A stretch of 64,000 nt of DNA. Source: Paludibacteraceae bacterium. GTDB lineage: Bacteria > Bacteroidota > Bacteroidia > Bacteroidales > Paludibacteraceae. Below the pieces are notes generated by a model. It had not been told where the DNA came from and did no database searches. It worked only from the letters and a program-made list of their open reading frames with translations. Shown one piece after another: positions 1 through 64,000 of this stretch. A program made the position numbers and the translations under genes. The DNA is taken from assembly GCA_024693065.1 (NCBI GenBank), contig JAILLP010000020.1, forward strand, positions 124,001 through 188,000. Reading direction: 5' to 3'. Numbering within the stretch: position 1 is the first letter of the stretch; the number at the start of each line of letters is the position of its first letter.

Positions 1-9
1 TGTTTTCTG

Positions 10-17
10 TACATTTG
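10..17 (+). promoter_or_regulatory. Bacteroidota -7 promoter element (TACATTTG)
   Basis: A perfect TAnnTTTG element lies about 85 bp before the start codon of the GLUG-repeat gene. The -33 partner would fall outside the window. The assignment rests on motif match and position. Confidence 0.5.
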
Positions 18-102
18 GCGAATTAATTGCCCTTCAGCAATAAATGGAATACAAGGTTTTCACATCAACCGAATTATTCACAAAATTCGGAACAAATCAG
101 GA

Positions 103-3100
103 ATGAATATGAAACATGTATACACGATTCTATGGATGTCTTTGATAAACACCTGCCTCTCCTTTGCCATGAACGGAACGGGCACGAAAGAGGATCCCTA
201 CCAGATTGGCACAGCGGACGAACTGTATGAGTTCGCATCCATCACCAACGGCACACATGAAAGCATCGAGGGGAACACAGCCGCATGCGCATTCCTATCG
301 AACGACATTGTCATCAACGAGAATGTCCTGGACAGTGTAGGGGAAATAAGAGAAGGCACATTCAGAGAGTGGACCCCCATCGTGACATTCCAAGGTGTAT
401 TTGATGGGAAGAAGCATACAATCAACGGGTTATACATAAAAGGAAACGACAAATCCGCATTCATCAAAGATTTGGCCAATGGGGAAGTGAAAAATTTAGG
501 TTTTAAAGATTCCTATTTAAGTTCACCGATGGGGAGATGCGGTGGCATTTGCGCACAATCCTGGGGAGTATCATCAATCCGGAACTGCTACTATATTGGA
601 TCAATCAATTGCACGGGGGAAGAAGTAGGAGGAATCTGCTCCTCCCTCAACAACGGTGGGGTTATAACCAACTGCTTCAGCATTTGTCGGACAAAAGGAA
701 AGAATAAGACAAATGGCATCTGTCCAATTAACCAGAACTCAAAAATCACAGATTGTTACACCATAACCTTCACAGAGCCAGATGATTCGGAAGGGAAGCA
801 TTCCTTCGAGAGCGGAGAAGTGACATATCTCCTGCAAAAAGGACAGGAAGAGCACATCTGGGGACAAAAGATCGGGAAGGACACTCACCCTGTTTTCGGA
901 GGAGACTCAGTATACCCCACGAAGTGTCCAAAATATTTTTCGAACGACCCCCAAGCCACATCGCTTGACGAACATTCCGCCCACGCATTTGACAACTGCA
1001 TATGCGTCCATTGCGGCTATCGCGACACCACCTGTATTTGTTCGCATGAGGTAAAGGACTGCAAATGCATCTATTGCGGGGAGGAAATACACGAATTTGA
1101 CAACTGTTATTGCGTGCACTGCGAAAAAAGGGATTTAACATGTACCAACCATAAACATCAATATGAAAATTGTCGTTGTGCATGCGGGGAACGAGACACG
1201 ATAGGAGAATGCTATTTCGACATCTATACAATGGATGACCTCTATGAATTTGCTAGCAAGGTAAATGGAGGAGACATTTGGCTGAACGCAAGACTACATG
1301 ACGACATCGTCATCAACGAGAATGTTCTGGATAGTGCGGGGAACATAAAAGAAGGCTCATTCGAAAAATGGACATCCATCAAGGCTTACAAAGGCTCATT
1401 TGACGGCATGGGGCATACAATCCAGGGAATATATATCAAAGCAGACACTACCGATTACTGCGGGTTGTTCACCCTTGTCGAGGAAGAGGGTGAAGTGAAA
1501 AATCTGGGGATCAAAGACTCCCGTCTCGCAGGAAGATATTACAACGGATTTATCGCAGGACATAACAAAGGGATTGTTACCAACTGTCAAAACGAAGGAA
1601 CGATTGATTATTCCCACGATTACTCCGGTGGAATTGTAGGTCTTAACGAAGGAAAGATTTCATCATGCAGCAATTATGGAAACATGACGGCGGAAGGTGG
1701 CATCTGTGGCATGAACGATGGCGGAACGATAGAAAACTGCACAAATTACGGTAATGTATCCACTGGCTACAACTTCGCCGGTATATGTGGCACGCAGAAG
1801 GATGGCGTCATAAGCGCATGTGTTAACCTCGGTGAAATCGGACTGGATAACAAGGGTACTAGGTATGCTGGCATTTGCGGAGAACTAAAGGATGGTTCCA
1901 TCGTCAATTGCCTCAATACAGGCATCATTAATCCACAAGTATCCCCAGCGCGGGCGGGAATATGCGCAGAACAAAGCGGCGGAGAAATACGAGCCTGCTT
2001 GTCGGACAAAACTGGTCCTATCGTTTACACAGGGACTAAAAATATTGTCCATTCGGTATATAAAGGAATATTATACCTGAAAAACGCTGACAACACCTAC
2101 ATTGTCACCGAGGATCAAATGAAGAACGGATGGGCGTGCCACCTGCTAAATGGCAACCGCGACGGGGAAGGCCTGCCCTGGGGACAAACAATCGGAGTGG
2201 ACACGCTGCCACACATAGGAGGTGCGGCGATTTACTCGACATCCGCAATCTGCCCGGGACATTTCTCGAACGAAGAAGAAACGACGGAGTTGCCTCACGA
2301 TTTTCAAGGACATTTCTGTTGCGCATACTGCGGGCAATATACCAGCGATACTCTTAAGATTTACACAGTGGACAACCTGTATGAGTTCGCGAATTATGTG
2401 AACAACATCGACCGAAGCGCCAATGCGGCGCTAATGAACGACATCGTCATCAACGAGAATGTCTTAGACAGCATGGGAAACCTAAGAAATGGCACATACA
2501 GAGGATGGACACCCATCGCGGAGTTCCGAGGTGTGTTTGACGGAAGGCGACACGTAATCAAAGGGCTATACACACGCGACAACAGCGCATATGGACTTTT
2601 CAGCGTCATAAGGAAAGCTGAAGTGAAAAAGTTAGGCATCGAAGACGCCTATATATGGGCTACAAGCGGATATCATGGCGGAATTTGCGGGAAAGCGGAC
2701 TCCTCATCAATCCACGATTGCTATTTTATCGGAAGAATTTATTGCAGCAAAGATGTCGTGGGCGGCATTTGCGCATATTGCGAGAACGGGTCCATCAGCA
2801 ACTGTTTCACCATTTGCGAGGCAAATGGTGAGTATGGAAAGATTGATGGCAATGGCATCTGCCCACGAAATCAAAATTCAGAAATCAAGAATTGTCACAC
2901 CATCACCTTTGCTGAAATGAAGAATTCAGAGAAAAAATATCCCTTTGAAAACGGAGAGATAACATATCTCCTGCAAAGAGGACAGGAAGAGCATATCTGG
3001 GGGCAAAAAATCGGGACAGACATCCACCCTGTTTTCGGGAATGACACAGTATACGTTCCAGAGTGTCCGAAGCGATTCTCGAACGACCCGAGCGACTCGA

Positions 3101-5031
3101 TTCTCTCCAGTTTCCCTCACATATTCGACCATTGCGTCTGTATCCAATGCGGCTATCGGGACACCACCTGCATCTGCGAGCACGTGGAGAAAGAAGGAGC
3201 CTGCATATACTGCGGCAAAGCGATGCACGAATTTGACAACTGCTATTGCATAAACTGCGGAGCGAGAGACTACGCATGCACCAACCATGAACATCGCTAT
3301 GAATATTGCCTTTGCGCATGCGGGGAACGAGACACGACAACAGAATGCTATTTCGACATCTACACATTAGACGACCTCTATGAATTTGCCAAGAAGGTGA
3401 ACAAAGGGAATAGATGGCTGAACGCACGGTTGATGAACGATATCGTGGTGAACGAAACGCCTTTGGAGGGAATGGACTATTTCGTTGAAATGACACACAA
3501 CAAAAGACATGAAGAACTGGATATGCTTGAATACTCTTTTGAATGGGAGGAATGGGATGAGTACATAAGAAACCAGCCTGTGAAATGGCAAAGCGGAGCG
3601 AAAGATTCCTACAATAACATCATTGAGGGCAATCTATACAATGGTGTCTACAGCGGAGTCTTTGACGGACAGGGGCATGTCATCAACGGTCTAATAATAG
3701 GATATGACCAATACCATGGTTCTTATGTGTACTGTGGCTTATTCAGTACGGTCAATGGTGCGGAATTTAAAAATTTAGGATTAGAAAACTGCATTGTCTA
3801 TGGACCTCATACGGACAATTACCAAGTGAATATCGGAACATTCTGTGGATATGCGCTGAATAGTTCATTTACAAACTGTCATACCTCCGGCAACATATAT
3901 GTGGGAACTTATGAGGCCAAAGGACTTGGAGGATTAGTGGGACAAGCGTATGGATGCACATTCCAAAACTGCTACAACCTGGCTGACATATGGGGATTCA
4001 GAAACGTAGCCGGTATTGTGGGTAACATTGCAGACATAGGTTGGATATCGGACGCAGAAGGTGGCTATGCGGGAACAAGCATGGACGATATGATAAAATT
4101 TCCTGGAGAGGTAGTTGTGATGAAGAACTGTTGGAACGCAGGAAACATCACGTCTTCCGACCCTCTATGTGGAGGATTACTCAATATCAATTACGATGTC
4201 GTATCACTCTCCAACTGCTACAACATTGGCGAACTCGTTTCGACCTCTAGCAATGAAACAAATTCCGGGGGATTGGTCGGACGATTGGGCTATGGACTCT
4301 GCCTAATAAAAATGGAGAATTGCTACAACGCCGGAATTGTCTCCTATCATGACGGCGAACTGGTTACTGGGGAACTCGTCTCCACCCATTATTTGAAAAG
4401 TGATAAAGTGATTGAATACAATATGGACGATGTGAATCCAGACACGATCTATAGATACAAAGAATGTTTAATTTACCGCAATTGCTACTATCTGGCGGAT
4501 AGCACCTACATGGAAGACCCATACAGTACCGCATTGGCGAGGAAACGCACATCCGACATTGACGTCCACCCCATGACCCTCGAACAATTTGCCAACGGAG
4601 AAGTATGCTACCGGCTGAACCAGGGCGTGACAGACGGCACACAACCATTCTACCAAGACTTGAACGATGTGCGGGTACGCCCTACATCCGCTCGTCCGGC
4701 ACCAGTCACGATAGACCCATATCCTGTGCTGGACAATACCCATCGCACCGTCTATACAGACGGAACGTCCTACTTCAACTACCAGACAACCACCTCCACG
4801 GAGGATGCGGGGAACGATTTCTCCGCCCCAAGAATCTATGTGGAAGAACACACCATCTTCGTATGCAATGTGGATGGACGAGTGATTCTCTCCGACATGA
4901 ACGGGCACACCATCTTCTCGCAAAAAGTGCAGAAACTATGCGCAACATCGTGTGCGGAGATACAGGTAAACAACACAGGCGTTTATCTTTTGGTTGTGGA
5001 TGGCAAGCCTTATAAGGTTACAGTGCGATGA
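103..5031 (+). CDS. Giant secreted GLUG-repeat protein with Cys-rich linkers and T9SS C-terminal domain
   Basis: This 1642-residue protein starts with a signal peptide (hydrophobic residues about 6-22, cleavage near LSFA). It contains four long homologous modules beginning near residues 36, 371, 750 and 1084, each opening with a variant of IYTxDDLYEFA followed by DIVINENVLDS and FDGxxHTIxGLYI. Each module carries GLUG-like beta-solenoid turns such as GGIVGLNEGKISSC. Between modules are linkers rich in CxxCG and HEFDNCYC motifs, which look like metal-binding or disulfide-rich spacers. Residues about 1575-1642 resemble a type A T9SS sorting domain ending in YKVTVR. I infer secretion through the outer membrane and attachment at the cell surface, possibly as an adhesin; no catalytic motif is visible. 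A second in-frame ATG lies two codons downstream. The gene stands alone and converges on a glycosyltransferase gene. Confidence 0.85.
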   Translation: MNMKHVYTILWMSLINTCLSFAMNGTGTKEDPYQIGTADELYEFASITNGTHESIEGNTAACAFLSNDIVINENVLDSVGEIREGTFREWTPIVTFQGVFDGKKHTINGLYIKGNDKSAFIKDLANGEVKNLGFKDSYLSSPMGRCGGICAQSWGVSSIRNCYYIGSINCTGEEVGGICSSLNNGGVITNCFSICRTKGKNKTNGICPINQNSKITDCYTITFTEPDDSEGKHSFESGEVTYLLQKGQEEHIWGQKIGKDTHPVFGGDSVYPTKCPKYFSNDPQATSLDEHSAHAFDNCICVHCGYRDTTCICSHEVKDCKCIYCGEEIHEFDNCYCVHCEKRDLTCTNHKHQYENCRCACGERDTIGECYFDIYTMDDLYEFASKVNGGDIWLNARLHDDIVINENVLDSAGNIKEGSFEKWTSIKAYKGSFDGMGHTIQGIYIKADTTDYCGLFTLVEEEGEVKNLGIKDSRLAGRYYNGFIAGHNKGIVTNCQNEGTIDYSHDYSGGIVGLNEGKISSCSNYGNMTAEGGICGMNDGGTIENCTNYGNVSTGYNFAGICGTQKDGVISACVNLGEIGLDNKGTRYAGICGELKDGSIVNCLNTGIINPQVSPARAGICAEQSGGEIRACLSDKTGPIVYTGTKNIVHSVYKGILYLKNADNTYIVTEDQMKNGWACHLLNGNRDGEGLPWGQTIGVDTLPHIGGAAIYSTSAICPGHFSNEEETTELPHDFQGHFCCAYCGQYTSDTLKIYTVDNLYEFANYVNNIDRSANAALMNDIVINENVLDSMGNLRNGTYRGWTPIAEFRGVFDGRRHVIKGLYTRDNSAYGLFSVIRKAEVKKLGIEDAYIWATSGYHGGICGKADSSSIHDCYFIGRIYCSKDVVGGICAYCENGSISNCFTICEANGEYGKIDGNGICPRNQNSEIKNCHTITFAEMKNSEKKYPFENGEITYLLQRGQEEHIWGQKIGTDIHPVFGNDTVYVPECPKRFSNDPSDSILSSFPHIFDHCVCIQCGYRDTTCICEHVEKEGACIYCGKAMHEFDNCYCINCGARDYACTNHEHRYEYCLCACGERDTTTECYFDIYTLDDLYEFAKKVNKGNRWLNARLMNDIVVNETPLEGMDYFVEMTHNKRHEELDMLEYSFEWEEWDEYIRNQPVKWQSGAKDSYNNIIEGNLYNGVYSGVFDGQGHVINGLIIGYDQYHGSYVYCGLFSTVNGAEFKNLGLENCIVYGPHTDNYQVNIGTFCGYALNSSFTNCHTSGNIYVGTYEAKGLGGLVGQAYGCTFQNCYNLADIWGFRNVAGIVGNIADIGWISDAEGGYAGTSMDDMIKFPGEVVVMKNCWNAGNITSSDPLCGGLLNINYDVVSLSNCYNIGELVSTSSNETNSGGLVGRLGYGLCLIKMENCYNAGIVSYHDGELVTGELVSTHYLKSDKVIEYNMDDVNPDTIYRYKECLIYRNCYYLADSTYMEDPYSTALARKRTSDIDVHPMTLEQFANGEVCYRLNQGVTDGTQPFYQDLNDVRVRPTSARPAPVTIDPYPVLDNTHRTVYTDGTSYFNYQTTTSTEDAGNDFSAPRIYVEEHTIFVCNVDGRVILSDMNGHTIFSQKVQKLCATSCAEIQVNNTGVYLLVVDGKPYKVTVR

Positions 5032-5063
5032 AGATGAAGAAATAACGCGTCATTGGCGGCAGC

Positions 5064-6239
5064 TTACCGGTTGGCCGCCAGCACATCTTCATAGCAGGAG
5101 ACGAGGAACCGACCCACCTCGTCGTATCCATAGCAACGGGCCTTTTCGCGAAGGCGCTCCGCATCATAGTCCGCATGGTGGTCTATCATCCAATCCATCT
5201 TGTCGCGAAGGGCATCCTCATCGCCCGGGTTGATCAGACAGCCCGATTCGTCGTCCACCATTTCAGGGATGCCCCCCACGTTGGTGGAGATGACAGGCGT
5301 GCCCGTAGCCAACGCCTCGGAGATAACCACCGGCGCATTCTCAGCGTTGGAGAACAACACAAAAGCATCCGTTTCGGCAAAGCGGCGGCACACCTCATCA
5401 GGAGGCAGTTCGCCAAGGAAAGAGACGAGGCCGTCAGGGAGACAAAGCTCCTTCGCATAATTCCTAACCATCTCATAATCAGGACCGACCCCCACCATCG
5501 TCATCGAGAAGTCAGTCCGTTTCTCCGACAAGCGTTTCACCGCCCGCAAGATACCGCAGACATTCTTGGCAGACTCACTGAAGCAGGAGATATGCAGGAA
5601 CCTGAACCTGCCTTGGGGAATGAGAGGCTCTTTCTTTGCATCATAAAAGAAGTCATCCACCACATTACGCACCACACGGTAATGGTCGCTTTCCAATCCC
5701 TGCTGACGCATCACGTTCGACAAATGTTCGGAGACAGGGAGCACACACGAAGCATTCCTCACCACCAGCTCGCTGACCCGTTTGCGGAGGAAACCCCTAT
5801 ACTCATTTTTGGAGGGAAGATACCTCGTCCAATGCTCCACGACGACATAAGGGATGCCGAAGCGTTTCTTCAACCAATAGGAGAGCACACCGCAGCGGGT
5901 CAAGACATTCGTCTGGGTAACATCAGGCCTGCCGAAGCGTTCCTCCACCAAAGCGTAGCCCTTTCTGAAAGCCCGTAGGAAACCGAAAGCCTTGCTCATC
6001 TGCCGCAAAACAGGGATTTTGGAGAATGGATAATAGACATACAACTCACGCACGCCATTGGTCACCTGATCCACCACCTCATACTTCCCCACCTTCTCGT
6101 CCGCGAACAGATAGAGCACGCAGACGCCGCAACGTCGGGCGACCGCCTCCGCGTGTTTACGGACGAACAAGCCCAACATCGCATCGTAGCGATGAGGATA
6201 CCAAGGAGTTAAATAGAGCACCTTTAGCATAGAAGTCAT
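5064..6239 (-). CDS. Glycosyltransferase family 4 protein
   Basis: This 391-residue protein has the two-domain GT-B architecture. The N-terminal MLKVLYLTPWYPHRYDAMLG resembles the acceptor-domain start of GT4 enzymes. The C-terminal half has the nucleotide-sugar motif ENAPVVISEALATGTPVIS, with two glutamates spaced as in the E-x7-E signature, followed by NVGGIPEMV. Family members transfer sugars from activated donors in cytoplasmic glycan or lipid-linked assembly; donor and acceptor cannot be read here. The start may instead be the methionine three codons in (position 6230), which fits the family better. The gene is single, convergent with the GLUG gene and separated from DUF5606 by a terminator-like hairpin. 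Confidence 0.88.
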   Translation of the reverse strand: MTSMLKVLYLTPWYPHRYDAMLGLFVRKHAEAVARRCGVCVLYLFADEKVGKYEVVDQVTNGVRELYVYYPFSKIPVLRQMSKAFGFLRAFRKGYALVEERFGRPDVTQTNVLTRCGVLSYWLKKRFGIPYVVVEHWTRYLPSKNEYRGFLRKRVSELVVRNASCVLPVSEHLSNVMRQQGLESDHYRVVRNVVDDFFYDAKKEPLIPQGRFRFLHISCFSESAKNVCGILRAVKRLSEKRTDFSMTMVGVGPDYEMVRNYAKELCLPDGLVSFLGELPPDEVCRRFAETDAFVLFSNAENAPVVISEALATGTPVISTNVGGIPEMVDDESGCLINPGDEDALRDKMDWMIDHHADYDAERLREKARCYGYDEVGRFLVSCYEDVLAANR

Positions 6240-6265
6240 AATTCATTTCATCCATATACATAAAG

Positions 6266-6301
6266 AAAAGGGAAGAAGAGAGTCCTCAACTTCCCCCTTT
6301 T
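6266..6301 (-). terminator. Terminator-like hairpin after the DUF5606 gene
   Basis: AAAAGGG-AAG pairs with CTTCC-CCCTTTT, and on the minus strand the stem runs into a T-rich stretch. It sits about 70 bp beyond the DUF5606 stop and before the glycosyltransferase start. Confidence 0.55.
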
Positions 6302-6369
6302 CCGCAAGTCGAAACGCCACCCTGCGAAACGGGCAATCAGCCAGTCAACGGAAGGTGGCAATCTTCAGA

Positions 6370-6801
6370 TTATTTACCTTCAGTCTCACCCGAAGCCGGC
6401 TCATCCTTCTTTTCCTCGAAGTTGTCCTTGCCGCTCTCGACCAAGATATTGTACCAAGTGATCAGTTTTTTAATGTCAGACGAATAAACCCTATTGCGGT
6501 CGAAGTTAGGGAGAACAGCGGCCAAGTAATCAGCGAGTTGTTTACCATCAGCCTTCTTAGGATCGAAAGAGACCGTCTTGCCATTCTCTTTCTCTTTCAT
6601 AGACTGCAGCACATTCACCAAAGGCACTTCGCCCTCCTCCGTATATATAGCGATATCACCCAACGAAAGAATCTTCTCATGAGTGTATGCGGGAACCCGT
6701 TTCTTCTCCGTGAGAGACTCCAAAATCAACATATTCTTCCCCTGAGAAACCAACTCAAACAAACCCGGTTTCCCGGAGATCGACAAAATTCTCTTCAACA
6801 T
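6370..6801 (-). CDS. DUF5606 domain-containing protein
   Basis: This 143-residue protein has the N-terminal pattern MLKRILSISGKPGLFELV and the phrase LSLGDIAIYTEEGEVPL, which I recognise as the Bacteroidota family DUF5606. Function is unknown. The N-terminal part looks like a small beta-barrel-type fold, and the C-terminal tail is acidic and low in complexity (residues about 125-143). I chose the internal ATG at 6801 because the conserved family start is MLK; an in-frame ATG nine bases upstream is possible. It is divergent from bamD. In relatives this gene also tends to lie close to bamD/rpoZ-type housekeeping genes. Confidence 0.8.
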   Translation of the reverse strand: MLKRILSISGKPGLFELVSQGKNMLILESLTEKKRVPAYTHEKILSLGDIAIYTEEGEVPLVNVLQSMKEKENGKTVSFDPKKADGKQLADYLAAVLPNFDRNRVYSSDIKKLITWYNILVESGKDNFEEKKDEPASGETEGK

Positions 6802-6936
6802 AATTTCCAATACAAATAATCGTTTATATTACGAGTGTTAAACATATACTAAATTCAGACGCAAAAGAAATAAAAACATTTTATTTAAAATAGTTAAAAA
6901 TGGATGTTTTTCTTTTATCTTTCGAACGATTTTACC

Positions 6937-6944
6937 TATCTTCG
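6937..6944 (+). promoter_or_regulatory. -7-like element (TATCTTCG) before bamD
   Basis: One mismatch to TAnnTTTG, ending 15 bp before the ATG at 6960. Its position inside the 5' part of the longest possible reading frame supports the downstream start and a very short leader. Confidence 0.4.
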
Positions 6945-6959
6945 CGGATTAGATTTAAG

Positions 6960-7790
6960 ATGGGAAAGACAGTAAGACATATAGCATTAATAATCACCGC
7001 ATTGGGCTTTTTCTCTTGCGGAGGATACAACAAGACCCTCAAAAGTTCGGACAACGACCTCAAATACGAGAAGGCGATGGAGTATTACGAGAAGAAGGAA
7101 TATTACAAAGCCCATACGATTCTGGAGTCTGTGGGGTCCGCCTTCAGAGGGACAGAGAAGGGAGAGAATGTGCTCTACACAATCGCCATGTCCCACTACA
7201 ACAACAAGGAATACGAGACAGCCAAGAGCTACTTCTCCGCATACGGGCGCAGCTATCCGCAGGGCAAGCGCGCTGAAGAATGCAAGTTCCTGGTAGGTGT
7301 ATGCCTCTACAAAACATCTCCCGCAATCAAGCTCGACCAAACGAGCACGACGGAGGCGATAGACGAATTGCTGGAGTTCACCAACTTATATCCGAAGAGC
7401 GACAAGCTCCCTGAGGCGCTGAAGTACATGCAGGAACTGCAGGAAAAATTGGCAGAGAAGGAATACCTCAACGCTAAATTGTACTACGACCTAGGCGACT
7501 ACATGGGCAACAACTACCAATCCGCCGTAGTGACCGCAAACAATGCGCTGAAGCACTACCCGGACACAAAAAGGAAAGACGATCTCTCCTTCCTCATACT
7601 CAAGGCGAAGTACATGCAGGCTGAAAAGAGCGTGGAAAAGAAGATGGAAGACCGCTATCGCGACACCATCGACGAGTACTTCAACTACATTGGGGAATTC
7701 TCGGACGGCAAACACCGCAAGGAAGCGGACAAAATCCACGAGAAGGCTCAGAGGTACATCGACCGACTGGAAGAGAAAAGAACAAATTAA
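6960..7790 (+). CDS. bamD: Outer membrane protein assembly factor BamD (lipoprotein)
   Basis: BamD is the TPR lipoprotein of the BAM complex, which inserts beta-barrel proteins into the outer membrane from the periplasmic side. From the ATG at 6960 the product is 276 residues. It has a lipoprotein signal peptide (MGKTVRHIALIITALGFFSC, lipid-accepting Cys20) followed by helical repeats such as YEKAMEYYEKKEYYKAHTIL and PYSxF-like turns typical of TPRs. The frame stays open 20 codons upstream, but those residues would precede the signal peptide and overlap the candidate promoter. It is followed after 15 bp by rpoZ, so the two are probably co-transcribed. Assignment as BamD is confident from size, lipobox and TPR content. 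Confidence 0.9.
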   Translation: MGKTVRHIALIITALGFFSCGGYNKTLKSSDNDLKYEKAMEYYEKKEYYKAHTILESVGSAFRGTEKGENVLYTIAMSHYNNKEYETAKSYFSAYGRSYPQGKRAEECKFLVGVCLYKTSPAIKLDQTSTTEAIDELLEFTNLYPKSDKLPEALKYMQELQEKLAEKEYLNAKLYYDLGDYMGNNYQSAVVTANNALKHYPDTKRKDDLSFLILKAKYMQAEKSVEKKMEDRYRDTIDEYFNYIGEFSDGKHRKEADKIHEKAQRYIDRLEEKRTN

Positions 7791-7805
7791 AAACATATAT
7801 AAATC

Positions 7806-8138
7806 ATGGACTACAAAAAAGTAACAGCTCCGACTAACACCATCACGCGCGACATGAACCAAATCTGCGCCGACACAGGTAATGTCTATGAGACAGTGAA
7901 CATCATCGCCCGACGCGCCAACCAAATCGCAGTAGAGATGAAGTCGGAATTGGACAAGAAACTCCAAGAGTTCGCCTCATTCAACGACAACTTGGAGGAA
8001 GTATTCGAAAACCGCGAGCAAATAGAGATTTCCCGCTTCTACGAAAAACTCCCTAAACCAACCTTGATCGCCGCACAGGAATACATCGACGGAAAGATTT
8101 TCTGGAAAAACCCTTCCAAAGACAAGATGAAATATTAA
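7806..8138 (+). CDS. rpoZ: RNA polymerase omega-type subunit (RpoZ, Bacteroidota form)
   Basis: This 110-residue protein is the divergent omega/Rpb6-type subunit found in Bacteroidota, which helps assemble and stabilise RNA polymerase. Recognisable segments are the N-terminal MDYKKVTAPTNTITRD, the helix NVYETVNIIARRANQI and the highly conserved NREQIEISRFYEKLPKPT. Length is normal for the family. It lies 15 bp after bamD, an arrangement common in this phylum, where coaBC often follows; here a terminator and a DUF1294 gene follow instead. Confidence 0.9.
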   Translation: MDYKKVTAPTNTITRDMNQICADTGNVYETVNIIARRANQIAVEMKSELDKKLQEFASFNDNLEEVFENREQIEISRFYEKLPKPTLIAAQEYIDGKIFWKNPSKDKMKY

Positions 8139-8175
8139 AAAACACTTCCTTCCCTTAGGAGCGAAGTAAATTCAC

Positions 8176-8213
8176 AAGGGGCATGTCACATCGACATACC
8201 CCTTTTTATTTTC
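8176..8213 (+). terminator. Rho-independent terminator after rpoZ
   Basis: AAGGGGCATGTC pairs with GACATACCCCTT (one bulged mismatch) and is followed by TTTTTATTTT. It ends only about 8 bp before the DUF1294 start codon. Confidence 0.75.
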
Positions 8214-8220
8214 AGGAAAA

Positions 8221-8493
8221 ATGGACGCAAAAATACTGCTCATCTATTTCGTGGCGATCAACATCATCACCTTCATCGCCTACGCCCGGGACAAACGCCT
8301 TGCGAAAAAGACCAACGCAAGACGCATCCCCGAGAAGAACCTGCTCCTCCTCGCGGCGATCGGAGGCTCCATCGGCGCACTCATCGCCATGTACACCCTC
8401 CGCCACAAGACGCTTCACAAGAAATTCTTTCTCGGCGTACCGGCGATCCTGATTGCACAAGCCGCTCTCGCCCTTTATCTTTACTTAAAATAA
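8221..8493 (+). CDS. DUF1294 family small membrane protein
   Basis: This 90-residue protein has three predicted hydrophobic segments (residues about 4-20, 39-58 and 70-88). The family signature is recognisable: D(K)RLAKK..ARRIPEKNLLLLA, then GGSIGALIAMYTLRHKT. Such proteins are integral inner-membrane proteins of unknown function. The ATG is preceded by AGGAAAA. The strong hairpin just upstream suggests it is expressed by partial read-through from rpoZ or from a promoter I could not identify. Confidence 0.82.
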   Translation: MDAKILLIYFVAINIITFIAYARDKRLAKKTNARRIPEKNLLLLAAIGGSIGALIAMYTLRHKTLHKKFFLGVPAILIAQAALALYLYLK

Positions 8494-8556
8494 GACACTG
8501 ATATTCAACAACGAAGAAAAAATATCGGTCTGGAACGAAAAAAGTGGTCGAAAAAA

Positions 8557-8588
8557 TTTTGCAGATACACGAAAAGGTAGTACATTTG
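8557..8588 (+). promoter_or_regulatory. Promoter of tRNA-Pro (TTTG-N19-TACATTTG)
   Basis: TTTG at 8558-8561 and a perfect TAnnTTTG at 8581-8588 are separated by 19 bp, the classical Bacteroidota sigma-ABfr layout. The tRNA begins 15 bp downstream. Confidence 0.8.
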
Positions 8589-8603
8589 CACCGCATTTGA
8601 GAA

Positions 8604-8678
8604 CGAGGTGTAGCGCAGTCCGGTTAGCGCATCTGGTTTGGGACCAGAGGGTCGGGGGTTCGAATCCCTTCACCTCGA
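8604..8678 (+). tRNA. tRNA-Pro (anticodon TGG)
   Basis: A full cloverleaf can be drawn. The acceptor stem is CGAGGTG/CACCTCG, the D stem GCGC/GCGC, the anticodon stem TCTGG/CCAGA with loop TTTGGGA, the variable loop GGGTC, and the T arm GGGGG-TTCGAAT-CCCTT with two G-T pairs. The discriminator base is A and the 3' CCA is not encoded. Anticodon TGG reads proline codons. Confidence 0.95.
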
Positions 8679-8686
8679 CTGATGCG

Positions 8687-8717
8687 AGGAAGTGGCGTAA
8701 GTTACTTCCTTTTTTTT
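8687..8717 (+). terminator. Rho-independent terminator after tRNA-Pro
   Basis: AGGAAGT pairs with ACTTCCT around a 10-nt loop and is followed directly by a run of T residues, 9 bp after the tRNA end. Confidence 0.8.
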
Positions 8718-8761
8718 GTTTAATATTGGGGGACGGAAGAGAACGGGGCTTCCAAGACCCG

Positions 8762-8793
8762 TTGTTCTAACCTGCCCTCCGAATTAATCTTTG
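8762..8793 (+). promoter_or_regulatory. Candidate rpe promoter abutting the start codon
   Basis: TTG at 8762-8764 and TAATCTTTG at 8785-8793 (one extra base relative to TAnnTTTG) lie so close to the ATG at 8800 that the transcript would have almost no leader. Confidence 0.4.
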
Positions 8794-8799
8794 CACGAT

Positions 8800-9453
8800 A
8801 TGAGTAGTCATTTGATCGCTCCTTCCGTTCTTTCAGCGGATTTCTCCAATCTACGCGCGGACGTGGAGATGGTGAACAACAGCCAGGCGGATTGGTTTCA
8901 CCTCGACGTGATGGACGGTGTGTTCGTACCGAACATCTCCTTCGGAATGCCCATCACCGCAGCCATCCACAAATATGCGAAGAAACCATTGGATGTCCAC
9001 CTGATGATCGTGGAACCGGATAAGTTCATCGAGGAATTCCACAAGTTGGGAGCAGAAGTACTGAACGTGCACTACGAAGCCTGCACCCACCTGCACCGAT
9101 CCATCCAACGGATCAAGGCATTGGGCATGAAAGCGGGCGTGACCCTCAACCCACACACCCCCGTGTCGGTCCTCGAGGAGATCATCACTGACGTGGACGT
9201 AGCCATGCTCATGTCCGTCAATCCAGGCTTCGGCGGCCAGAAATTCATCGAGAACACCATCGACAAGACCCAACGGCTGAAAGAGTTGATCCTCAAACGC
9301 AACTCGAAAGCCTTGATTGAAATCGACGGAGGGGTCAACTACGAGACTGGCGCAAGACTGCTCAAGGCGGGCGCGGATGTGCTCGTGGCAGGCAGTTTCG
9401 TCTTCGGTGCGGAGAACCCGACCGAAACGATCGCCAAGCTGAAAGCGCTTTAA
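8800..9453 (+). CDS. rpe: Ribulose-phosphate 3-epimerase
   Basis: Rpe interconverts ribulose-5-phosphate and xylulose-5-phosphate in the pentose phosphate pathway. The 217-residue product is full length for this TIM-barrel family. It begins LIAPSVLSADFSNL, carries the metal-binding FHLDVMDGVFVPNISFG segment, HLMIVEP, MSVNPGFGGQKFI and the phosphate-binding IDGGVN and GADVLVAGSFVFG. The ATG at 8800 matches the family start. An upstream TTG at 8791 would add three residues but overlaps the promoter element. comEC follows after about 60 bp. Confidence 0.96.
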   Translation: MSSHLIAPSVLSADFSNLRADVEMVNNSQADWFHLDVMDGVFVPNISFGMPITAAIHKYAKKPLDVHLMIVEPDKFIEEFHKLGAEVLNVHYEACTHLHRSIQRIKALGMKAGVTLNPHTPVSVLEEIITDVDVAMLMSVNPGFGGQKFIENTIDKTQRLKELILKRNSKALIEIDGGVNYETGARLLKAGADVLVAGSFVFGAENPTETIAKLKAL

Positions 9454-9459
9454 ATCACA

Positions 9460-9489
9460 GGCACCGCAGGTCAATAGGCCTACGGTGCC
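9460..9489 (+). terminator. Imperfect hairpin between rpe and comEC
   Basis: GGCACCG and AGG on the left pair with CCT and CGGTGCC on the right. The T-rich stretch does not follow directly but begins about 14 bp later, so this may be an attenuator or only a weak terminator. Confidence 0.35.
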
Positions 9490-9516
9490 CCATTATAAAC
9501 CTGTTTTTCTTTGCAC

Positions 9517-11079
9517 ATGGAAACAATTTACCGTTTGCCTTTTCTACGCATATGCCTATTCCTCATCGCAGGGATCCTCTTCGGTATCGCATGTCCGGAT
9601 ATTCACCTACCCGAATGGCTACCCTTTCCCGCCGTCCTCCCGGCCATCGGATGTCTATTCATCCCCGCCAGACTACAATACAAACTGCGATGGATGTTCG
9701 GAGCATCTCTCCTCATCCTCCTTTTCACGGTCGGGGTCATACGCACCCAAGAGACAAAGCCTAACCTATGGGATCCGAAGAGAGGAGAAACCCCTTACGT
9801 GATAGGCGAGATAGAGGGTGCTCCGCAAAAGAAGAGAGCGACCTACGGAGTCTCCCTACATCTTTTCGGGGAAGGCATTCCACCACATGCCAAGGCGATG
9901 GCCTACATCGCGCAAGACTCCGCCAGCGACGCATTACGGAGCGGCGACATATTACTTTTCCCCACACGCCTCACCCAAAGGAGGGAAGAGCACACCAGCT
10001 ACACAGACTATCTCCACCGCTCAGGTTATTCGGGCAGTTTCTATCTTCCCCAAGAAGAGTGGAGAAATGCAGGGAGAGACCCACGGATAACCCTGAGAAA
10101 GAGAGCGGAGGACGCAAGGCAATGGGCAGAGGAGAAGTTCAGTACAAACGGACTGCAAGGAGAGGAACTCGCCATCGCCTGCGCCCTGACATTAGGAGAC
10201 AAAAGCCATCTCGACAAAGAACTGAAAGAGAGCTACGCCGCCACCGGTGCCAGTCATGTGTTGGCCGTCAGCGGACTACATGTCGGCATCATCTATCTCG
10301 TCATCATCACACTGCTAAACACATTACTCAGGGGGAACAGATTCAAACAAATACGAATCGTCATCGCCCTGTCGGCGCTATGGTTCTATGCCTTCATAGC
10401 GGGTCTATCCCCCTCCGTAGTGCGCGCATCGGTCATGTTCTCACTCGTCTCATTCGGAGATATGTTAGGAAGGAGATCACAGACCATCAACACCGTACTC
10501 GCCTCCGCCTTCATCATGTTGATCTACGAGCCGAGATACCTTATCGACGTGGGATTCCAGCTCAGTTACACCGCCGTACTCTCCATCCTACTCCTCCATG
10601 AAAAAATATATAAAAGCCTACAATTCAGATTTTTCCTTCTTGGCAAAGCCTGGTCGCTTACCTCCGTCTCCATCGCCGCCCAATTGGGCACACTTCCCGT
10701 CATGCTGTACCACTTCCATCGATTCAGCAACTGCTTTTGGCTGTCGGGACTCATCGTCATACCCGCCGCAACCCTCCTCATCTACGGGTGTGCCCTATTA
10801 CTTTTAACCTCCTCTTTCCCTTTCCTTTCAATGAAGATCGGCAAATTACTATCACTTCTCATCGACGGGATGAACACCTCCATACGATGGATAGAGGGGA
10901 TACCCTTCTCCAACGTGGAAAACATCTCGTTCAACGAAGCGGATGTCATATCACTCTACGCATTGTTCGCCTCCCTACTCGCCGTCACACAAATCCGCTC
11001 CTTCCGCCGCATCTGCATCACACTGACACTACTGCTCACCTACACATGTTACCTAACCCTCACGAAGATCTCCCCATAA
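9517..11079 (+). CDS. comEC: ComEC/Rec2-family DNA-uptake channel protein
   Basis: ComEC forms the inner-membrane channel for single-stranded DNA during natural transformation. The 520-residue product has N-terminal hydrophobic segments, then a DUF4131-like soluble region (residues about 85-200), then the competence domain marked by ATGASHVLAVSGLHVGIIY and many transmembrane helices, including GLSPSVVRASVMFSL. The C-terminal metallo-beta-lactamase-like domain present in many ComEC proteins is absent, as the protein ends soon after the last helix. An upstream TTG (9511) is possible, but the ATG is preferred. Other competence genes are not in the window, so function in transformation is inferred from the family only. 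Confidence 0.88.
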   Translation: METIYRLPFLRICLFLIAGILFGIACPDIHLPEWLPFPAVLPAIGCLFIPARLQYKLRWMFGASLLILLFTVGVIRTQETKPNLWDPKRGETPYVIGEIEGAPQKKRATYGVSLHLFGEGIPPHAKAMAYIAQDSASDALRSGDILLFPTRLTQRREEHTSYTDYLHRSGYSGSFYLPQEEWRNAGRDPRITLRKRAEDARQWAEEKFSTNGLQGEELAIACALTLGDKSHLDKELKESYAATGASHVLAVSGLHVGIIYLVIITLLNTLLRGNRFKQIRIVIALSALWFYAFIAGLSPSVVRASVMFSLVSFGDMLGRRSQTINTVLASAFIMLIYEPRYLIDVGFQLSYTAVLSILLLHEKIYKSLQFRFFLLGKAWSLTSVSIAAQLGTLPVMLYHFHRFSNCFWLSGLIVIPAATLLIYGCALLLLTSSFPFLSMKIGKLLSLLIDGMNTSIRWIEGIPFSNVENISFNEADVISLYALFASLLAVTQIRSFRRICITLTLLLTYTCYLTLTKISP

Positions 11080-11141
11080 AGAGGCGGACCCTTATGTGGA
11101 CGTAAAAACACACCTCTATATAGTTTTTTTTACTTTTTTCT

Positions 11142-11149
11142 TATCTTTG
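11142..11149 (+). promoter_or_regulatory. topA -7 element (TATCTTTG)
   Basis: Perfect TAnnTTTG, 29 bp before the topA ATG, in an AT-rich stretch. No convincing -33 TTTG is visible. Confidence 0.6.
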
Positions 11150-11178
11150 CACCCGATTTCGAAATACACAGGACTATT

Positions 11179-13596
11179 ATGCAGAAAAATTTAGTTATTG
11201 TCGAGTCCCCCGCGAAGGCCAAAACCATAGAGAAATTCTTGGGAAAAGACTATTCTGTCTTGTCTAGTTTCGGTCATATCCGAGACCTGAAAAAGAAGGG
11301 GATAGGCATAGACATCGAACATAACTTCGAACCCGACTACGAGATACCTTCCGACAAGAAGGCTTTGGTGACGGAGCTGAAGAAGAAAGCGAAGGAGGCG
11401 GAGGTTGTCTGGCTCGCATCCGATGAGGACCGCGAGGGAGAGGCTATCGCTTGGCATCTGTTCCAAGTGTTGGGCCTAAAGAAAGAAAATACCCGGAGAA
11501 TTGTTTTCCATGAGATAACCAAAGAGGCTATACTGAAGGCCATCGAGACGCCAAGGGACATCGACGACAACCTTGTCTGCGCCCAGCAGGCACGCCGTGT
11601 CCTTGACCGTATCGTGGGTTTCGAGCTCTCTCCGATCCTGTGGCGCAAGGTGAGACCGGCCCTTTCGGCTGGACGTGTGCAGTCCGTCACCGTACGCCTG
11701 ATCGTGGACAGGGAGCGTGAGATCCAGAAGTTCTCAGCGGAGGCTTCCTTCCGTGTGCAGGCTGTCTTCTCCGTCATGGACGTGAACGGAAAGCAGACGC
11801 AGCTGAACGCGGAGTTGTCCGAGCGACTGAAGACGAAGGAGGAGACGCTGGCCTTCCTGCAACGGTGCCAGAACGCCCAGTTCGTCATCGAGAACATAGA
11901 GAAGAAGCCTGCCAAGAAGTGTCCGGCACCGCCGTTCACCACCTCCACCCTCCAACAGGAGGCTTCGAGGAAATTGGGCTTCTCCGTTTCGCAGACCATG
12001 ATGGTGGCGCAACGCCTCTACGAGTCGGGAAAGATCACCTACATGCGTACCGACTCCGTCAACCTCTCCAACCTGGCGCTCAACACCGCTAAGGAGGAGA
12101 TCGAGAACATGGCGGGCGAGAAGTACGTGAAGATCAGACAATACCAGACGAAGACCAAGGGCGCTCAGGAGGCGCACGAGGCCATTCGTCCTACCTATAT
12201 CAGCCACCACACCGTGGAGGGTAATGCACAGGAGAAGAGACTCTACGAACTCATCTGGAAGCGTACCATCGCCTCCCAAATGGCGGACGCCGAGCTGGAG
12301 CGCACCATCGTGACGGTGAACATCTCAGGCGAGAAGCTGCGTTTCGTCGCCGAGGGTGAGGTGCTGAAATTCGATGGATTCCTGAAGGTCTACATGGAGT
12401 CGTCGGACGATGACACGGACCAGACCGAGGGCGCTTTGCTGCCTGACCTGAAGAAGGGCACATCGCTGAAATGCCAGTCGGCCAAGGCTGTGGAGCGTTT
12501 CTCCCAACGCCCGCCACGCTACACGGAGGCGAGCCTCGTGCGTAAGCTTGAGGAGTTGGGCATCGGACGTCCTTCCACCTATGCGCCGACCATCTCCACC
12601 ATCCAAGCCAGAGGCTACGTGGAGAAGGGTGACAAGGAGGGTGAGTCCAGGTCGTATGAGACCATCACGCTGCAAGGCGGAAAGATAACGGAGAAGACAG
12701 AGACGGAGGTGTATGGCACCGAACGCTCCAAGCTCTTCCCAACAGACACGGGAATCGTGGTGAACGATTTCCTCATCGAGTATTTCCCTGACATCATGGA
12801 GTATAACTTCACCGCGAACGTGGAGAAGGAGTTCGACGACGTGGCGGAGGGAAGCGCTCAATGGACAACGACGATCGATAAGTTCTATAAACATTTCCAC
12901 CCGATGGTGGAGAATTCCGGCAAGATGTCGGAACACAAGGTGGGCGAACGTATTCTGGGCGACGACCCTGTCTCCGGCAAACCGGTGTCGGCTAAGATCG
13001 GCCGTTTCGGACCAATCGTGCAGATCGGTACGGCGGAGGATGAGGAGAAGCCTCGTTTCGCTTCCCTCAGGAAAAACCAGTCCATCGAGACCATCACGCT
13101 GGAGGAGGCGCTGGAGCTCTTCAAGTTGCCGCGCGACTTGGGCGAGTACGAGGGGAAGGTGATGAGTGTGGGCATGGGACGCTTCGGTGCCTACGTGAAG
13201 CACGACGGCAAGTATGTCTCCCTGAAGAAGACGGATGATCCGTTGGACATCACGCCGGAGCGCGCCATCGAGCTCATCGAGGAGAAGAGGGAACAGGAGC
13301 GTAATAAGTTCATCAAGGTGTTCGAGGCAGAGGGCATCGAGATATGCAACGGCCGTTTCGGACCATACATCGCCTACAACGGGGCGAACTACAAGATCCC
13401 TAAGAGCGCTGTCCCTGCGGATCTGACCGTGGAGGAGTGCAAGAAGCTCATCGAGGAGCAGGGCGAGAAGAAGCCTGCGAGAAGATCTAGGGCGGCCGCC
13501 AAGAGCACGGATACGGCGGAGAAAAAGAGCACCGCGAAGAAGAGCACGGCAAAGAAGACCACAAGTGCCAAGAGCACTACGAAGAAGACGAAATAG
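11179..13596 (+). CDS. topA: DNA topoisomerase I
   Basis: Type IA topoisomerase that relaxes negative supercoils through a transient 5'-phosphotyrosine break. The 805-residue product opens with the TOPRIM domain (LVIVESPAKAKTIEKFLG, then SDEDREGEAIAWH with the acidic DxD metal site). The active-site segment is ITYMRTDSVNLS, with the catalytic tyrosine near residue 288. The C-terminal part has three RFGPIVQIG / RFGAYVKHDG / RFGPYIAYNG repeats of the topoisomerase C-terminal type in place of zinc fingers. It ends in a basic tail of about 40 residues rich in Lys, Ala, Ser and Thr, probably for DNA binding. Codons are strongly biased to C/G endings, as expected for a housekeeping gene. Confidence 0.97.
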   Translation: MQKNLVIVESPAKAKTIEKFLGKDYSVLSSFGHIRDLKKKGIGIDIEHNFEPDYEIPSDKKALVTELKKKAKEAEVVWLASDEDREGEAIAWHLFQVLGLKKENTRRIVFHEITKEAILKAIETPRDIDDNLVCAQQARRVLDRIVGFELSPILWRKVRPALSAGRVQSVTVRLIVDREREIQKFSAEASFRVQAVFSVMDVNGKQTQLNAELSERLKTKEETLAFLQRCQNAQFVIENIEKKPAKKCPAPPFTTSTLQQEASRKLGFSVSQTMMVAQRLYESGKITYMRTDSVNLSNLALNTAKEEIENMAGEKYVKIRQYQTKTKGAQEAHEAIRPTYISHHTVEGNAQEKRLYELIWKRTIASQMADAELERTIVTVNISGEKLRFVAEGEVLKFDGFLKVYMESSDDDTDQTEGALLPDLKKGTSLKCQSAKAVERFSQRPPRYTEASLVRKLEELGIGRPSTYAPTISTIQARGYVEKGDKEGESRSYETITLQGGKITEKTETEVYGTERSKLFPTDTGIVVNDFLIEYFPDIMEYNFTANVEKEFDDVAEGSAQWTTTIDKFYKHFHPMVENSGKMSEHKVGERILGDDPVSGKPVSAKIGRFGPIVQIGTAEDEEKPRFASLRKNQSIETITLEEALELFKLPRDLGEYEGKVMSVGMGRFGAYVKHDGKYVSLKKTDDPLDITPERAIELIEEKREQERNKFIKVFEAEGIEICNGRFGPYIAYNGANYKIPKSAVPADLTVEECKKLIEEQGEKKPARRSRAAAKSTDTAEKKSTAKKSTAKKTTSAKSTTKKTK

Positions 13597-13630
13597 GGTG
13601 ATGCCCTATCGTTTGTCGATAGAAAAAGAG

Positions 13631-13663
13631 AAGGCAGAAGCGTGAATCGTTTCTGCCTTTTTT
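13631..13663 (+). terminator. Terminator between topA and hemG
   Basis: AAGGCAGAA pairs with TTCTGCCTT and is followed by T residues. It lies between the convergent topA and hemG stops and could act for both. Confidence 0.8.
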
Positions 13664-13665
13664 GT

Positions 13666-15048
13666 TTATTCGTGCGGCTCGCCTAGGATTTTCCTCGCCA
13701 CATCGAAAGCCTGTTTGATCCTATCCCCTATGCCTATACCGTCCCGCAGGTTTCCTGCGATCGTCAGGGAGGGATACCGCTCCTCCAGTTGGGCGATCGC
13801 CTGCAATCGGTTGTCCGACGACGCCTCGTATTGCGGAATGGCCCGCTCGTGGCGGAAGATCCGCACCTTGTCCGCCCGTTTCTCCTTCGGGTATTGAAGC
13901 ATTTCGCTGAGGGATTGATTCACCCATTGGGTCAGCTCCTCATCGCTCTTCTGCAAGTAATCGGGATGGCGGGAGCCTCCGATGAAGTAGGAGAAGGTTG
14001 CACCGCCTTGTGGCGCGCGCCCTTGGAAGCAGGCGGAAGGGAAAAGTATGCCGAGCAGATTCTTTTTCTCGCAGGAAGGGACTAATCCTCCGAAGGCCTT
14101 CCATTCGTTGCCTTGGCAATCCGCTATTCCGACGCCCACCTGAATGACCGGCGCGTAGTAGAGGTTGCTGATGTTGTGCATCTGCGTCTCGCTGACGAAG
14201 GGCAAAAGCTGCGGAAGCGCATAGGCGCCACAGGTGGTCACCACATGGTCGGCGTGCAATTGGAGGCTCTCCCCTCCTTTTTCGTATTGGATATTCCACC
14301 CTCCCTCGTTGTCAGGTGTTATGGATATATTCATGGCGGAAGTGGTGATGTGCTCGCTTCCGATAGCCTCCGCGATCGCCTCGACAAGGTTGGAGAAGCC
14401 ACCCTTGGAGGAGAACACCTTGCGGCTGACCCGTTTCTGTTGCTCCGTCTTAGGCATTTTAGCTTTTGCGATACTGCCCTTGATGAAGGAGCCATATTGT
14501 TGCTCCAAGGCATAGAGGCGGGGCAATGCCAGACGTACGGGGAGCTTGTATGGGTCACCCGCATAGACACCGGAGAGAAACGGATCAACGGCGTAGTCTA
14601 CATAGGATTTGCCCAGCCTACGTTCAGCCAAGGAACCCACCGACTCGTTGGGGTCTGTCCCCTTCGCCCGCCATGGCTCGCCTAAGATCCTGAACTTATC
14701 CTTCCAGGTGAACAATGGTGTGCGCAAGGCGCTGACCAGACCGGAAGGCAATGCGTGGAAGCGATCCTTCTTCCATATCAGGCGTCTCTTGCTGGACTCC
14801 AGCGCAGTCTCCATCTGGCACCGCTCCGATAGCTGGTCGAAGAGCTCCACCACCTCATAGTGCTTCACGACACCCGTGTTCGGACCGCTTTCGAACGTGA
14901 AGCCCGCATTGCTCCATGTCTTGATCTGTCCGCCTATTCTATCCATGCATTCCAGTACCATCACGTCCTTGCCTTTCCTCGCGAGTTGGAAAGCGCACGT
15001 CAGCCCGGTTATGCCTGCACCAATGATTACGATATCATGATTCGTCAT
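13666..15048 (-). CDS. hemG: Protoporphyrinogen oxidase, HemY type
   Basis: This 460-residue FAD enzyme oxidises protoporphyrinogen IX to protoporphyrin IX at the end of the pathway. It begins with the dinucleotide-binding motif IVIIGAGITGLTCAFQLA followed by GGQIKTW. It has the C-terminal FAD contact typical of the family (AGNLRDGIGIGDRI). Homologues of this HemY class in Gram-positives can act as coproporphyrinogen oxidase; here the presence of HemN suggests the classical protoporphyrin route. It is the last gene of the heme operon and starts one base after the hemN stop. In Bacteroidota the gene is often labelled hemG although the protein is HemY-like. Confidence 0.92.
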   Translation of the reverse strand: MTNHDIVIIGAGITGLTCAFQLARKGKDVMVLECMDRIGGQIKTWSNAGFTFESGPNTGVVKHYEVVELFDQLSERCQMETALESSKRRLIWKKDRFHALPSGLVSALRTPLFTWKDKFRILGEPWRAKGTDPNESVGSLAERRLGKSYVDYAVDPFLSGVYAGDPYKLPVRLALPRLYALEQQYGSFIKGSIAKAKMPKTEQQKRVSRKVFSSKGGFSNLVEAIAEAIGSEHITTSAMNISITPDNEGGWNIQYEKGGESLQLHADHVVTTCGAYALPQLLPFVSETQMHNISNLYYAPVIQVGVGIADCQGNEWKAFGGLVPSCEKKNLLGILFPSACFQGRAPQGGATFSYFIGGSRHPDYLQKSDEELTQWVNQSLSEMLQYPKEKRADKVRIFRHERAIPQYEASSDNRLQAIAQLEERYPSLTIAGNLRDGIGIGDRIKQAFDVARKILGEPHE

Positions 15049-15049
15049 A

Positions 15050-16417
15050 CTATATGGGTTTTGAAAATTGTTTCGTTGTTGCCTGCATCAGGGGGTCGAA
15101 CGACGCCGCCACGTTCCGCACGAACGGGTGACCCGCCTCTGTCATGACGATCCCCTCATTCTCCCTTCGGAGGATACCGTCCGCCGCCATCTCGTCCAGC
15201 ACCGACTCGTCGTATCGGATGGCTTTTTGTATCTCCGGGACGGGGATGGCTAAGGTTTCGGACAACTCCTCCCAGGAGATCCGGTAGTTGCACATCAGTC
15301 GTTCGATCACCTCTCGGACGATCCTCTCCTCCGCTGTCAGGAAATAGCCTTTCCGGATGGGTAGTTCGCCCGCCTCCACAGCGTGGATGTATTCGCTGAT
15401 GTCCTTGGTGTTTTGAGCATAGCTGCCGTCCAATTGGCTGATGCCCGTCACGCCTAATGCATAGACCTGCCCTGTTGTCCGCAGGGTGCAATAACCTTGG
15501 AAGTTGCGGTGTAGCAGGCCCTCCTCGTATGCCACGTGGAGCTCGTCCGAAGGCAGGACAAAGTGGTCTAGCCCGATGCTTTTATAACCCGCCTCACGAA
15601 GCCTTTCCGCGGCTTGCTCATACATGCGTTTCTTCACTTCCCCGCTTGGCAGGCCATGCTTCTCCAGAATGAGCTGGCGTTTGAAGACCCAAGGGACATG
15701 CCCGTAGCCGAACGTGACCAGCCGGTCTGGACGCAGAGCGATGGCTTTCTCTATGCTCTCCATGAAAGATTCCGGGGTCTGATAGGGCAAACCGTAGAGG
15801 AAGTCCATGTTGATGGAGGCGCCCGCCCCTCGTAGGATCCCCATGATCTCTTGTAGTGGCAGTGCGGCAGGCTGGCGTCCGACGCACGATAGAACCTTTT
15901 CGTCAAAGTCCTGTATGCCTATGCTAAAGCGGTTGAAGTGCCCCTTCGTCAAGGCTTCCCAATCTGCGTGTGTGAGGTAGCCCGGATGACATTCGATGGA
16001 GATCTCCTTCCCCTCGATGCAAGGGAAGAGGGAGAGGATATGGTCGTTCAGTTCGTGGAGGACCGGGATAGGCAGGGAGGTGGGGGTGCCTCCGCCGTAG
16101 TGTATTTGGCTCACCGGGCGGTTCCTGTCCAGCAGGGAAGCGATCCGCTCGATCTCCAGGTGCAGTGCCTTGACGTACTGGTCCACAGTGTCTTGGTCCG
16201 GCATGATGTAGGAGTTGCACCCGCAATAGTGGCACAACCTTCTGCAGAAGGGGATATGCAGGTAGAAGGATAGATTACGCCTGCCTACCCTGTTCGATTC
16301 CTTCACGGCCTCGATATAAGCACTCTCCTCCACCGCATGGAAATAATTGGCGGGAGGGTAGCTCGTGTACCTCGGCACGGATACGTTATACTTTTCCAAC
16401 AAATCCATCTGAGTCAT
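15050..16417 (-). CDS. hemN: Oxygen-independent coproporphyrinogen III oxidase
   Basis: This 455-residue radical-SAM enzyme decarboxylates coproporphyrinogen III without oxygen. The signature is complete: RYTSYPPANYF at the N-terminus, the 4Fe-4S motif in HIPFCRRLCHYCGC, the SAM-contacting HYGGGTPT, and the HemN-specific LHRNFQGYCT near residue 325. The last of these distinguishes it from HemW-like proteins. Length matches true HemN. It lies 13 bp after hemL in the same operon. Use of HemN rather than HemF fits an anaerobic lifestyle. Confidence 0.95.
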   Translation of the reverse strand: MTQMDLLEKYNVSVPRYTSYPPANYFHAVEESAYIEAVKESNRVGRRNLSFYLHIPFCRRLCHYCGCNSYIMPDQDTVDQYVKALHLEIERIASLLDRNRPVSQIHYGGGTPTSLPIPVLHELNDHILSLFPCIEGKEISIECHPGYLTHADWEALTKGHFNRFSIGIQDFDEKVLSCVGRQPAALPLQEIMGILRGAGASINMDFLYGLPYQTPESFMESIEKAIALRPDRLVTFGYGHVPWVFKRQLILEKHGLPSGEVKKRMYEQAAERLREAGYKSIGLDHFVLPSDELHVAYEEGLLHRNFQGYCTLRTTGQVYALGVTGISQLDGSYAQNTKDISEYIHAVEAGELPIRKGYFLTAEERIVREVIERLMCNYRISWEELSETLAIPVPEIQKAIRYDESVLDEMAADGILRRENEGIVMTEAGHPFVRNVAASFDPLMQATTKQFSKPI

Positions 16418-16430
16418 TGTCTATGGGGAA

Positions 16431-17702
16431 TCAATCGTTGAAGTCGCGCACGAGTTCGACGAATCGTTCCAAGTCCTCCTTCGTGTGTTTTATGGAGATG
16501 AAATTGCTCTCAAACTGGGATGGGGAGACGTATACGCCGTGGCGCAGCATATAACGGAAGAACGCCGCGAAGCGTTGCTGGTCCGTGCGGTTGACGTCCG
16601 AGAAGTTCCGCACCTCGCCTTGGGTGAAGAACAATGTGAACATGGGACCGACACGGTTCAGCACCATGTTCTTCTCCTTGGCGACTTCCCTCAACTCCTT
16701 GTCGAACGCGTCGACCCTGCCGTTCAGCTCTTCGTAAAAGCCCTCCCGCATTAGTTGCGTGAGTGTCGCGATACCTGCGCTCATGGCGACAGGGTTGCCG
16801 CTGAGGGTACCCGCCTGGTAGACAGGACCATTCGGGGCGAGCATCTCCATGATCTCCGCGCGTCCGCCAAAGACCGCGGCGGGGAATCCACCCCCGACGA
16901 TCTTCCCTAAGGTTGTCAAGTCCGGCTCAATGCCAAACCATTTCTGTGCCCCACCGGAGGAGAGGCGGAAGCCCGTAATGACCTCGTCGAAGATCAGCAG
17001 AGATTGGTACGCCGAAGTGATCTCCCTCAGGAAAGGGAGGAAGTTATTGTCAGGAAGCACCACACCCATATTGGCGGCCACAGGTTCTAGTATGACGGCG
17101 GCAATCTCTTGTCCGTATTCCTCAAATATCTTTTTCACAGCCTCCGTATCATTGTAGGGAGCCACTAATGTCTGCGACACGAATTCACGGGGCACCCCGG
17201 CGGAGGAGGCGTTTCCCAGCCGCGCGACGCCGGATCCCGCACTGACGAGCAGATGATCCGCATGCCCGTGGTAGTTCCCCTCGAACTTGACGATGTATTT
17301 CCGGTTGGTGTATCCCCTTGCCAGGCGGATCGCGCTCATCGTGGCCTCCGTGCCCGAATTGACGAAGCGCATCCGTTGCATCGAAGGGAAACATTTCCGC
17401 ACCAGTTTGGCCAACTCCGTCTCCGGCAGGGAGGGGATACCGTAGCTGGAACCCCGCTCGACGGCCTCGTGCACGGCTTGGTTGACCGAAGGATGCGCAT
17501 GACCCAACAGGAAGACACCCCATGACAGGCAATAGTCCGTATAGGCGTTGCCGTCGATGTCGTATATCTTATTATCCACCGCATGGTCGATGAACAGGGG
17601 CGTTTCACCCACCGCCTTCAACGCTCTGACAGGGCTGTTCACCCCTCCCGCGATATATTGGACGGCCTCCTCAAAGGCCTTTTTTGATCTTTCTCTTTCC
17701 AT
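16431..17702 (-). CDS. hemL: Glutamate-1-semialdehyde 2,1-aminomutase
   Basis: A PLP-dependent aminomutase of 423 residues that makes 5-aminolevulinate from glutamate-1-semialdehyde. Family motifs include AGGVNSPVRALK, the cofactor region FVNSGTEATMSAIRLARG, LIFDEVITGFR and the PLP lysine in TLGKIVGGGFPAA (near residue 265). The length is normal. It lies 6 bp after hemA, and together they form the C5 route to 5-aminolevulinate. Confidence 0.96.
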   Translation of the reverse strand: MERERSKKAFEEAVQYIAGGVNSPVRALKAVGETPLFIDHAVDNKIYDIDGNAYTDYCLSWGVFLLGHAHPSVNQAVHEAVERGSSYGIPSLPETELAKLVRKCFPSMQRMRFVNSGTEATMSAIRLARGYTNRKYIVKFEGNYHGHADHLLVSAGSGVARLGNASSAGVPREFVSQTLVAPYNDTEAVKKIFEEYGQEIAAVILEPVAANMGVVLPDNNFLPFLREITSAYQSLLIFDEVITGFRLSSGGAQKWFGIEPDLTTLGKIVGGGFPAAVFGGRAEIMEMLAPNGPVYQAGTLSGNPVAMSAGIATLTQLMREGFYEELNGRVDAFDKELREVAKEKNMVLNRVGPMFTLFFTQGEVRNFSDVNRTDQQRFAAFFRYMLRHGVYVSPSQFESNFISIKHTKEDLERFVELVRDFND

Positions 17703-17708
17703 GGTCTG

Positions 17709-18608
17709 CTATTTTGTTTGAGTGGTTTTATTGAGCGATAGGTCTTGCCACTTCATGAACTTATCAAGCTCTTCGTGGATGATGACATCCGCCTTCCCAA
17801 TCTCCTCGTGACGCAACTTGATGTTTTGATTGGCGATCCTTTCGATGTCTTCAATGTTGTAGAGGAAGATGCCGGGCAGTTCTCCCACCGATTCGTCCAC
17901 ATCCCTAGGGAACGCCAGGTCTACGACCAATATCTCCCGTCCCGCCGGGAAATCCTCTTTGGAGAAAATGGTATGGGGAGCGGAAGTGGCACTGATCAGC
18001 ACATCCGTTTCCTCCAACAACGTTCTGAGGGAAGTGAGTGCCACCGCCTTGTACCCGTAACTACCCGCCACAGGCAAAGCCTTCTCTTGGTGACGGTTGA
18101 CCACAACGACATTCTTCGCCTCCTTGGCGGAGAGGAATTTCAGGATATCCTCGTTCAATTTGTTTATACCGACCACCTTGATCCTACTTGTCTGGAAATC
18201 AATATTGTGTTGGGCGAGAACGTCTACTGCGACTTGGCTGTGGGAAACCGCGCCTTCGGAGATGCGGGTCTCTGTCCGTACCCGTTTCCCGGTGTGCATG
18301 GCGTACTGGAACACCTTGTTGAGGCCGGCGGATAGGTTATACTGCGCCATCGCCTCCTGATAAGCCAGTTTTATTTGCCCTTGGATGGCACGTTCCCCCA
18401 CGATCGCCGACTCCAGTCCGGAGGCGACGCGAAACAGGTGCTCGGCCATCTCCAGGGGCACCTCTCCGTCGCCCCAGTACAGCTCCGTACGGTTGCACGT
18501 GGCCAACAGGACGTGCGGGATGTTCTTGTTGACGGCAAGGTCTGCGATCAGTTTCTCGCGTTCCTGCAGGTTGTGCTCTTTGTTGTTTATTACTCGACTC
18601 TCAATCAT
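17709..18608 (-). CDS. hemA: Glutamyl-tRNA reductase, C-terminally short
   Basis: This enzyme reduces glutamyl-tRNA to glutamate-1-semialdehyde. The catalytic cysteine is seen in LLATCNRTELYW (Cys38), followed by RVASGLESAIVGERAI and the NADPH domain with SATSAPHTIF and VVDLAFPRDVDESVG. The protein is only 299 residues, against roughly 415-420 in most bacteria. It ends soon after FMKWQDL, where the extended dimerisation domain normally begins. The usual glycine-rich GAGE motif of the NADPH fold is replaced by VVGINKLNED, and the catalytic domain is also some 20 residues shorter than in E. coli. The stop is followed within 6 bp by hemL, so the reading frame appears genuinely short rather than broken. 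Confidence 0.85.
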   Translation of the reverse strand: MIESRVINNKEHNLQEREKLIADLAVNKNIPHVLLATCNRTELYWGDGEVPLEMAEHLFRVASGLESAIVGERAIQGQIKLAYQEAMAQYNLSAGLNKVFQYAMHTGKRVRTETRISEGAVSHSQVAVDVLAQHNIDFQTSRIKVVGINKLNEDILKFLSAKEAKNVVVVNRHQEKALPVAGSYGYKAVALTSLRTLLEETDVLISATSAPHTIFSKEDFPAGREILVVDLAFPRDVDESVGELPGIFLYNIEDIERIANQNIKLRHEEIGKADVIIHEELDKFMKWQDLSLNKTTQTK

Positions 18609-18635
18609 CTTTCGTTCTCTAAAGCTGGCATCAGG

Positions 18636-19601
18636 TCATTGTTTGAAAAAATCTTTCGCATAATAGGATATGATATAATCCGCTCCGGCACGTCTCATGG
18701 CGACCAGGCTTTCGAAGAATATCTTCTTCTCGTCGAAATATCCCTGCTTGGCGCCGTTCTTCAGCATGGAGTATTCGCCCGATACCTGATAGGTGACCAT
18801 CGGATATTCTGGGTACATCTGATGCGCGCGGCAGACGATGTCCAGGTATGCGAGGGCTGGCTTGACCATGATCCAATCGGCACCCTCCGCAATATCCGCA
18901 GCGATTTCCTCCAAGCCTTGGTCCTTTGTGCGGAAATCCATCTGGTAGGTTTTCCTGTCGCCAAAAGAGGGAGCGCTGTCCGCCGCGTCCCTGAAAGGAC
19001 CGTAATACGATGACGCGTATTTGGCGGAGTATGCCAGGACCTTTGTCCGTGTCAATCCCTCCTTGTCCAATCGTTGGCGGATAGCCTCCACTTGTCCGTC
19101 CATCATGGCGGAAGGCGCCACGAAATCGGCCCCCGCCAAGGCATGCTGATAGGCCATCTCAGCGAGCAGTGGTAGCGTGCTGTCATTGTCGACGTCACAG
19201 TCGCAAAGGAGTCCGCAATGCCCGTGCGAGGTATATTCGCATAGACAGACGTCCGTGAAGACGATCACCTGCGGGAACTTCGCCTTGATCGCCTTTACCG
19301 CCCTGCTGATGATATTGTCAGACTTGTAGGCTGCGGAACCTCGCTCGTCTTTCTCTTCTTGTGGAATGACACCGAACAGTAGTACTTTGTTGATCCCGAA
19401 GGAGAGTAACTCTGCTATGTCGGTGAGTAGTGTGTCGATGGAGAAGCGGAAGACGCCCTCCATGGTGGAGATCTCCTCTTTCACACCACATCCATCCATC
19501 ACGAAATAAGGGTATATGAATGATTCCGGACCAATCGATGGAACATCTGCGTGTTGGTCACGGACAATCTGTGAAATCCTTAAGGGTCTGAATCGTTTCA
19601 T
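18636..19601 (-). CDS. hemB: Porphobilinogen synthase (5-aminolevulinate dehydratase)
   Basis: HemB condenses two 5-aminolevulinates to porphobilinogen. The 321-residue TIM barrel has both Schiff-base lysines, in VLAYSAKYASSYYGPFRDA and DWIMVKPALAYLD. The zinc site is the cysteine-rich segment CLCEYTSHGHCG, so this is the Zn-dependent type. It has normal length and is the third gene of the operon, 13 bp after hemCD and 27 bp before hemA. Confidence 0.96.
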   Translation of the reverse strand: MKRFRPLRISQIVRDQHADVPSIGPESFIYPYFVMDGCGVKEEISTMEGVFRFSIDTLLTDIAELLSFGINKVLLFGVIPQEEKDERGSAAYKSDNIISRAVKAIKAKFPQVIVFTDVCLCEYTSHGHCGLLCDCDVDNDSTLPLLAEMAYQHALAGADFVAPSAMMDGQVEAIRQRLDKEGLTRTKVLAYSAKYASSYYGPFRDAADSAPSFGDRKTYQMDFRTKDQGLEEIAADIAEGADWIMVKPALAYLDIVCRAHQMYPEYPMVTYQVSGEYSMLKNGAKQGYFDEKKIFFESLVAMRRAGADYIISYYAKDFFKQ

Positions 19602-19614
19602 AATAATGTGACAA

Positions 19615-21147
19615 TTATAATAGTGAATCTGATATTTCTTTCGTCGTTGTCTCTCCTTTGCCTGTCAGCGGAATATCGCTGGGTAGCTTTCCGTAGCGGG
19701 AGACGAAGGCCCTCACCCCTGACGGAGAGGAAAATAATATTTCATCGTACACCGACAAATCCTCCACCATGGGGGCCTTCTCGTCCGTCACGGTCTTGTA
19801 AACAGACAAATCGGTCACTTCGTTGCCCATCTGTCTCAATTCCTGCGGAAGGGCTGGGATGCCGATGGCGGAGCGAGGCATGAGGATGCGCTTCCCGGTG
19901 ATACCGTTGCGTTTGAAATAGGCTATGATGCCTTTCGCTGATGTTGTCTCTGATTCGTAGACGGGTGATAGTCCCAATGCGTTTAGGGATTGGGTGGTGG
20001 CTCCACCGACGCTGATCAGTTGGGTATCTTTCAGTAGCGAACGTTCGGATGCGCTCAGTTGATCCGTGAAGTGTCTCACACCGTTCCGGCTGGTGAATAG
20101 GACGTAGTCATAGGGTGGGATGTCCTGTAGGGAGAAGAATTCGCCCAAAGGGATGGCCTCCGTTCGGATGAGTGGGGTGTGCATGATGGTTCCGCGTCCC
20201 TCCGCCCATTGCGTCGTAGTACCCGTGACGAGCACTTTTCTTGAACGCCCGTTTCCTCTGGAACTCTCCTTGACAAGCATTAAAATTGGGGAGGAGGAAA
20301 GGATTTTGGTGTATTGTAGTTCCGTTAGATTGAATTGAAAACACCTCTCATTGTCTTTCCCCAAGTGGCAGATGAGTTGGATGTTCGTTTGTGGATCAAG
20401 CCCCATCTCCTGTATCTTGAGCACCTGCTCGGGGATCTGTTCCCCGTCGAGGTAATAGGCATGGGTCAAGCCTTTACCTGTGCGGTGTAGCTTATCGGAT
20501 GCGAACAGCCGTCTGCTTTTTTCGTCCCCACATCTCCCTACGATGGCGATATGTCCTTGTAAGGGATGCGTCTCGAAAGGAAGAGGCTCCGCGATTCTAT
20601 CGCTTAGGCCTAGGCGGTGCAGGGCGCAGGAGGCGACGATCAGACCCTCGAAGTCACCCCTATCCAGCTGGGCGATCCGTTCCTCTATCGTGCCGCGCAC
20701 ATCCACGACCCGCAGGTCTTCCCGCAACCTCACCAACTCTTTTTTCCGCATGGCGGAGCTGGTGGCTATCCTTGCCCCCGAGGGCAGTTGGTTCAATGGC
20801 AAATTGCCCTTGCTGACCAGTGAGTCCGTTTTGTCAAAGGCGCTGGTCAGGGCATAGATCTCCAACCCTTTCGGGAGAGGGAAAGGCAGGTCCTTAGCGG
20901 AGTGGATCGCCACGTCGGCTCGTCCATCCAATATGGCCGCATCCAGTTCCCTGGTGAAGAAATCCGCGGGGATGCCTCCCGTGAGGGATTGCTCCTTGTG
21001 CTTGTCTCCGTATGATTCGAGGGCGACAAGGTCGTAGTCCATGTGGTCCATAAGAGAGAAGAGCTCTTCCACCTGCAGAAGAGATAACCGAGATGATCGT
21101 GCTACTACTCTCAACTTATTATTGTTCATGTAATTTGCGCTATTCAT
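19615..21147 (-). CDS. hemCD: Fusion: HemC domains 1-2, SUMT C-lobe-like segment, HemD
   Basis: This 510-residue fusion covers the two steps from porphobilinogen to uroporphyrinogen III. Residues about 10-216 match hydroxymethylbilane synthase domains 1-2: RVVARSSRLSLLQ, HSAKDLP with the catalytic Asp86, and VDVRGTIEERIAQLD. HemC domain 3, which normally carries the dipyrromethane cofactor on a GGC cysteine, is not recognisable. Residues about 226-296 instead resemble the C-terminal lobe of CobA/SUMT methyltransferase (YYLDGEQIPEQVLKIQEMG, LDPQTNIQLI, SPILMLVKE). Residues 303-510 match uroporphyrinogen-III synthase (KVLVTGTTTQ, VLFTSRNGVRHF, LFSSPSGVRAFVSRYG), ending 20-30 residues early. The start overlaps the hemE stop by 4 bp (ATGA), implying translational coupling. 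Confidence 0.82.
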   Translation of the reverse strand: MNSANYMNNNKLRVVARSSRLSLLQVEELFSLMDHMDYDLVALESYGDKHKEQSLTGGIPADFFTRELDAAILDGRADVAIHSAKDLPFPLPKGLEIYALTSAFDKTDSLVSKGNLPLNQLPSGARIATSSAMRKKELVRLREDLRVVDVRGTIEERIAQLDRGDFEGLIVASCALHRLGLSDRIAEPLPFETHPLQGHIAIVGRCGDEKSRRLFASDKLHRTGKGLTHAYYLDGEQIPEQVLKIQEMGLDPQTNIQLICHLGKDNERCFQFNLTELQYTKILSSSPILMLVKESSRGNGRSRKVLVTGTTTQWAEGRGTIMHTPLIRTEAIPLGEFFSLQDIPPYDYVLFTSRNGVRHFTDQLSASERSLLKDTQLISVGGATTQSLNALGLSPVYESETTSAKGIIAYFKRNGITGKRILMPRSAIGIPALPQELRQMGNEVTDLSVYKTVTDEKAPMVEDLSVYDEILFSSPSGVRAFVSRYGKLPSDIPLTGKGETTTKEISDSLL

Positions 21148-22169
21148 TTCCAGTTGTCTTCATCTTTTATCCATTCCGTCAGGAACCGAAGGTTATCGAA
21201 AGGCGTGTTCGCCAATACGCCATGTCCCAAGTTGAGGATCCACCTGCCACGATGTTCTTTGAAGAATGGCACGTAGGTGGATTTCATCGCGCCGACGATT
21301 CTCTCCTGGGTGGTCAGCAACAGGTATGGGTCTATGTTCCCTTGTAATCCGACCTCTGGGTGCACCAGCCTCCGAGCCGTGGAGAGAGGCGTCTGCCAAT
21401 CCACGCTCACGTAGTCGCACACGTCGGGCGTCATGAGGGAGAGCCCCGCACCTATGCCTTTGGGGAAATAGATGAAGGGGATGTTGCGTTTTCTGACGGC
21501 CGTGGCGAATCGCTTCACCGCAGGCAGGAACAACTCCTCGTATAGTGTTTGCGGGATCACCCCCGCATGGGTGTCGAATAGTTGGAAAGCGTCGATGCCA
21601 TGGTCAATCTGCCTCAACGCATGCTCTATGCTGAATTCGGTCAGGAGGTCTATGCAATAGCGGGTCTCTTGGGGCCTCTCGTAAAAGAATTTCCTCGCAT
21701 CCGGGAACTCTTGCCTTCCGCTCATGCCCTGTAGCATATAGCACAAGGTGGTCAGCGGGGCGCCGCAAAAGCCAATCGTGGGCACCTGTGACCGTTCTTT
21801 CACGATGTCCAAAGCATCGTATACGTGCGAAAGCTTGCTAAGGTCGGGACGGAGGATTGTGCGGGGATCCTTCTCTTCGCAGAGAGGCTTCCTGAAGCGA
21901 GGCCCGTGGTCGGTCCATTCGAGGTCCATCCCCAAAGCGGTGGGCACGGACAAGATGTCGCTGAAGACGATGGCGGCATCCACACCTAAATCGGAGACCG
22001 GCAATAGGGTCACATCCGCCGCCAACTTAGGGTTGTGCATCAACTCCTCGAACGAGTACTTTTCCCTTAGTTTCATGTAATTAGGCAACACTCTGCCGGC
22101 TTGGCGCATATACCACACAAGAGGACGGTTGCCTCTCTCACCTTTCCGTTCGTCGTCACCTAGGAACAT
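21144..22169 (-). CDS. hemE: Uroporphyrinogen decarboxylase
   Basis: HemE decarboxylates the four acetate side chains of uroporphyrinogen III to give coproporphyrinogen III. The hallmark segment RPLVWYMRQAGRVLPNY is close to the N-terminus, and PTIGFCGAPLTTLCYMLQG and HTHAG-like FDTHAGVI follow. I place the start at the ATG at 22169 (341 residues). The longer frame begins with a GTG that overlaps the -7 promoter element, so it would not be fully transcribed. This is the first gene of the heme operon and overlaps hemCD by 4 bp. Confidence 0.93.
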   Translation of the reverse strand: MFLGDDERKGERGNRPLVWYMRQAGRVLPNYMKLREKYSFEELMHNPKLAADVTLLPVSDLGVDAAIVFSDILSVPTALGMDLEWTDHGPRFRKPLCEEKDPRTILRPDLSKLSHVYDALDIVKERSQVPTIGFCGAPLTTLCYMLQGMSGRQEFPDARKFFYERPQETRYCIDLLTEFSIEHALRQIDHGIDAFQLFDTHAGVIPQTLYEELFLPAVKRFATAVRKRNIPFIYFPKGIGAGLSLMTPDVCDYVSVDWQTPLSTARRLVHPEVGLQGNIDPYLLLTTQERIVGAMKSTYVPFFKEHRGRWILNLGHGVLANTPFDNLRFLTEWIKDEDNWK

Positions 22170-22216
22170 GCTTGGATCTCTTTGTTTTCGGATAATAAAT
22201 AAAAAGTATTCAGCCA

Positions 22217-22224
22217 CAAAATTA
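22217..22224 (-). promoter_or_regulatory. -7 element of the heme operon promoter (TAATTTTG)
   Basis: A perfect TAnnTTTG on the minus strand, about 48 bp before the hemE ATG. No TTTG or TTG is visible 19-21 bp upstream, as expected for an activator-dependent promoter. Confidence 0.65.
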
Positions 22225-22247
22225 CATCTGTGGCATGAGATGTTCCT

Positions 22248-22263
22248 TCCTCATTTGTGAGGA
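22248..22263. promoter_or_regulatory. Palindromic operator 1 upstream of hemE
   Basis: Perfect inverted repeat TCCTCA-TTTG-TGAGGA, centred about 45 bp upstream of the predicted hemE transcription start. It has no T-tract on either strand, so it is not an intrinsic terminator. Confidence 0.7.
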
Positions 22264-22270
22264 TTGGGTG

Positions 22271-22286
22271 TCCTCATTTGTGAGGA
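22271..22286. promoter_or_regulatory. Palindromic operator 2 upstream of hemE
   Basis: An exact second copy of the 16-bp palindrome, shifted 23 bp (about two helical turns) so that both sites face the same side of the DNA. Centred near -69 relative to the predicted start. Confidence 0.7.
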
Positions 22287-22308
22287 TAGCATAGGGGAAA
22301 GGTGTTTT

Positions 22309-22890
22309 CTACAGGTCTTCGACGTTGACGACCCCGTTCAGCACGCAGTAGACGATCACGTCGGCCAGGGAGCGCGCATGTAATTTTTCCATGATGTTTT
22401 TCCGGTGGGTGATGACGGTGGTCACCGCCAACTCTAGCTGTGCGGCGATCTCTTTATTGATGAAACCCTTGCAAAGTAGGACGGCCACCTCCGTTTCTCG
22501 GGAGGAAAGCAGTTGCTCGTTGCCACCTTGCTTGGGGATATGTTCGGATATCGCGTGTCCGTGCCCCTTGCTGTAGAGTCCCATGATGGCAAGGACGATC
22601 GCCTTCTCGCTCTGGCAGACGTTGAGCGTGTACACATCGTTGATGTGCAGGTCTCCATTCACCAATACGATCGTCTTTCGCTGACGTTCGCGGAAGAATT
22701 GGACGTTCTCGAAGTAGATGCGCGATGAGACAAAGAAGTGGGCGAATTGACAATCGTTCTCCTCTTCCAAATCTTTCAAGGAGTTGTATACCACGGTCTC
22801 GACCATTGGCAGCAAATCGCTCAGCAATTGTTGCAATCCAATGCAAGTCAAGATGTTATAGTCTACGATGGCAATCCGTGGTGCGATCAT
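22309..22890 (-). CDS. Orphan NarL/LuxR-type regulator with degenerate receiver domain
   Basis: This 193-residue protein has an N-terminal receiver-like fold (IAIVDYNILTCIGLQQLL) and a C-terminal LuxR helix-turn-helix (residues about 127-190: LSSRETEVAVLLCKGFINKE, then TVITHRKNIMEKL). The receiver lacks the usual acidic pair (VDY instead of VDD). At the end of strand 3, where the phosphorylated Asp should be, it reads HFFVSS. Control by phosphorylation is therefore unlikely; ligand or redox sensing is possible but not shown. It is encoded directly upstream of hemE with two palindromes between them and a related site upstream of its own start, so I infer that it regulates the heme operon and itself. 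No sensor kinase is nearby. Confidence 0.85.
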   Translation of the reverse strand: MIAPRIAIVDYNILTCIGLQQLLSDLLPMVETVVYNSLKDLEEENDCQFAHFFVSSRIYFENVQFFRERQRKTIVLVNGDLHINDVYTLNVCQSEKAIVLAIMGLYSKGHGHAISEHIPKQGGNEQLLSSRETEVAVLLCKGFINKEIAAQLELAVTTVITHRKNIMEKLHARSLADVIVYCVLNGVVNVEDL

Positions 22891-22984
22891 ACGTCGAGTT
22901 AGTTTTTGTCATTGTCGAAATAGAGTGTAAATTTATACAAAAAGATCCGTTGTCTCTTTTTTATGGAGAAGGATTTGCCCTGTA

Positions 22985-23000
22985 TCCTTATAAATGAGGA
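22985..23000. promoter_or_regulatory. Third copy of the hem palindrome, upstream of the regulator gene
   Basis: TCCTTA-TAAA-TGAGGA has the same 6-4-6 layout as the two hemE sites, with one half-site mismatch. It lies about 95 bp before the regulator start codon, and the symmetry extends to TATCCT/AGGATA. Confidence 0.5.
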
Positions 23001-23013
23001 TATGAAAAATAAT

Positions 23014-23050
23014 AAAGGCGGAAACGATTTGCGCTTCCGCCTTTTGTTTT
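23014..23050. terminator. Bidirectional terminator hairpin
   Basis: AAAGGCGGAA pairs with TTCCGCCTTT, with T-rich sequence on both sides. No protein gene ends here. It is a backup terminator for ilvE or the end of a small RNA in the preceding 110 bp. The rest of the 330-bp gap from 22891 to 23220 holds the third palindrome, this hairpin, an unassigned 115-bp stretch and the ilvE terminator. Confidence 0.7.
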
Positions 23051-23166
23051 AGGTGCATGGCCTTATCGTCAGCCGCCTATCTGTTGGGTAGCCGACAGAC
23101 TCCTTAGGGAGGTTTTATTTCAGCTCTAAATCAATTTTCTCCCCTCCCATATCATGGATAATCTGA

Positions 23167-23198
23167 AAAAGGCGCTTACGAGACCGCAAGCGCCTTTT
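23167..23198. terminator. Terminator after ilvE
   Basis: AAAAGGCGCTT pairs with AAGCGCCTTTT; on the minus strand it lies 23 bp beyond the ilvE stop and runs into T residues. Confidence 0.8.
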
Positions 23199-23220
23199 GT
23201 ATTAGTTGATAATCAAACGA

Positions 23221-24246
23221 TTAGTCCAAAACCGTTACCCAGCCGTGTACATCTGGCTCCTCGCCGTACTGGATGCCACGGAGCTTATCATACAACTTCT
23301 TGCTGATAGGGCCTGGCTTGCCGTCCTTGGAGATCACGTATGACTTGTTCATCTCCAAATCATCGATCTTAGAGATCGGGCTGATCACAGCGGCTGTACC
23401 ACATGCGCCGGCCTCTTCCATCGTCTCCAACTCCTCGATAGGAATCTGACGTCTCTCCACCTTCAAACCAAGGTCCTCAGCCAACTGCATCAAACTCTTG
23501 TTCGTGATGGAAGGAAGGATGGATGTGGACTTCGGCGTGATGTAAGTATTGTTCTTGATACCGAAGAAGTTAGCGGCACCCGCCTCGTCGATGTATTTCT
23601 TCTCCTTAGCGTCCAAATAGAACTCGCAAGCGTACCCCAAGTCGTGGGCCTTCTTGTTGGCCAAGAGGCTGGCGGCGTAGTTGCCACCCACCTTGTAGAT
23701 ACCTGTTCCGAGAGGAGCCGAACGGTCGTACTCGCGGATGACTACGTATGGGTTGGCGAAGAATCCACCCTTGAAGTATGGTCCTACTGGTGTCACGAAT
23801 ATGACGAAGAGGTATTCATTGGCTGGATGAACACCCACTTGTGCGCCTGTTCCGATCAACAACGGACGGATGTAGAGGGATGCGCCGCTCTCGTATGGAG
23901 GGATGAAACGCTCGTTCAACTTCACGACTTTCTTCACCATCTCGCAGAACTTCTCTGTTGACAACTCCGGCATCAGGATGCCTCGGCAGGTCGACTGCAA
24001 ACGCTCCGCATTGGCTTCCATACGGAAGATACGGATCTTGCCATCCTTGCAACGGTAAGCCTTCAATCCCTCGAAAGCTTCTTGACCGTAGTGGAGGCAC
24101 GTAGCCGCCATGTGGATGTTGATCGACTCTTCTGAACTTACTTCTATCTCTCCCCATGCGCCGTTTCTGAAATAACAGCGCACATTGTAATCCGTCGGCA
24201 TGTAACCGAACTTAAGATTCGCCCAATCAATGTTTAATTCTGACAT
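23221..24246 (-). CDS. ilvE: Branched-chain amino acid aminotransferase
   Basis: A PLP enzyme of 341 residues that catalyses the last transamination in leucine, isoleucine and valine synthesis and the first step of their breakdown. Family features are the N-terminal region CLHYGQEAFEGLKAYR, the PLP-lysine segment GIYKVGGNYAASLLAN (near residue 180), FYLDAKEKKYIDEAGAANFF and the phosphate-binding ACGTAAVISP. Length is normal for the eukaryote-like branch. It is monocistronic, with its own terminator and a -7 element. Confidence 0.95.
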   Translation of the reverse strand: MSELNIDWANLKFGYMPTDYNVRCYFRNGAWGEIEVSSEESINIHMAATCLHYGQEAFEGLKAYRCKDGKIRIFRMEANAERLQSTCRGILMPELSTEKFCEMVKKVVKLNERFIPPYESGASLYIRPLLIGTGAQVGVHPANEYLFVIFVTPVGPYFKGGFFANPYVVIREYDRSAPLGTGIYKVGGNYAASLLANKKAHDLGYACEFYLDAKEKKYIDEAGAANFFGIKNNTYITPKSTSILPSITNKSLMQLAEDLGLKVERRQIPIEELETMEEAGACGTAAVISPISKIDDLEMNKSYVISKDGKPGPISKKLYDKLRGIQYGEEPDVHGWVTVLD

Positions 24247-24285
24247 AATCTATATCTGTTATTGTTACTCTCGTGAAAAATCTCC

Positions 24286-24293
24286 CAAAGATA
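24286..24293 (-). promoter_or_regulatory. ilvE -7 element (TATCTTTG)
   Basis: Perfect TAnnTTTG on the minus strand, 39 bp before the ilvE ATG. Confidence 0.6.
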
Positions 24294-24325
24294 GTGATTT
24301 TTAGGGCAGGTTGTCCCTTTCGAAT

Positions 24326-24352
24326 TAAGAATTAAAAATTAAAAATTAAGAA
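24326..24352. repeat. AT-rich heptamer tandem repeat
   Basis: Successive units AATTAAG, AATTAAA, AATTAAA, AATTAAG form a 7-bp tandem array. A related array lies near 36617. Possibly a degenerate intergenic repeat family. Confidence 0.5.
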
Positions 24353-24395
24353 TGGGAGGTGACTCCTGTCGCTCTTAACCCATCATTCTCCATTT

Positions 24396-24932
24396 TCATC
24401 CAATGATATTCCCCAGCAAAGTCTTGACCAGCCAAGCCAGTCCGAAGACGACGAGGAAGCCCGCTGAGGCGATCAGGTTCACCCTGCGCTTTGTCTCCGC
24501 GTCATCCTCCACAAACCCCTTGATCATCATGCGGTTGATGTAGTTGCCGCAGAAGAACACGTCCACCAACGTCCCCGGTATGGAAAACAGTCCGATGAGT
24601 AGGTCGACCGCCGCGACGCAAAAGACCGCGGCCGTCAGACGAATAGACTTGACGACAACAAGACTGAGGTAGATATATGCCAGTCCGATTAACCCCGAGA
24701 AGATGTCTCCGAACCCTTCGATGAAGCTCAGAACCGCATCGAGGATGTCAAACCCGATGGCTTTGCTGATCATGATCTGATAGAGTTTGTCCTGCTCGAT
24801 GCGTTGCCGACGCTCCATCTTCCTGCGTCGTGCATGCTCCGCCGTCATCTTCGTACGTTTCAGCTTCTCGATCTCCTTGTCGGAATCGAAGCCGAACTTC
24901 TCCCTCGTCTTAGCTCTTCGCTCGTTGGACAT
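24396..24932 (-). CDS. DUF4112-like membrane protein
   Basis: This 178-residue protein has a very basic N-terminal helix (residues 1-50), followed by a hydrophobic domain with the layout of DUF4112: FDILDAVLSFIEGFGDIFSG, then a membrane segment, then VDLLIGLFSIPGTLVDVFFC and GNYINRMM. A further hydrophobic helix ends the protein. DUF4112 proteins are membrane proteins of unknown function. It starts one base after the stop of the large coiled-coil gene upstream, so the two are almost certainly co-translated partners. The basic cytoplasmic tail could bind the acidic coiled-coil protein; that is inference. Confidence 0.65.
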   Translation of the reverse strand: MSNERRAKTREKFGFDSDKEIEKLKRTKMTAEHARRRKMERRQRIEQDKLYQIMISKAIGFDILDAVLSFIEGFGDIFSGLIGLAYIYLSLVVVKSIRLTAAVFCVAAVDLLIGLFSIPGTLVDVFFCGNYINRMMIKGFVEDDAETKRRVNLIASAGFLVVFGLAWLVKTLLGNIIG

Positions 24933-24933
24933 G

Positions 24934-27066
24934 TTATATCTCTATGCTCTTTTTCCCTGATAATATATCCTCGAAATCTGCCTCCGTCAACCGATCCGCA
25001 GGAATCTCCGCCAACTCGGTCAGCGCCTTGCGCAACTCTTCCTTGTCGGTCGTCGTATTGGCTCTTTTCAGCACTTCCACGAGGACTTTGTTCTTTTGGT
25101 CGATATCCGACAGGGTGGATTGGAAGGACTCCTTCAGCCGTTTCATCTCCTCGTGGTAGACGGCGTCGGTCAGTTGCGCCTTCATTTGCTCGGTCTGCAG
25201 GTAACTCCAGTTCTTCAGCAACTCAGTGGCTTTGTCTACGGCGGTGCCTATGGATTGCTCGTTCTCCGCCACTGCGTTCTCCCCGACGAGACCGAACTCG
25301 CGGAGGATAGAGTCCTTCACCTCTCCGCCATTCTTCTTGATTTCGTCGCAGACCTCCTCGACAAAATGCTTCAGGTTCTGCTCAATGTCGGACGGTAGCT
25401 GAACACTCTCCTCCAATGTGGGCGGAACATAGACGTTCAGCAGGCTGTCGTCCAGTTTGCTCTCTATCACGGATTTCCCTGAGTGGAGCAACGATAGTAG
25501 TCCCTTCAGATATTTTAGCGCCTCCGCCTTCTGCTGCGGAGAACGTTGTAGTTTCTCTGCGATAAGATGGTTGAGCTCTGCGATGCGTTTCTTGCAATCC
25601 TCGTACTCTTGCTTGTCTGTCGCCAGCTGCTCGTTGTGGGTGTTGCGGTCTTCCGTGCCTTCCTCCACGTCCATCAAGGTGTCTTGGTAGGCGTTGACCA
25701 ACTGCCCATCCTGCTCGTCCCACTCCAGCAATCGCCTGCCGTACTTGCGTTGCGCGACGCCGAAGGTGAGCAGTTTGGAGAGGAGTCCCGGCGCTTCCGG
25801 CTTGCGGCTCAGGGCCTCCTCATATTTAGATTTTTGGGCATCCAACATGCCCTTCATCTCCACGAGTTGGGCATCGAACAAGGATATGTTTTCGCTATGG
25901 TCGTTGATGCTTCTCTCCAGTTCCCTCACGCGGGTCAGCAGGCGGTCTCTCTCCTCCTTCAATGGCAGGACATCGCCCGTATATATGTTTTCGAAGAGAT
26001 GCTTCAGACTATCGGAGAGTACCTCGTCGCCTCGTCTGACGAAGAGCGCAGCCCGAGGAATATAGAGGTCGTTCAGCACCTTGTGGATGGTGGCGAGCCT
26101 CATCACGTCTCCACTGATCTGTTGGCGGTCCTTCTTCACGCCGTTCTCGAATTGTACATATTCGTTGCGCATCTGCACCGTCTTCTCCTGTGCGTTGAGC
26201 CAGTGGTTCAGGTAGGAGATGGCGCCCACGGCGAGCGAGCCATAAATGCCCACTTTTCCACCTACTTTGTTGCTCATCGTCAGCCATTTAGGCATTTGCG
26301 CGACTGTCTGGTTGTAGTGGGAGGCTATTTCTCCTAAGAGCAATGTGCAGTTCTCGTCCAGTTTGTCGAATTCCAACCTCTTGCGGTTCTGCATGGCGGA
26401 GACGTCCAGGTAACGCACCTGCTCGAAGTCGAAGAGCTGGGGCGCCACCACTTTGATGGAGTCCCCGAAGATGTCCACCAAGGCGTTCGCGTATCGCAGA
26501 AAGGTCTCGTTAACGGATGAGCGTAGTTCGACGAAGTCATGTATGTCGTTCCGCACGCTCTTCTCCGCCACCGTGTAGGTGTCCACCATCTTGCCGTAGT
26601 TTTGCATGAGGGCGAGGCTCTTGGCTTTCACCTCGTTGATGCCCTTCGTGCCTTCCAACCACTTGTGCAGGGCTACCAGGTCCTTGCTCAGTTCGATCGT
26701 CAGCACATCCTGAATTTCCTGCTTCGCATCGGACAATAGGTCTTTCGTCTCCTCTAAGTGTTTTTCGACAAGGGAAATCGCTGAGTCCTTCTCATCATCC
26801 TCCAGACAGGCCTCCAGTTCGTATTGCTCCACGACACTCACGCTGCCGTCGTTGTTCGTGATGGTCCAACGGATAGACTCCGGCTTCCCGAGATGCATGT
26901 AGGCTTGGTAAATCAGTCTGGACAATGTGGAACCGTCCGAGCATTCCACATGACACTTGTCGTTTAGAATAAAAGCCACATCCGATCGGCTTATCTTCTC
27001 CTTCTTTTCGTATTGCTTGTCTGCTATTTCCTTAATGCAATCATATACTTTACCTTCATTCTTCAT
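24934..27066 (-). CDS. Large predicted coiled-coil protein of unknown function
   Basis: From the ATG at 27066 this is a 710-residue mostly helical, acidic protein. The N-terminal 60 residues (KVYDCIKEIADKQYEKKE, then RSDVAFILND) may form a small helical domain. Residues about 90-250 and 350-480 have heptad-like runs such as LKEERDRLLTRVRELERSI, and a short hydrophobic stretch (GIYGSLAVGAISYLNHW) occurs near residue 290. I recognise no catalytic motif, P-loop or signal peptide. The frame is open 13 codons further, but those codons overlap the -7 element. It forms a two-gene operon with the DUF4112-like membrane protein downstream, suggesting a membrane-associated scaffold. Confidence 0.75.
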   Translation of the reverse strand: MKNEGKVYDCIKEIADKQYEKKEKISRSDVAFILNDKCHVECSDGSTLSRLIYQAYMHLGKPESIRWTITNNDGSVSVVEQYELEACLEDDEKDSAISLVEKHLEETKDLLSDAKQEIQDVLTIELSKDLVALHKWLEGTKGINEVKAKSLALMQNYGKMVDTYTVAEKSVRNDIHDFVELRSSVNETFLRYANALVDIFGDSIKVVAPQLFDFEQVRYLDVSAMQNRKRLEFDKLDENCTLLLGEIASHYNQTVAQMPKWLTMSNKVGGKVGIYGSLAVGAISYLNHWLNAQEKTVQMRNEYVQFENGVKKDRQQISGDVMRLATIHKVLNDLYIPRAALFVRRGDEVLSDSLKHLFENIYTGDVLPLKEERDRLLTRVRELERSINDHSENISLFDAQLVEMKGMLDAQKSKYEEALSRKPEAPGLLSKLLTFGVAQRKYGRRLLEWDEQDGQLVNAYQDTLMDVEEGTEDRNTHNEQLATDKQEYEDCKKRIAELNHLIAEKLQRSPQQKAEALKYLKGLLSLLHSGKSVIESKLDDSLLNVYVPPTLEESVQLPSDIEQNLKHFVEEVCDEIKKNGGEVKDSILREFGLVGENAVAENEQSIGTAVDKATELLKNWSYLQTEQMKAQLTDAVYHEEMKRLKESFQSTLSDIDQKNKVLVEVLKRANTTTDKEELRKALTELAEIPADRLTEADFEDILSGKKSIEI

Positions 27067-27102
27067 AATTAACCGTGTTAGTGATTGGTTATTCGATAAA
27101 AA

Positions 27103-27134
27103 CAAAGATAAAAAATAGGGGGGATAAAAGCAAA
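27103..27134 (-). promoter_or_regulatory. Promoter of the coiled-coil/DUF4112 operon
   Basis: On the minus strand TTTG (27131-27134) is followed after 20 bp by a perfect TATCTTTG (27103-27110). The -33 TTTG is the end of the T-tract of the preceding terminator. Confidence 0.8.
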
Positions 27135-27166
27135 AAAAAGCGGAACATCATGCAAACGTTCCGCCT
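27132..27166 (-). terminator. Terminator of the first acyl-CoA synthetase gene
   Basis: On the minus strand GCGGAAC pairs with GTTCCGC and is followed by eight T residues, 20 bp after the gene's stop. Confidence 0.85.
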
Positions 27167-27185
27167 TTCCAACTATTATTATATA

Positions 27186-28856
27186 TTATTTACCTTGTTG
27201 ACTTTCATAAAGATAGCGTTTGATGTTCTTCTTCGGCGTCTTCTCGAACTCGTTCGGGTATAGACGTATCTCGGAGATCTGCTCGTAGTTGGCAACCATC
27301 TTGTTGTATTTCTTTCGGTTGTCTTCCATGATATTTTCCAGTTCTTTGTGGTCGATACCGATCTCGTCCATCGCATTGAAGTCCGGATAAACCAGGGCCA
27401 CGAGTTTTTCTTCGCCCTTGATCACCAAACATTCCGACACGAAAGGCATATTGTTTAGCTTGGCCTCCAGCGCCTCCGGATAGATGTTCTGTCCGGAAGG
27501 GCCTAAGATCATCGTCTTGCAGCGACCCTTGATGAAGAGGTTGTTGCCCTTGTCTAAGGTGCCGATGTCGCCCGTGTGCATCCAGCCGTCTGCTTCGATG
27601 ACCTTAGCGGTGTTCTCCTCGTCCTTGTAGTAACCCATCATGACGTTCTGACCCTTGACGAGGATTTCGCCCGCGATCTTTTCAGGGTCTGAGGAGGCGA
27701 TCTTCACCTCCATGTTAGGCACAACGACGCCCACCGACTTGGCGATGAATTTTTCCATGCCGATAAAACTGATGAGAGGAGCGCACTCCGTCATGCCATA
27801 GCCCACGGCGAACGGGAACTTCAGTTTCTTGAGTCCCTGCTCGATGTCAGCGTTGAGCGGTGCGCCTCCGATGATGACTTGGCTGAATTCTCCTCCGAAG
27901 AGTTGGATCAGTTTGTTGCGCACGTTCGGATAGATGTTTTGCTCCATCTGCTCTTCCGACATCTCTGCCGCATGCTTCGTCAGGATTGGTTCAGCCACGG
28001 AACGGTAGATCTTCTCCACCACCAAAGGGACGGTGAAGATCACGCTCGGACGTATGGCGTCGAACGCCTTGATCAGCACGTTAGGGGCAGGAAGCTTGAT
28101 GAGGAAGGTGATATGTCCACCGTTCACGATCTGCGAAAGGAAGTCCAATGTGCACCCGTACGCATGGGCGAGCGGCAGGAAGGTGAGGATCTTGTTGCCT
28201 GGTTTGGCCAGCCCCATCTCCTTGACAAAGCCTATGTTGCCGACGATATTGTCTACGGTCTGTACCACACCCTTGCTGAAACCAGTCGTGCCGGAGGTGT
28301 AGTTGATGGCGAATATGTCTTCGTTCTTTCTCTCCGCATATTTGATGTCCTCTTTCTGTACACCGTTCGGATATTTCACCTTCAGCATCTCCCTCAACTC
28401 TTGTATCTTTTGAGGAACGGATTTTTTATAGCTCGTGTAGAGGCAATACTTCTCATTGTAGCAGTAGATGCATTTCACCCGTTTGATGTTCTCTTCCTGC
28501 ACTTGGTCTTTCAGGTTGTCGCTGATGAAGAGGAGTTTCGACTCGGAGTGGTTCACGATATGGTGGATATCGTCCACAGGGAAATTCTGCAAGATCGGGA
28601 CGATGATTGCTCCGTAGGATAATGTGGCAAGGAAGACCACCGCCCACTCAGGCGTGTTCTTTCCCACAACCGCGATTTTGTCGTTCGGACGGATGCCCAC
28701 CTCCTCGAAGAGGATGTGAATCTCCGCGATGGCAGATGCCAGATCTTTGTAACAGTAGGTTTCCCCAGTGACGTAATTTGTCAGTGCTGGCATATCCCAG
28801 TTATCCCGGATAGATTTTTCCAACATCTGATTGTAATTTCCTTTGTAATAACGCAT
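27186..28856 (-). CDS. AMP-forming acyl-CoA synthetase (copy A)
   Basis: An ANL-superfamily adenylating enzyme of 556 residues, likely a long-chain fatty acid-CoA ligase. The P-loop-like motif is INYTSGTTGFSKGVV, followed by LPLAHAYGCTLDFL, VGYGMTECAPLISF, the TGD motif in DGWMHTGDIG and the hinge-lysine region KGRCKTMILGPSGQNIYPE. The start at 28856 gives MRYYKGNYNQMLEKS, aligning with the paralogue. The more upstream start would add 18 hydrophobic residues with no equivalent in copy B. It lies downstream of copy B, separated by a hairpin, and ends in a terminator. Confidence 0.88.
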   Translation of the reverse strand: MRYYKGNYNQMLEKSIRDNWDMPALTNYVTGETYCYKDLASAIAEIHILFEEVGIRPNDKIAVVGKNTPEWAVVFLATLSYGAIIVPILQNFPVDDIHHIVNHSESKLLFISDNLKDQVQEENIKRVKCIYCYNEKYCLYTSYKKSVPQKIQELREMLKVKYPNGVQKEDIKYAERKNEDIFAINYTSGTTGFSKGVVQTVDNIVGNIGFVKEMGLAKPGNKILTFLPLAHAYGCTLDFLSQIVNGGHITFLIKLPAPNVLIKAFDAIRPSVIFTVPLVVEKIYRSVAEPILTKHAAEMSEEQMEQNIYPNVRNKLIQLFGGEFSQVIIGGAPLNADIEQGLKKLKFPFAVGYGMTECAPLISFIGMEKFIAKSVGVVVPNMEVKIASSDPEKIAGEILVKGQNVMMGYYKDEENTAKVIEADGWMHTGDIGTLDKGNNLFIKGRCKTMILGPSGQNIYPEALEAKLNNMPFVSECLVIKGEEKLVALVYPDFNAMDEIGIDHKELENIMEDNRKKYNKMVANYEQISEIRLYPNEFEKTPKKNIKRYLYESQQGK

Positions 28857-28900
28857 TGTCTTTTTTTGTTTGTCTATATGATTGAACAATAAGGTTAGAA

Positions 28901-28922
28901 GCATCCACAAAATAGTGGATGC
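28901..28922. repeat. Inverted repeat between the two acyl-CoA synthetase genes
   Basis: GCATCCAC and GTGGATGC flank a 6-base AT loop. No T-tract follows, so an operator or mRNA hairpin is more likely than a terminator. Confidence 0.5.
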
Positions 28923-28952
28923 CCGTCACACGTAGTATGTCTATTTCGAAAT

Positions 28953-28980
28953 AAAGGTGGACCTAGTGAAGCCCACCTTT
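28953..28980 (-). terminator. Terminator-like hairpin after acyl-CoA synthetase copy B
   Basis: AAAGGTGG pairs with CCACCTTT six bases after the stop; only a short T stretch (TTTATTT) follows on the minus strand. Confidence 0.6.
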
Positions 28981-28985
28981 ATGCA

Positions 28986-30641
28986 TTAATTCTCGTAAAG
29001 ATATCTCTTAATGGATTTCTTAGGAGTCTTCTCGAACTCTGTCGGATGGATGATGATGGCGGAGAGGCGCTCGTAGGCGGCGAGTTGCTCGTTCACCTTC
29101 TTGCGGTGCTCGTCCATGATAGCGTCCAAATCGGCACGTTGGATGCCCATCTCGTCCATGGCCGCAAAGTCTGGGTAAACCAGTGCGACAATCTTTTCCG
29201 AACGTTGAACAACGATGCATTCGGAAACGAATGGCAGATTGTTCAGCTTCGCCTCGATCTGCTCGGGGTAGATGTTCTGTCCGCTCGCACCCAGGATCAT
29301 CGTCTTGGAGCGTCCCTTGATGAATACGTATCCGTTCTTGTCCATTATACCGACGTCGCCTGTGCGCATCCATCCATCTTCCGTGAATGAGTTAGCGGTG
29401 GCTTCTTCGTTTTTGTAATAGCCCTTCATCACGTTCCTGCCTTTTACTTGGATCTCTCCAGGAACGTTCTCAGGATCGGATGAGTCGATGCGGATTTCCA
29501 TGTCGTCCACAACGGTTCCCACCGAGTTTGGCACATATTTGCCGCGTCTGTTCAAACTGATGAGAGGTCCGCACTCCGTCATACCATAGCCCACGGAGAA
29601 TGGGAAACCGATTTTCAGGAGAAACTCCTCCACCTCCTTGTTGAGGGCCGCACCTCCGATAACCAACTCTATGAATTCGCCGCCGAATGTCTTCACAAGG
29701 GCATTCTTAATCTCGGAGTGAATCTTGCCCGAAAGGATAGGAATGCTCAGCGCCAACTTCATGGAAGTCTTGTTCAGCTTCGGCAATACGTTGTTCTTGT
29801 ATATCTTTTCGAGGATAAGCGGTACACTAAAGATAACCGTTGGCTTCACCTCCTCCATGGCCTTCAGTAAGATCTTAGGACTAGGAATCCTGTTGAGGAA
29901 GGTGATGTGCGCTCCCTTCACGAATTGTGAGAGGAAGTCGAACGCGCAACCGTAAGCGTGCGCCAGCGGCAGGAAGGTGAGGATCTCGTAGCCCTTGCCG
30001 ACCAGGTTGGTCGTCGCCGCATACTCCATGTTGCTGCTCAAGTTGTCGCCCGTGAGCATTACGCCCTTGCTGTAGCCTGTCGTACCTGAGGTGTAGTTGA
30101 TTACCGCCACTTCGTGGTCATCCTTGTCGCAGTAGTGCACATCCTCTTTCTGTAAACCGTTCGGATAGCGCTCTTTGAACTTGTTGGCCAATTGCTTCAT
30201 CGTCATCTGTATGGTCTCGCCCGGACCTTGGTACAGACAGCGGAAGTCTGAGATGGAGAATACCCCGCGAACTGAATGGAACTTGCTCTCATCCAAATCC
30301 TCCCATTGGTTGTCGCTCAGGAATATCAGCTTGGATTCTGAGTGGTTGATGATGTGTTGCACATCGTTCGGATGGAAATCCTGAAGGATAGGTACCACAA
30401 TGGCTCCGTATGTGACTGCGGAGAGGAACGTGATCGCCCATTGGGGAGTGTTTCTTCCCACCAAGGCTATCTTATCGTTCTTTTGGACATGCAACTCGTC
30501 GAATAGGATGTGAAGTTTCGCAACCTCTTCCCCGACTTGACTGTAAGTGAACGTTGTTTTTGCGACGTAATCAGTCATCGCTTTCAGATCCCAGAACTCT
30601 GTGATCGAACGCTCAAATTGGCGCACAAAGTTATTTGCCAT
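28986..30641 (-). CDS. AMP-forming acyl-CoA synthetase (copy B)
   Basis: A 551-residue paralogue of the neighbouring ligase, clearly arisen by tandem duplication since they align along their length. Motifs are VINYTSGTTGYSKGVML, LPLAHAYGCAFDFL, VGYGMTECGPLISL, DGWMRTGDVG and KGRSKTMILGASGQNIYPE. It probably activates fatty acids to acyl-CoA for lipid synthesis or breakdown; chain length cannot be read. It has its own strong promoter, and copy A follows after a terminator-like hairpin, so the two may be expressed in different amounts. Confidence 0.9.
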   Translation of the reverse strand: MANNFVRQFERSITEFWDLKAMTDYVAKTTFTYSQVGEEVAKLHILFDELHVQKNDKIALVGRNTPQWAITFLSAVTYGAIVVPILQDFHPNDVQHIINHSESKLIFLSDNQWEDLDESKFHSVRGVFSISDFRCLYQGPGETIQMTMKQLANKFKERYPNGLQKEDVHYCDKDDHEVAVINYTSGTTGYSKGVMLTGDNLSSNMEYAATTNLVGKGYEILTFLPLAHAYGCAFDFLSQFVKGAHITFLNRIPSPKILLKAMEEVKPTVIFSVPLILEKIYKNNVLPKLNKTSMKLALSIPILSGKIHSEIKNALVKTFGGEFIELVIGGAALNKEVEEFLLKIGFPFSVGYGMTECGPLISLNRRGKYVPNSVGTVVDDMEIRIDSSDPENVPGEIQVKGRNVMKGYYKNEEATANSFTEDGWMRTGDVGIMDKNGYVFIKGRSKTMILGASGQNIYPEQIEAKLNNLPFVSECIVVQRSEKIVALVYPDFAAMDEMGIQRADLDAIMDEHRKKVNEQLAAYERLSAIIIHPTEFEKTPKKSIKRYLYEN

Positions 30642-30667
30642 AAATACTCACTTTGGTTAAAACTGTG

Positions 30668-30698
30668 CAAAAGTACTACAAATTTGCACACCCCACAA
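30668..30698 (-). promoter_or_regulatory. Promoter of acyl-CoA synthetase copy B (TTG-N20-TACTTTTG)
   Basis: Minus strand; a perfect TAnnTTTG at 30668-30675 and TTG at 30696-30698 with a 20-bp spacer, 27 bp before the ATG. Confidence 0.75.
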
Positions 30699-30931
30699 TT
30701 TTTTGTGCACAAAATGCAAAAAAAGATACTAATGAATTGTAAATCTATAAGATAGAAAACGAAATGGGAGCAAAATAGTTTTCTTATTCTGAGTCAATAA
30801 AAGTCTACACACCCATAGCGGACGGATGCATAAACTTAGCCCACCATCTCTACCCGACGAATCGGCGAAAAGGGATAGTGGGCTTTAAGAGAATCCTTAT
30901 CCATGTCGTAATTAGGCATGAATAGAGGTCC

Positions 30932-31573
30932 TTATATACCGTAATTTTTCCTGTTTAAATTTAGGACAAGATTCAAATCCTCATCATCGATCTTATCAAT
31001 CAGGTCGGACATCGAGTGTTCCATTTTGAAATCGAGCTCCTCTTGGTACAGAGGATACAACTGGTAGAAGTTCACTCGTCCGAACAATCCCAGCCGCATA
31101 GGCTCGACGATCTGGTTCTCCTTGCCGATGGAACGAAGGAGTATAAGACTATTAAACTTTGTGCTCTCCGCGAAAGGCTTACCCTCTTCGTCCGCCTGCA
31201 TTGTATGTCCGACGCCAAGCCACGTCTCGCATTCGATTGGCAAACGGGCCATTACCTTCAGGTATCTTATCGGCCAATAATCTTCCTCCTTGTCAGATTG
31301 CACATTCCACTCTTTCGGAAGGAAAATCACATACTCCGCCCGCTCAAGCTTGCGTTTCCCGAACTCGCGGGGAACATCCATCTTATATGCGCCCGCACCC
31401 ATCGTCACCAGCTTATAGTATGGTTGCTCGTCGGACGGCGGTATCAGTGCGATGTCCACATGTATATCCGGAGAAAAGATCTCATGTATAACGGTAGGGA
31501 AATCACCATATTGTTGCTGGATGTAAGCCTCAATTTTGTTGACCTCCCGTTCAGAATAGAAATAACCCTTCAT
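30932..31573 (-). CDS. Suppressor-of-fused (SUFU) domain protein
   Basis: This 213-residue soluble protein matches the bacterial SUFU-like domain: an early HEIFSPDIHVDIALIPP segment, then YYKLVTMGAGAYKMDVP, RAEYVIFLPKEWN, PIRYLKVMARLP and GHTMQADEEGKPF. The family was named from the animal Hedgehog-pathway regulator. Bacterial members are common immunity-type or protein-binding proteins, and their partners are mostly unknown. No toxin gene is adjacent. It stands alone; the 290-bp gap upstream (30642-30931 on the plus strand) holds the copy B promoter and a loose hairpin, with nothing else recognised. Confidence 0.85.
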   Translation of the reverse strand: MKGYFYSEREVNKIEAYIQQQYGDFPTVIHEIFSPDIHVDIALIPPSDEQPYYKLVTMGAGAYKMDVPREFGKRKLERAEYVIFLPKEWNVQSDKEEDYWPIRYLKVMARLPIECETWLGVGHTMQADEEGKPFAESTKFNSLILLRSIGKENQIVEPMRLGLFGRVNFYQLYPLYQEELDFKMEHSMSDLIDKIDDEDLNLVLNLNRKNYGI

Positions 31574-31824
31574 GCTTTTAAGTTTTCAGCGCCTTGAACA
31601 GCACTATTAGACATTGCTTTTCAACTCACTCCACCTAACGTGGTCGGACAAGTACTCCTCTATGCAAGCACAGCGGAAAATGTGCGAGGCCATTAGGCTT
31701 ATATGCAAATATATCAACTATTTGATGGATTCTCCATTGTTTATCACTTTTTTTTGTCGAGTACTTTTGAACTTTCCTATAATGTTAATTTTGTGTAATA
31801 TTATCACATTATTACTTCGCAATC

Positions 31825-31855
31825 TTTGGAACTTACAGAAAAACAATTACCTTTG
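31825..31855 (+). promoter_or_regulatory. Promoter of the Rpn nuclease gene (TTTG-N19-TACCTTTG)
   Basis: TTTG at 31825-31828 and a perfect TAnnTTTG at 31848-31855, 22 bp before the ATG at 31878. The 300-bp gap before it is otherwise AT-rich with no gene visible. Confidence 0.8.
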
Positions 31856-31877
31856 CGGTGATAAAACGTTTCATGAG

Positions 31878-32792
31878 ATGAGAGAGACCGACTACATACG
31901 TTTCGACTGGGCGATCAAGCGATTGTTGCGCGACAAGGCCAACTTCGGCATCCTCGAGGGACTCTTCACCGTGCTGCTGGGCAGGAAGGTGGAGATCGTG
32001 GAGGTGTTGGAGAGCGAGAGCAACCAGCAGACACTCGACGACAAGTTCAACCGAGTGGACATGATGGTCAAGGCGGACGACGGCGAGCTCTTCATCGTGG
32101 AGGTGCAGTTCACGCGCGACCTCTACTTCATGCAACGCATCCTATACGGCACGAGCAAGGCCATCACCGAGCACATCCGCTTAGGCGAGTCGTACAAGAA
32201 CGTGAAGAAGGTCTACTCCATCAACATCCTCTATTTCGATCTGGGCACAGGCAAGGACTTCCTCTACCACGGCACGACCACCTTCAAGGGAGTGTTCCAA
32301 AAGGACGTGCTGGAGGTCAACAAGAGGGAGAAGGAGTACTTCGACAAGGAGATGGCGGCCGTCGGTAAGAACATATTCCCGGAGTACTACCTCATCCGCG
32401 TGAACCAGTTCAACGAGGTGGCCAAGACGCCCATCGAGGAGTGGATGGACTTCCTGAAGAACGGGAAGATCAAGGAGAACACCACCACGCCGGGACTCAA
32501 GGAGGCGGAAGAGAAGCTCCGCATCGCCACCATGAGCGAGAAGGAGCGCAAGGAGTACTTCGCCCACGTGGACGCCATCATGTCTCAGAACGACACCATC
32601 GAGACCTACAAGAAAGAGGGCCGTGACGAAGGCGAAGCGATAGGACTAGCACGAGGTTTAGAGAAAGGAAGGGCGGAAGGTGCTCAAGCCAAAGCGCTGG
32701 AAATGGCTAAAAAGATGCTAGCGAAAGGCTTTGACAAGCAAACGGTAGCAGACCTGAGCGGACTCCCGCTCGAGAAGGTGGAGAAAATTTAA
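31878..32792 (+). CDS. Rpn/PD-(D/E)XK nuclease-family transposase-like protein
   Basis: A 304-residue protein of the recombination-promoting nuclease family (often annotated as a PD-(D/E)XK nuclease family transposase). The N-terminal DYIRFDWAIKRLLRDKANF is followed by LEGLFTVLLGRKVEIVEVLE and the catalytic core DKFNRVDMMVKADDGELFIV with EVQ, matching D...ExQ of the superfamily. The C-terminus has a repetitive charged helix (GRDEGEAIGLARGLEKGRAE) typical of the family. The frame extends 88 codons upstream, but a good promoter lies within that stretch, so I use the ATG at 31878. Members are widespread and mobile or multi-copy in Bacteroidota. No inverted repeats were found around it. It converges on yggS with a 9-bp gap. 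Confidence 0.87.
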   Translation: MRETDYIRFDWAIKRLLRDKANFGILEGLFTVLLGRKVEIVEVLESESNQQTLDDKFNRVDMMVKADDGELFIVEVQFTRDLYFMQRILYGTSKAITEHIRLGESYKNVKKVYSINILYFDLGTGKDFLYHGTTTFKGVFQKDVLEVNKREKEYFDKEMAAVGKNIFPEYYLIRVNQFNEVAKTPIEEWMDFLKNGKIKENTTTPGLKEAEEKLRIATMSEKERKEYFAHVDAIMSQNDTIETYKKEGRDEGEAIGLARGLEKGRAEGAQAKALEMAKKMLAKGFDKQTVADLSGLPLEKVEKI

Positions 32793-32801
32793 CCCTCCTG
32801 T

Positions 32802-33467
32802 TTAGACGTACAATCGTTCCCCAAAAATATAGGTGCCGATGCGCACGAGGGTACTGCCCTCTTCCACAGCGATATGGTAGTCGCCCGACATGCCCATGGA
32901 GAGTTCACGGAACGCTGGGGCATAGCTGTTTTTCACTTCATCGAACAATGTTTTCAACGCATGGAACTCCTTGCGGATCTCTCCCTCGTCGTCCACGTGG
33001 GAGGCCATGCCCATGATGCCTACAATCTTCACGTGCTCGTACGCCTTGTAGGCTCCGCTGGCGAAGAGGTCGCGGACCTCTTCAGGGGAGAAGCCGAACT
33101 TAGTCTCCTCACGCGCCACGTGCACCTCAAGGAGGCATTCGACCGTCCTGCCACAAGCAGCTGCCTGTTTGTCGATCTCCTTCAGCAAGTGTTCCGTGTC
33201 GACGCTATGGATCAAAGCGACGAAGGGCACGATCATCTTCACCTTGTTGGTTTGCAGATGACCGATGAAGTGCCATGATATATCCGAAGGCAATAGATCT
33301 TTCTTGGCGACCAACTCCTGCACCTTGTTCTCTCCGAACAGGCGATGCCCCGCATCGTATGCTTCTTGTATAGCCTCGACGGGGTGGAACTTAGAAACAG
33401 CCACTAACCTTGTCCCTTGGGGAAGGGATGCGTTGATTTCCTTGATTCTATCTGCGATGGATGACAT
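32802..33467 (-). CDS. YggS/PLPBP-family pyridoxal phosphate homeostasis protein
   Basis: This 221-residue TIM-barrel protein binds PLP but has no known catalytic reaction; it contributes to vitamin B6 and amino-acid homeostasis. The N-terminal LVAVSKFHPVEAIQEAYDAG contains the PLP lysine (near residue 27). GENKVQELVAKKDLL, WHFIGHLQTNKVK and ELSMGMSGDYHIAVEEGSTL are all conserved in the family. It lies 28 bp after the DUF4494 gene and is probably co-transcribed. Confidence 0.93.
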   Translation of the reverse strand: MSSIADRIKEINASLPQGTRLVAVSKFHPVEAIQEAYDAGHRLFGENKVQELVAKKDLLPSDISWHFIGHLQTNKVKMIVPFVALIHSVDTEHLLKEIDKQAAACGRTVECLLEVHVAREETKFGFSPEEVRDLFASGAYKAYEHVKIVGIMGMASHVDDEGEIRKEFHALKTLFDEVKNSYAPAFRELSMGMSGDYHIAVEEGSTLVRIGTYIFGERLYV

Positions 33468-33495
33468 GGTGCCCTCCTTTTTTCAGGTTAGTTTA

Positions 33496-33945
33496 TCACG
33501 CTGGTGCGCTGTAATGGAAGATGTCTGCAATGGCGGTCTCTGTCATGCTGACGATGTCACTGTCCGAGATGGAGTCCTTAAGTCCCTCTTTCAGGTTCTT
33601 GAATGCCTCCTGCATGTCGTCCGCATGCACAAGCATCACGCTGGAGATCTTCTTCTCCTTGGCGGACACCTCATCCACAGTGATGAAGTTCACTTTGCAT
33701 TTGAACCACTTCTCGCACTCGATGTCTTCTCCGAATATCTCTCCGATCTTGACATGCTTGATGCCCTCGATGGTGAACAAGCCGTTCTCGTATGCGCTTG
33801 AGAAGAGGGAAACCTCCTCGTTCACACGTTTCTCTGCCTCTGTGAAGGAGAGAGCGTCCACCAAATAGATGTCAGACATTTTTTTGTTCTTCCCGGAATC
33901 GTCCAGCTTATTGTAGCAGACCTTACATTCAAACCAATAATTCAT
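33496..33945 (-). CDS. DUF4494 domain-containing protein
   Basis: A 149-residue protein with the DUF4494 pattern: MNYWFECKVCYNKLD at the start, YLVDALSFTEAEKRVNEE, then a second WFKCKVNFITVDE repeat of the same motif. The two halves look like an internal duplication. Found mainly in Bacteroidota; function unknown. It sits between spt and yggS, after the spt terminator. Confidence 0.85.
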   Translation of the reverse strand: MNYWFECKVCYNKLDDSGKNKKMSDIYLVDALSFTEAEKRVNEEVSLFSSAYENGLFTIEGIKHVKIGEIFGEDIECEKWFKCKVNFITVDEVSAKEKKISSVMLVHADDMQEAFKNLKEGLKDSISDSDIVSMTETAIADIFHYSAPA

Positions 33946-33967
33946 ATGCTTAAGATTCTTATATTTG

Positions 33968-34004
33968 AAAAAGCACCCCTACGTGAATAGACACGTATGG
34001 GGTG
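33968..34004 (-). terminator. Terminator of spt
   Basis: CACCCCTACGTG pairs with CACGTATGGGGTG (one bulge); on the minus strand five T residues follow. Confidence 0.85.
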
Positions 34005-34030
34005 ACAATTATGTGAAAGGGGAGAGTGCC

Positions 34031-35218
34031 CTAGGCAATCACACCCAGTTTCTTTCCTACTTTTCCGATCTTCTCCAACGCTATCGCAACCTGCTCTTCC
34101 GTGTGGGTAGCCATCAGGGAGAAACGGATCAATGTATCGTTGGATGGAACCGCAGGGCTCACCACCGGGTTCACGAAAATACCGTCTTCGAAGAGGAGCT
34201 TGGTGAACAAGAATGTCTTCTCGTTGTCGCGAATGAAGAGCGGGATGATAGGTGTCTCGGTGTGACCGATCTCGAATCCCAGGCTTCTGAATCCGTCCAA
34301 AGCCATCTTCGTGATTTTCCAGAGGTGTTCCATACGCTCCGGCTCGTTCTTCATGATCTCAAGCGCAGCCAATACGGAAGCCGTAGCGGCCGGCGTGATG
34401 CTCGCGCTGAAGATGTATGGTCTCGCGTTGTGGCGGAGGAAGTTGATCACGCAAGAATCCGCGGCACAGAAACCGCCGATGGATGCGAGGGACTTACTGA
34501 AGGTACCCATGATGACATCCACGTCCTTCGTCAGCCCGAAGTGGTCGCACACGCCACGACCTTGTTTGCCGAATACGCCCAAGCTATGAGCTTCATCGAC
34601 ATAGATGTTCGCATTGTATTTCTTTGAGAGAGCGACGATCTCCGGCAGTTTGGCCACATCGCCTTCCATGCTGAAGACACCGTCCACAACAATCATCTTG
34701 ATCTTGTCCGGCTCGCACATCTGGAGTTTCTTCTCGAGTGACTCCATGTCGTTGTGCTTGAATTTCAAAGCCTTGGAGAAGGACATTTGCTTGCCTGCCA
34801 TGATGGAGGCGTGATCCAACTCGTCGAACAGCAGATAATCCTCGCGGCCAGTCAGCATGGAGACAACGCCCATGTTCACGTTAAATCCGGCGGAGAAAAT
34901 CAACGCTTCCTCTTTTCCGACGAATTCCGCCAATTTCCTTTCCAACTCCACATGTATATCCAATGTGCCGTTCAAAAATCGAGAACCCGCACAACCAGAA
35001 CCATATTTTTTAGTCGCCTCGATGGCGGCCTCTTTTATTTTAGGATGATTGGTTAAGCCAAGATAGCTATTTGAACCGAACATTAACACTTTCCTACCGT
35101 TCATGATGACCTCGGTATCTTGTTCACTCTCTATCTCTCGGAAGTAAGGGTATACACCCAATGCTTTAACCTTCTGCGGCTCGGTGTACTTAGATAATTT
35201 CTCTTGCAATAAACCCAT
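34031..35218 (-). CDS. spt: Serine palmitoyltransferase-like alpha-oxoamine synthase
   Basis: A 395-residue PLP enzyme of the alpha-oxoamine synthase family. Close features are FGSNSYLGLTNHPKI, the acyl-CoA/PLP region YGSGCAGSRFLNGTLDIH, DELDHASIMAG, DEAHSLGVFG and the PLP lysine in GTFSKSLASIGG. The N-terminal segment GLLQEKLSKYTEPQKVKALG is typical of the Bacteroidota serine palmitoyltransferase that starts sphingolipid synthesis, rather than BioF or Kbl. The alternative as an aminoacetone or KAPA synthase cannot be wholly excluded. No biotin or threonine gene is adjacent. Confidence 0.85.
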   Translation of the reverse strand: MGLLQEKLSKYTEPQKVKALGVYPYFREIESEQDTEVIMNGRKVLMFGSNSYLGLTNHPKIKEAAIEATKKYGSGCAGSRFLNGTLDIHVELERKLAEFVGKEEALIFSAGFNVNMGVVSMLTGREDYLLFDELDHASIMAGKQMSFSKALKFKHNDMESLEKKLQMCEPDKIKMIVVDGVFSMEGDVAKLPEIVALSKKYNANIYVDEAHSLGVFGKQGRGVCDHFGLTKDVDVIMGTFSKSLASIGGFCAADSCVINFLRHNARPYIFSASITPAATASVLAALEIMKNEPERMEHLWKITKMALDGFRSLGFEIGHTETPIIPLFIRDNEKTFLFTKLLFEDGIFVNPVVSPAVPSNDTLIRFSLMATHTEEQVAIALEKIGKVGKKLGVIA

Positions 35219-35243
35219 TTTCGTATTCTAACATTTTGCGGGG

Positions 35244-35251
35244 CAAATATA
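35244..35251 (-). promoter_or_regulatory. spt -7 element (TATATTTG)
   Basis: Perfect TAnnTTTG on the minus strand, 25 bp before the spt ATG. Confidence 0.6.
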
Positions 35252-35440
35252 AACATTTTTTCACACATTATGCCATGGTGATGAAAATTAGAGCATAAAA
35301 ACAGACGAATGGATTGATGTTTGAAGGGAATAATGCGGATATAAAGGAATATATGGGCAGAACGCCTGCTGCTTTCACCCCGTACGGATGTCCTAATTGC
35401 CTATAAATATATTGTTATTCCATTCCATAGTGTACTTCCC

Positions 35441-35479
35441 CAAAAAAGAAAACCCGCTCTCACAATGTGGAGCGGGTCT
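35441..35479 (-). terminator. Terminator of the T9SS cargo gene
   Basis: On the minus strand GACCCGCTC/GAGCGGGT stem followed by TTTTCTTTTTT, 20 bp past the stop. Confidence 0.85.
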
Positions 35480-35499
35480 TCTTATATTTAATCGGTTAA

Positions 35500-36546
35500 T
35501 TATTCACCCTTCAACATCACGTTGGTGTATGTCTTGTCACCCACTTGGATGCGCAAAGCATATTGACCAGGCGTCAAGAAGGAAGCGTTGAATGTGTAGC
35601 TGTATTGACCAGCTGCCAACTGCTCGCTCATGAAGGTAGACAACTGACGACCGTTCATGTCTAAGATATCAACCGTAACTTTTGCGTCCGCGCCCATGGT
35701 GAAAGCCAAGTTGATGCTCTCGACGAATGGGTTTGGAGAAGCCAAGTAGTTGAAGTCTGCTGTGTATTCGAAATCGCCACGACCAGGAGCGGCGGACTTC
35801 ACAGCGTCGTTCTCGTAAACGGCAGGAGTCTCCATGAACATCTCGGCATACTTGCCACCACACTTGCAGCCCGTATCGGTTGAGCTTTCGCTCTCCACTA
35901 CGATGAGCACCGGATAACGTGCGCCCTCTGCGAAATATTGGTAACGAACCGAACGGATGTTGTAAGTGGTCTTTCCGAATTTCTGCTTGTAATCCTTGGT
36001 CACCTTCACACGCAATACGTTGCGGTAAGTGTTTCCGTCAGGCAACACGAGCGTACCCCACGCATCAGCTTTGGTGATGTAGTTACCCTCGATGAAGGAA
36101 GGATCTCCGTTGTTTGGCGTGTAGACACCATCCATAATACCCGCCTTCGTGTCTTGGTAAGAAAGTGGGAACATCAAGTCTACGATAGGCTCCTTGAAGT
36201 CGATCTTAGCGCCTGGAGTGATCATACCGTAGTATCTCTTCTCCGACTTGGTGATCTCGAACAACGTATGTTTTGTTCCACCCTCGTCGCAGCTGAGTCT
36301 GTAACCCTGCTCTGCCACGGCGTTGAGGTCTTCCTGCTGATCGATGTACATATCTTTGAGTATCTTAGCCTTTGAGAAGTCCCAGTATTGGTTAGCACCG
36401 GCCTCTCCCTGCTCCTTGTACTCGATTTGCTTCATATTTCGATAGTCGCCAATACGAAGCTGATTAGCTTTATATGACAAACTGTATTGTGCAAAACAAC
36501 CAGTCGCGAAAAGCATAGCCGCTGATAATGTAAATAGTTTTCTCAT
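35500..36546 (-). CDS. Secreted T9SS cargo protein of unknown function
   Basis: From the ATG at 36546 the product is 348 residues. It has a signal peptide (residues 1-20, ending CFAQ), a central region of about 240 residues without a recognised domain, and a C-terminal T9SS type A sorting domain (residues about 270-348) with NYLASPNPF, VTVDILDMNGRQL and GQYALRIQVGDKTY. The middle has DFSKAKILKDMYID and a short Cys pair (CKCGG). I do not recognise an enzyme. It is expected to be exported and anchored or released through the type IX system. Codon use is highly biased, which suggests strong expression. Single gene with its own terminator. Confidence 0.85.
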   Translation of the reverse strand: MRKLFTLSAAMLFATGCFAQYSLSYKANQLRIGDYRNMKQIEYKEQGEAGANQYWDFSKAKILKDMYIDQQEDLNAVAEQGYRLSCDEGGTKHTLFEITKSEKRYYGMITPGAKIDFKEPIVDLMFPLSYQDTKAGIMDGVYTPNNGDPSFIEGNYITKADAWGTLVLPDGNTYRNVLRVKVTKDYKQKFGKTTYNIRSVRYQYFAEGARYPVLIVVESESSTDTGCKCGGKYAEMFMETPAVYENDAVKSAAPGRGDFEYTADFNYLASPNPFVESINLAFTMGADAKVTVDILDMNGRQLSTFMSEQLAAGQYSYTFNASFLTPGQYALRIQVGDKTYTNVMLKGE

Positions 36547-36616
36547 TTCCATAAATTTTTAAGCGTTAAAAACGTGGTAAATTTAGCAATAATTTTTGAG
36601 ATTCAAACCATATAAT

Positions 36617-36652
36617 AGTTAAAAATTAAGAATTATGAGTTATGAGTTGAGA
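36617..36652. repeat. AT-rich heptamer repeat (GTTATGA-type)
   Basis: Units such as GTTAAAA, ATTAAGA, ATTATGA, GTTATGA, GTTGAGA follow each other with a 7-bp period, resembling the array near 24326. Confidence 0.45.
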
Positions 36653-36737
36653 AACGTCAGTTCAGCGTAGTCGATTGGGAGTTCTTAATAGTTGAGAGGA
36701 AGGTGGTCGTGATTTGTGATGTGGGATGTGCGGGGTA

Positions 36738-37352
36738 TTACTCCTGCTCGCCCTTGATGTGAGGCAGACCGATGCGGAAGCGCACGGCAATGATTCTGGC
36801 AGCGGCGACACTGAAGGCGCAGAAAATCTGAGACCATGAACTATCCACCCCTATCAGATGGCAGACATAATAGACAAAACCACCTATGATACAGGCGATC
36901 GCATAGATTTCCTTCCTGAATATCAAAGGGATTTCGTTGATGAAGATGTCACGAAAGACACCTCCCGCCGCTCCCGTGATGCAACCCATCACGATCGCCA
37001 CCCAGAAGTCATATCCAGCACTCAATGTTTTCTCTATACCTACCACCGTGAAGAGCGCCAATCCGATGGTATCGAAGATGAAGAAGGTGATGTTCAGATG
37101 GATGAGGTACTTGCGGAAAAGGATGACGAAAAGGAGCGCCACGCCAGACCATATCAGGTAGTTGGCGTTCAACATCCAGAAGGGGGTCTCCCCGATGCAG
37201 AGGTCGCGGATGGTACCTCCTCCGATGGCGGTCACCAGTCCCACCACATAGGCTCCGAAGAGGTCGAAATCCTTCTTCGCGGCGAGGCGTATGCCACTGA
37301 TGGCAAAGGCGAACGTTCCGATGTTTTCCAGTATTTCGGTCAATCCAATCAT
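36738..37352 (-). CDS. TRIC/UPF0126-family membrane channel protein
   Basis: A 204-residue protein with seven hydrophobic segments and two symmetric UPF0126 repeats: FAFAISGIRLAAKKDFDLFG with GGGTIRDLCIG, and the second with GAAGGVFRDIF. This is the bacterial trimeric intracellular cation channel family, thought to conduct monovalent cations. The start overlaps the merR stop by 4 bp, so translation is coupled. It is the last gene of the M23-MerR-TRIC operon. Confidence 0.88.
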   Translation of the reverse strand: MIGLTEILENIGTFAFAISGIRLAAKKDFDLFGAYVVGLVTAIGGGTIRDLCIGETPFWMLNANYLIWSGVALLFVILFRKYLIHLNITFFIFDTIGLALFTVVGIEKTLSAGYDFWVAIVMGCITGAAGGVFRDIFINEIPLIFRKEIYAIACIIGGFVYYVCHLIGVDSSWSQIFCAFSVAAARIIAVRFRIGLPHIKGEQE

Positions 37353-37717
37353 AGCTCCTCAATCGTAATGGTTTTCTTCAGGGCGGTGCCGAATTCGCAT
37401 TTCAGATTTCTCACCTCCTCACGGATACCCTCCAGCCGTTTTATCGTTTCAAAGACCCTTTTCACGTGGTCTTTGTCTTCTTCCAACACTTTCTGAGCTC
37501 CTTTGATGGTTAAATTACGCTGTTTCAGCAGGTACTGCACCATACGAGCGTTTTCAATATCCTCGTCCGTATAGAGACGATTACCCTTGTTGCCTCGGCG
37601 CGGGGAGAGGATGGTGAATTCACCTTCCCAATAGCGGAGGGTGGACGTCTCAAGACCAAGCATTTCCGCCACTTCGCTGATTTTATAATATCTCTTGTCT
37701 TCGCCGAGTTTGTCCAT
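37349..37717 (-). CDS. MerR-family transcriptional regulator
   Basis: A 122-residue protein with the MerR winged helix-turn-helix (YYKISEVAEMLGLETSTLRY, WEGEF, then RLYTDEDIENARMVQYLL), followed by a short coiled coil (residues about 80-110). There is no cysteine cluster or ligand domain, so the inducer is not evident. In Bacteroidota this short MerR is usually found next to an M23 peptidase and alaS, as here. It sits 3 bp after the M23 gene and overlaps the TRIC gene. Confidence 0.9.
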   Translation of the reverse strand: MDKLGEDKRYYKISEVAEMLGLETSTLRYWEGEFTILSPRRGNKGNRLYTDEDIENARMVQYLLKQRNLTIKGAQKVLEEDKDHVKRVFETIKRLEGIREEVRNLKCEFGTALKKTITIEEL

Positions 37718-37720
37718 GGA

Positions 37721-38692
37721 TCAGTCGAAAATGTTTCCGTTGTTGGAGACGATCTGGATCATCTCGTCATATTGCTTAGGCGAGAGGTCCATGTAGTAAT
37801 AGTTACGAGGGTCCACCACCTTGCCCTTGTAGCGCACCTCATAGTGCACGTGCGGACCCGTGGACTTACCCGTGTTACCCATGTAGGCGATGACCTGGCC
37901 GCGGACGACAGGCGAGCCCACCCTCAGGTTGCTCACGAAGCTGTTCAAGTGCCCGTAAAGCGTTTTGTAACCGTAGCCGTGGTCCACAATCACCACATTA
38001 CCGTAGCCCTGCATCCAACCGCGGAACTCGATGACACCCTTGCCCGTGGCGAAGATGTTGGTGCCGATCTCGCCGGAGAAGTCCATGCCAGCGTGGAACT
38101 TAGGGGTCTTATAGATAGGGTCGATACGGTAGCCGTAGCCGGAGGCCATACGTTTCAGGTTTTTGTTCATGACAGGCTGGATGGCCGGGATGCAGAGCAA
38201 CATGTCCTCCTTGTTGCGGGCAAGGTTCACCACCTCATCGAAGGAGGTGGATTGCACGAAGAGTTGCCTACGGATACGGTCCATCGTGGCGGAAGTGCTA
38301 GCCGCGATCTCCGAATTGGTGCGGGCGCGCAGGTCCTTGTACTTGTTTTGGTCACCGTTCCCCATGCGTATGCCTTTGCTGACAGGGTCTGCCTGCACGA
38401 TGAGTCGATATAGGTTGTCGTCCCTTTGTTGGATATCCGTCAGGACGCTCTGCACCTCGTCCAACTGGGCGTTCAACAATTCATATTGAGCCTCCAGTTG
38501 CTCCCTTTCGCTACGCAGTGTTTTTTCCCTCGGGGACTCGATGAAAAGGGCGAATATGATAAAGCAGGCCAAGCCCGTCAATACTCCCGTGAGCAAGTGG
38601 GACAAGAACCAATTCGCCCAATGTCGTATAGTGTTGTCAACCCTCTCGAACGATAACGTTTTGGGGTTGAACTGGTATTTTGCCTTTGCCAT
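37721..38692 (-). CDS. M23-family metallopeptidase (LytM/peptidoglycan endopeptidase-like)
   Basis: This 323-residue protein has one membrane anchor (residues about 27-50), then a coiled-coil stem (residues 55-105), then a C-terminal LytM domain. Zinc ligands are seen in KFHAGMDFSG and GPHVHYEV. Such proteins cleave peptide cross-links in peptidoglycan or act as regulators of amidases in the periplasm. All zinc residues seem present, so an active enzyme is plausible. It is the first gene of a three-gene operon and is divergent from alaS. Confidence 0.92.
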   Translation of the reverse strand: MAKAKYQFNPKTLSFERVDNTIRHWANWFLSHLLTGVLTGLACFIIFALFIESPREKTLRSEREQLEAQYELLNAQLDEVQSVLTDIQQRDDNLYRLIVQADPVSKGIRMGNGDQNKYKDLRARTNSEIAASTSATMDRIRRQLFVQSTSFDEVVNLARNKEDMLLCIPAIQPVMNKNLKRMASGYGYRIDPIYKTPKFHAGMDFSGEIGTNIFATGKGVIEFRGWMQGYGNVVIVDHGYGYKTLYGHLNSFVSNLRVGSPVVRGQVIAYMGNTGKSTGPHVHYEVRYKGKVVDPRNYYYMDLSPKQYDEMIQIVSNNGNIFD

Positions 38693-38721
38693 GTTATAGT
38701 TTCCTAAATAAAATGCGATGG

Positions 38722-38729
38722 CAAAGATA
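38722..38729 (-). promoter_or_regulatory. -7 element of the M23-MerR-TRIC operon (TATCTTTG)
   Basis: Perfect TAnnTTTG on the minus strand, about 30 bp before the M23 ATG. Confidence 0.6.
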
Positions 38730-38840
38730 GTTTTTTTGTCGGAAATGTGCTACTTTCGCGACACTGAATATGGTGGGTACTGAAAATTCACCGTTGAAAG
38801 CAGGTCAAACAATGGGTTTGAAAACAATTTTCATTATAAT

Positions 38841-41453
38841 ATGTTAACAGCAAAAGAAATCCGCAAATCGTTCACCGACTTCTTCGCGTCGAAGGGCCAC
38901 ACGATCGTTCCTTCCGCACCGATGGTGGTGAAAAACGACCCTACATTGATGTTCACCAATGCGGGCATGAATCAATTCAAAGACATATTTTTGGGCAATG
39001 CGCCCCGTAAATACCCGCGCGTCGCGGATTCGCAGAAATGCCTCCGTGTGAGCGGAAAGCACAACGATTTGGAGGAGGTGGGCCTTGATACCTACCACCA
39101 CACCATGTTCGAGATGTTGGGTAACTGGTCCTTCGGCGATTACTTCAAGAAGGAGGCGATCACCTGGGCATGGGAATACCTCGTGGATGTGCTGAAGATC
39201 GACCCTAACCGCCTCTACGCGACGGTCTTCGAGGGAAGCAAGGAAGATAACCTCGAGAGGGACGACGAGGCCGCTGAGATCTGGGCGCAGTTCTTGCCTA
39301 AGGACCGTATCATCAACGGTAACAAACATGATAACTTCTGGGAGATGGGCGACACGGGTCCGTGCGGTCCTTGCTCCGAAATCCATATAGACCTGCGTGA
39401 CGACGCGGAGCGTGCGAAAGTGCCGGGCGTCGAGCTGGTCAACAAAGATAACCCGCAGGTCATCGAGATCTGGAACAATGTCTTCATGCAGTTCAACCGT
39501 AAGGCGGATGGCTCGCTGGAGCCGCTCCCTGCCAAGCATGTGGACACGGGTATGGGCTTCGAACGTCTCTGCATGGCTTTGCAGGGCAAGAAGTCTAACT
39601 ATGATACGGATGTCTTCCAACCGATTATCAAGGCGATCGGCAACATCTGCGGTTGCGAGTATGGCAAGAAACGTGAGACCGACATCGCTATGCGTGTGAT
39701 CGCGGACCATATCCGTACGATCTCCTTCTCCATCACCGACGGCCAATTGCCTTCCAACGCGAAGGCGGGCTACGTGATCCGTAGAATCTTGAGACGTGCC
39801 GTACGCTACGGCTACACTTTCCTCGGACAACGTTCGGCTTTCTTGTACAAGTTGCTCCCTGCCCTCATCGACACGATGGGCGACGCTTACCCTGAACTGA
39901 TCGCTCAACAATCGCTCGTCGAGAAGGTGATCAAAGAGGAGGAGGAGTCTTTCCTCCGTACCCTGGAGACGGGTATCCGCTTGCTGGATAAGGTGATGGC
40001 GGACACGAAGGCGGCTGGCAAGAGCGAAATCTCCGGCAAGGATGGTTTCACCCTCTACGACACCTTCGGCTTCCCATTGGACTTGACGGAGCTGATCCTC
40101 CGCGAGAATGGCATGACGGTCAATGAACCTGAGTTCAACCAGGAGATGCAGAAGCAGAAGGAACGCGCGCGCAACGCCGCGGCTGTGGAGACGGGCGACT
40201 GGGTGCAGCTGAAAGAGGGCGAATGTGAGTTCGTCGGCTATGACCTGCTCTCTTGCGACGTGGAGATCCTCCGCTACAGAAAGATTAAACAGAAGAATAC
40301 TGAATATTATCAAATCGTGCTGAACAGGACTCCTTTCTACGCAGAGATGGGTGGACAGGTCGGTGACACGGGTCTGCTGAAGTCTGACGAAGAGACCATC
40401 GAGATCATAGACACGAAGAAGGAGAATAACCTCAGCGTGCATATCGCCAAGAAAATGCCTGCCAACCCGAACGCTTCGTTCGTGGCGGAGGTGAACGTGG
40501 AGCGCCGCCAGCAAATCGCTTGCAACCACACGGCGACCCACTTGCTCGACTATGCTTTGCGTCAAGTGCTCGGTACGCACGTGGAGCAGAAGGGTTCCTA
40601 CGTCGCACCGGACGCCCTGCGTTTCGACTTCTCCCACTTCCAGAAGGTGACGGACGAGGAGTTGCGTAAGGCGGAGCAGATCGCCAACGCTATGGTGCGC
40701 CAGAACATCCAATTGGAGGAGCACCGCGACGTGCCGATCGAGGATGCGCGCAACATGGGCGCCATGGCGCTCTTCGGTGAGAAATACGGCGACACGGTAC
40801 GTGTCATCCAATATGGTCCGTCCCTGGAGCTTTGTGGTGGTACGCACGTGAAGGCAACCGGCGAGATCGGTTTCATCCGCATCCTCTCAGAGGCTTCCGT
40901 GTCGGCGGGTGTCCGTCGTATCGAGGCCGTTTCGGGCGCTAAGGCGGAGGAGTTCATGAACATGCAGCAGGATATGCTCCGCGACCTGAAGGCCCTCTTC
41001 AACAATGCGCCTAACCTCGTGGCTTCCATCAAGAAGTCTTTGGAGGAGAACACGGCCATGAAGAAGCAGGTGGAGCAATTCATCCAGGAGAAGGTCATTA
41101 TCCTTCGTGACAAGCTGATCCAAAGCGCCGAGGAGCGCAATGGCCAGAAGCTGATCGTCCTCAAGGGCGAGTTCGAGGCTGACTTGGTGAAGTCCGTGGC
41201 CTTCCAAATCCGCAACGTGGTGACCTCCTCACTCGTCTTCATCGGTGCCACCAAGAAGGGGGACAAACCTGCCATTACCCTGGCATTGTCCGACGACCTC
41301 GTAGCCGCTGGCATGAATGCGACACAGTTGGTTCGTGAGGCTGCGAAGGAGATCAAAGGCGGTGGCGGTGGCCAACCATTCTTCGCGCAAGCGGGTGGTA
41401 AGGACGCCGAAGGATTGGAACGTGCCCTTGATATTCTGAGAAGCAAAATCTAA
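38841..41453 (+). CDS. alaS: Alanyl-tRNA synthetase
   Basis: The 870-residue enzyme charges tRNA-Ala. The class II catalytic core starts [19 protein letters not shown], with [16 protein letters not shown] and [12 protein letters not shown]. The editing domain has the HxxxH zinc motif in [12 protein letters not shown] (His563, His567) and CGGTH (Cys665, His669). The C-Ala domain contains the glycine-rich [14 protein letters not shown]. Full length. Start codon ATG follows TATAAT-rich leader sequence. Codons are strongly biased as in other highly expressed genes here. Confidence 0.97.
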
Positions 41454-41478
41454 TAACCTGAATACATGAAATGAAGCG

Positions 41479-41519
41479 TAATGGAGGGCAGGTTTCCCTG
41501 TTCCTCCATTATTGTTTTT
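41479..41519 (+). terminator. Terminator of alaS
   Basis: TAATGGAGG and CAGG pair with CCTG and CCTCCATTA, followed by TTGTTTTT. Confidence 0.8.
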
Positions 41520-41545
41520 AAGAGTTAAAACAGAACTATCCGCCC

Positions 41546-43012
41546 ATGAATCACAACATAAGCAAAAGACACTTAGGTATTCTTCGCAAACCCGCCATCG
41601 CCTTGCTGGCTCTCCTGCTAGCCCTTCCGCTGGAGGCTGGCCCGAACGAGGAGAAGATCCTCCTCGTCTCCGTCAACGACATGCATGCCACGTTCGACAG
41701 ATTGCCTAAGCTGAAACACTTGGTGGATAGTCTGAAAAACCTCTGTCCGAACGTGCTGGTGCTCTCCGCAGGGGATAACCGCACGGGCAATCCGTTCAAC
41801 GACCAATACCCTGTCTCTTCCCTGCCCATGACGGAACTGATGAACTATGCGGGCTTCGACGCCTCCGCTGTCGGTAATCACGACTTTGATGCGAAGACGA
41901 GCGGACTTATCGAAATGATTAACCATTCGCACTTCCCATACCTCGCCGCGAACGTGGAGCTCCCCGACAGCCTGAAAGGTCGGTTGCAGGGGTACAAGAT
42001 ATTTACGACGGCTGGTGGTGTGCGGATAGGCGTACTGAGCTTGCTGCAGCTCAACGGGAGCGGCATACCCGACACGCACCCCAAGAATGTGGAGGGGGTA
42101 CGGTTCTATCCTGTCAGGGAGACCATCGAGCGCCATCGTTTCCTGCGGAAGGAGTGCGACATCGTCATCCTGCTTACGCACTTGGGCCTTGCCGTGGACC
42201 AGCAATTGGCGGAGGAGTACGCTGATTTCGCGGACATCATCGTGGGGGGACATTCCCACACGAAGATAGAAGGGGGCCTGACCCGGAACGGAGTGTTGAT
42301 CACGCAGGCGGAGAATAAGCTGAAGTATGCCACCGTGACAACCATCGAGACCAATGGCAAGGCGATTGTCGGCAAGCGGGCGGAGCTCGTGGACCTCAAG
42401 GCGATGCCTTCGGACAAGAGTGCGGAGGCGCTGGTGAAGTACTTCTCCGACAACGACGAACTGAATCAGGTGATCGGTCAGCTCGCGGATTCCATCCGGG
42501 ACGTGGAGACGATGGGAGGATTGATGGGCCAATCGTGGATCGGAGAGACGCAGGCGGACGTCGCCGTCATCAACAACGGGAACGTCAGGATCACTGAATT
42601 GCCTGCGGGCGATATCCATCTGGCGGATGTCTTCCGCATAGACCCTTACGACAATGATGTCATCCTGCTGGAGCTGACGGGCGAAGAGCTGAAGGCGCTT
42701 CTCCTAGCCTGCCAACGTGCCGACGAGGCGAAGTTCCCTTTCCTGATCGGGGCGAAATACGAGGCGGAGGTGAACCCGAAAGACCCTTCCCAAATCGAGC
42801 GCCTCACCCTGAAACACATGGATGGGAAGAAATTCGACATGAAAAAGGTCTACAAGGTGGTGACCAGCAGTTATGTGATGAGTATCTCGAAGTTCAATTA
42901 CAAGAAGAAAAAGGAGGTGCTGGACGTAAAATGCAATGCCTTGATGGTCAGGTACATCAGGCGGGTTCGTCACATCAGCCAGCCGAAGATTTGCAACGTG
43001 TTGGTCAGGTAG
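41546..43012 (+). CDS. Secreted 5'-nucleotidase/metallophosphatase
   Basis: A 488-residue protein with an N-terminal signal peptide (residues about 15-32), a calcineurin-like phosphatase domain (VSVNDMHATFD, VLSAGDNRTGNPF, VGNHDFD, LLTHLGLAVDQQ, GGHSHTKIE) and a C-terminal 5'-nucleotidase domain (INNGNVRITE, FRIDPYDNDVILLELTGEEL). Together these define the UshA/5'-nucleotidase family, which hydrolyses nucleotides or related phosphoesters in the periplasm. The substrate is not determined. The end of the protein (residues about 465-488) is basic and unlike the family. Followed by an AT-rich repeat and an unrelated secreted pair. Confidence 0.9.
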   Translation: MNHNISKRHLGILRKPAIALLALLLALPLEAGPNEEKILLVSVNDMHATFDRLPKLKHLVDSLKNLCPNVLVLSAGDNRTGNPFNDQYPVSSLPMTELMNYAGFDASAVGNHDFDAKTSGLIEMINHSHFPYLAANVELPDSLKGRLQGYKIFTTAGGVRIGVLSLLQLNGSGIPDTHPKNVEGVRFYPVRETIERHRFLRKECDIVILLTHLGLAVDQQLAEEYADFADIIVGGHSHTKIEGGLTRNGVLITQAENKLKYATVTTIETNGKAIVGKRAELVDLKAMPSDKSAEALVKYFSDNDELNQVIGQLADSIRDVETMGGLMGQSWIGETQADVAVINNGNVRITELPAGDIHLADVFRIDPYDNDVILLELTGEELKALLLACQRADEAKFPFLIGAKYEAEVNPKDPSQIERLTLKHMDGKKFDMKKVYKVVTSSYVMSISKFNYKKKKEVLDVKCNALMVRYIRRVRHISQPKICNVLVR

Positions 43013-43045
43013 AAGGGCATGGTGGGGTTGTTTAAGCGCTTGTTC

Positions 43046-43144
43046 ATTTACAATATAACTATTTACAATTTACGATTTAAACATTTACTATGATTTTCTA
43101 TTTAGCTATTTGTTCACTTACTATTTAACTATTTACGATTTACT
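43046..43144. repeat. AT-rich ATTTAC-type heptamer repeat region
   Basis: About 14 degenerate units close to ATTTACT/ATTTAAC/ATTTACG with a roughly 7-bp spacing. A very similar array lies near 60930. It fills most of the gap between the nucleotidase and the lipoprotein gene. Confidence 0.6.
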
Positions 43145-43147
43145 TCG

Positions 43148-43155
43148 TATATTTG
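43148..43155 (+). promoter_or_regulatory. -7 element (TATATTTG) before the secreted pair
   Basis: Perfect TAnnTTTG, 37 bp before the ATG at 43193. Confidence 0.55.
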
Positions 43156-43192
43156 TTTGTTTAATATCCTTTAGAAAACAATTTATCATAAC

Positions 43193-44290
43193 ATGTGTAG
43201 ACATATATCGGCAATATTGCTTGCGGCATTTGCGCTAATGGGTTGTCTCTCCTGCCAAAAGGGAGACCCGCAGCACAAAATCAATTTTTATCATTGGAAA
43301 TCCTCCTATCAGGTGGATGAGGAAGTTCGGACGTACACGAAGGAACTCGGTTGCGAAAAGGTTTATTTGCACTATTTCGATGTCGTGGAGAGAGAAGGCA
43401 TCGTATACCCTGTCAATTTCATAAAACCGATCACGCAGAATCCGTTGCATCAGGATTCGGTGCGTTTCATACCCGTCATATTCATAGCGAATGAAGTCTT
43501 TGATGGAGCAAAAGAGAATTGGATCCAGGATTTGGCCGAATCAATTACCTCCCTGATTAACGACATCTCCTACCATGTGGGTGGCCCCTGTTATTGTAGA
43601 GAAGGGGATAAAGAAAACAGTTGGAGTCCGTGTGCCGAGCAGCCCGATCCGGAAGACGATCCGCAGTCGCCTTTTTATAGGGAGATTCAATTCGACTGCG
43701 ATTGGACCCAAACCACCAAGGAGAACTATTTCTCCTTCCTTACCAGCATGAAGAATTATTTGCCGGGAGTGAAAATCTCAAGCACTATCCGCCTGCATCA
43801 GATCAAGGATAGGGAGACGATGGGGGTTCCTCCTGTCGACAAGGGATACCTCATGTGTTATGCCACGAGTGGGGTCGACGACGGGGCGGACTCCAACTCT
43901 ATTTTGGACATTGACCTATTGAAAAGCTATACCAAGAGTCTGAAAAAATACCCGCTTCCCCTCGACTATGCGCTTCCGATCTACTCATGGGGCATCGTCT
44001 CCAATCACGAGGGGAATGTGAAGTTGGTCAATGGTCTGACGAACAATGATTTGGGTGATATAAGGTTTAAGAAGATTGGCGAGAACAAGTATGAGGCGCT
44101 GGAGGATTGTTTCCTCAATGGGCTCTACATCAACGAAGGATTCACCATCGAGATTGAAGAGATTACGCCTACGCTCGTACGGAGCGCCATCCAATATTTG
44201 GACGAAAAGCTCGGAAAGGATTATACCATCGTATATTTCCACCTGAGCAAAGGTTTTTTGAAAAGATATTCGGTCGATGATTTAAAATAA
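43193..44290 (+). CDS. Predicted lipoprotein, TIM-barrel-like family of unknown function
   Basis: A 365-residue protein with a lipoprotein signal (residues 1-18, LMGC lipobox). The body contains INFYHWKSSYQVDEEV near the start, QFDCDWTQTTKENYFSFLTS, a segment ISSTIRLHQIKDRETMGVPP and GYLMCYATSG near residue 222. The pattern of an acidic FDCDWT strand and later strands recalls uncharacterised TIM-barrel, glycosidase-like lipoproteins of Bacteroidota; I cannot assign an activity. It is followed 7 bp later by a 730-residue secreted partner, so the pair is an operon. Confidence 0.75.
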   Translation: MCRHISAILLAAFALMGCLSCQKGDPQHKINFYHWKSSYQVDEEVRTYTKELGCEKVYLHYFDVVEREGIVYPVNFIKPITQNPLHQDSVRFIPVIFIANEVFDGAKENWIQDLAESITSLINDISYHVGGPCYCREGDKENSWSPCAEQPDPEDDPQSPFYREIQFDCDWTQTTKENYFSFLTSMKNYLPGVKISSTIRLHQIKDRETMGVPPVDKGYLMCYATSGVDDGADSNSILDIDLLKSYTKSLKKYPLPLDYALPIYSWGIVSNHEGNVKLVNGLTNNDLGDIRFKKIGENKYEALEDCFLNGLYINEGFTIEIEEITPTLVRSAIQYLDEKLGKDYTIVYFHLSKGFLKRYSVDDLK

Positions 44291-44297
44291 ATTTGAT

Positions 44298-46490
44298 ATG
44301 AGACGATACATCCTTATGACAGTCTTGGCCCTTGGGTGGGCGATGAACCTCTTCCCTTGTTATGAGGTGGAAATAGAAACCGTATATTCCTCCAATAATC
44401 TCTTCTGCGAAGCTGTACCCAATGATGACGATTACGACTATCTTATTGAGAGCACGGAGTGCAGGGATTTCCAATTCTTCGTCAACCATTATTGCTTCGG
44501 TTGCTACAAGGAATGGCCCAATTACGGGAATATGGAGGAATGGGCGAAATACCTGAAAATAGATGTGGACCAGGCTTATTATTTGGTCAATAAGGTATCG
44601 CAACAGACGATAGACTCTTTGTTGATTTACGGGGCAAGTGGTGATCCCCAGCTGAAGTTCGCAGACAAGGCCTTCTGTAAAAAATGGAGTGCCGCCTTAA
44701 ACTACATCTCTTTCGCAAAGTATCTGGAGCCTTACATGGGCTGGATAGATGGTGAAAACACCTATTCCCTCTGGCATTATCCGTACGAGACAAGGTGGGG
44801 GTACGGAAGAGGAAAAACAAACATCTTCCAATTGGATTATACGGAGGTCATGAACACTATGGTTGAGGCTTATGGTCGGCAGAAGGACAAGGAGTTGAAA
44901 CTTCGGTATGGTTTCCAAATGGTTCGTTTTGCGCATTATTACGCACAATACGAGGATGCGATCAAATACTTTGACAAGTATGTGGAGCCGCTGAACTACA
45001 AACCGGAGATCTACTATTATGCGTTAAGCCAAAAGGCGGGTGCATTGCATGGACTCCAAAAGACAGATGGGGAAGAAACCGACGTGCATACGCAAGCGAA
45101 CAGCCAATATGCAAAGGATTTCCTTAAGGTGTTCGCCTACTCCAAAGACATGAAATTCGCCGCTTATAAATCTTTGAGAGACGGCGCTTGGGAGATTTTG
45201 CATAAAAGTTCGAAGTCCCTCTCCGAAAAGGAGGCTTGTTGTTTCTACTTCATGTTAGGATTTAACTCCTTCAACAACGGCTTGAAAGAGTTGGAGAAGA
45301 TCGCGGCCATCTCCCCCAACTCATATATGGCGGATGTTTTGATGAGCGGCTATATCACCTCTCTCCCTATCAGCGTATGGTCCACTGGTGGACTGAAAAA
45401 CGCTAATCTCGAATATGCGCTTGGTCTGGCGGAAACCATGCTCCAAAAGTCTTCCCATCAGGATTTTTGGCATCTGTGCGTCGCCCATCTGTCTGCTTAC
45501 AACGGCAAGAACGACCAGGCGAAACTGCATCTTTCGAAGGTAAAAAGTAATCGGCCTTGCTTCAAGGCTAATAAGGATAAGCTCTCCGCTTATATGGCGA
45601 TTAACGAGGCGGAGGAGATGTCTCGGGAGACTGCGAATGATATTTACAAGAAGTACGCAAACGTCCTCGATGACCCTTTCCTGCGCCAGATAATGGCGAA
45701 TCGTATGGACAATGACATGGAGGTCCAATGGAAATTGCTCTCTTTCGATTGGTTGAACGGTTTCTCTAGTGGGGTGTGGGAAGATGCGATTGCCCTTGGA
45801 AATGACCCGAAAATCAATGACTTTGAGAAATGGTTGCTGAAGAATAACAACTATTCGTTGGATAGCGCACGTGGCGAGCTCTCGAGAAGTTACCTTTATG
45901 AGGGCAATATTCCTAAGGCGCTCGAATACGCTAAGTACTATAAATCGAATGATTTGCCGTTGAAGAGCGTCTTCTGCTATAATATCGACAGAAACATTTG
46001 GTCGTCGCCGGAGGAGGAGAATGATTTCAACTCGGACTACATCAAAAAGATGATTGACAAGAAACTGAATTTGAGCAATATATCCTATGCGGATCTGCTG
46101 AAGCAACTCGACGCTTTGTACAAGACCGCGCTGCAGGATAATGCGGAGGGCGCCAAGGCTGCCTTCCTGTTGGGTAATTTCTACTTTAACATCAGTCCTA
46201 GAGGGTATTATAGAAGTCAGATATTCAAATATAATCCATCGGATGCCAGTGACATGGAAAATTATACATACAATACGGACCGTCATTTCTTCGAAATGGC
46301 AGACGGGAAAGCCTTCACTGACGATGAGTTGAAAGCGAAAATCATTTTCTCTCTGGCGAAGGTGGGCAACGAGAACCATGGCAAACCTGGCGACAATTAC
46401 CGACGGCTGACGAGTGGGTTCAAACGGACGAAGGCGTACAAGGAGTTCGTCTCCAAGTGCTCTTACTTCAGCAAATATGTGAATAACTAA
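44298..46490 (+). CDS. Large secreted helical-repeat protein, partner of the upstream lipoprotein
   Basis: This 730-residue protein has a signal peptide (residues 1-21) and no recognised enzymatic motif. The body is mostly helical, with repeat-like segments such as QYEDAIKYFDKYVEPLNYKP and LEYALGLAETMLQKSSHQD, and a conserved-looking C-terminal part (GNFYFNISPRGYYRSQIF, then RHFFEMADGKAFTDDE, then KVGNENHGKPG). I read this as a TPR- or SEL1-like solenoid. It begins 7 bp after the lipoprotein gene. It is probably anchored or held at the cell envelope by that partner. Cargo or ligand unknown. Confidence 0.72.
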   Translation: MRRYILMTVLALGWAMNLFPCYEVEIETVYSSNNLFCEAVPNDDDYDYLIESTECRDFQFFVNHYCFGCYKEWPNYGNMEEWAKYLKIDVDQAYYLVNKVSQQTIDSLLIYGASGDPQLKFADKAFCKKWSAALNYISFAKYLEPYMGWIDGENTYSLWHYPYETRWGYGRGKTNIFQLDYTEVMNTMVEAYGRQKDKELKLRYGFQMVRFAHYYAQYEDAIKYFDKYVEPLNYKPEIYYYALSQKAGALHGLQKTDGEETDVHTQANSQYAKDFLKVFAYSKDMKFAAYKSLRDGAWEILHKSSKSLSEKEACCFYFMLGFNSFNNGLKELEKIAAISPNSYMADVLMSGYITSLPISVWSTGGLKNANLEYALGLAETMLQKSSHQDFWHLCVAHLSAYNGKNDQAKLHLSKVKSNRPCFKANKDKLSAYMAINEAEEMSRETANDIYKKYANVLDDPFLRQIMANRMDNDMEVQWKLLSFDWLNGFSSGVWEDAIALGNDPKINDFEKWLLKNNNYSLDSARGELSRSYLYEGNIPKALEYAKYYKSNDLPLKSVFCYNIDRNIWSSPEEENDFNSDYIKKMIDKKLNLSNISYADLLKQLDALYKTALQDNAEGAKAAFLLGNFYFNISPRGYYRSQIFKYNPSDASDMENYTYNTDRHFFEMADGKAFTDDELKAKIIFSLAKVGNENHGKPGDNYRRLTSGFKRTKAYKEFVSKCSYFSKYVNN

Positions 46491-46584
46491 CCCTTTCCCC
46501 ACCTCATAGCAAGGGAGTTATGGGTAGCGCGAGGCTTTGTCCATGTTTTTCATGCCATCATGCATGAATGACGGTGAAAATATG

Positions 46585-46592
46585 TATTTTTG
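46585..46592 (+). promoter_or_regulatory. kdsA -7 element (TATTTTTG)
   Basis: Perfect TAnnTTTG, 24 bp before the ATG. Confidence 0.55.
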
Positions 46593-46616
46593 TTCAGAAA
46601 ATTAATGGTGTAGATT

Positions 46617-47438
46617 ATGATAGACTTAAAACACATTAGCCCGAAGCTTAAACATACCGAATCGGGCAATTTCTTCCTGATGGCGGGTCCATGCGTCGTT
46701 GAGGGAGAGGAGATGGCGTTCCAGATCGCGGAGCATGTAGTGGCACTCACGGAAAGATTCAAAATACCATATATCTTCAAGGCATCCTACCGCAAGGCGA
46801 ACCGCTCCAAAGCGGACTCCTTCACGGGAATCGGTGATGAGAAGGCGCTGAGGATCCTGAGAAAGATCAGCGAGACGTTCGACGTGCCGGTCGTATCCGA
46901 CATCCATTCGGAAGAGGAGGCGCAACTGGCGGCCGAGTATGTGGATATCCTGCAGATCCCCGCTTTCCTTTGCAGGCAGACCGACCTTCTGGTGGCTGCG
47001 GCGAAGACGGGCAAGGCCGTCAACATCAAGAAGGGACAGTTCCTCTCTCCGCCGGCGATGGCTTTCGCGGCGCAGAAGGTGCGCAGCGCGGGCAACGATA
47101 ACATCATGCTGACGGACCGTGGCACCTGCTTCGGCTATCAGGACCTTATCGTGGACTTCCGTGGCATCCCTGAGATGCAGAAGATAGGCTATCCGGTCAT
47201 CCTGGACGCAACACACTCATTGCAACAGCCTAACCAAGGCACTGGCGTGACGGGCGGCAACCCCGCCATGATCGAGACCATCGCCAAGGCGGGCGTGGCG
47301 GTAGGCGTGGACGGACTCTTCATGGAGACCCACTTCGACCCTGCCCATGCCAAATCGGACGGCGCGAATATGCTGCCGCTGGACAAGATGGCGGACCTCC
47401 TCGAAAAATTGGTGCGTGTGCGCGAAGCAATCCTTTGA
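46617..47438 (+). CDS. kdsA: 3-deoxy-8-phosphooctulonate synthase
   Basis: KdsA condenses phosphoenolpyruvate with arabinose-5-phosphate to form KDO-8-phosphate, an LPS inner-core precursor. The 273-residue barrel carries the family segments FFLMAGPCVVEGEEMAF, FKASYRKANRSKADSF, SDIHSEEEAQLAAEYVD, LTDRGTCFGYQDLIVDFRG, DATHSLQQPN and DGLFMETHFDP. Length is normal. A MATE exporter follows after 15 bp and is likely co-transcribed. Confidence 0.96.
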   Translation: MIDLKHISPKLKHTESGNFFLMAGPCVVEGEEMAFQIAEHVVALTERFKIPYIFKASYRKANRSKADSFTGIGDEKALRILRKISETFDVPVVSDIHSEEEAQLAAEYVDILQIPAFLCRQTDLLVAAAKTGKAVNIKKGQFLSPPAMAFAAQKVRSAGNDNIMLTDRGTCFGYQDLIVDFRGIPEMQKIGYPVILDATHSLQQPNQGTGVTGGNPAMIETIAKAGVAVGVDGLFMETHFDPAHAKSDGANMLPLDKMADLLEKLVRVREAIL

Positions 47439-47453
47439 TCATAGACAATATCC

Positions 47454-48839
47454 GTGGATCGGCTGATCGAGTACTTCCGGGGATACATGCCCTTCTACCG
47501 TCGCAACCTGAAGCTGGCTGTGCCGGTCATGTTGGCGCAGCTGGGCCAGGCTACCGTGCAGTTGCTGGACACCATCATGGTGGGGCAATTGGGCAAGACA
47601 GAGCTGGCGGCTGTCTCCTTCGGGGGAGCAGTGTTCTTCGTCGGCTTCGCGGCCGCCTTGGGGCTCTCGTTCGGCTCGACACCACTCATCGGGGTGGAGT
47701 ATGCCTCCGGACATCACCGCAAGGTATCCTCCATCTTCCAGAACTCCATCCTCTTCAACACGATTGTCTCCCTGGTGATCGGGTCGCTGATGCTGGGGCT
47801 CCACCACTTCATGGATAGTCTCGGCCAGCCGGAGGAGGTGTGCCCGATGGCGAAGTCCTACTACCTGATCCTGCTCTCCTCGCTTCCTTTTGTCCTGTGG
47901 TTCCAAGCCTTCCGACAGTTCATGGACGGTGTGGGCAACACGAAGTACGCCATGATCGTGACCATCTCGGGCAATGTGCTCAACATCCTCCTCAACTGGT
48001 TGCTCATCTTCGGTGAGCTCGGGTGCCCTAGGCTGGGCGTGGACGGAGCGGCCTATGCGACCCTCATCTCGCGCGTCTGCATGTGCTTCGCCTTCATCCT
48101 GCTGGTACGGGCCAAACAACCCTATTCACGCTACTTCAAGTTCTTCGGCTGGGATAAATTCACCCTGCGGGAGCTCAAAGACCTCCTGCGGATCAGTTCG
48201 CCCATCGGGCTGCAAATGTTCATGGAGACCTTCGGTATGAATGTGGCGGTGATGTTCGTCGGGCTCTGCGGCACAGTCGCCTTGGCGAGCCATCAGATCG
48301 CCATCACCATCTCCTGCGTCACGTGGATGATCAGTTGCGGCATCGCCTCCGCCACCACGATACGCGTCAGCCACCAACTGGGGGCGAAGGAGTTCCACTC
48401 CATGCGGAAAGCGGGGGTCGCCTCCATGCACCTCAGCCTCTTCTTCATGGGGCTCTGTTCCATCCTCATCATCCTCTTCAGGACCCCGATCGCACAAATC
48501 TTCACGGAGGATGCGGAGGTGATCGAATTGGCCTCCATCCTGCTCATCATGACCGGCATCTACCAGATGGGGGATGGCTTGCAGACCGTCACCATCGGCG
48601 CTTTGCGGGGCATGAAGAACGTCATCACCCCGATGGTGGTCGCCTTCATCTGTTACATCGTCGTGACCATCTCCGTCAGCTATTTCTGCGGCATCTACAT
48701 GGGCTGGGGCGCACCCGGCATCTGGTTCGCCTACATTCTTGAGCTATACCTCGCCTCCTACCTGCTGGTAAGGAGATTCAGGAAAGACACGAAAAGGATC
48801 ATCGAGGAGGGAGGTCTCCCCGAGGAGACGGAGAGATAA
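47454..48839 (+). CDS. MATE-family multidrug/toxin efflux transporter
   Basis: A 461-residue protein with twelve hydrophobic segments and the MATE signature regions LAVPVMLAQLGQATVQLLDT, MVGQLGKTELAAVS and, in the second half, GLQMFMETFGMNVAVMFVG. Exporters of this family use Na+ or H+ gradients; the substrate is not determined. The start is GTG; an ATG at 47487 is possible, but the upstream residues FRGYMPFYRRNLKLA fit relatives. It has no obvious terminator on the plus strand. Confidence 0.92.
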   Translation: MDRLIEYFRGYMPFYRRNLKLAVPVMLAQLGQATVQLLDTIMVGQLGKTELAAVSFGGAVFFVGFAAALGLSFGSTPLIGVEYASGHHRKVSSIFQNSILFNTIVSLVIGSLMLGLHHFMDSLGQPEEVCPMAKSYYLILLSSLPFVLWFQAFRQFMDGVGNTKYAMIVTISGNVLNILLNWLLIFGELGCPRLGVDGAAYATLISRVCMCFAFILLVRAKQPYSRYFKFFGWDKFTLRELKDLLRISSPIGLQMFMETFGMNVAVMFVGLCGTVALASHQIAITISCVTWMISCGIASATTIRVSHQLGAKEFHSMRKAGVASMHLSLFFMGLCSILIILFRTPIAQIFTEDAEVIELASILLIMTGIYQMGDGLQTVTIGALRGMKNVITPMVVAFICYIVVTISVSYFCGIYMGWGAPGIWFAYILELYLASYLLVRRFRKDTKRIIEEGGLPEETER

Positions 48840-48840
48840 G

Positions 48841-48870
48841 AAAAAGGGGAACAAGCGAACCTGTCCCCCT
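48841..48870 (-). terminator. Terminator of the first barrel-protein gene
   Basis: AAAAAGGGGAACA pairs with TGTCCCCCT; on the minus strand five T residues follow. A second hairpin (TGTCAC/GTGACA) lies in the gap to the gene. Confidence 0.7.
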
Positions 48871-48925
48871 AATCCGTTGTCACCGTCCATCCATCGTGGG
48901 GAAGGCGTGACAGGAGTTATCAGTA

Positions 48926-49519
48926 TCAGAAATTAAATTGCACACCTGCGGCAAAAGTAGGAAGGCTCCATAGGTCCAACCAATCACCGGAATATTCCGC
49001 TTTCACACCGAACACGTCCGTGAACATCCACTTCACACCCGAATAGATGCCTAAGATACCATTAGAACCCGTAGATGAACCCGTCACGTGCGGTGTGATG
49101 AGAGCGGATTCGTAGTAATCAAGCTTTGAATGCAGAATAGAGGCACCACCCTGAAGACCAGCATAGACATCCAAATTCTTCACGAATTCCCAGTTGAAAC
49201 CACAACGGGCAGCAAGTGGCATCTCCCATGATTTAGCAAAATAATCAGAATAGTAAAAGTACCCCACATAGAGGCCCAAATCGATGGCTCCGTTATCTCC
49301 GAAAGCCTTGGTATGACAGAAGCCATCCTTCAATCCCCACATGGCGTCCACCGAGAAAGTCGGTGTGCGATGATCTACCGAAAGATTGTAAGGCGGCACA
49401 CCCACCATAACGCCCAAAGCGAAATCACCCGCATTGGCGAACTGAATCTTCTCCACATTAGATGCACTTGCACACGTGATCGTGAACAAGGAAGCGACAA
49501 TAAGTAAAATCTTTTTCAT
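48926..49519 (-). CDS. Outer-membrane beta-barrel-like protein, paralogue 1
   Basis: From the ATG at 49519 a 197-residue protein with a signal peptide (MKKILLIVASLFTITCASAS) and the family block NVEKIQFANAGDFALGVMVG. Alternating polar/hydrophobic strands such as GAIDLGLYVGYFYYS and FNWEFVKNLDVYAGLQGG follow. It ends FAAGVQFNF, with a terminal aromatic residue as in BAM-inserted barrels. It is one of three tandem paralogues (see 49805-50452 and 50740-51375). Probably an 8-stranded outer membrane barrel; the ligand is unknown. Its -7 element is the weakest of the three. Confidence 0.8.
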   Translation of the reverse strand: MKKILLIVASLFTITCASASNVEKIQFANAGDFALGVMVGVPPYNLSVDHRTPTFSVDAMWGLKDGFCHTKAFGDNGAIDLGLYVGYFYYSDYFAKSWEMPLAARCGFNWEFVKNLDVYAGLQGGASILHSKLDYYESALITPHVTGSSTGSNGILGIYSGVKWMFTDVFGVKAEYSGDWLDLWSLPTFAAGVQFNF

Positions 49520-49580
49520 TCTACCAAATAATTTAAAAATGCCAATAATAAATAGGGTCAATTAACCCATTAACAATTTG

Positions 49581-49588
49581 CGAATATA
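49581..49588 (-). promoter_or_regulatory. -7-like element (TATATTCG), paralogue 1
   Basis: Minus strand, 62 bp before the ATG; one mismatch to TAnnTTTG. Confidence 0.35.
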
Positions 49589-49731
49589 AATATAAAACAA
49601 AAACAAATAACATCAATACATTGTTTTTTTATCTAATAAAGCAGTTATACCCTATATATCATAACATTAGCAAGAAAGGAGATCCGCAAAACATTCAAGG
49701 GCACTCGTTCATAGGAGATAGACACAAGCAA

Positions 49732-49766
49732 GGCTCCACCCCACCCTTACGGATGAGAATGGAGCC
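49732..49766 (-). terminator. Hairpin after barrel paralogue 2
   Basis: GGCTCCA pairs with TGGAGCC; only a weak T stretch follows on the minus strand. Confidence 0.4.
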
Positions 49767-49804
49767 CCCACTCTACTTTTTCATAAAATACTAATATTCA
49801 GCTA

Positions 49805-50452
49805 CTAAAAATTAAATTGGAACCCGACCGATGCCAAAGGGAGTTTTGGGCACACATCCGAGACGGGTAAAGTGAGCATACTACATTCCGCTTTCACCCC
49901 AAAGAATTTGGTGAACATCCACTTCGCACCCAAATAATGGCATGCGATGAGGTCGATCTGCATTGTTTCTCTCCCCTTTCCACCCGCGAGAGGCGTTCTT
50001 TTAGTGCCATAAGTGGAACACCCCAACTGAAGCCCAGCATAGACATCCAGATTCTTCACAAACTCCCAGTGGAACGCACCACGGACGGTTGCCGGTATAG
50101 CCCACGACGACCAAGTATACTCTCCCAAATCCTCAGTAGTCTGCGATTCTTCGTTATAAACCAGTTCGCGAAAATTATACTTGTTGCGCGCATAACCGAT
50201 ATAGACACCCAAATCGATGGCACCGTTGTCGCCAAACTTTTCCGTGTGGCAGAAACCATCCTTCAAACCTATCATGGCATCCAAGGATACATACGGCATA
50301 CCATCATTAATGCCTTCCTCGAAGAAAGGAAAACCTGCCATGACACCCAAGGAGAATTTACCCGCATTGGCGAACTGTATCTTCTCCACATTCGATGCAC
50401 TTGCACACATACCAGTGAACAAAGTTGCGATAATCAACAAAATTTTTCTCAT
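49805..50452 (-). CDS. Outer-membrane beta-barrel-like protein, paralogue 2
   Basis: A 215-residue protein, with signal peptide MRKILLIIATLFTGMCASAS, then NVEKIQFANAGKFSLGVMAG, then GLKDGFCHTEKFGDNGAIDL and RGAFHWEFVKNLDVYAGLQL, ending in LASVGFQFNF. It is most similar to paralogue 3. An insert rich in Glu, Thr and Arg (residues about 95-108 and 158-175) distinguishes it. It is expected in the outer membrane after signal-peptide removal. The gene has its own upstream AT-rich region homologous to that of the next gene, so all three may be separately transcribed. Confidence 0.82.
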   Translation of the reverse strand: MRKILLIIATLFTGMCASASNVEKIQFANAGKFSLGVMAGFPFFEEGINDGMPYVSLDAMIGLKDGFCHTEKFGDNGAIDLGVYIGYARNKYNFRELVYNEESQTTEDLGEYTWSSWAIPATVRGAFHWEFVKNLDVYAGLQLGCSTYGTKRTPLAGGKGRETMQIDLIACHYLGAKWMFTKFFGVKAECSMLTLPVSDVCPKLPLASVGFQFNF

Positions 50453-50509
50453 TTAACTTACATTAAATAATTACTAAACCAACATGATCAAACAACTCGC
50501 TAGCGATAT

Positions 50510-50517
50510 GAAATATA
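50510..50517 (-). promoter_or_regulatory. -7-like element (TATATTTC), paralogue 2
   Basis: Minus strand, 58 bp before the ATG, at the same relative position as the perfect TATATTTG of paralogue 3; one mismatch. Confidence 0.4.
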
Positions 50518-50664
50518 GTGGCTCACCATCTACTAGACTTACGGATTTAAGGGAAATTTATTGCATTCGGGTTCATAAATATTTACACGGCAAACAAAAT
50601 GCGCATTGATTAAAATCCGTCAAGGGTGCAATTCCAAAGGCATAATCCACCGCCTATCCTTCGC

Positions 50665-50704
50665 AAAAAAGGCCCCAACAGCCATCATCGATGCGCTTGG
50701 GACC
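50665..50704 (-). terminator. Terminator of barrel paralogue 3
   Basis: Minus strand: GGTCCCAA pairs with TTGGGGCC and is followed by TTTTTT. The stem starts 36 bp past the stop. The remaining gap to paralogue 2 (50453-50664) is that gene's promoter region and otherwise featureless. Confidence 0.75.
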
Positions 50705-50739
50705 CAACAATTATTCTATAACAAGCTAAGGTTCAAACA

Positions 50740-51375
50740 TTAAAAATTAAATTGGAAACCGACGGACCCCGTAGGAATGGTCTTTGCACCCCAACGTCCA
50801 ATGGTGTAACCACCGAAATCACACTCCGCCTTCACGCCAAAATGTTTGGTGAACATCCACTTCACACCCATATAATGGCCCAAAAGAAATCTCGCGTAAC
50901 GATTCGAGTAGACCTGGTTCCCATTACGGTCCACATCCTTCCTATCATAGAATGAAAGACCTGTCTGGAGTCCGAAATAGACGTCCAAATTCTTCACGAA
51001 CTCCCAATGGAAGGCACCACGGATGGTCGCGGGCATATTCCATGAGGTAGTGGTACCATATTCCCAAGCCGAGTTTTGTGGATCATTCGGATCAACCATA
51101 TAGGCGAACCTCGATTCGTCCCGGGCATAACCGATGTAGAAACCCAGATCGACGGCTCCGTTGTCGCCGAACTTATTCGTGTGGCAGAAACCATCCTTCA
51201 AGCCTATCATACCATCCAAGGATATGTACGGCATATTCCTCTCAAAGCGGGGGAAACCCGACATGACACCCAAGGAGAACTTACCCGCATTGGCGAACTG
51301 TATCTTCTCCACATCCGATGCACTTGCACACATGACCGTGAGCAAAGCCGCAATAAGCAACAAAATCTTTCTCAT
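50740..51375 (-). CDS. Outer-membrane beta-barrel-like protein, paralogue 3
   Basis: From the ATG at 51375 the protein has 211 residues; the frame is open upstream, but the extra 91 residues precede the signal peptide. Signal peptide MRKILLLIAALLTVMCASAS, then SDVEKIQFANAGKFSLGVMS, GLKDGFCHTNKFGDNGAVDL, FHWEFVKNLDVYFGLQTG and the terminal GSVGFQFNF. It is close to paralogue 2 over its whole length. Mature proteins of this size and strand pattern fit an 8-stranded barrel. The first gene transcribed among the three, with the best promoter. Confidence 0.82.
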   Translation of the reverse strand: MRKILLLIAALLTVMCASASDVEKIQFANAGKFSLGVMSGFPRFERNMPYISLDGMIGLKDGFCHTNKFGDNGAVDLGFYIGYARDESRFAYMVDPNDPQNSAWEYGTTTSWNMPATIRGAFHWEFVKNLDVYFGLQTGLSFYDRKDVDRNGNQVYSNRYARFLLGHYMGVKWMFTKHFGVKAECDFGGYTIGRWGAKTIPTGSVGFQFNF

Positions 51376-51429
51376 TTTCACTTGCAATAAATAATTACTA
51401 ATATGATTAAATAACTCATTTACGGTATG

Positions 51430-51437
51430 CAAATATA
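51430..51437 (-). promoter_or_regulatory. -7 element (TATATTTG), paralogue 3
   Basis: Minus strand, perfect match, 55 bp before the ATG. The 530-bp gap from here to the xylanase (51376-51906) is otherwise AT-rich, with the xylanase promoter in its right part and no other gene seen. Confidence 0.6.
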
Positions 51438-51762
51438 GAGGCACACCATTAGATAAAACCATAAATTCGGGGAACAAATACGACCAAAAAGTTAACTGAT
51501 GTTTATAAAACAGGTTAATTAATGTATAGATTAAATTATAATAGTTAAAAGAGAACGGCAAATGGCTGATATGCAAACAAAGATTAATTATACCTAAAAT
51601 CTGCAACCCTTGGACTACGAAGTTTTCAACAGAAACGAACGATGTCATAAACGGAAGGCACCATCCCCCACTTTCCGTGGCACCAATCCGATTACAGCGT
51701 CTTTCGGCAAGTGCGACAGAACATCAAAACGCATTTTTTTTGAAAAAATAAACTCAAACGGG

Positions 51763-51792
51763 TTGTCATATCAAATTTAATTCGTATCTTGC
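51763..51792 (+). promoter_or_regulatory. Candidate xylanase promoter (TTG-N19-TATCTTGC)
   Basis: TTG at 51763-51765 and an imperfect -7 element at 51785-51792, about 115 bp before the ATG, which implies a long AT-rich leader. Confidence 0.45.
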
Positions 51793-51906
51793 CAGCGGAT
51801 TCTAAAAGATTAGGACAACACACGATTTTTTTCGGGCAACGATTGTTTTTTTTCAGTTAATACCGTATTGAGAACACTAATACATAAACATAAAACAAAA
51901 AAAAAT

Positions 51907-53976
51907 ATGAATAAAAAATTATTTACACTAGTAGCAGCCTCGCTTTTAGGCATAGGCATTGCAAACGCACAATTAAACAAGAACACGTGTAAGTTTTTGG
52001 GGAACATCACCACAAGGGGGCAAATACAACCCAATGTGAGCGGTTTGAAGTATGAGGCAATGTGGGATCAGCTCACTTGCGAGAATGAGTCCAAATGGGG
52101 CGAAATCGTGAATTGCAAGGTGAGCAGCGCACAAGAGGGTATTCAGAAGTGGAAATGGAGTTCTAGCGACGCTCATTACAAATGGTGTAAACAGAATAAT
52201 GTATTATTCAAATTCCACTGTCTCGTTTGGACCAGCCAATTCCCGACAGTTTTGTCAAACTGTTCGCCTTCCGAATTGAAGCAACAGGTTGGATATTGGA
52301 TGGACGCTGTTGCGATCAAGTATCCTGATTTGGCGATAATCGATGTTGTTAACGAGGCAATCCCGGGACATGCCGAAGGTAGTGGTGGTGGTGATTTCAA
52401 GAAACTCTTGAGTCAAGCTTTGGGTAATAGCGGTACACCTTCCGACTACAAATGGATTACAGAGGCATTTAAAATGGCTCGTGAGAGATTCCCTAACGCC
52501 GTGTTGATTTACAACGACTATAACACTCTCACCCACCAGAAAAGTGAGTTCATAAGCCTTGTTTCGACATTGGTAAAACAAGGCGCTCCAATCGATGCTT
52601 ACGGACATCAGACCCACGATTTGGACGATTATTACCAGGGACACGGCAACAGCATGTCTGGTTTCGAGAACAATCTGAAGGATATCCACGACCAAATCAC
52701 AAGGAATGGCGGTAGGGAGTTGCAGTGTTACATTACAGAGTATGATATCAATCAGGCCAACGACAACACCCAGTTGGATATCATGAAGGGTTCCTTCCCT
52801 GCCATGTGGGAGGCTGACTACGTCTCTGGTATTACAATCTGGGGATATATAAATGGCGCCACTTGGAGATCCAACACAGGTTTAGTGTCGGGTCAAGGCC
52901 AAGACCGTGCCAGCATGAAATGGTTGCGCGAATACATGGCATCCGACAAAGCCAAGGCCGCAACGGCAAAGTTCTGCGGAAAGGAAGCAGGTGGTCCTGC
53001 CGGTCCATCAGCAAGCGTTGAGGTAAGCAAATCAACTATTGTCCTTGGCAAGAGCGTGGATTTCTCGGTTACATTGAAGAATTCGGATAGCGGCATTAAG
53101 AGCGTAACCTACTACGCTGGTGACAATAAGATCGGAGAGGGAGAATCATTCACTTGGACTCCTGAAGAGGCTGGAAACTACTCCATCAAGGTTGTAGTCA
53201 TCACAAACAGCAATGATGAGGTAAAAGGATCTTCTTCTGTTAAGGTGGTTGAACCTAACAAGCCTTATGGCGGATCCGCCACAGTTATCCCTGGCAAGAT
53301 CGAGGCTGAGAATTATGACGAAGGTGCGTCAGGCATGGCTTACTACGATCAATCGGAAGGCAACAAATGCGATGATTTCACCAACCACTATCGTAAGGAT
53401 GATGTTGACCTCAAAGAGATCTCTGGCGGTGTGGCAGTCGGTTCGTTCGAAGGTGACGAGTGGCTGTCTTATACCGTTGACGTGAAAAAGGATGGTGACT
53501 ACGACGTGACACTGCACTTGGGTGAAGGCAATGATTCAGGTTCATTGTCAGTGGAGTTCGACGAATCAAATGTCTCTTTCGATGTGAGTGTTAAGAAATT
53601 GGGTAGCTGGGGAACATTTGACGATGTGAAGGTGAGCAAAAAAGTTTCGCTTAAGAAAGGCGTTCAGAACATGGTCATCAAGAACACAGGAAGCTGGATT
53701 GATGTAGATTGGATCCAATTCGATTTGGATGGTTACGTAAGTTCTGTGGAGGACGTTAACGCACCAGTCGCTATCGGACCAAACCCTGCATCCTCAGAGG
53801 TGAAGGTTTACGGCGTCACTCCAATCAGTGTGGAGATCATCTCCGTGGAAGGTGTTGTGGTGAAGACGAGCAGTGAAAGCACTATCTCCGTGGCAGATTT
53901 ACAAGAGGGCAACTACATGGTTCGCATCGTCACAGAGAATGGTGTGACAGTAAAGAAACTTGTCGTAGTTAAATAA
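51907..53976 (+). CDS. GH10 endo-1,4-beta-xylanase with Ig-like, CBM6 and T9SS domains
   Basis: From the ATG at 51907 a 689-residue enzyme hydrolysing xylan backbones. It has a signal peptide (residues 1-21), then a GH10 catalytic domain (about 25-355) with FKFHCLVWTSQFP, the acid/base glutamate in IIDVVNEAIPG (Glu150) and the nucleophile in QCYITEYDIN (Glu278). An Ig-like domain (about 367-445) and a CBM6-type carbohydrate-binding module (about 455-610, with GKIEAENYDEG and SWIDVDWIQF) follow. A T9SS sorting domain (about 620-689, GPNPASSEVKVYG) ends the protein. It is expected to be secreted across the outer membrane. The signal at position WTSQ replaces the more usual WHSQ. No transporter, SusC/D pair or other glycoside hydrolase lies beside it, so it is not in a polysaccharide utilisation locus. 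Confidence 0.93.
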   Translation: MNKKLFTLVAASLLGIGIANAQLNKNTCKFLGNITTRGQIQPNVSGLKYEAMWDQLTCENESKWGEIVNCKVSSAQEGIQKWKWSSSDAHYKWCKQNNVLFKFHCLVWTSQFPTVLSNCSPSELKQQVGYWMDAVAIKYPDLAIIDVVNEAIPGHAEGSGGGDFKKLLSQALGNSGTPSDYKWITEAFKMARERFPNAVLIYNDYNTLTHQKSEFISLVSTLVKQGAPIDAYGHQTHDLDDYYQGHGNSMSGFENNLKDIHDQITRNGGRELQCYITEYDINQANDNTQLDIMKGSFPAMWEADYVSGITIWGYINGATWRSNTGLVSGQGQDRASMKWLREYMASDKAKAATAKFCGKEAGGPAGPSASVEVSKSTIVLGKSVDFSVTLKNSDSGIKSVTYYAGDNKIGEGESFTWTPEEAGNYSIKVVVITNSNDEVKGSSSVKVVEPNKPYGGSATVIPGKIEAENYDEGASGMAYYDQSEGNKCDDFTNHYRKDDVDLKEISGGVAVGSFEGDEWLSYTVDVKKDGDYDVTLHLGEGNDSGSLSVEFDESNVSFDVSVKKLGSWGTFDDVKVSKKVSLKKGVQNMVIKNTGSWIDVDWIQFDLDGYVSSVEDVNAPVAIGPNPASSEVKVYGVTPISVEIISVEGVVVKTSSESTISVADLQEGNYMVRIVTENGVTVKKLVVVK

Positions 53977-54017
53977 GCGGATCTGACTCTGTTTTTCACA
54001 GAACATTCATAATAGAT

Positions 54018-54052
54018 AAAAGCGGTTATGGGGCGTTTCCATAACCGCTTTT
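54018..54052. terminator. Terminator of the xylanase gene
   Basis: AAAGCGGTTATGG pairs with CCATAACCGCTTT, followed by TTATTATT; the minus strand has T-rich sequence too, so it may also serve hrpB. Confidence 0.85.
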
Positions 54053-54084
54053 ATTATTGATATCACTCCTTAGCCACGAGGGAA

Positions 54085-56586
54085 TCACGCCTTTCTCTTC
54101 ACTCCTCTCGTCGCCTCGGCCTCCAGCGGATTCTCCGGCCAATAATGCTTCGGGTAACGTCTACGGAGTTCCTTGCGCACCTCGAAATAGGCATTGTTCC
54201 AGAAGCTGCGAAGGTCCTGCGTCAGCTGCACCGGTTTGAAGCCTGGGGAGAGCAGTTCCATCAGCACCGGTCGGCGGCCATCGTCCACACGTGGTGTGTC
54301 GGTCAGGCCGAAACACTCCTGCAACCGCACGGAGAGCACGGGGTACTCCGCTCCTTGGCGATAGTCCAGCCGTATCTTGCTGCCCGTAGGCACCACGGCA
54401 TGGGTCGGTGCCAAACGGTCCACCTCCTGCTGTTGCTCGTATGTCAGCAACGACCACAAGGCGGATGAGAGGTCTATCTTCTTCATCTCGGCGGTGGTGG
54501 TCATCAAACGTCCATTGTCGTCCAAGTAGAAAGGCAACCACTCCTCCGCACGGGCGAGCACAGCCTCAACGCCCAAGTCAGGCAACTCCAGTTCGGGATG
54601 CCACGACGAGACGCACCGCACCCTCCTTTGCAGGCGTTCCACCTCCTCCGAGAAATCGAACATGCTCAGTCCCTCCTTCACCGCCGCCCCGCAAATCGTC
54701 TTGACGAGCAAGGCACGGTCCACATTGCGCAAGGGTTGCGCCGACACGAGCAACGCGCCGACACGCCGCTCCTCCTGGGCGACCACGCACCCGCGCTTCG
54801 CATCCCACGAGACAACCTCCCTGCGGGTCGTCAGAAGAGGGACCTCCTCTATAGCCAACGGGGAGGCGAGGAAAATCCTGCCCGACGCCACATTGACCGA
54901 AGCGACCGACAGCCAAGCGCACGAGGAGAGCGCATCCTCCCGAGCGAGGAAGACATCGTCACCGCTCGCCATGCGGAACCTACCACAATCATCCAAGGCG
55001 AAGGCGATGCGTTCAGGGTAGGCGGTCGCGATAAGACGGCCCACCTCCTTAGGGTCCGGCGCCTCGTTGTCCTCCTTCACATGGAGGAAAGAGCGGTACT
55101 CCTTCGCCACCTGAGCGACACGTCCCCAACGCCCCAAGGTGCCTCTGCCGCGCACCGTGCGCAGCATCACCAGACGGGTATTGATATCCGCATCATGCTC
55201 CTCGTCCGACAGCAGGTCACGCTCCTCAACCACCGCCGCGACATCCGCCGCCAGCGCCCGGAGCGCATTCGTCTCGCCCAGCAGCAACATCCTCGACACG
55301 CGAGGATGGCAAGGCAAATCGGCCATCCGCCTACCCAGTTCGGTGATCCTGCCCTCCGCATCGACTGCGCCCAATAGGCGGAGGAGGCGGGAAGCCTGGG
55401 AGACACTAAAGGAAGGAGGCGGGGTAAGCCACGGCAGACGCATGACGTCACTCTCTCCCCACGCCGCCACATCGAGCATCGTAGGGGCAAAGTCCGCCTG
55501 CAGGATCTCCGGAGAACGGTTCTCCTCCATGCGATGGTCCGTCGCAAGCGTCCATAGGCGATAGCAGACACCCGGTGCGACACGTCCCGCACGTCCCGCG
55601 CGCTGCGCCGCCACATCCTGGGTGACACGCACCGTGGCGAGCCTGCTCAGTCCGTTCCGCTGGTCGTAGAGCATCGTTCTGCCCCATCCCGAATCGACCA
55701 CGGCGCGGACGCCCTCGATCGTCAGGGAAGTCTCCGCGATGGAGGTCGCGAGCACCACCTTGCGCCGTCCCTCCGGGCTTGGCAGGACCGCACGACGTTG
55801 TTCGGTGGAAGAGAGCAGGCCGTAGAGCGGACAGACCTCCGCATCCTGCAAGAAAGCCAGGAGCGATTCACGGCAACGCAACACCTCCGCCTGTCCCGGC
55901 AGGAAAGCGAGGATATCGCCCTCCGTCTTCCCGAAGGCCACACGGACCGCATGCGCCACCTGTTCCGCCACGTGCGCCGCGTCAGACTCCTCCCCGTAGA
56001 GGATCTCGACAGGGAAGAGACGTCCCTCCGCCTTCACCACGGGAGCGTCCAGGGCCTGGGAGAGCGAATCGACATCGATGGTGGCGGACATCAGGACGAT
56101 GCGCAGGTCAGGGCGCAGGATCTGCTGCGACTCGCGCGTGAAAGCCAAGGCCACATCCGAGGCCAAGCTACGTTCATGGAATTCATCGAAAAGCACCACG
56201 GAGACCCCTTCGAGGCCAGGGTCATTGACCAGCATACGGGAAAGAATACCCTCCGTGATGACCTCGATGCGGGTTTGGGAGGATACCTTCGTCTCGAAGC
56301 GCACACGATACCCGACCGTCTCGCCCACCCGCTCATGCAACAGATCCGCCATGCGTTCGGCGATCTGCTTAGCGGCCAAGCGACGCGGCTCCAGCATCAA
56401 GACCTTTCCCTCGCAAGGGAGGTCGAACAGGATGGTCAAAGGCAACAAGGTAGACTTACCCGCACCGGGAGGCGCCGTCACGATCAGGCGGTTGCCCGCC
56501 CTCAGACGGTCATTCACCTCACCCGCAATGGCGAAAGCGGGCAAACGCTTCGCCTCAACCATATCGTATGGAACATTTTGATTCAT
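54085..56586 (-). CDS. hrpB: ATP-dependent RNA helicase HrpB
   Basis: An 833-residue DEAH-box-type helicase. Walker A is APPGAGKSTLLPL, motif II reads LFDEFHERSLASD, motif III VLMSATID and motif VI QRAGRAGRVAPG. The C-terminal half contains HrpB-specific regions (AWLSVASVNVASGRIFLASP; YPVLSVRLQECFGL). HrpB is found in many bacteria; its precise RNA or ribonucleoprotein role is not settled. Length is normal for the family. Very GC-rich at third codon positions relative to neighbours. Monocistronic or transcribed with the PBP gene 49 bp upstream. Confidence 0.95.
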   Translation of the reverse strand: MNQNVPYDMVEAKRLPAFAIAGEVNDRLRAGNRLIVTAPPGAGKSTLLPLTILFDLPCEGKVLMLEPRRLAAKQIAERMADLLHERVGETVGYRVRFETKVSSQTRIEVITEGILSRMLVNDPGLEGVSVVLFDEFHERSLASDVALAFTRESQQILRPDLRIVLMSATIDVDSLSQALDAPVVKAEGRLFPVEILYGEESDAAHVAEQVAHAVRVAFGKTEGDILAFLPGQAEVLRCRESLLAFLQDAEVCPLYGLLSSTEQRRAVLPSPEGRRKVVLATSIAETSLTIEGVRAVVDSGWGRTMLYDQRNGLSRLATVRVTQDVAAQRAGRAGRVAPGVCYRLWTLATDHRMEENRSPEILQADFAPTMLDVAAWGESDVMRLPWLTPPPSFSVSQASRLLRLLGAVDAEGRITELGRRMADLPCHPRVSRMLLLGETNALRALAADVAAVVEERDLLSDEEHDADINTRLVMLRTVRGRGTLGRWGRVAQVAKEYRSFLHVKEDNEAPDPKEVGRLIATAYPERIAFALDDCGRFRMASGDDVFLAREDALSSCAWLSVASVNVASGRIFLASPLAIEEVPLLTTRREVVSWDAKRGCVVAQEERRVGALLVSAQPLRNVDRALLVKTICGAAVKEGLSMFDFSEEVERLQRRVRCVSSWHPELELPDLGVEAVLARAEEWLPFYLDDNGRLMTTTAEMKKIDLSSALWSLLTYEQQQEVDRLAPTHAVVPTGSKIRLDYRQGAEYPVLSVRLQECFGLTDTPRVDDGRRPVLMELLSPGFKPVQLTQDLRSFWNNAYFEVRKELRRRYPKHYWPENPLEAEATRGVKRKA

Positions 56587-56635
56587 CGTATCACAGTTGC
56601 CACGAGGATTCAGGCATCACTGGGAAGGGAGGACA

Positions 56636-59600
56636 TCACCTGCGGCGACGCTCACGGCGCTTCTCACGACGCTCACGGCGGAGTTCCCTGCGCGACTTGC
56701 GCACATTGGTGCTATCCCCCACATTATCGGAGTCATCCCTGCCGAACAGACGTTTGAAGAATCCCCTCATGGCGGATTCCGTCGTGTCCGCCTGCATTTC
56801 CTCCTCTATAGGCTTACAATTAAATTCCTTCTTGATCTTACACTTCGGAGCACCGAACCGTGCCCGGTATTGAGTGGAGAGCACGTTATCGTTCAACACC
56901 TTCTCCAAGAAGAGACCCACGATCGGCAAGGCGGCTCGGCTTCCCTGACCCAGGTCGCCGTTGCGGAAGTGGATGCTACGGTACTCACCACCCACCCAGG
57001 TACCCGTCACGAGGTTAGGCGTGATGTTCATGTACCAAGCGTCCGAATAGTTGGCGGAGGTACCCGTCTTGCCACCGAAATCCGTACCCTTATGGATCTT
57101 ATACTTATACAAGCCCTGCGAAGTGCCCCGCTCGTCGCGCAAGCCCTCCTGCAGCATGTCGCGCATCAGGAAGGCCGTCTCCTCGTCCAGCACCCGCTCC
57201 TTCTTCACCTTAGAGCGGTAGATCACCTTGCCATCCTTGTCCTCGATGCGGGAGACCAGGATCGGGGCATGGAGTATACCCCCGTCCGCGATCACCGAAT
57301 AGGCGGTCGCCAGCTCGATGAGGGAGACATCCTCCGTACCCAAGCAGAGGGAAGGAATCGGGCGGACCGGGCTCTCGATGCCCATGCGGTGAGCAGTCTG
57401 GACAATCTTCTCCGGGGTGACCTGCTTCGCCACCTGCACCGCCACACTGTTGACCGAGCGGGCCAAGGCCGTCTTCAGCGTCATCGGCTCGTTCGAGAAG
57501 ACACCGCTAGCGTTCTGTGGCGTCCACAGTTTCATCTCGCCATCCTCCTCCGTCATCCAAGAGACGGCACTGTCGACCTTCGTGTCGCAGCTGCACATGC
57601 CTTGGCGCAAGGCCTCCGTGTAGACGAAGAGCTTAAACGTGGAGCCCGGCTGGCGTTTCGCCGTCACCTTATCGTACTGCCAATAGTAGAAATCGACGTC
57701 GCCCACCCAAGCCTTCACCGCGCCCGTGTGCGGGTCCATGGCGATGAAGCCACAGTGCAGGAACTTCAGGATGTGCGCCAAGGAGTCGCGGGTGCTCATC
57801 ACCGTGTCCGTGATGCCCCGCTTGTAATCGAAGATGCGCATCTTATGCGGCTTGCGCAACTCCTGGTCGATGACGATACCATCTCCCTTGTATTTCTTGT
57901 ACAAAGCCTTATAGGCCGATGTCTTCTTCAACATATCATCGATGAAGCCTACAATCTCGTGTTGCTTCTGGTCGCGCCAAGGGTTCTCCTTGCCCCAGTG
58001 CTTGTTGAACTGTTTCTGCAGTTCGCCCATCTGCTTGGCGACGCAAGCCTCCGCATAGTGTTGCATCCGGGAGTTGACCGTCGTGTAGATCTTCAATCCG
58101 TCGTGGTAGAGGTTGACGCTGTTCTTCTCGCACCACTCCTGCAACTCATTGTAGACCGCCTCACGGAAGTAGTGCGCATAGCCACTCAGGATATCCTCCT
58201 TGTAGATGTTCAGGCCCAGGTCCGTCGCACAGAGGGAGTCGCACTGGGCAGCGCTCATCGAACCGGCATCCGCCAGCAGATGGAGGATAAGATTCCGTCG
58301 CTTCTTGTTGTTCTCTGGGTTCTTTATAGGGTTGTAGTAAGTGTTCGCCTTCAGGATACCGATGATGCAGGCCGACTGCTCGTAGGTGAGCTTGTCCGGC
58401 GTCGTGTTGAAGTAGGTCTTCGCCGCCGACTTGATACCGAAGGTGTTGTTACCGAACGTCACCGTGTTGAGGTACATCGTGAGGATTTCCTTCTTCGTGT
58501 AGTGCTTCTCGACGCGCACCGCCCCGATGCACTCCTTCACCTTGACGATCGCCGTCTTCAGTCCAGGCACGTTGCACAACCTGCCCTTCGTATACTCCGA
58601 GCGCATCTTGAAGAGGTTCTTCACCAACTGTTGCGTAATGGTGCTGGCGCCACGGGCACGACCGCGCACCGCATCCTTCGCGGCGGAGAACATGCCTTGG
58701 TAATCGATGCCCTGGTGCTCATAGAAACGCTGGTCCTCCGTGCAGACCAGCGTCTGGATCAGCTCGGGGGAGAGCTCCTCATAAGTGACCGACGAACGGT
58801 TCTCCACGAAGAACTTACCCAGAAGGTCATTGTCCTCGCTATAGATCTCCGAAGCCTCCATCTGGATAGGGTTCTTCAGTTGTCCCATCGTAGGCGAAGC
58901 GCCGAAGAGACCGAACGTGTTCGCATCCACGCAGTAGCAGAAGAGGACACAAGCGAGCGGGATCGCCACGATAGTCGAAGCGAAGAGCACGAGCACACGT
59001 TTCTTCCAGGAACGCTTCTTTTTTCCTCTTCCCCTCTTTCTCTTTTCCTCCTTGGCGGCAGGTTCAGGCACCTCCTCCTTTTCGGGAGCCGGCATCTCCT
59101 CCACCGTCTCCTCACTCGTTTCTTTCCCTGTCTCTTCCGATGCTTCTTCCGGCGATTCCACAGCGTCTTCCTCGGACAACTCCTCCGTCGTCGACTCCTC
59201 CACCACCTCTTCATGCGCCACCTCAGGAGAGGCGACCGATTCAGGCGTCACATCCTCAGCCGGTCCCTTATCATCAGGGGTGAATCGCCACACCTTGTCC
59301 GTCTCCTCTTGGGAGATACCATTGTTTGGGATATATTTGGAGATCTTCTCTTCGTAGAATTTCTTCGCCCAAGCGGCGAGCAGGCCCGTCTTCGCGACCA
59401 CCCACGCCCAGGCGGCGGAGCATTTAGGCTTAGAGGCGTCGTAAGCGTTCCTCGCCTTATCCTTCGCCTTTTGGACCTTCTCAGGTATATTCTTTTCGGC
59501 AAGGAATTTTTGGGTGGAAGCCTCCGCCTCGGCCGTTTTGCCCTTCACCAGGGTCCATGTCTCCCGGGTCTTCTTCCAAGCCTTCGCGCCCCACTGGCTC

Positions 59601-59836
59601 GCCTTCTCACGGTACACGCGGCTCCTCTCCCGCAGGCTCGCAGACCAACAGGAGGCCTTCTCGCGGCACCTCTCCACCTTTTCAGGGATATTTTTTTCTT
59701 TCAGATAACAGGTCGCGGAATCCTTCCATGCTACGGATTTCGCACGGAACGAAACCCATGCCTCCCCCAGCTTTTTCGAAGCCAACTTCCCGTAACGGAT
59801 TGCGGACTCCCGCAACTTCTGAAGCAATTCAGTCAT
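56636..59836 (-). CDS. Class A penicillin-binding protein (PBP1a-type) with long N-terminal extension
   Basis: This 1066-residue bifunctional peptidoglycan synthase has a GT51 transglycosylase domain (about 340-510; CTEDQRFYEHQGIDYQGMF, RGASTITQQLVKNLF) and a transpeptidase domain (about 640-980). The active site is PGSTFKLF (SxxK), then ARSVNSVAVQ (SxN) and GGKTGTSANYSDAWY (KTG). The membrane anchor (VLVLFASTIVAIPLACVLF) lies at residues about 277-297 rather than near the start. Before it is a 270-residue N-terminal region with two KNIPEKV-type repeats, then an acidic Glu/Ser/Thr-rich linker and a basic patch next to the membrane; this is unusual. No signal of frameshift. The C-terminus is very basic (RRELRRERREKRRERRRR). 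Confidence 0.93.
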   Translation of the reverse strand: MTELLQKLRESAIRYGKLASKKLGEAWVSFRAKSVAWKDSATCYLKEKNIPEKVERCREKASCWSASLRERSRVYREKASQWGAKAWKKTRETWTLVKGKTAEAEASTQKFLAEKNIPEKVQKAKDKARNAYDASKPKCSAAWAWVVAKTGLLAAWAKKFYEEKISKYIPNNGISQEETDKVWRFTPDDKGPAEDVTPESVASPEVAHEEVVEESTTEELSEEDAVESPEEASEETGKETSEETVEEMPAPEKEEVPEPAAKEEKRKRGRGKKKRSWKKRVLVLFASTIVAIPLACVLFCYCVDANTFGLFGASPTMGQLKNPIQMEASEIYSEDNDLLGKFFVENRSSVTYEELSPELIQTLVCTEDQRFYEHQGIDYQGMFSAAKDAVRGRARGASTITQQLVKNLFKMRSEYTKGRLCNVPGLKTAIVKVKECIGAVRVEKHYTKKEILTMYLNTVTFGNNTFGIKSAAKTYFNTTPDKLTYEQSACIIGILKANTYYNPIKNPENNKKRRNLILHLLADAGSMSAAQCDSLCATDLGLNIYKEDILSGYAHYFREAVYNELQEWCEKNSVNLYHDGLKIYTTVNSRMQHYAEACVAKQMGELQKQFNKHWGKENPWRDQKQHEIVGFIDDMLKKTSAYKALYKKYKGDGIVIDQELRKPHKMRIFDYKRGITDTVMSTRDSLAHILKFLHCGFIAMDPHTGAVKAWVGDVDFYYWQYDKVTAKRQPGSTFKLFVYTEALRQGMCSCDTKVDSAVSWMTEEDGEMKLWTPQNASGVFSNEPMTLKTALARSVNSVAVQVAKQVTPEKIVQTAHRMGIESPVRPIPSLCLGTEDVSLIELATAYSVIADGGILHAPILVSRIEDKDGKVIYRSKVKKERVLDEETAFLMRDMLQEGLRDERGTSQGLYKYKIHKGTDFGGKTGTSANYSDAWYMNITPNLVTGTWVGGEYRSIHFRNGDLGQGSRAALPIVGLFLEKVLNDNVLSTQYRARFGAPKCKIKKEFNCKPIEEEMQADTTESAMRGFFKRLFGRDDSDNVGDSTNVRKSRRELRRERREKRRERRRR

Positions 59837-59996
59837 TTGTTTTCAAAATATTTAAATATTCGATACACCACATTGTGGTTGATCCTCAAAAATGGCACAC
59901 AACCTTCCTCCGTGAGAGTCCAATCGCCAACCACATCCATGTTTTACACACATCAGTCCGAAAGGCGCATCGCACGCCACGAACGACAATCGTCCG

Positions 59997-60027
59997 CAAA
60001 GGTATTAAAATTCGAAACATACGCAAA
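59997..60027 (-). promoter_or_regulatory. Promoter upstream of the PBP gene (TTTG-N19-TACCTTTG)
   Basis: Minus strand: perfect TAnnTTTG at 59997-60004 and TTTG at 60024-60027 with a 19-bp spacer. The predicted start near 59990 gives a leader of about 150 nt. The 372-bp gap 59837-60209 holds this promoter, a possible 33-codon frame and no other gene that I recognise. Confidence 0.7.
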
Positions 60028-60209
60028 CAAAGCAGGCTTTCCGTTCTCCAAAAGATGATCTATCCACCGGAAAAACACTTCCGACGAAGCAGAAGGCGAT
60101 TAGGCTTTCCACTTCGTCGGAGCATTCAATCATCAATAAATTACAAATTACAAACGATTAAATATCAAATGATTACAATCATTCAATACGGCAGGTGAAG
60201 CCCCCGTGA

Positions 60210-60827
60210 TCAGTCCTCGATCTCAATCATCTTCCCCTTCACCAACCATGCCACACCATAAAGGATCAGCAGGATAGCCTCAACAATCATCGTGAAATAG
60301 CGAGGGACGAGATGGAAGACCTTCATCAGAAGGAAGCATACCAAGCAAGCGACCATGCCCCATCCGCAGATACGGAAGATACGGTTCTTCTTCCGGCAAT
60401 TCCCCTTCGTGAACTGCACCAGGATATTGATGCTGAAGAGCGCGAACAAGACAGAAGCGGAGATCGTATGAATGATGTGGCTGGTGGCCGGCATCAGCTG
60501 GAAAAAGCCGATCGGGGCATCCTGCGGCAGGAACGTCGTGTTGCAAGGGAAAAGGACAACCCCCAAGGCACACACTCCAGAAGAGAAATTGAGGATCCGG
60601 TCACCCTTGTCATATCCGTAATAGGTCATCAGGAAAATGGCCGAACAGCTCAACATCATCGTAAGGACAGGCGTCAAATGATAGGTTGCGCTCAAGCTGT
60701 ACCACCATTCGTCGGGACGATCCGAAATCATCCAACCACCCGCCAAACACATCAAAGGCAAAAAGAGACCCAACCATCCAATCACTTTGCGTTGAGTCAG
60801 ATAAGACAATTCAACTACTTCACTCAT
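60210..60827 (-). CDS. Small polytopic membrane protein of unknown function
   Basis: A 205-residue protein with about six hydrophobic segments. It contains WWYSLSATYHLTPVLTMMLS, YYGYDKGDRILNFSSGVCAL and GVVLFPCNTTF, an arrangement that recalls the DUF998-like family; a confident assignment is not possible. The ATG at 60827 is used; a TTG four codons upstream is possible. It is monocistronic with its own -7 element. Confidence 0.75.
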   Translation of the reverse strand: MSEVVELSYLTQRKVIGWLGLFLPLMCLAGGWMISDRPDEWWYSLSATYHLTPVLTMMLSCSAIFLMTYYGYDKGDRILNFSSGVCALGVVLFPCNTTFLPQDAPIGFFQLMPATSHIIHTISASVLFALFSINILVQFTKGNCRKKNRIFRICGWGMVACLVCFLLMKVFHLVPRYFTMIVEAILLILYGVAWLVKGKMIEIED

Positions 60828-60906
60828 AAGTACTTGCAATAAATATTATTAAACAAATAAGAAAACACCGCGGACCTCCCACTGAAAAAAGGCTCACGAA
60901 TTTCCA

Positions 60907-60914
60907 CAAATATA
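60907..60914 (-). promoter_or_regulatory. -7 element (TATATTTG) of the small membrane protein gene
   Basis: Minus strand, perfect TAnnTTTG, 79 bp before the ATG. Confidence 0.5.
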
Positions 60915-60929
60915 AGAAATAAATCAAAG

Positions 60930-61032
60930 TCATTTACTATTTAGCTATTTACAATTTACTGTTATTTACTATTTACTATTTTGGATTTATTATTTAACAA
61001 TTTACTATTTAGCCATTTACGATTTACAATTT
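60930..61032. repeat. AT-rich ATTTACT-type heptamer repeat region
   Basis: Degenerate units ATTTACT, ATTTAGC, TATTTACA, ATTTACT follow each other, sharing the motif CTATTTAGCTATTT with the array at 43046. It fills a quarter of the 433-bp gap between the membrane protein and the SDR gene. Confidence 0.6.
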
Positions 61033-61148
61033 GGGAGGTGTAGGGTGAGGAACTGGGCTGTATTTCGGCACGTACAAATGGAATATCCATGGCAGGGAAT
61101 CGTGCGTCCAACATTTCTCAAAATCTTCTGAAAAAATCCTCAAAAAAG

Positions 61149-61179
61149 TTGGAAACAAGGCTCGAACACAATAAATTTG
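61149..61179 (+). promoter_or_regulatory. Promoter of the SDR/ATP-grasp operon (TTG-N20-TAAATTTG)
   Basis: TTG at 61149-61151 and a perfect TAnnTTTG at 61172-61179, giving a leader of roughly 85 nt before the ATG. Confidence 0.65.
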
Positions 61180-61272
61180 CGAAACGGACGGTTTATCATG
61201 CGCATATACGTGATTCACCTGACGGTTAAGAACATATCTGTAGTGTAGTAAGGAGAAAAAAGAGCAGAAGAC

Positions 61273-62280
61273 ATGGGAAAAAACGTTATCGTACTGGGTG
61301 CCACCGGGCATTTGGGCACTAACATAGCAGTCCATCTGAAGAGGATTGGATACAACGTCGTTGCGGTCGGTCGGCGCAAGAGCGACAACGGGTTCTTCGC
61401 CAAATTAGGCATGGAATATATCTCCGCCGACATCTGCAAAAAAGAGGACTTCGACAAGTTGCCCCAGCAAGACATCTATGCGGTGCTCAACTTCGCCGGA
61501 GCGCTTCCTGCCTCCATGGAGGGCTACCATCCCGAGCAATACATATCCACCATCGTGCAAGGCACACTGAACGTGCTGGACTACACCATGAAGGTGGGGG
61601 CGGACCGCATCGTATTCCCACAGACCCTCTTTGACGTCAGCTACCTCTTCGGCAGCAAGACCCCGATTCCGGCTGATGCGGAACGGAAAGCCCCGCTGAC
61701 AGGCGACCACGCCATCTACGTCATCGCCAAGAACGCGGCCGTCGAGATGATAGAGCACTACCACGCCAAGTTCGGACTCAAGCGCTTCATCCTGAGGCTT
61801 TCCAGGGTATACATGTATGACCCGAACCCTTACACCTTCACCGATGGGGAAAAGACACTCATATCAGACCGATTCTTCATCTACCAAGCGATGAAGGGCG
61901 CCGAGCTGCAGATTTGGGGAGACCCGGACCGTCTCTTGGAGACATGTTGCATGAAGGATTTCCTGCAGATCGTGGAGAAGGCACTCATAGCCAACGTCGA
62001 AGGAGGCATCTACAACATAGGGAGTGGCGGCAGCACCCTGGACGAGCGCGTCAAAGCCATCGCAGAGGTATTCAATCCGAAGGGCAAGCACTCCAACATC
62101 ATCTATTGTCCAGAGAAACGTAGTTCCCTGCAGTTCGTCTTGGACATCACAAAGACAAAGAAAGAACTAGGCTACGAACCCCGCTACACCTGGAAAGAGT
62201 ATTTGCTGGACTTCAAGAAAGAGATGGAGGAGCAACCATTCGGCGAGTTGTGGGGATATGAATCAGATTATATTAAATAA
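61273..62280 (+). CDS. NAD-dependent epimerase/dehydratase (extended SDR)
   Basis: A 335-residue extended short-chain dehydrogenase. The Rossmann motif is IVLGATGHLGTNIAVHL. Further segments are LNFAGALPASMEGYHPEQYI and RIVFPQTLFDVSYLFG, then YVIAKNAAVEMIEHYHAKFG, where the usual YxxxK reads YVIAK. The C-terminal part (GSGGSTLDERVKAIAEVF) resembles sugar-nucleotide epimerases. The substrate is probably an NDP-sugar or related compound. First gene of a co-oriented cluster with two ATP-grasp genes. Confidence 0.85.
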   Translation: MGKNVIVLGATGHLGTNIAVHLKRIGYNVVAVGRRKSDNGFFAKLGMEYISADICKKEDFDKLPQQDIYAVLNFAGALPASMEGYHPEQYISTIVQGTLNVLDYTMKVGADRIVFPQTLFDVSYLFGSKTPIPADAERKAPLTGDHAIYVIAKNAAVEMIEHYHAKFGLKRFILRLSRVYMYDPNPYTFTDGEKTLISDRFFIYQAMKGAELQIWGDPDRLLETCCMKDFLQIVEKALIANVEGGIYNIGSGGSTLDERVKAIAEVFNPKGKHSNIIYCPEKRSSLQFVLDITKTKKELGYEPRYTWKEYLLDFKKEMEEQPFGELWGYESDYIK

Positions 62281-62289
62281 AAACATATC

Positions 62290-63387
62290 ATGACATTAAA
62301 AGAAAAGATCCGTTTTAAGCTATTGGGATCCAAGGCTTTCGGGAAGAGAATCATCAAAGCGAACAGAGACTATTACCTCTCTTTCAAGTCAATGAGATGG
62401 GGAGGAGAGCTCACCTTCGGAGAAGAAATCGAACATGTATTCGGCATTTTCCTGACCGACAAGGAAAAGGCAGACGAGAAACTCAAAGAGGACATGCGAA
62501 TAGACATGGTCTGGTGCTACTACCGATTCGGCGCTGTGCCAAGGGAATACTTCCTCATGGATTTCCCTCACTCCGACGACAAGAAGCGCGCCACCTACCT
62601 CACCACGCGCCACAAGGACAATGTCATGACGAAGAAAGTGGGTCGAGGAGAGAACTGGTACCTCATGGAGAATAAGAACAACTTCTACGACCGCTTCGGA
62701 CAATTCTTCAAACGAGACGTCATCAAGTTCAACGACACGGTCACGAGGGAGGCCTTCGCCGAGTTCTGCAAGAAGCACGACTCCTTCATCTGCAAACCCA
62801 TCTCCGGACAATGTGGCAAGGGCGTGGAGATACTTCGCATGGCCGACTACGACAACGACCCGGACAAGGCGTTCGACCATCTGAAAGAGAAGGGTCAATA
62901 CATCGTGGAGGAGCTGATCCAGCAGGACGAGAGCACCAAGCAGTTCAACCCAAGCTCCGTCAACACGGTACGCCTCCCAGCCTTCATGAACAAGACTGGA
63001 TTCCACATCATGCGACCAGTGTTCCGCACAGGCCGCACAGGCTCGGTGGTGGACAACGCCGGGAACGGTGGCATCTTCTCCGTCATCGACGAGAAGACGG
63101 GTGTCTGCAGGACGAAAGGCTATGACGAGTTCGGAGGCATCTTCGAATATCATCCGGACAGCGGCGTCAAGTACGAAGGGTTTCAAATACCAGACTGGGA
63201 CAAACTACTCAAATTCGCCGAGGAAGTGCACAGCACCATACCATTCTACCCATTCGTGGGTTGGGACTTCGCCTACACCGCCAACAAGGAGTGGGTGCTG
63301 GTGGAAGGCAACTGGGGGCAGATCGTATGCGAGTACGCGGAGAGAGAAGGCGTGAAGAAGATGTTCGACGACTTCTTCGATGACTAA
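62290..63387 (+). CDS. Sugar-transfer-associated ATP-grasp family protein
   Basis: A 365-residue protein with an N-terminal region WCYYRFGAVPREYFLMDFP, shared with the sugar-transfer-associated ATP-grasp family (Pfam family of that name). The ATP-grasp core follows: FICKPISGQCGKGVEIL, GQYIVEELIQQDESTKQFNP, SSVNTVRLPAFMNK and GWDFAYTANKEWVLVEGN. Proteins of this type are found in polysaccharide and capsule clusters, where they may ligate amino acids or other carboxylates to sugars; the reaction is not known here. It follows the SDR gene by 9 bp. Confidence 0.85.
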   Translation: MTLKEKIRFKLLGSKAFGKRIIKANRDYYLSFKSMRWGGELTFGEEIEHVFGIFLTDKEKADEKLKEDMRIDMVWCYYRFGAVPREYFLMDFPHSDDKKRATYLTTRHKDNVMTKKVGRGENWYLMENKNNFYDRFGQFFKRDVIKFNDTVTREAFAEFCKKHDSFICKPISGQCGKGVEILRMADYDNDPDKAFDHLKEKGQYIVEELIQQDESTKQFNPSSVNTVRLPAFMNKTGFHIMRPVFRTGRTGSVVDNAGNGGIFSVIDEKTGVCRTKGYDEFGGIFEYHPDSGVKYEGFQIPDWDKLLKFAEEVHSTIPFYPFVGWDFAYTANKEWVLVEGNWGQIVCEYAEREGVKKMFDDFFDD

Positions 63388-63416
63388 ACAATTCAAACAC
63401 AACAAAAACTAAGGAA

Positions 63417-64000
63417 ATGAAATTAGCAATCATAGGAGCCTCGACAGGGCAACTCCCACTCACGCTGAAGGCGAAAGAGTTGGGTCATACAGTAATCAGC
63501 TTCGCATGGGAGAATGGCGCAGTCTGCAAAGAATATGTGGACAAGTTCTACCCAATATCCATCCTCGAGAAGGACAAGATCGTAGAAGTGTGTAGGCAAG
63601 AAGGTGTACAGGGAGTCGTTTCCAACGCTTCCGACCTCACCTCCGAAATAGCCACCTACGTGGCGTCCAAACTCGGGCTCAACGCGAACGATTACGAGAA
63701 GTTCCAAGCCCTCAGAGACAAGGCGAGGGTACGTGAACTGACCAACGGGATACCCAACCTATGCCAGGTGCCCAACTACTTGTACAAAGAGGGGCTAAAG
63801 GTGGACTTCCCTTGCATCGTGAAACCGACCGTAGGCTCCGCGAAGAAGGGTGTATCCTTCGTGAACAACGAGAAAGAGTTGAAAGAGGCGGTCTCCTATG
63901 CGACGGGAGACGATACGGTCATCATGATCGAGAAGTTCGTGGGCACACGTGAATTCTCCGTGGAGTCCATCTCCTACAAGGGCAAGCACTACATCATCCA
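63417..64000 (+). CDS. ATP-grasp carboxylate ligase, partial (runs off the window)
   Basis: The first 194 residues are present from the ATG at 63417 and the frame is open to the last base. The N-terminal MKLAIIGASTGQLPLTLKAK is a Rossmann-like pre-ATP-grasp domain. The part up to the edge includes NDYEKFQALRDKARVRELTN and the ATP-grasp FPCIVKPTVGSAKKGVSFV, then MIEKFVGTREFSVESIS. This pattern is that of a carboxylate-amine ligase (LysX or BtrJ-like). It begins 29 bp after the previous gene, so all three are likely one operon. Confidence 0.85.
   Translation, partial: MKLAIIGASTGQLPLTLKAKELGHTVISFAWENGAVCKEYVDKFYPISILEKDKIVEVCRQEGVQGVVSNASDLTSEIATYVASKLGLNANDYEKFQALRDKARVRELTNGIPNLCQVPNYLYKEGLKVDFPCIVKPTVGSAKKGVSFVNNEKELKEAVSYATGDDTVIMIEKFVGTREFSVESISYKGKHYII

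Follow-up and report, generated by a model that had tools for sequence, protein, structure and literature searches.

A heme operon fusion protein carries a HemC of a sequence-defined two-domain subfamily that lacks the cofactor-bearing domain 3

Hydroxymethylbilane synthase (HemC) carries an unusual dipyrromethane cofactor that is made from porphobilinogen and attached to a cysteine, Cys242 in the E. coli enzyme, as set out in PMC7242693 and PMC8561815. In the textbook cycle given in PMC7242693, two porphobilinogens form dipyrromethane on Cys242, a catalytic aspartate helps to add four more, and the tetrapyrrole is then cut off. PMC3945110 ties impaired cofactor binding by E. coli HemC to the substitutions R131L and R132L, an effect on activity to K55Q and K59Q, and harm to activity to R232H; R232 lies past the last hinge (218–221) and thus sits in domain 3. 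Searches of the open-access literature, weak evidence of novelty as they are, listed no description of a HemC without domain 3.

The window analyzed here, a 64,000-nt stretch of a Paludibacteraceae genome (3.48 Mb, completeness 100), encodes on its minus strand a 510-residue protein (positions 19615–21147) that joins a two-domain HemC, an apparent relic of the CobA/SUMT C-terminal lobe, and HemD. HemC domains 1 and 2 occupy 20515–21114 (minus strand; residues 12–211; PF01379, E = 5.1e-47), the lobe 20242–20484 (minus strand; residues 222–302), and the uroporphyrinogen III synthase (HemD) domain 19630–20193 (minus strand; residues 319–506; HEM4, PF02602, E = 4.4e-31). An AlphaFold2 model of the whole fusion has a mean pLDDT of 93.5 and a pTM of 0.71. 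The frame is part of an operon-like series on the same strand (13666–22217) in the order hemE, fusion, hemB, hemA, hemL, hemN, hemG. The end of the upstream hemE (uroporphyrinogen decarboxylase; 21144–22217; PF01208, E = 5.6e-91) overlaps the start of the fusion by 4 bases. Downstream follow hemB (18636–19601; PF00490, E = 9.3e-132), a short hemA encoding a 299-residue glutamyl-tRNA reductase (17709–18608; TIGR01035 at 238.7 bits, above the cut-off; PF05201 partial), hemL (16431–17702; PF00202, E = 1.2e-72), a gene for a hemN-like radical SAM coproporphyrinogen III dehydrogenase (15050–16417; PF04055 and PF06969), and one for a hemG/hemY-like protoporphyrinogen oxidase of the amine oxidase fold (13666–15048; PF01593, E = 3e-44); the name hemL and that of the oxidase were assigned from operon position.

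Two features of the pathway genes stand apart from the fusion itself. The operon extends to protoporphyrinogen oxidase, yet a profile search of the genome gave no match to three known chelatase families: ferrochelatase (PF00762), CobN/ChlH (PF02514), and CbiK (PF06180). Short glutamyl-tRNA reductases occur both in the window (299 residues; 17709–18608, minus strand) and at locus L095 of a relative (259 residues; 5255–6031); in both, the best GlutR_N stretch covers profile positions 90–151 only, and the dimerisation domain is not listed. Short-form HemA is fused to short HemC in six relatives (L016, L017, L020, L021, L023, and L024).

PF03900, the profile of HemC domain 3, has no Pfam match at E ≤ 1 in the fusion and none in the whole genome, while the control was positive in 11 of 14 genomes. 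No separate domain 3 was thus found elsewhere in this genome. Nor was a second HemC: the fusion frame is the sole PF01379 match. Compared with a canonical three-domain HemC, the protein has domains 1 and 2, the catalytic Asp84, and the substrate-binding arginines, and it lacks domain 3 with the GGC cofactor cysteine, as well as Arg232. Judged from the alignment with E. coli HemC, which we used for residue numbering throughout, the porphobilinogen-binding and condensing residues are kept: D86 of the window protein corresponds to the catalytic D84, and R17, K85, R134, R151, R157, R178, and Q197 correspond to R11, K83, R132, R149, R155, R176, and Q198.

The same holds for relatives of this kind. 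We compared 102 short HemC rows (94 distinct, as some MAGs were reached twice) with 37 three-domain rows. None of the 102 short and 37 three-domain rows departs from the equivalents of E. coli R11, Q19, K83, D84, R132, R149, R155, A170, R176, Q198, and G199. In contrast, the R131 equivalent is Arg in 37/37 three-domain but in 27/102 short rows (Met133 in the window protein), and, in a loop where the alignment is less certain, Lys occupies the K55 position in 30/37 versus 2/102 rows and the K59 position in 29/37 versus 0/102. Short rows have marks of their own, E28 (98/102), D62 (97/102), and A84 (102/102). By this comparison, short HemC keeps the condensation site, including R132, while R131, R232, Cys242, and the loop lysines are lost or relaxed.

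Identification of the middle lobe came only through relatives, as direct Pfam and PDB searches were empty or insignificant. As a single sequence, residues 222–302 match nothing in Pfam or PDB, the Pfam scan finds no TP_methylase (PF00590) in the fusion, and a four-row profile of window-type lobes gives insignificant PDB hits (E 0.018–0.5; precorrin-4 methyltransferase 0.018, CysG 0.06). Elsewhere in the genome TP_methylase has one match, in a 240-residue frame. When four window-type lobes were aligned by hhalign with ten CobA C-terminal lobes, the probability was 98.8 (E = 6.9e-17), and the CobA lobe profile in turn matches SUMT 1s4d (E = 2.2e-15). Same-family relatives have HemC-CobA-HemD open frames of about 630–690 residues; in an alignment with these, about 140–150 residues, the N-terminal half of CobA, have no counterpart in the window protein, which retains the C-terminal lobe. 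The missing part includes GxGPGxP and GGDP, letters seen in the aligned relatives that we take to be motifs of the SUMT N-terminal half. An AlphaFold2 model of the lobe alone (pLDDT 84.1, pTM 0.72) gave 741 Foldseek matches at E ≤ 10, none at E ≤ 0.001 (best E = 1.4e-3). The best 50 of the 741 are all methyltransferases (TM 0.53–0.67), titled SUMT, CysG, precorrin-4 methyltransferase, RsmI, diphthine synthase, PH0725, or plain 'methyltransferase', which presumably belong to one superfamily, that of the tetrapyrrole methylases. Taken together, these alignments and models indicate that the lobe is a remnant of CobA left after loss of its N-terminal half. Without that half, methylation by the lobe is not expected, and it should act as a linker or be a mere relic that methylates nothing.

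Absence of domain 3 is not tied to this lobe. A search of 120 family genomes matched 30, one of them solely through HemD, and HemC frames came from the remaining 29: six are three-domain with the Cys motif and 23 lack domain 3. The latter comprise eight of the window type, seven HemC-CobA-HemD, six HemA-HemC (with HemD nearby as a separate match), one HemC-HemD, and one standalone HemC in a 218-residue open frame. Standalone two-domain HemCs measure about 206–220 residues, which leaves no room for domain 3. As all these other architectures lack domain 3 too, the domain is missing independently of the lobe. The standalone HemC (L025, genome G054) is from the window's own genus and adjoins a separate HemD; it clusters with a Prevotella-titled row (SH-aLRT 84), apart from the window type, a placement that hints at gene exchange among members of the family. 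One HemC-CobA-HemD locus (L019, genome G029) has a TGA within the match to residues 228–503, and its frame may be interrupted. In a sample of 247 genomes of the phylum, PF01379 matched in 203 and PF03900 in 197, so short HemC is rare across the phylum as a whole.

A contig scan with an 11-row alignment (A1), from which the best 80 of 575 confirmed loci were used, extended the set well beyond the family. The titles among these 80 include Bacteroidales, Babeliae, Margulisbacteria, Elusimicrobia, Spirochaetes, Auribacterota, Omnitrophota, Chlamydiae, Verrucomicrobia, Kiritimatiellae, Lentisphaerae, Planctomycetales, and others. Going by record titles, which can be wrong for MAGs, the two-domain HemC would span about a dozen phyla; the scan patterns (HSAKDLP-like, FTRELD-like) favor the short form, so the set is no census. 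Among the window protein and 80 related frames, PF01379 matched 81/81 and PF03900 one, a match that we attribute to L111 on account of the SGC motif in its sequence. Partner domains were HEM4 in 43, TP_methylase in 39, and GlutR_N in eight of the 81. Two NCBI hydroxymethylbilane synthase models match all 81 proteins; the window protein stays under both cut-offs, with 160.3 bits for NF002202 (cut-off 251) and 158 bits for TIGR00212 (cut-off 164). A tblastn search of plasmid records matched 79, of which 20 were listed; five were taken for closer reading, and the HemCs read in four of them (all but L145) are all three-domain.

Unrooted trees, which fit either loss or gain of domain 3, were built from domain 1–2 columns with residues 174–175 left out. 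In the 104-row tree a branch with SH-aLRT 98 sets the three-domain rows apart. The 77-row tree, which adds E. coli, Proteus, Nocardia, Pseudoroseomonas, and a chlamydial three-domain protein (a Streptomyces protein, L145, is outside it), has a single branch that splits 59 short from 18 three-domain rows (bootstrap/SH-aLRT 100/98). The window protein has the marks of the short group: PF01379 without PF03900, A84 in HSAKD, E28, D62, and placement on the group's own branch. As far as sequences and trees define one, the two-domain HemC is a distinct subfamily.

Chlamydiota are rich in this form. PF01379 matched in 70 of 79 genomes, once each, and 69 of these 70 showed no PF03900. The one PF03900 match (L148) falls below the cut-off at 22 bits, in a protein that reads as a three-domain HemC; since the profile is thus weak in true three-domain proteins, the 69 absences rest on the profile together with 28 examined sequences and L158, itself a short HemC. 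Several chlamydial frames with short HemC are 418–476 residues long (L153, L154, L156–L158, L160, L161, L166, L167, L176, and L177). Judged by eye, they are probably HemC-HemD fusions, and fusion to HemD may therefore recur within the short subfamily.

Short HemCs differ in their cysteines. Cys174 of the window protein (codon at 20626–20628, minus strand; E. coli A172) is a candidate new anchor. It is the only invariant cysteine of alignment A1 and is Cys in 72/102 short rows (64/94 distinct), in 0/37 three-domain rows, and in 44/46 rows of the window protein's branch. The two exceptions are spirochaete proteins (L064 and L065, Brevinematales/Spirochaetes) that lie inside this branch with Ile at 174 and Cys at 79, beside HSAKD, possibly a swap of cleft cysteines. 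Cys174 is missing from 30/102 short rows, six of which have no cysteine at all in residues 1–216, and 28 chlamydial short HemCs (of 30 loci, L148 and L158 being left out) have no cysteine in common. A universal Cys174 anchor, considered when 23/23 short and 0/6 three-domain sequences had the residue, was dropped at 72/102 in the wider set and is ruled out also by frames without any cysteine.

Four of 107 short frames (L073, L088, L095, and L097) encode no cysteine along their entire length, so a cysteine thioether to dipyrromethane is impossible on these HemCs. Each is the sole PF01379 match in its MAG, and exactly one match was found in all 12 MAGs tested; as MAG completeness is not stated, a second HemC could be missed beside the Cys-free genes. 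Directly after each of the four come CobA and hemB, with CobA fused to HemD in L073, L088, and L095 and alone in L097. Glutamyl-tRNA reductase is upstream in L073 (partial), L095, and L097, with none seen at L088; a hemL-type aminotransferase is downstream in L088, L095, and L097, while the L073 contig stops after hemB. Near L088, L095, and L097 there are also genes of sulfate assimilation (PAPS reductase, ATP sulfurylase, or sulfite reductase). From this gene content we infer that the loci are siroheme operons. Since some members have no cysteine, the subfamily would have to be able to hold the chain or primer without a HemC cysteine.

These observations suggest how a short HemC could work. 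For the chemistry of an addition the D84 site and the arginine cleft suffice; both are kept, and we propose that short enzymes run the same condensation: four porphobilinogens would be joined to hydroxymethylbilane in the domain 1–2 cleft around D86, with a chain that no thioether ties to domain 3. Across the subfamily, the chain or a dipyrromethane primer would be held non-covalently by an arginine/serine cleft; as R132 and other dipyrromethane contacts are kept, such a primer may still be bound. In the branch of the window protein, a replacement anchor could be Cys174, which lies on the wall of this cleft. The fused HemD would then close hydroxymethylbilane. The window protein itself is probably a bifunctional hydroxymethylbilane synthase/uroporphyrinogen III synthase whose HemC part comes from the two-domain subfamily and has no domain-3 anchor. 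The broader reading, that a large and old subfamily builds the bilane without covalent dipyrromethane, cleft-held, and that domain 3 with its anchor is optional and belongs to one branch of the family, has in our estimate not quite an even chance.

Other explanations were weighed against this one. It is hardly credible that domain 3 is present and merely too diverged for Pfam: the isolated lobe does lack a Pfam match, and the weakness of PF03900 in true three-domain proteins such as L148 would fit, but hhalign links the lobe with the CobA C-terminal lobe at 98.8%, Foldseek pairs its model with methyltransferases, and some homologues stop right after domain 2. For these standalone homologues, which end there, the reading is ruled out. 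It is very unlikely that the CobA lobe now does the work of domain 3 within the window fusion, even though it follows domain 2 directly, has a similar size, is confidently folded in the AlphaFold2 model, and is reached by Foldseek alignments with hydroxymethylbilane synthases (HMBS) that span about 290–300 columns, gaps included. Relatives with full CobA, HemA-HemC, HemC-HemD, or HemC alone lack domain 3 as well, and no HMBS is among the best 50 of the 741 Foldseek matches of the lobe. The lobe also evolves fast, with 35% identity for a pair that has 73% in HemC, and its cysteines are not common to all window-type proteins. Supply of the cofactor cysteine or domain 3 in trans is improbable; fusions with HemD, CobA, or HemA are frequent among short HemCs, as the partner domains of the 81 frames show, but no one partner is common to all architectures and PF03900 is unmatched in the window genome.

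Decay of the HemC part, with hydroxymethylbilane no longer made, has an equally small chance. The missing domain 3 and cofactor cysteine and the lack of PF00762, PF02514, and PF06180 matches in the genome would fit it; the active-site residues that are invariant in 102/102 short rows, the status of the fusion as sole HemC copy, the remaining operon genes, all open and recognisable, and the 70 of 79 Chlamydiota genomes with exactly one PF01379 match, 69 of them without PF03900, speak against it. So does selection: pairwise comparison of four congeners (six pairs) puts pN/pS at 0.047–0.164 for HemC, 0.235–0.536 for the lobe, and 0.165–0.666 for HemD, values that rest on small numbers of changes (1–4 nonsynonymous per pair in HemC). 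Of the three parts, HemC is under the strongest constraint, which argues for function. A relocated anchor, by which dipyrromethane in the window's branch would remain covalently bound, now at Cys174 of domain 2, deserves more credit, although we consider it doubtful on balance. The distribution of Cys174 (every A1 row, 44/46 branch rows, no three-domain row) favors this role, and Table 1 of PMC3945110, which summarizes a simulation, has the corresponding A172 in contact with the chain once the tetrapyrrole stage is reached. The same table does not list A172 among the contacts at the dipyrromethane stage, and the window protein has Met in place of R131, a residue that the mutant data in that paper tie to cofactor binding by the E. 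coli enzyme; 30/102 short rows lack Cys174, including the two spirochaete proteins nested in the branch, and six have no cysteine in residues 1–216. Conversely, its retention in 44/46 branch rows would be odd if the residue were functionless, which speaks against a fully anchor-free window enzyme. For the window protein, the comparison leaves an untethered and a Cys174-tethered chain about equally likely.

The original prediction held that the protein has HemC domains 1 and 2 with the catalytic aspartate, lacks domain 3 and its cysteine, and contains a SUMT C-terminal lobe without the N-terminal half; the PF01379 match with D86 at the D84 position, the empty PF03900 searches of protein and genome, and the agreement of the relatives' alignment, hhalign, and lobe Foldseek bear this out. 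Neither profile searches nor a structure model of residues 217–302 showed a domain 3 fold, the genome has no separate complete HemC, and the homologue survey found other short HemCs without domain 3 within the family and beyond. Its suggestion of a remnant HemC-CobA-HemD fusion is supported by the full versions in relatives, from which only the CobA N-terminal half is gone here. That the lobe stands instead of domain 3 is not supported, given the four other architectures that lack the domain. A new way of holding the primer gains strength for the whole subfamily from the absence of Cys242 and R232, the unconserved R131, K55, and K59, the retained condensation residues, and the four Cys-free members, but it would not be due to the lobe; and the step is likely still carried out, with the reservation that the three known chelatase families were not found in the genome.

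Similar short enzymes in many bacteria suggest that the bilane chain can be built without a covalent tie. With a two-domain and partly Cys-free subfamily, the need for the dipyrromethane cofactor becomes directly testable with small, simple proteins, which bears on the counting and release of four pyrroles and on cofactor evolution. It bears also on annotation, as hydroxymethylbilane synthase models match short HemCs without domain 3.

Among known systems, three-domain HemC (E. coli, 1PDA) shares with the window protein domains 1 and 2 and Asp84, R11, K83, R132, R149, R155, R176, and Q198, at 26% identity across the Foldseek alignment. It differs by having domain 3, Cys242, and R232, all absent here; R131, K55, and K59 are unconserved in the short form, and E28, D62, and A84 are specific to it. 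The 17 PDB HemC sequences matched by phmmer have chain lengths of 310–389, and none is short. The best NCBIfam match of the window protein is NF002202 (PRK01066, length 241), a short HemC model without room for domain 3 that we take to be of chlamydial origin and whose cut-off the protein does not reach. Most chlamydial rows have Ala where the window protein has Cys174, and the window protein adds the CobA lobe and HemD. The HemC-CobA-HemD relatives (L011–L015, L022; L035, L038, L040, and others) have the same order and the same two-domain HemC, with 54–60% identity to the window HemC in L011–L015 and L022; they keep a whole CobA, whereas the window protein has only its C-terminal lobe. With SUMT/CobA (1S4D) and CysG (1PJQ) the protein shares the fold and pattern of that lobe, while their N-terminal half is wholly missing, and methyltransferase activity like theirs is not expected.
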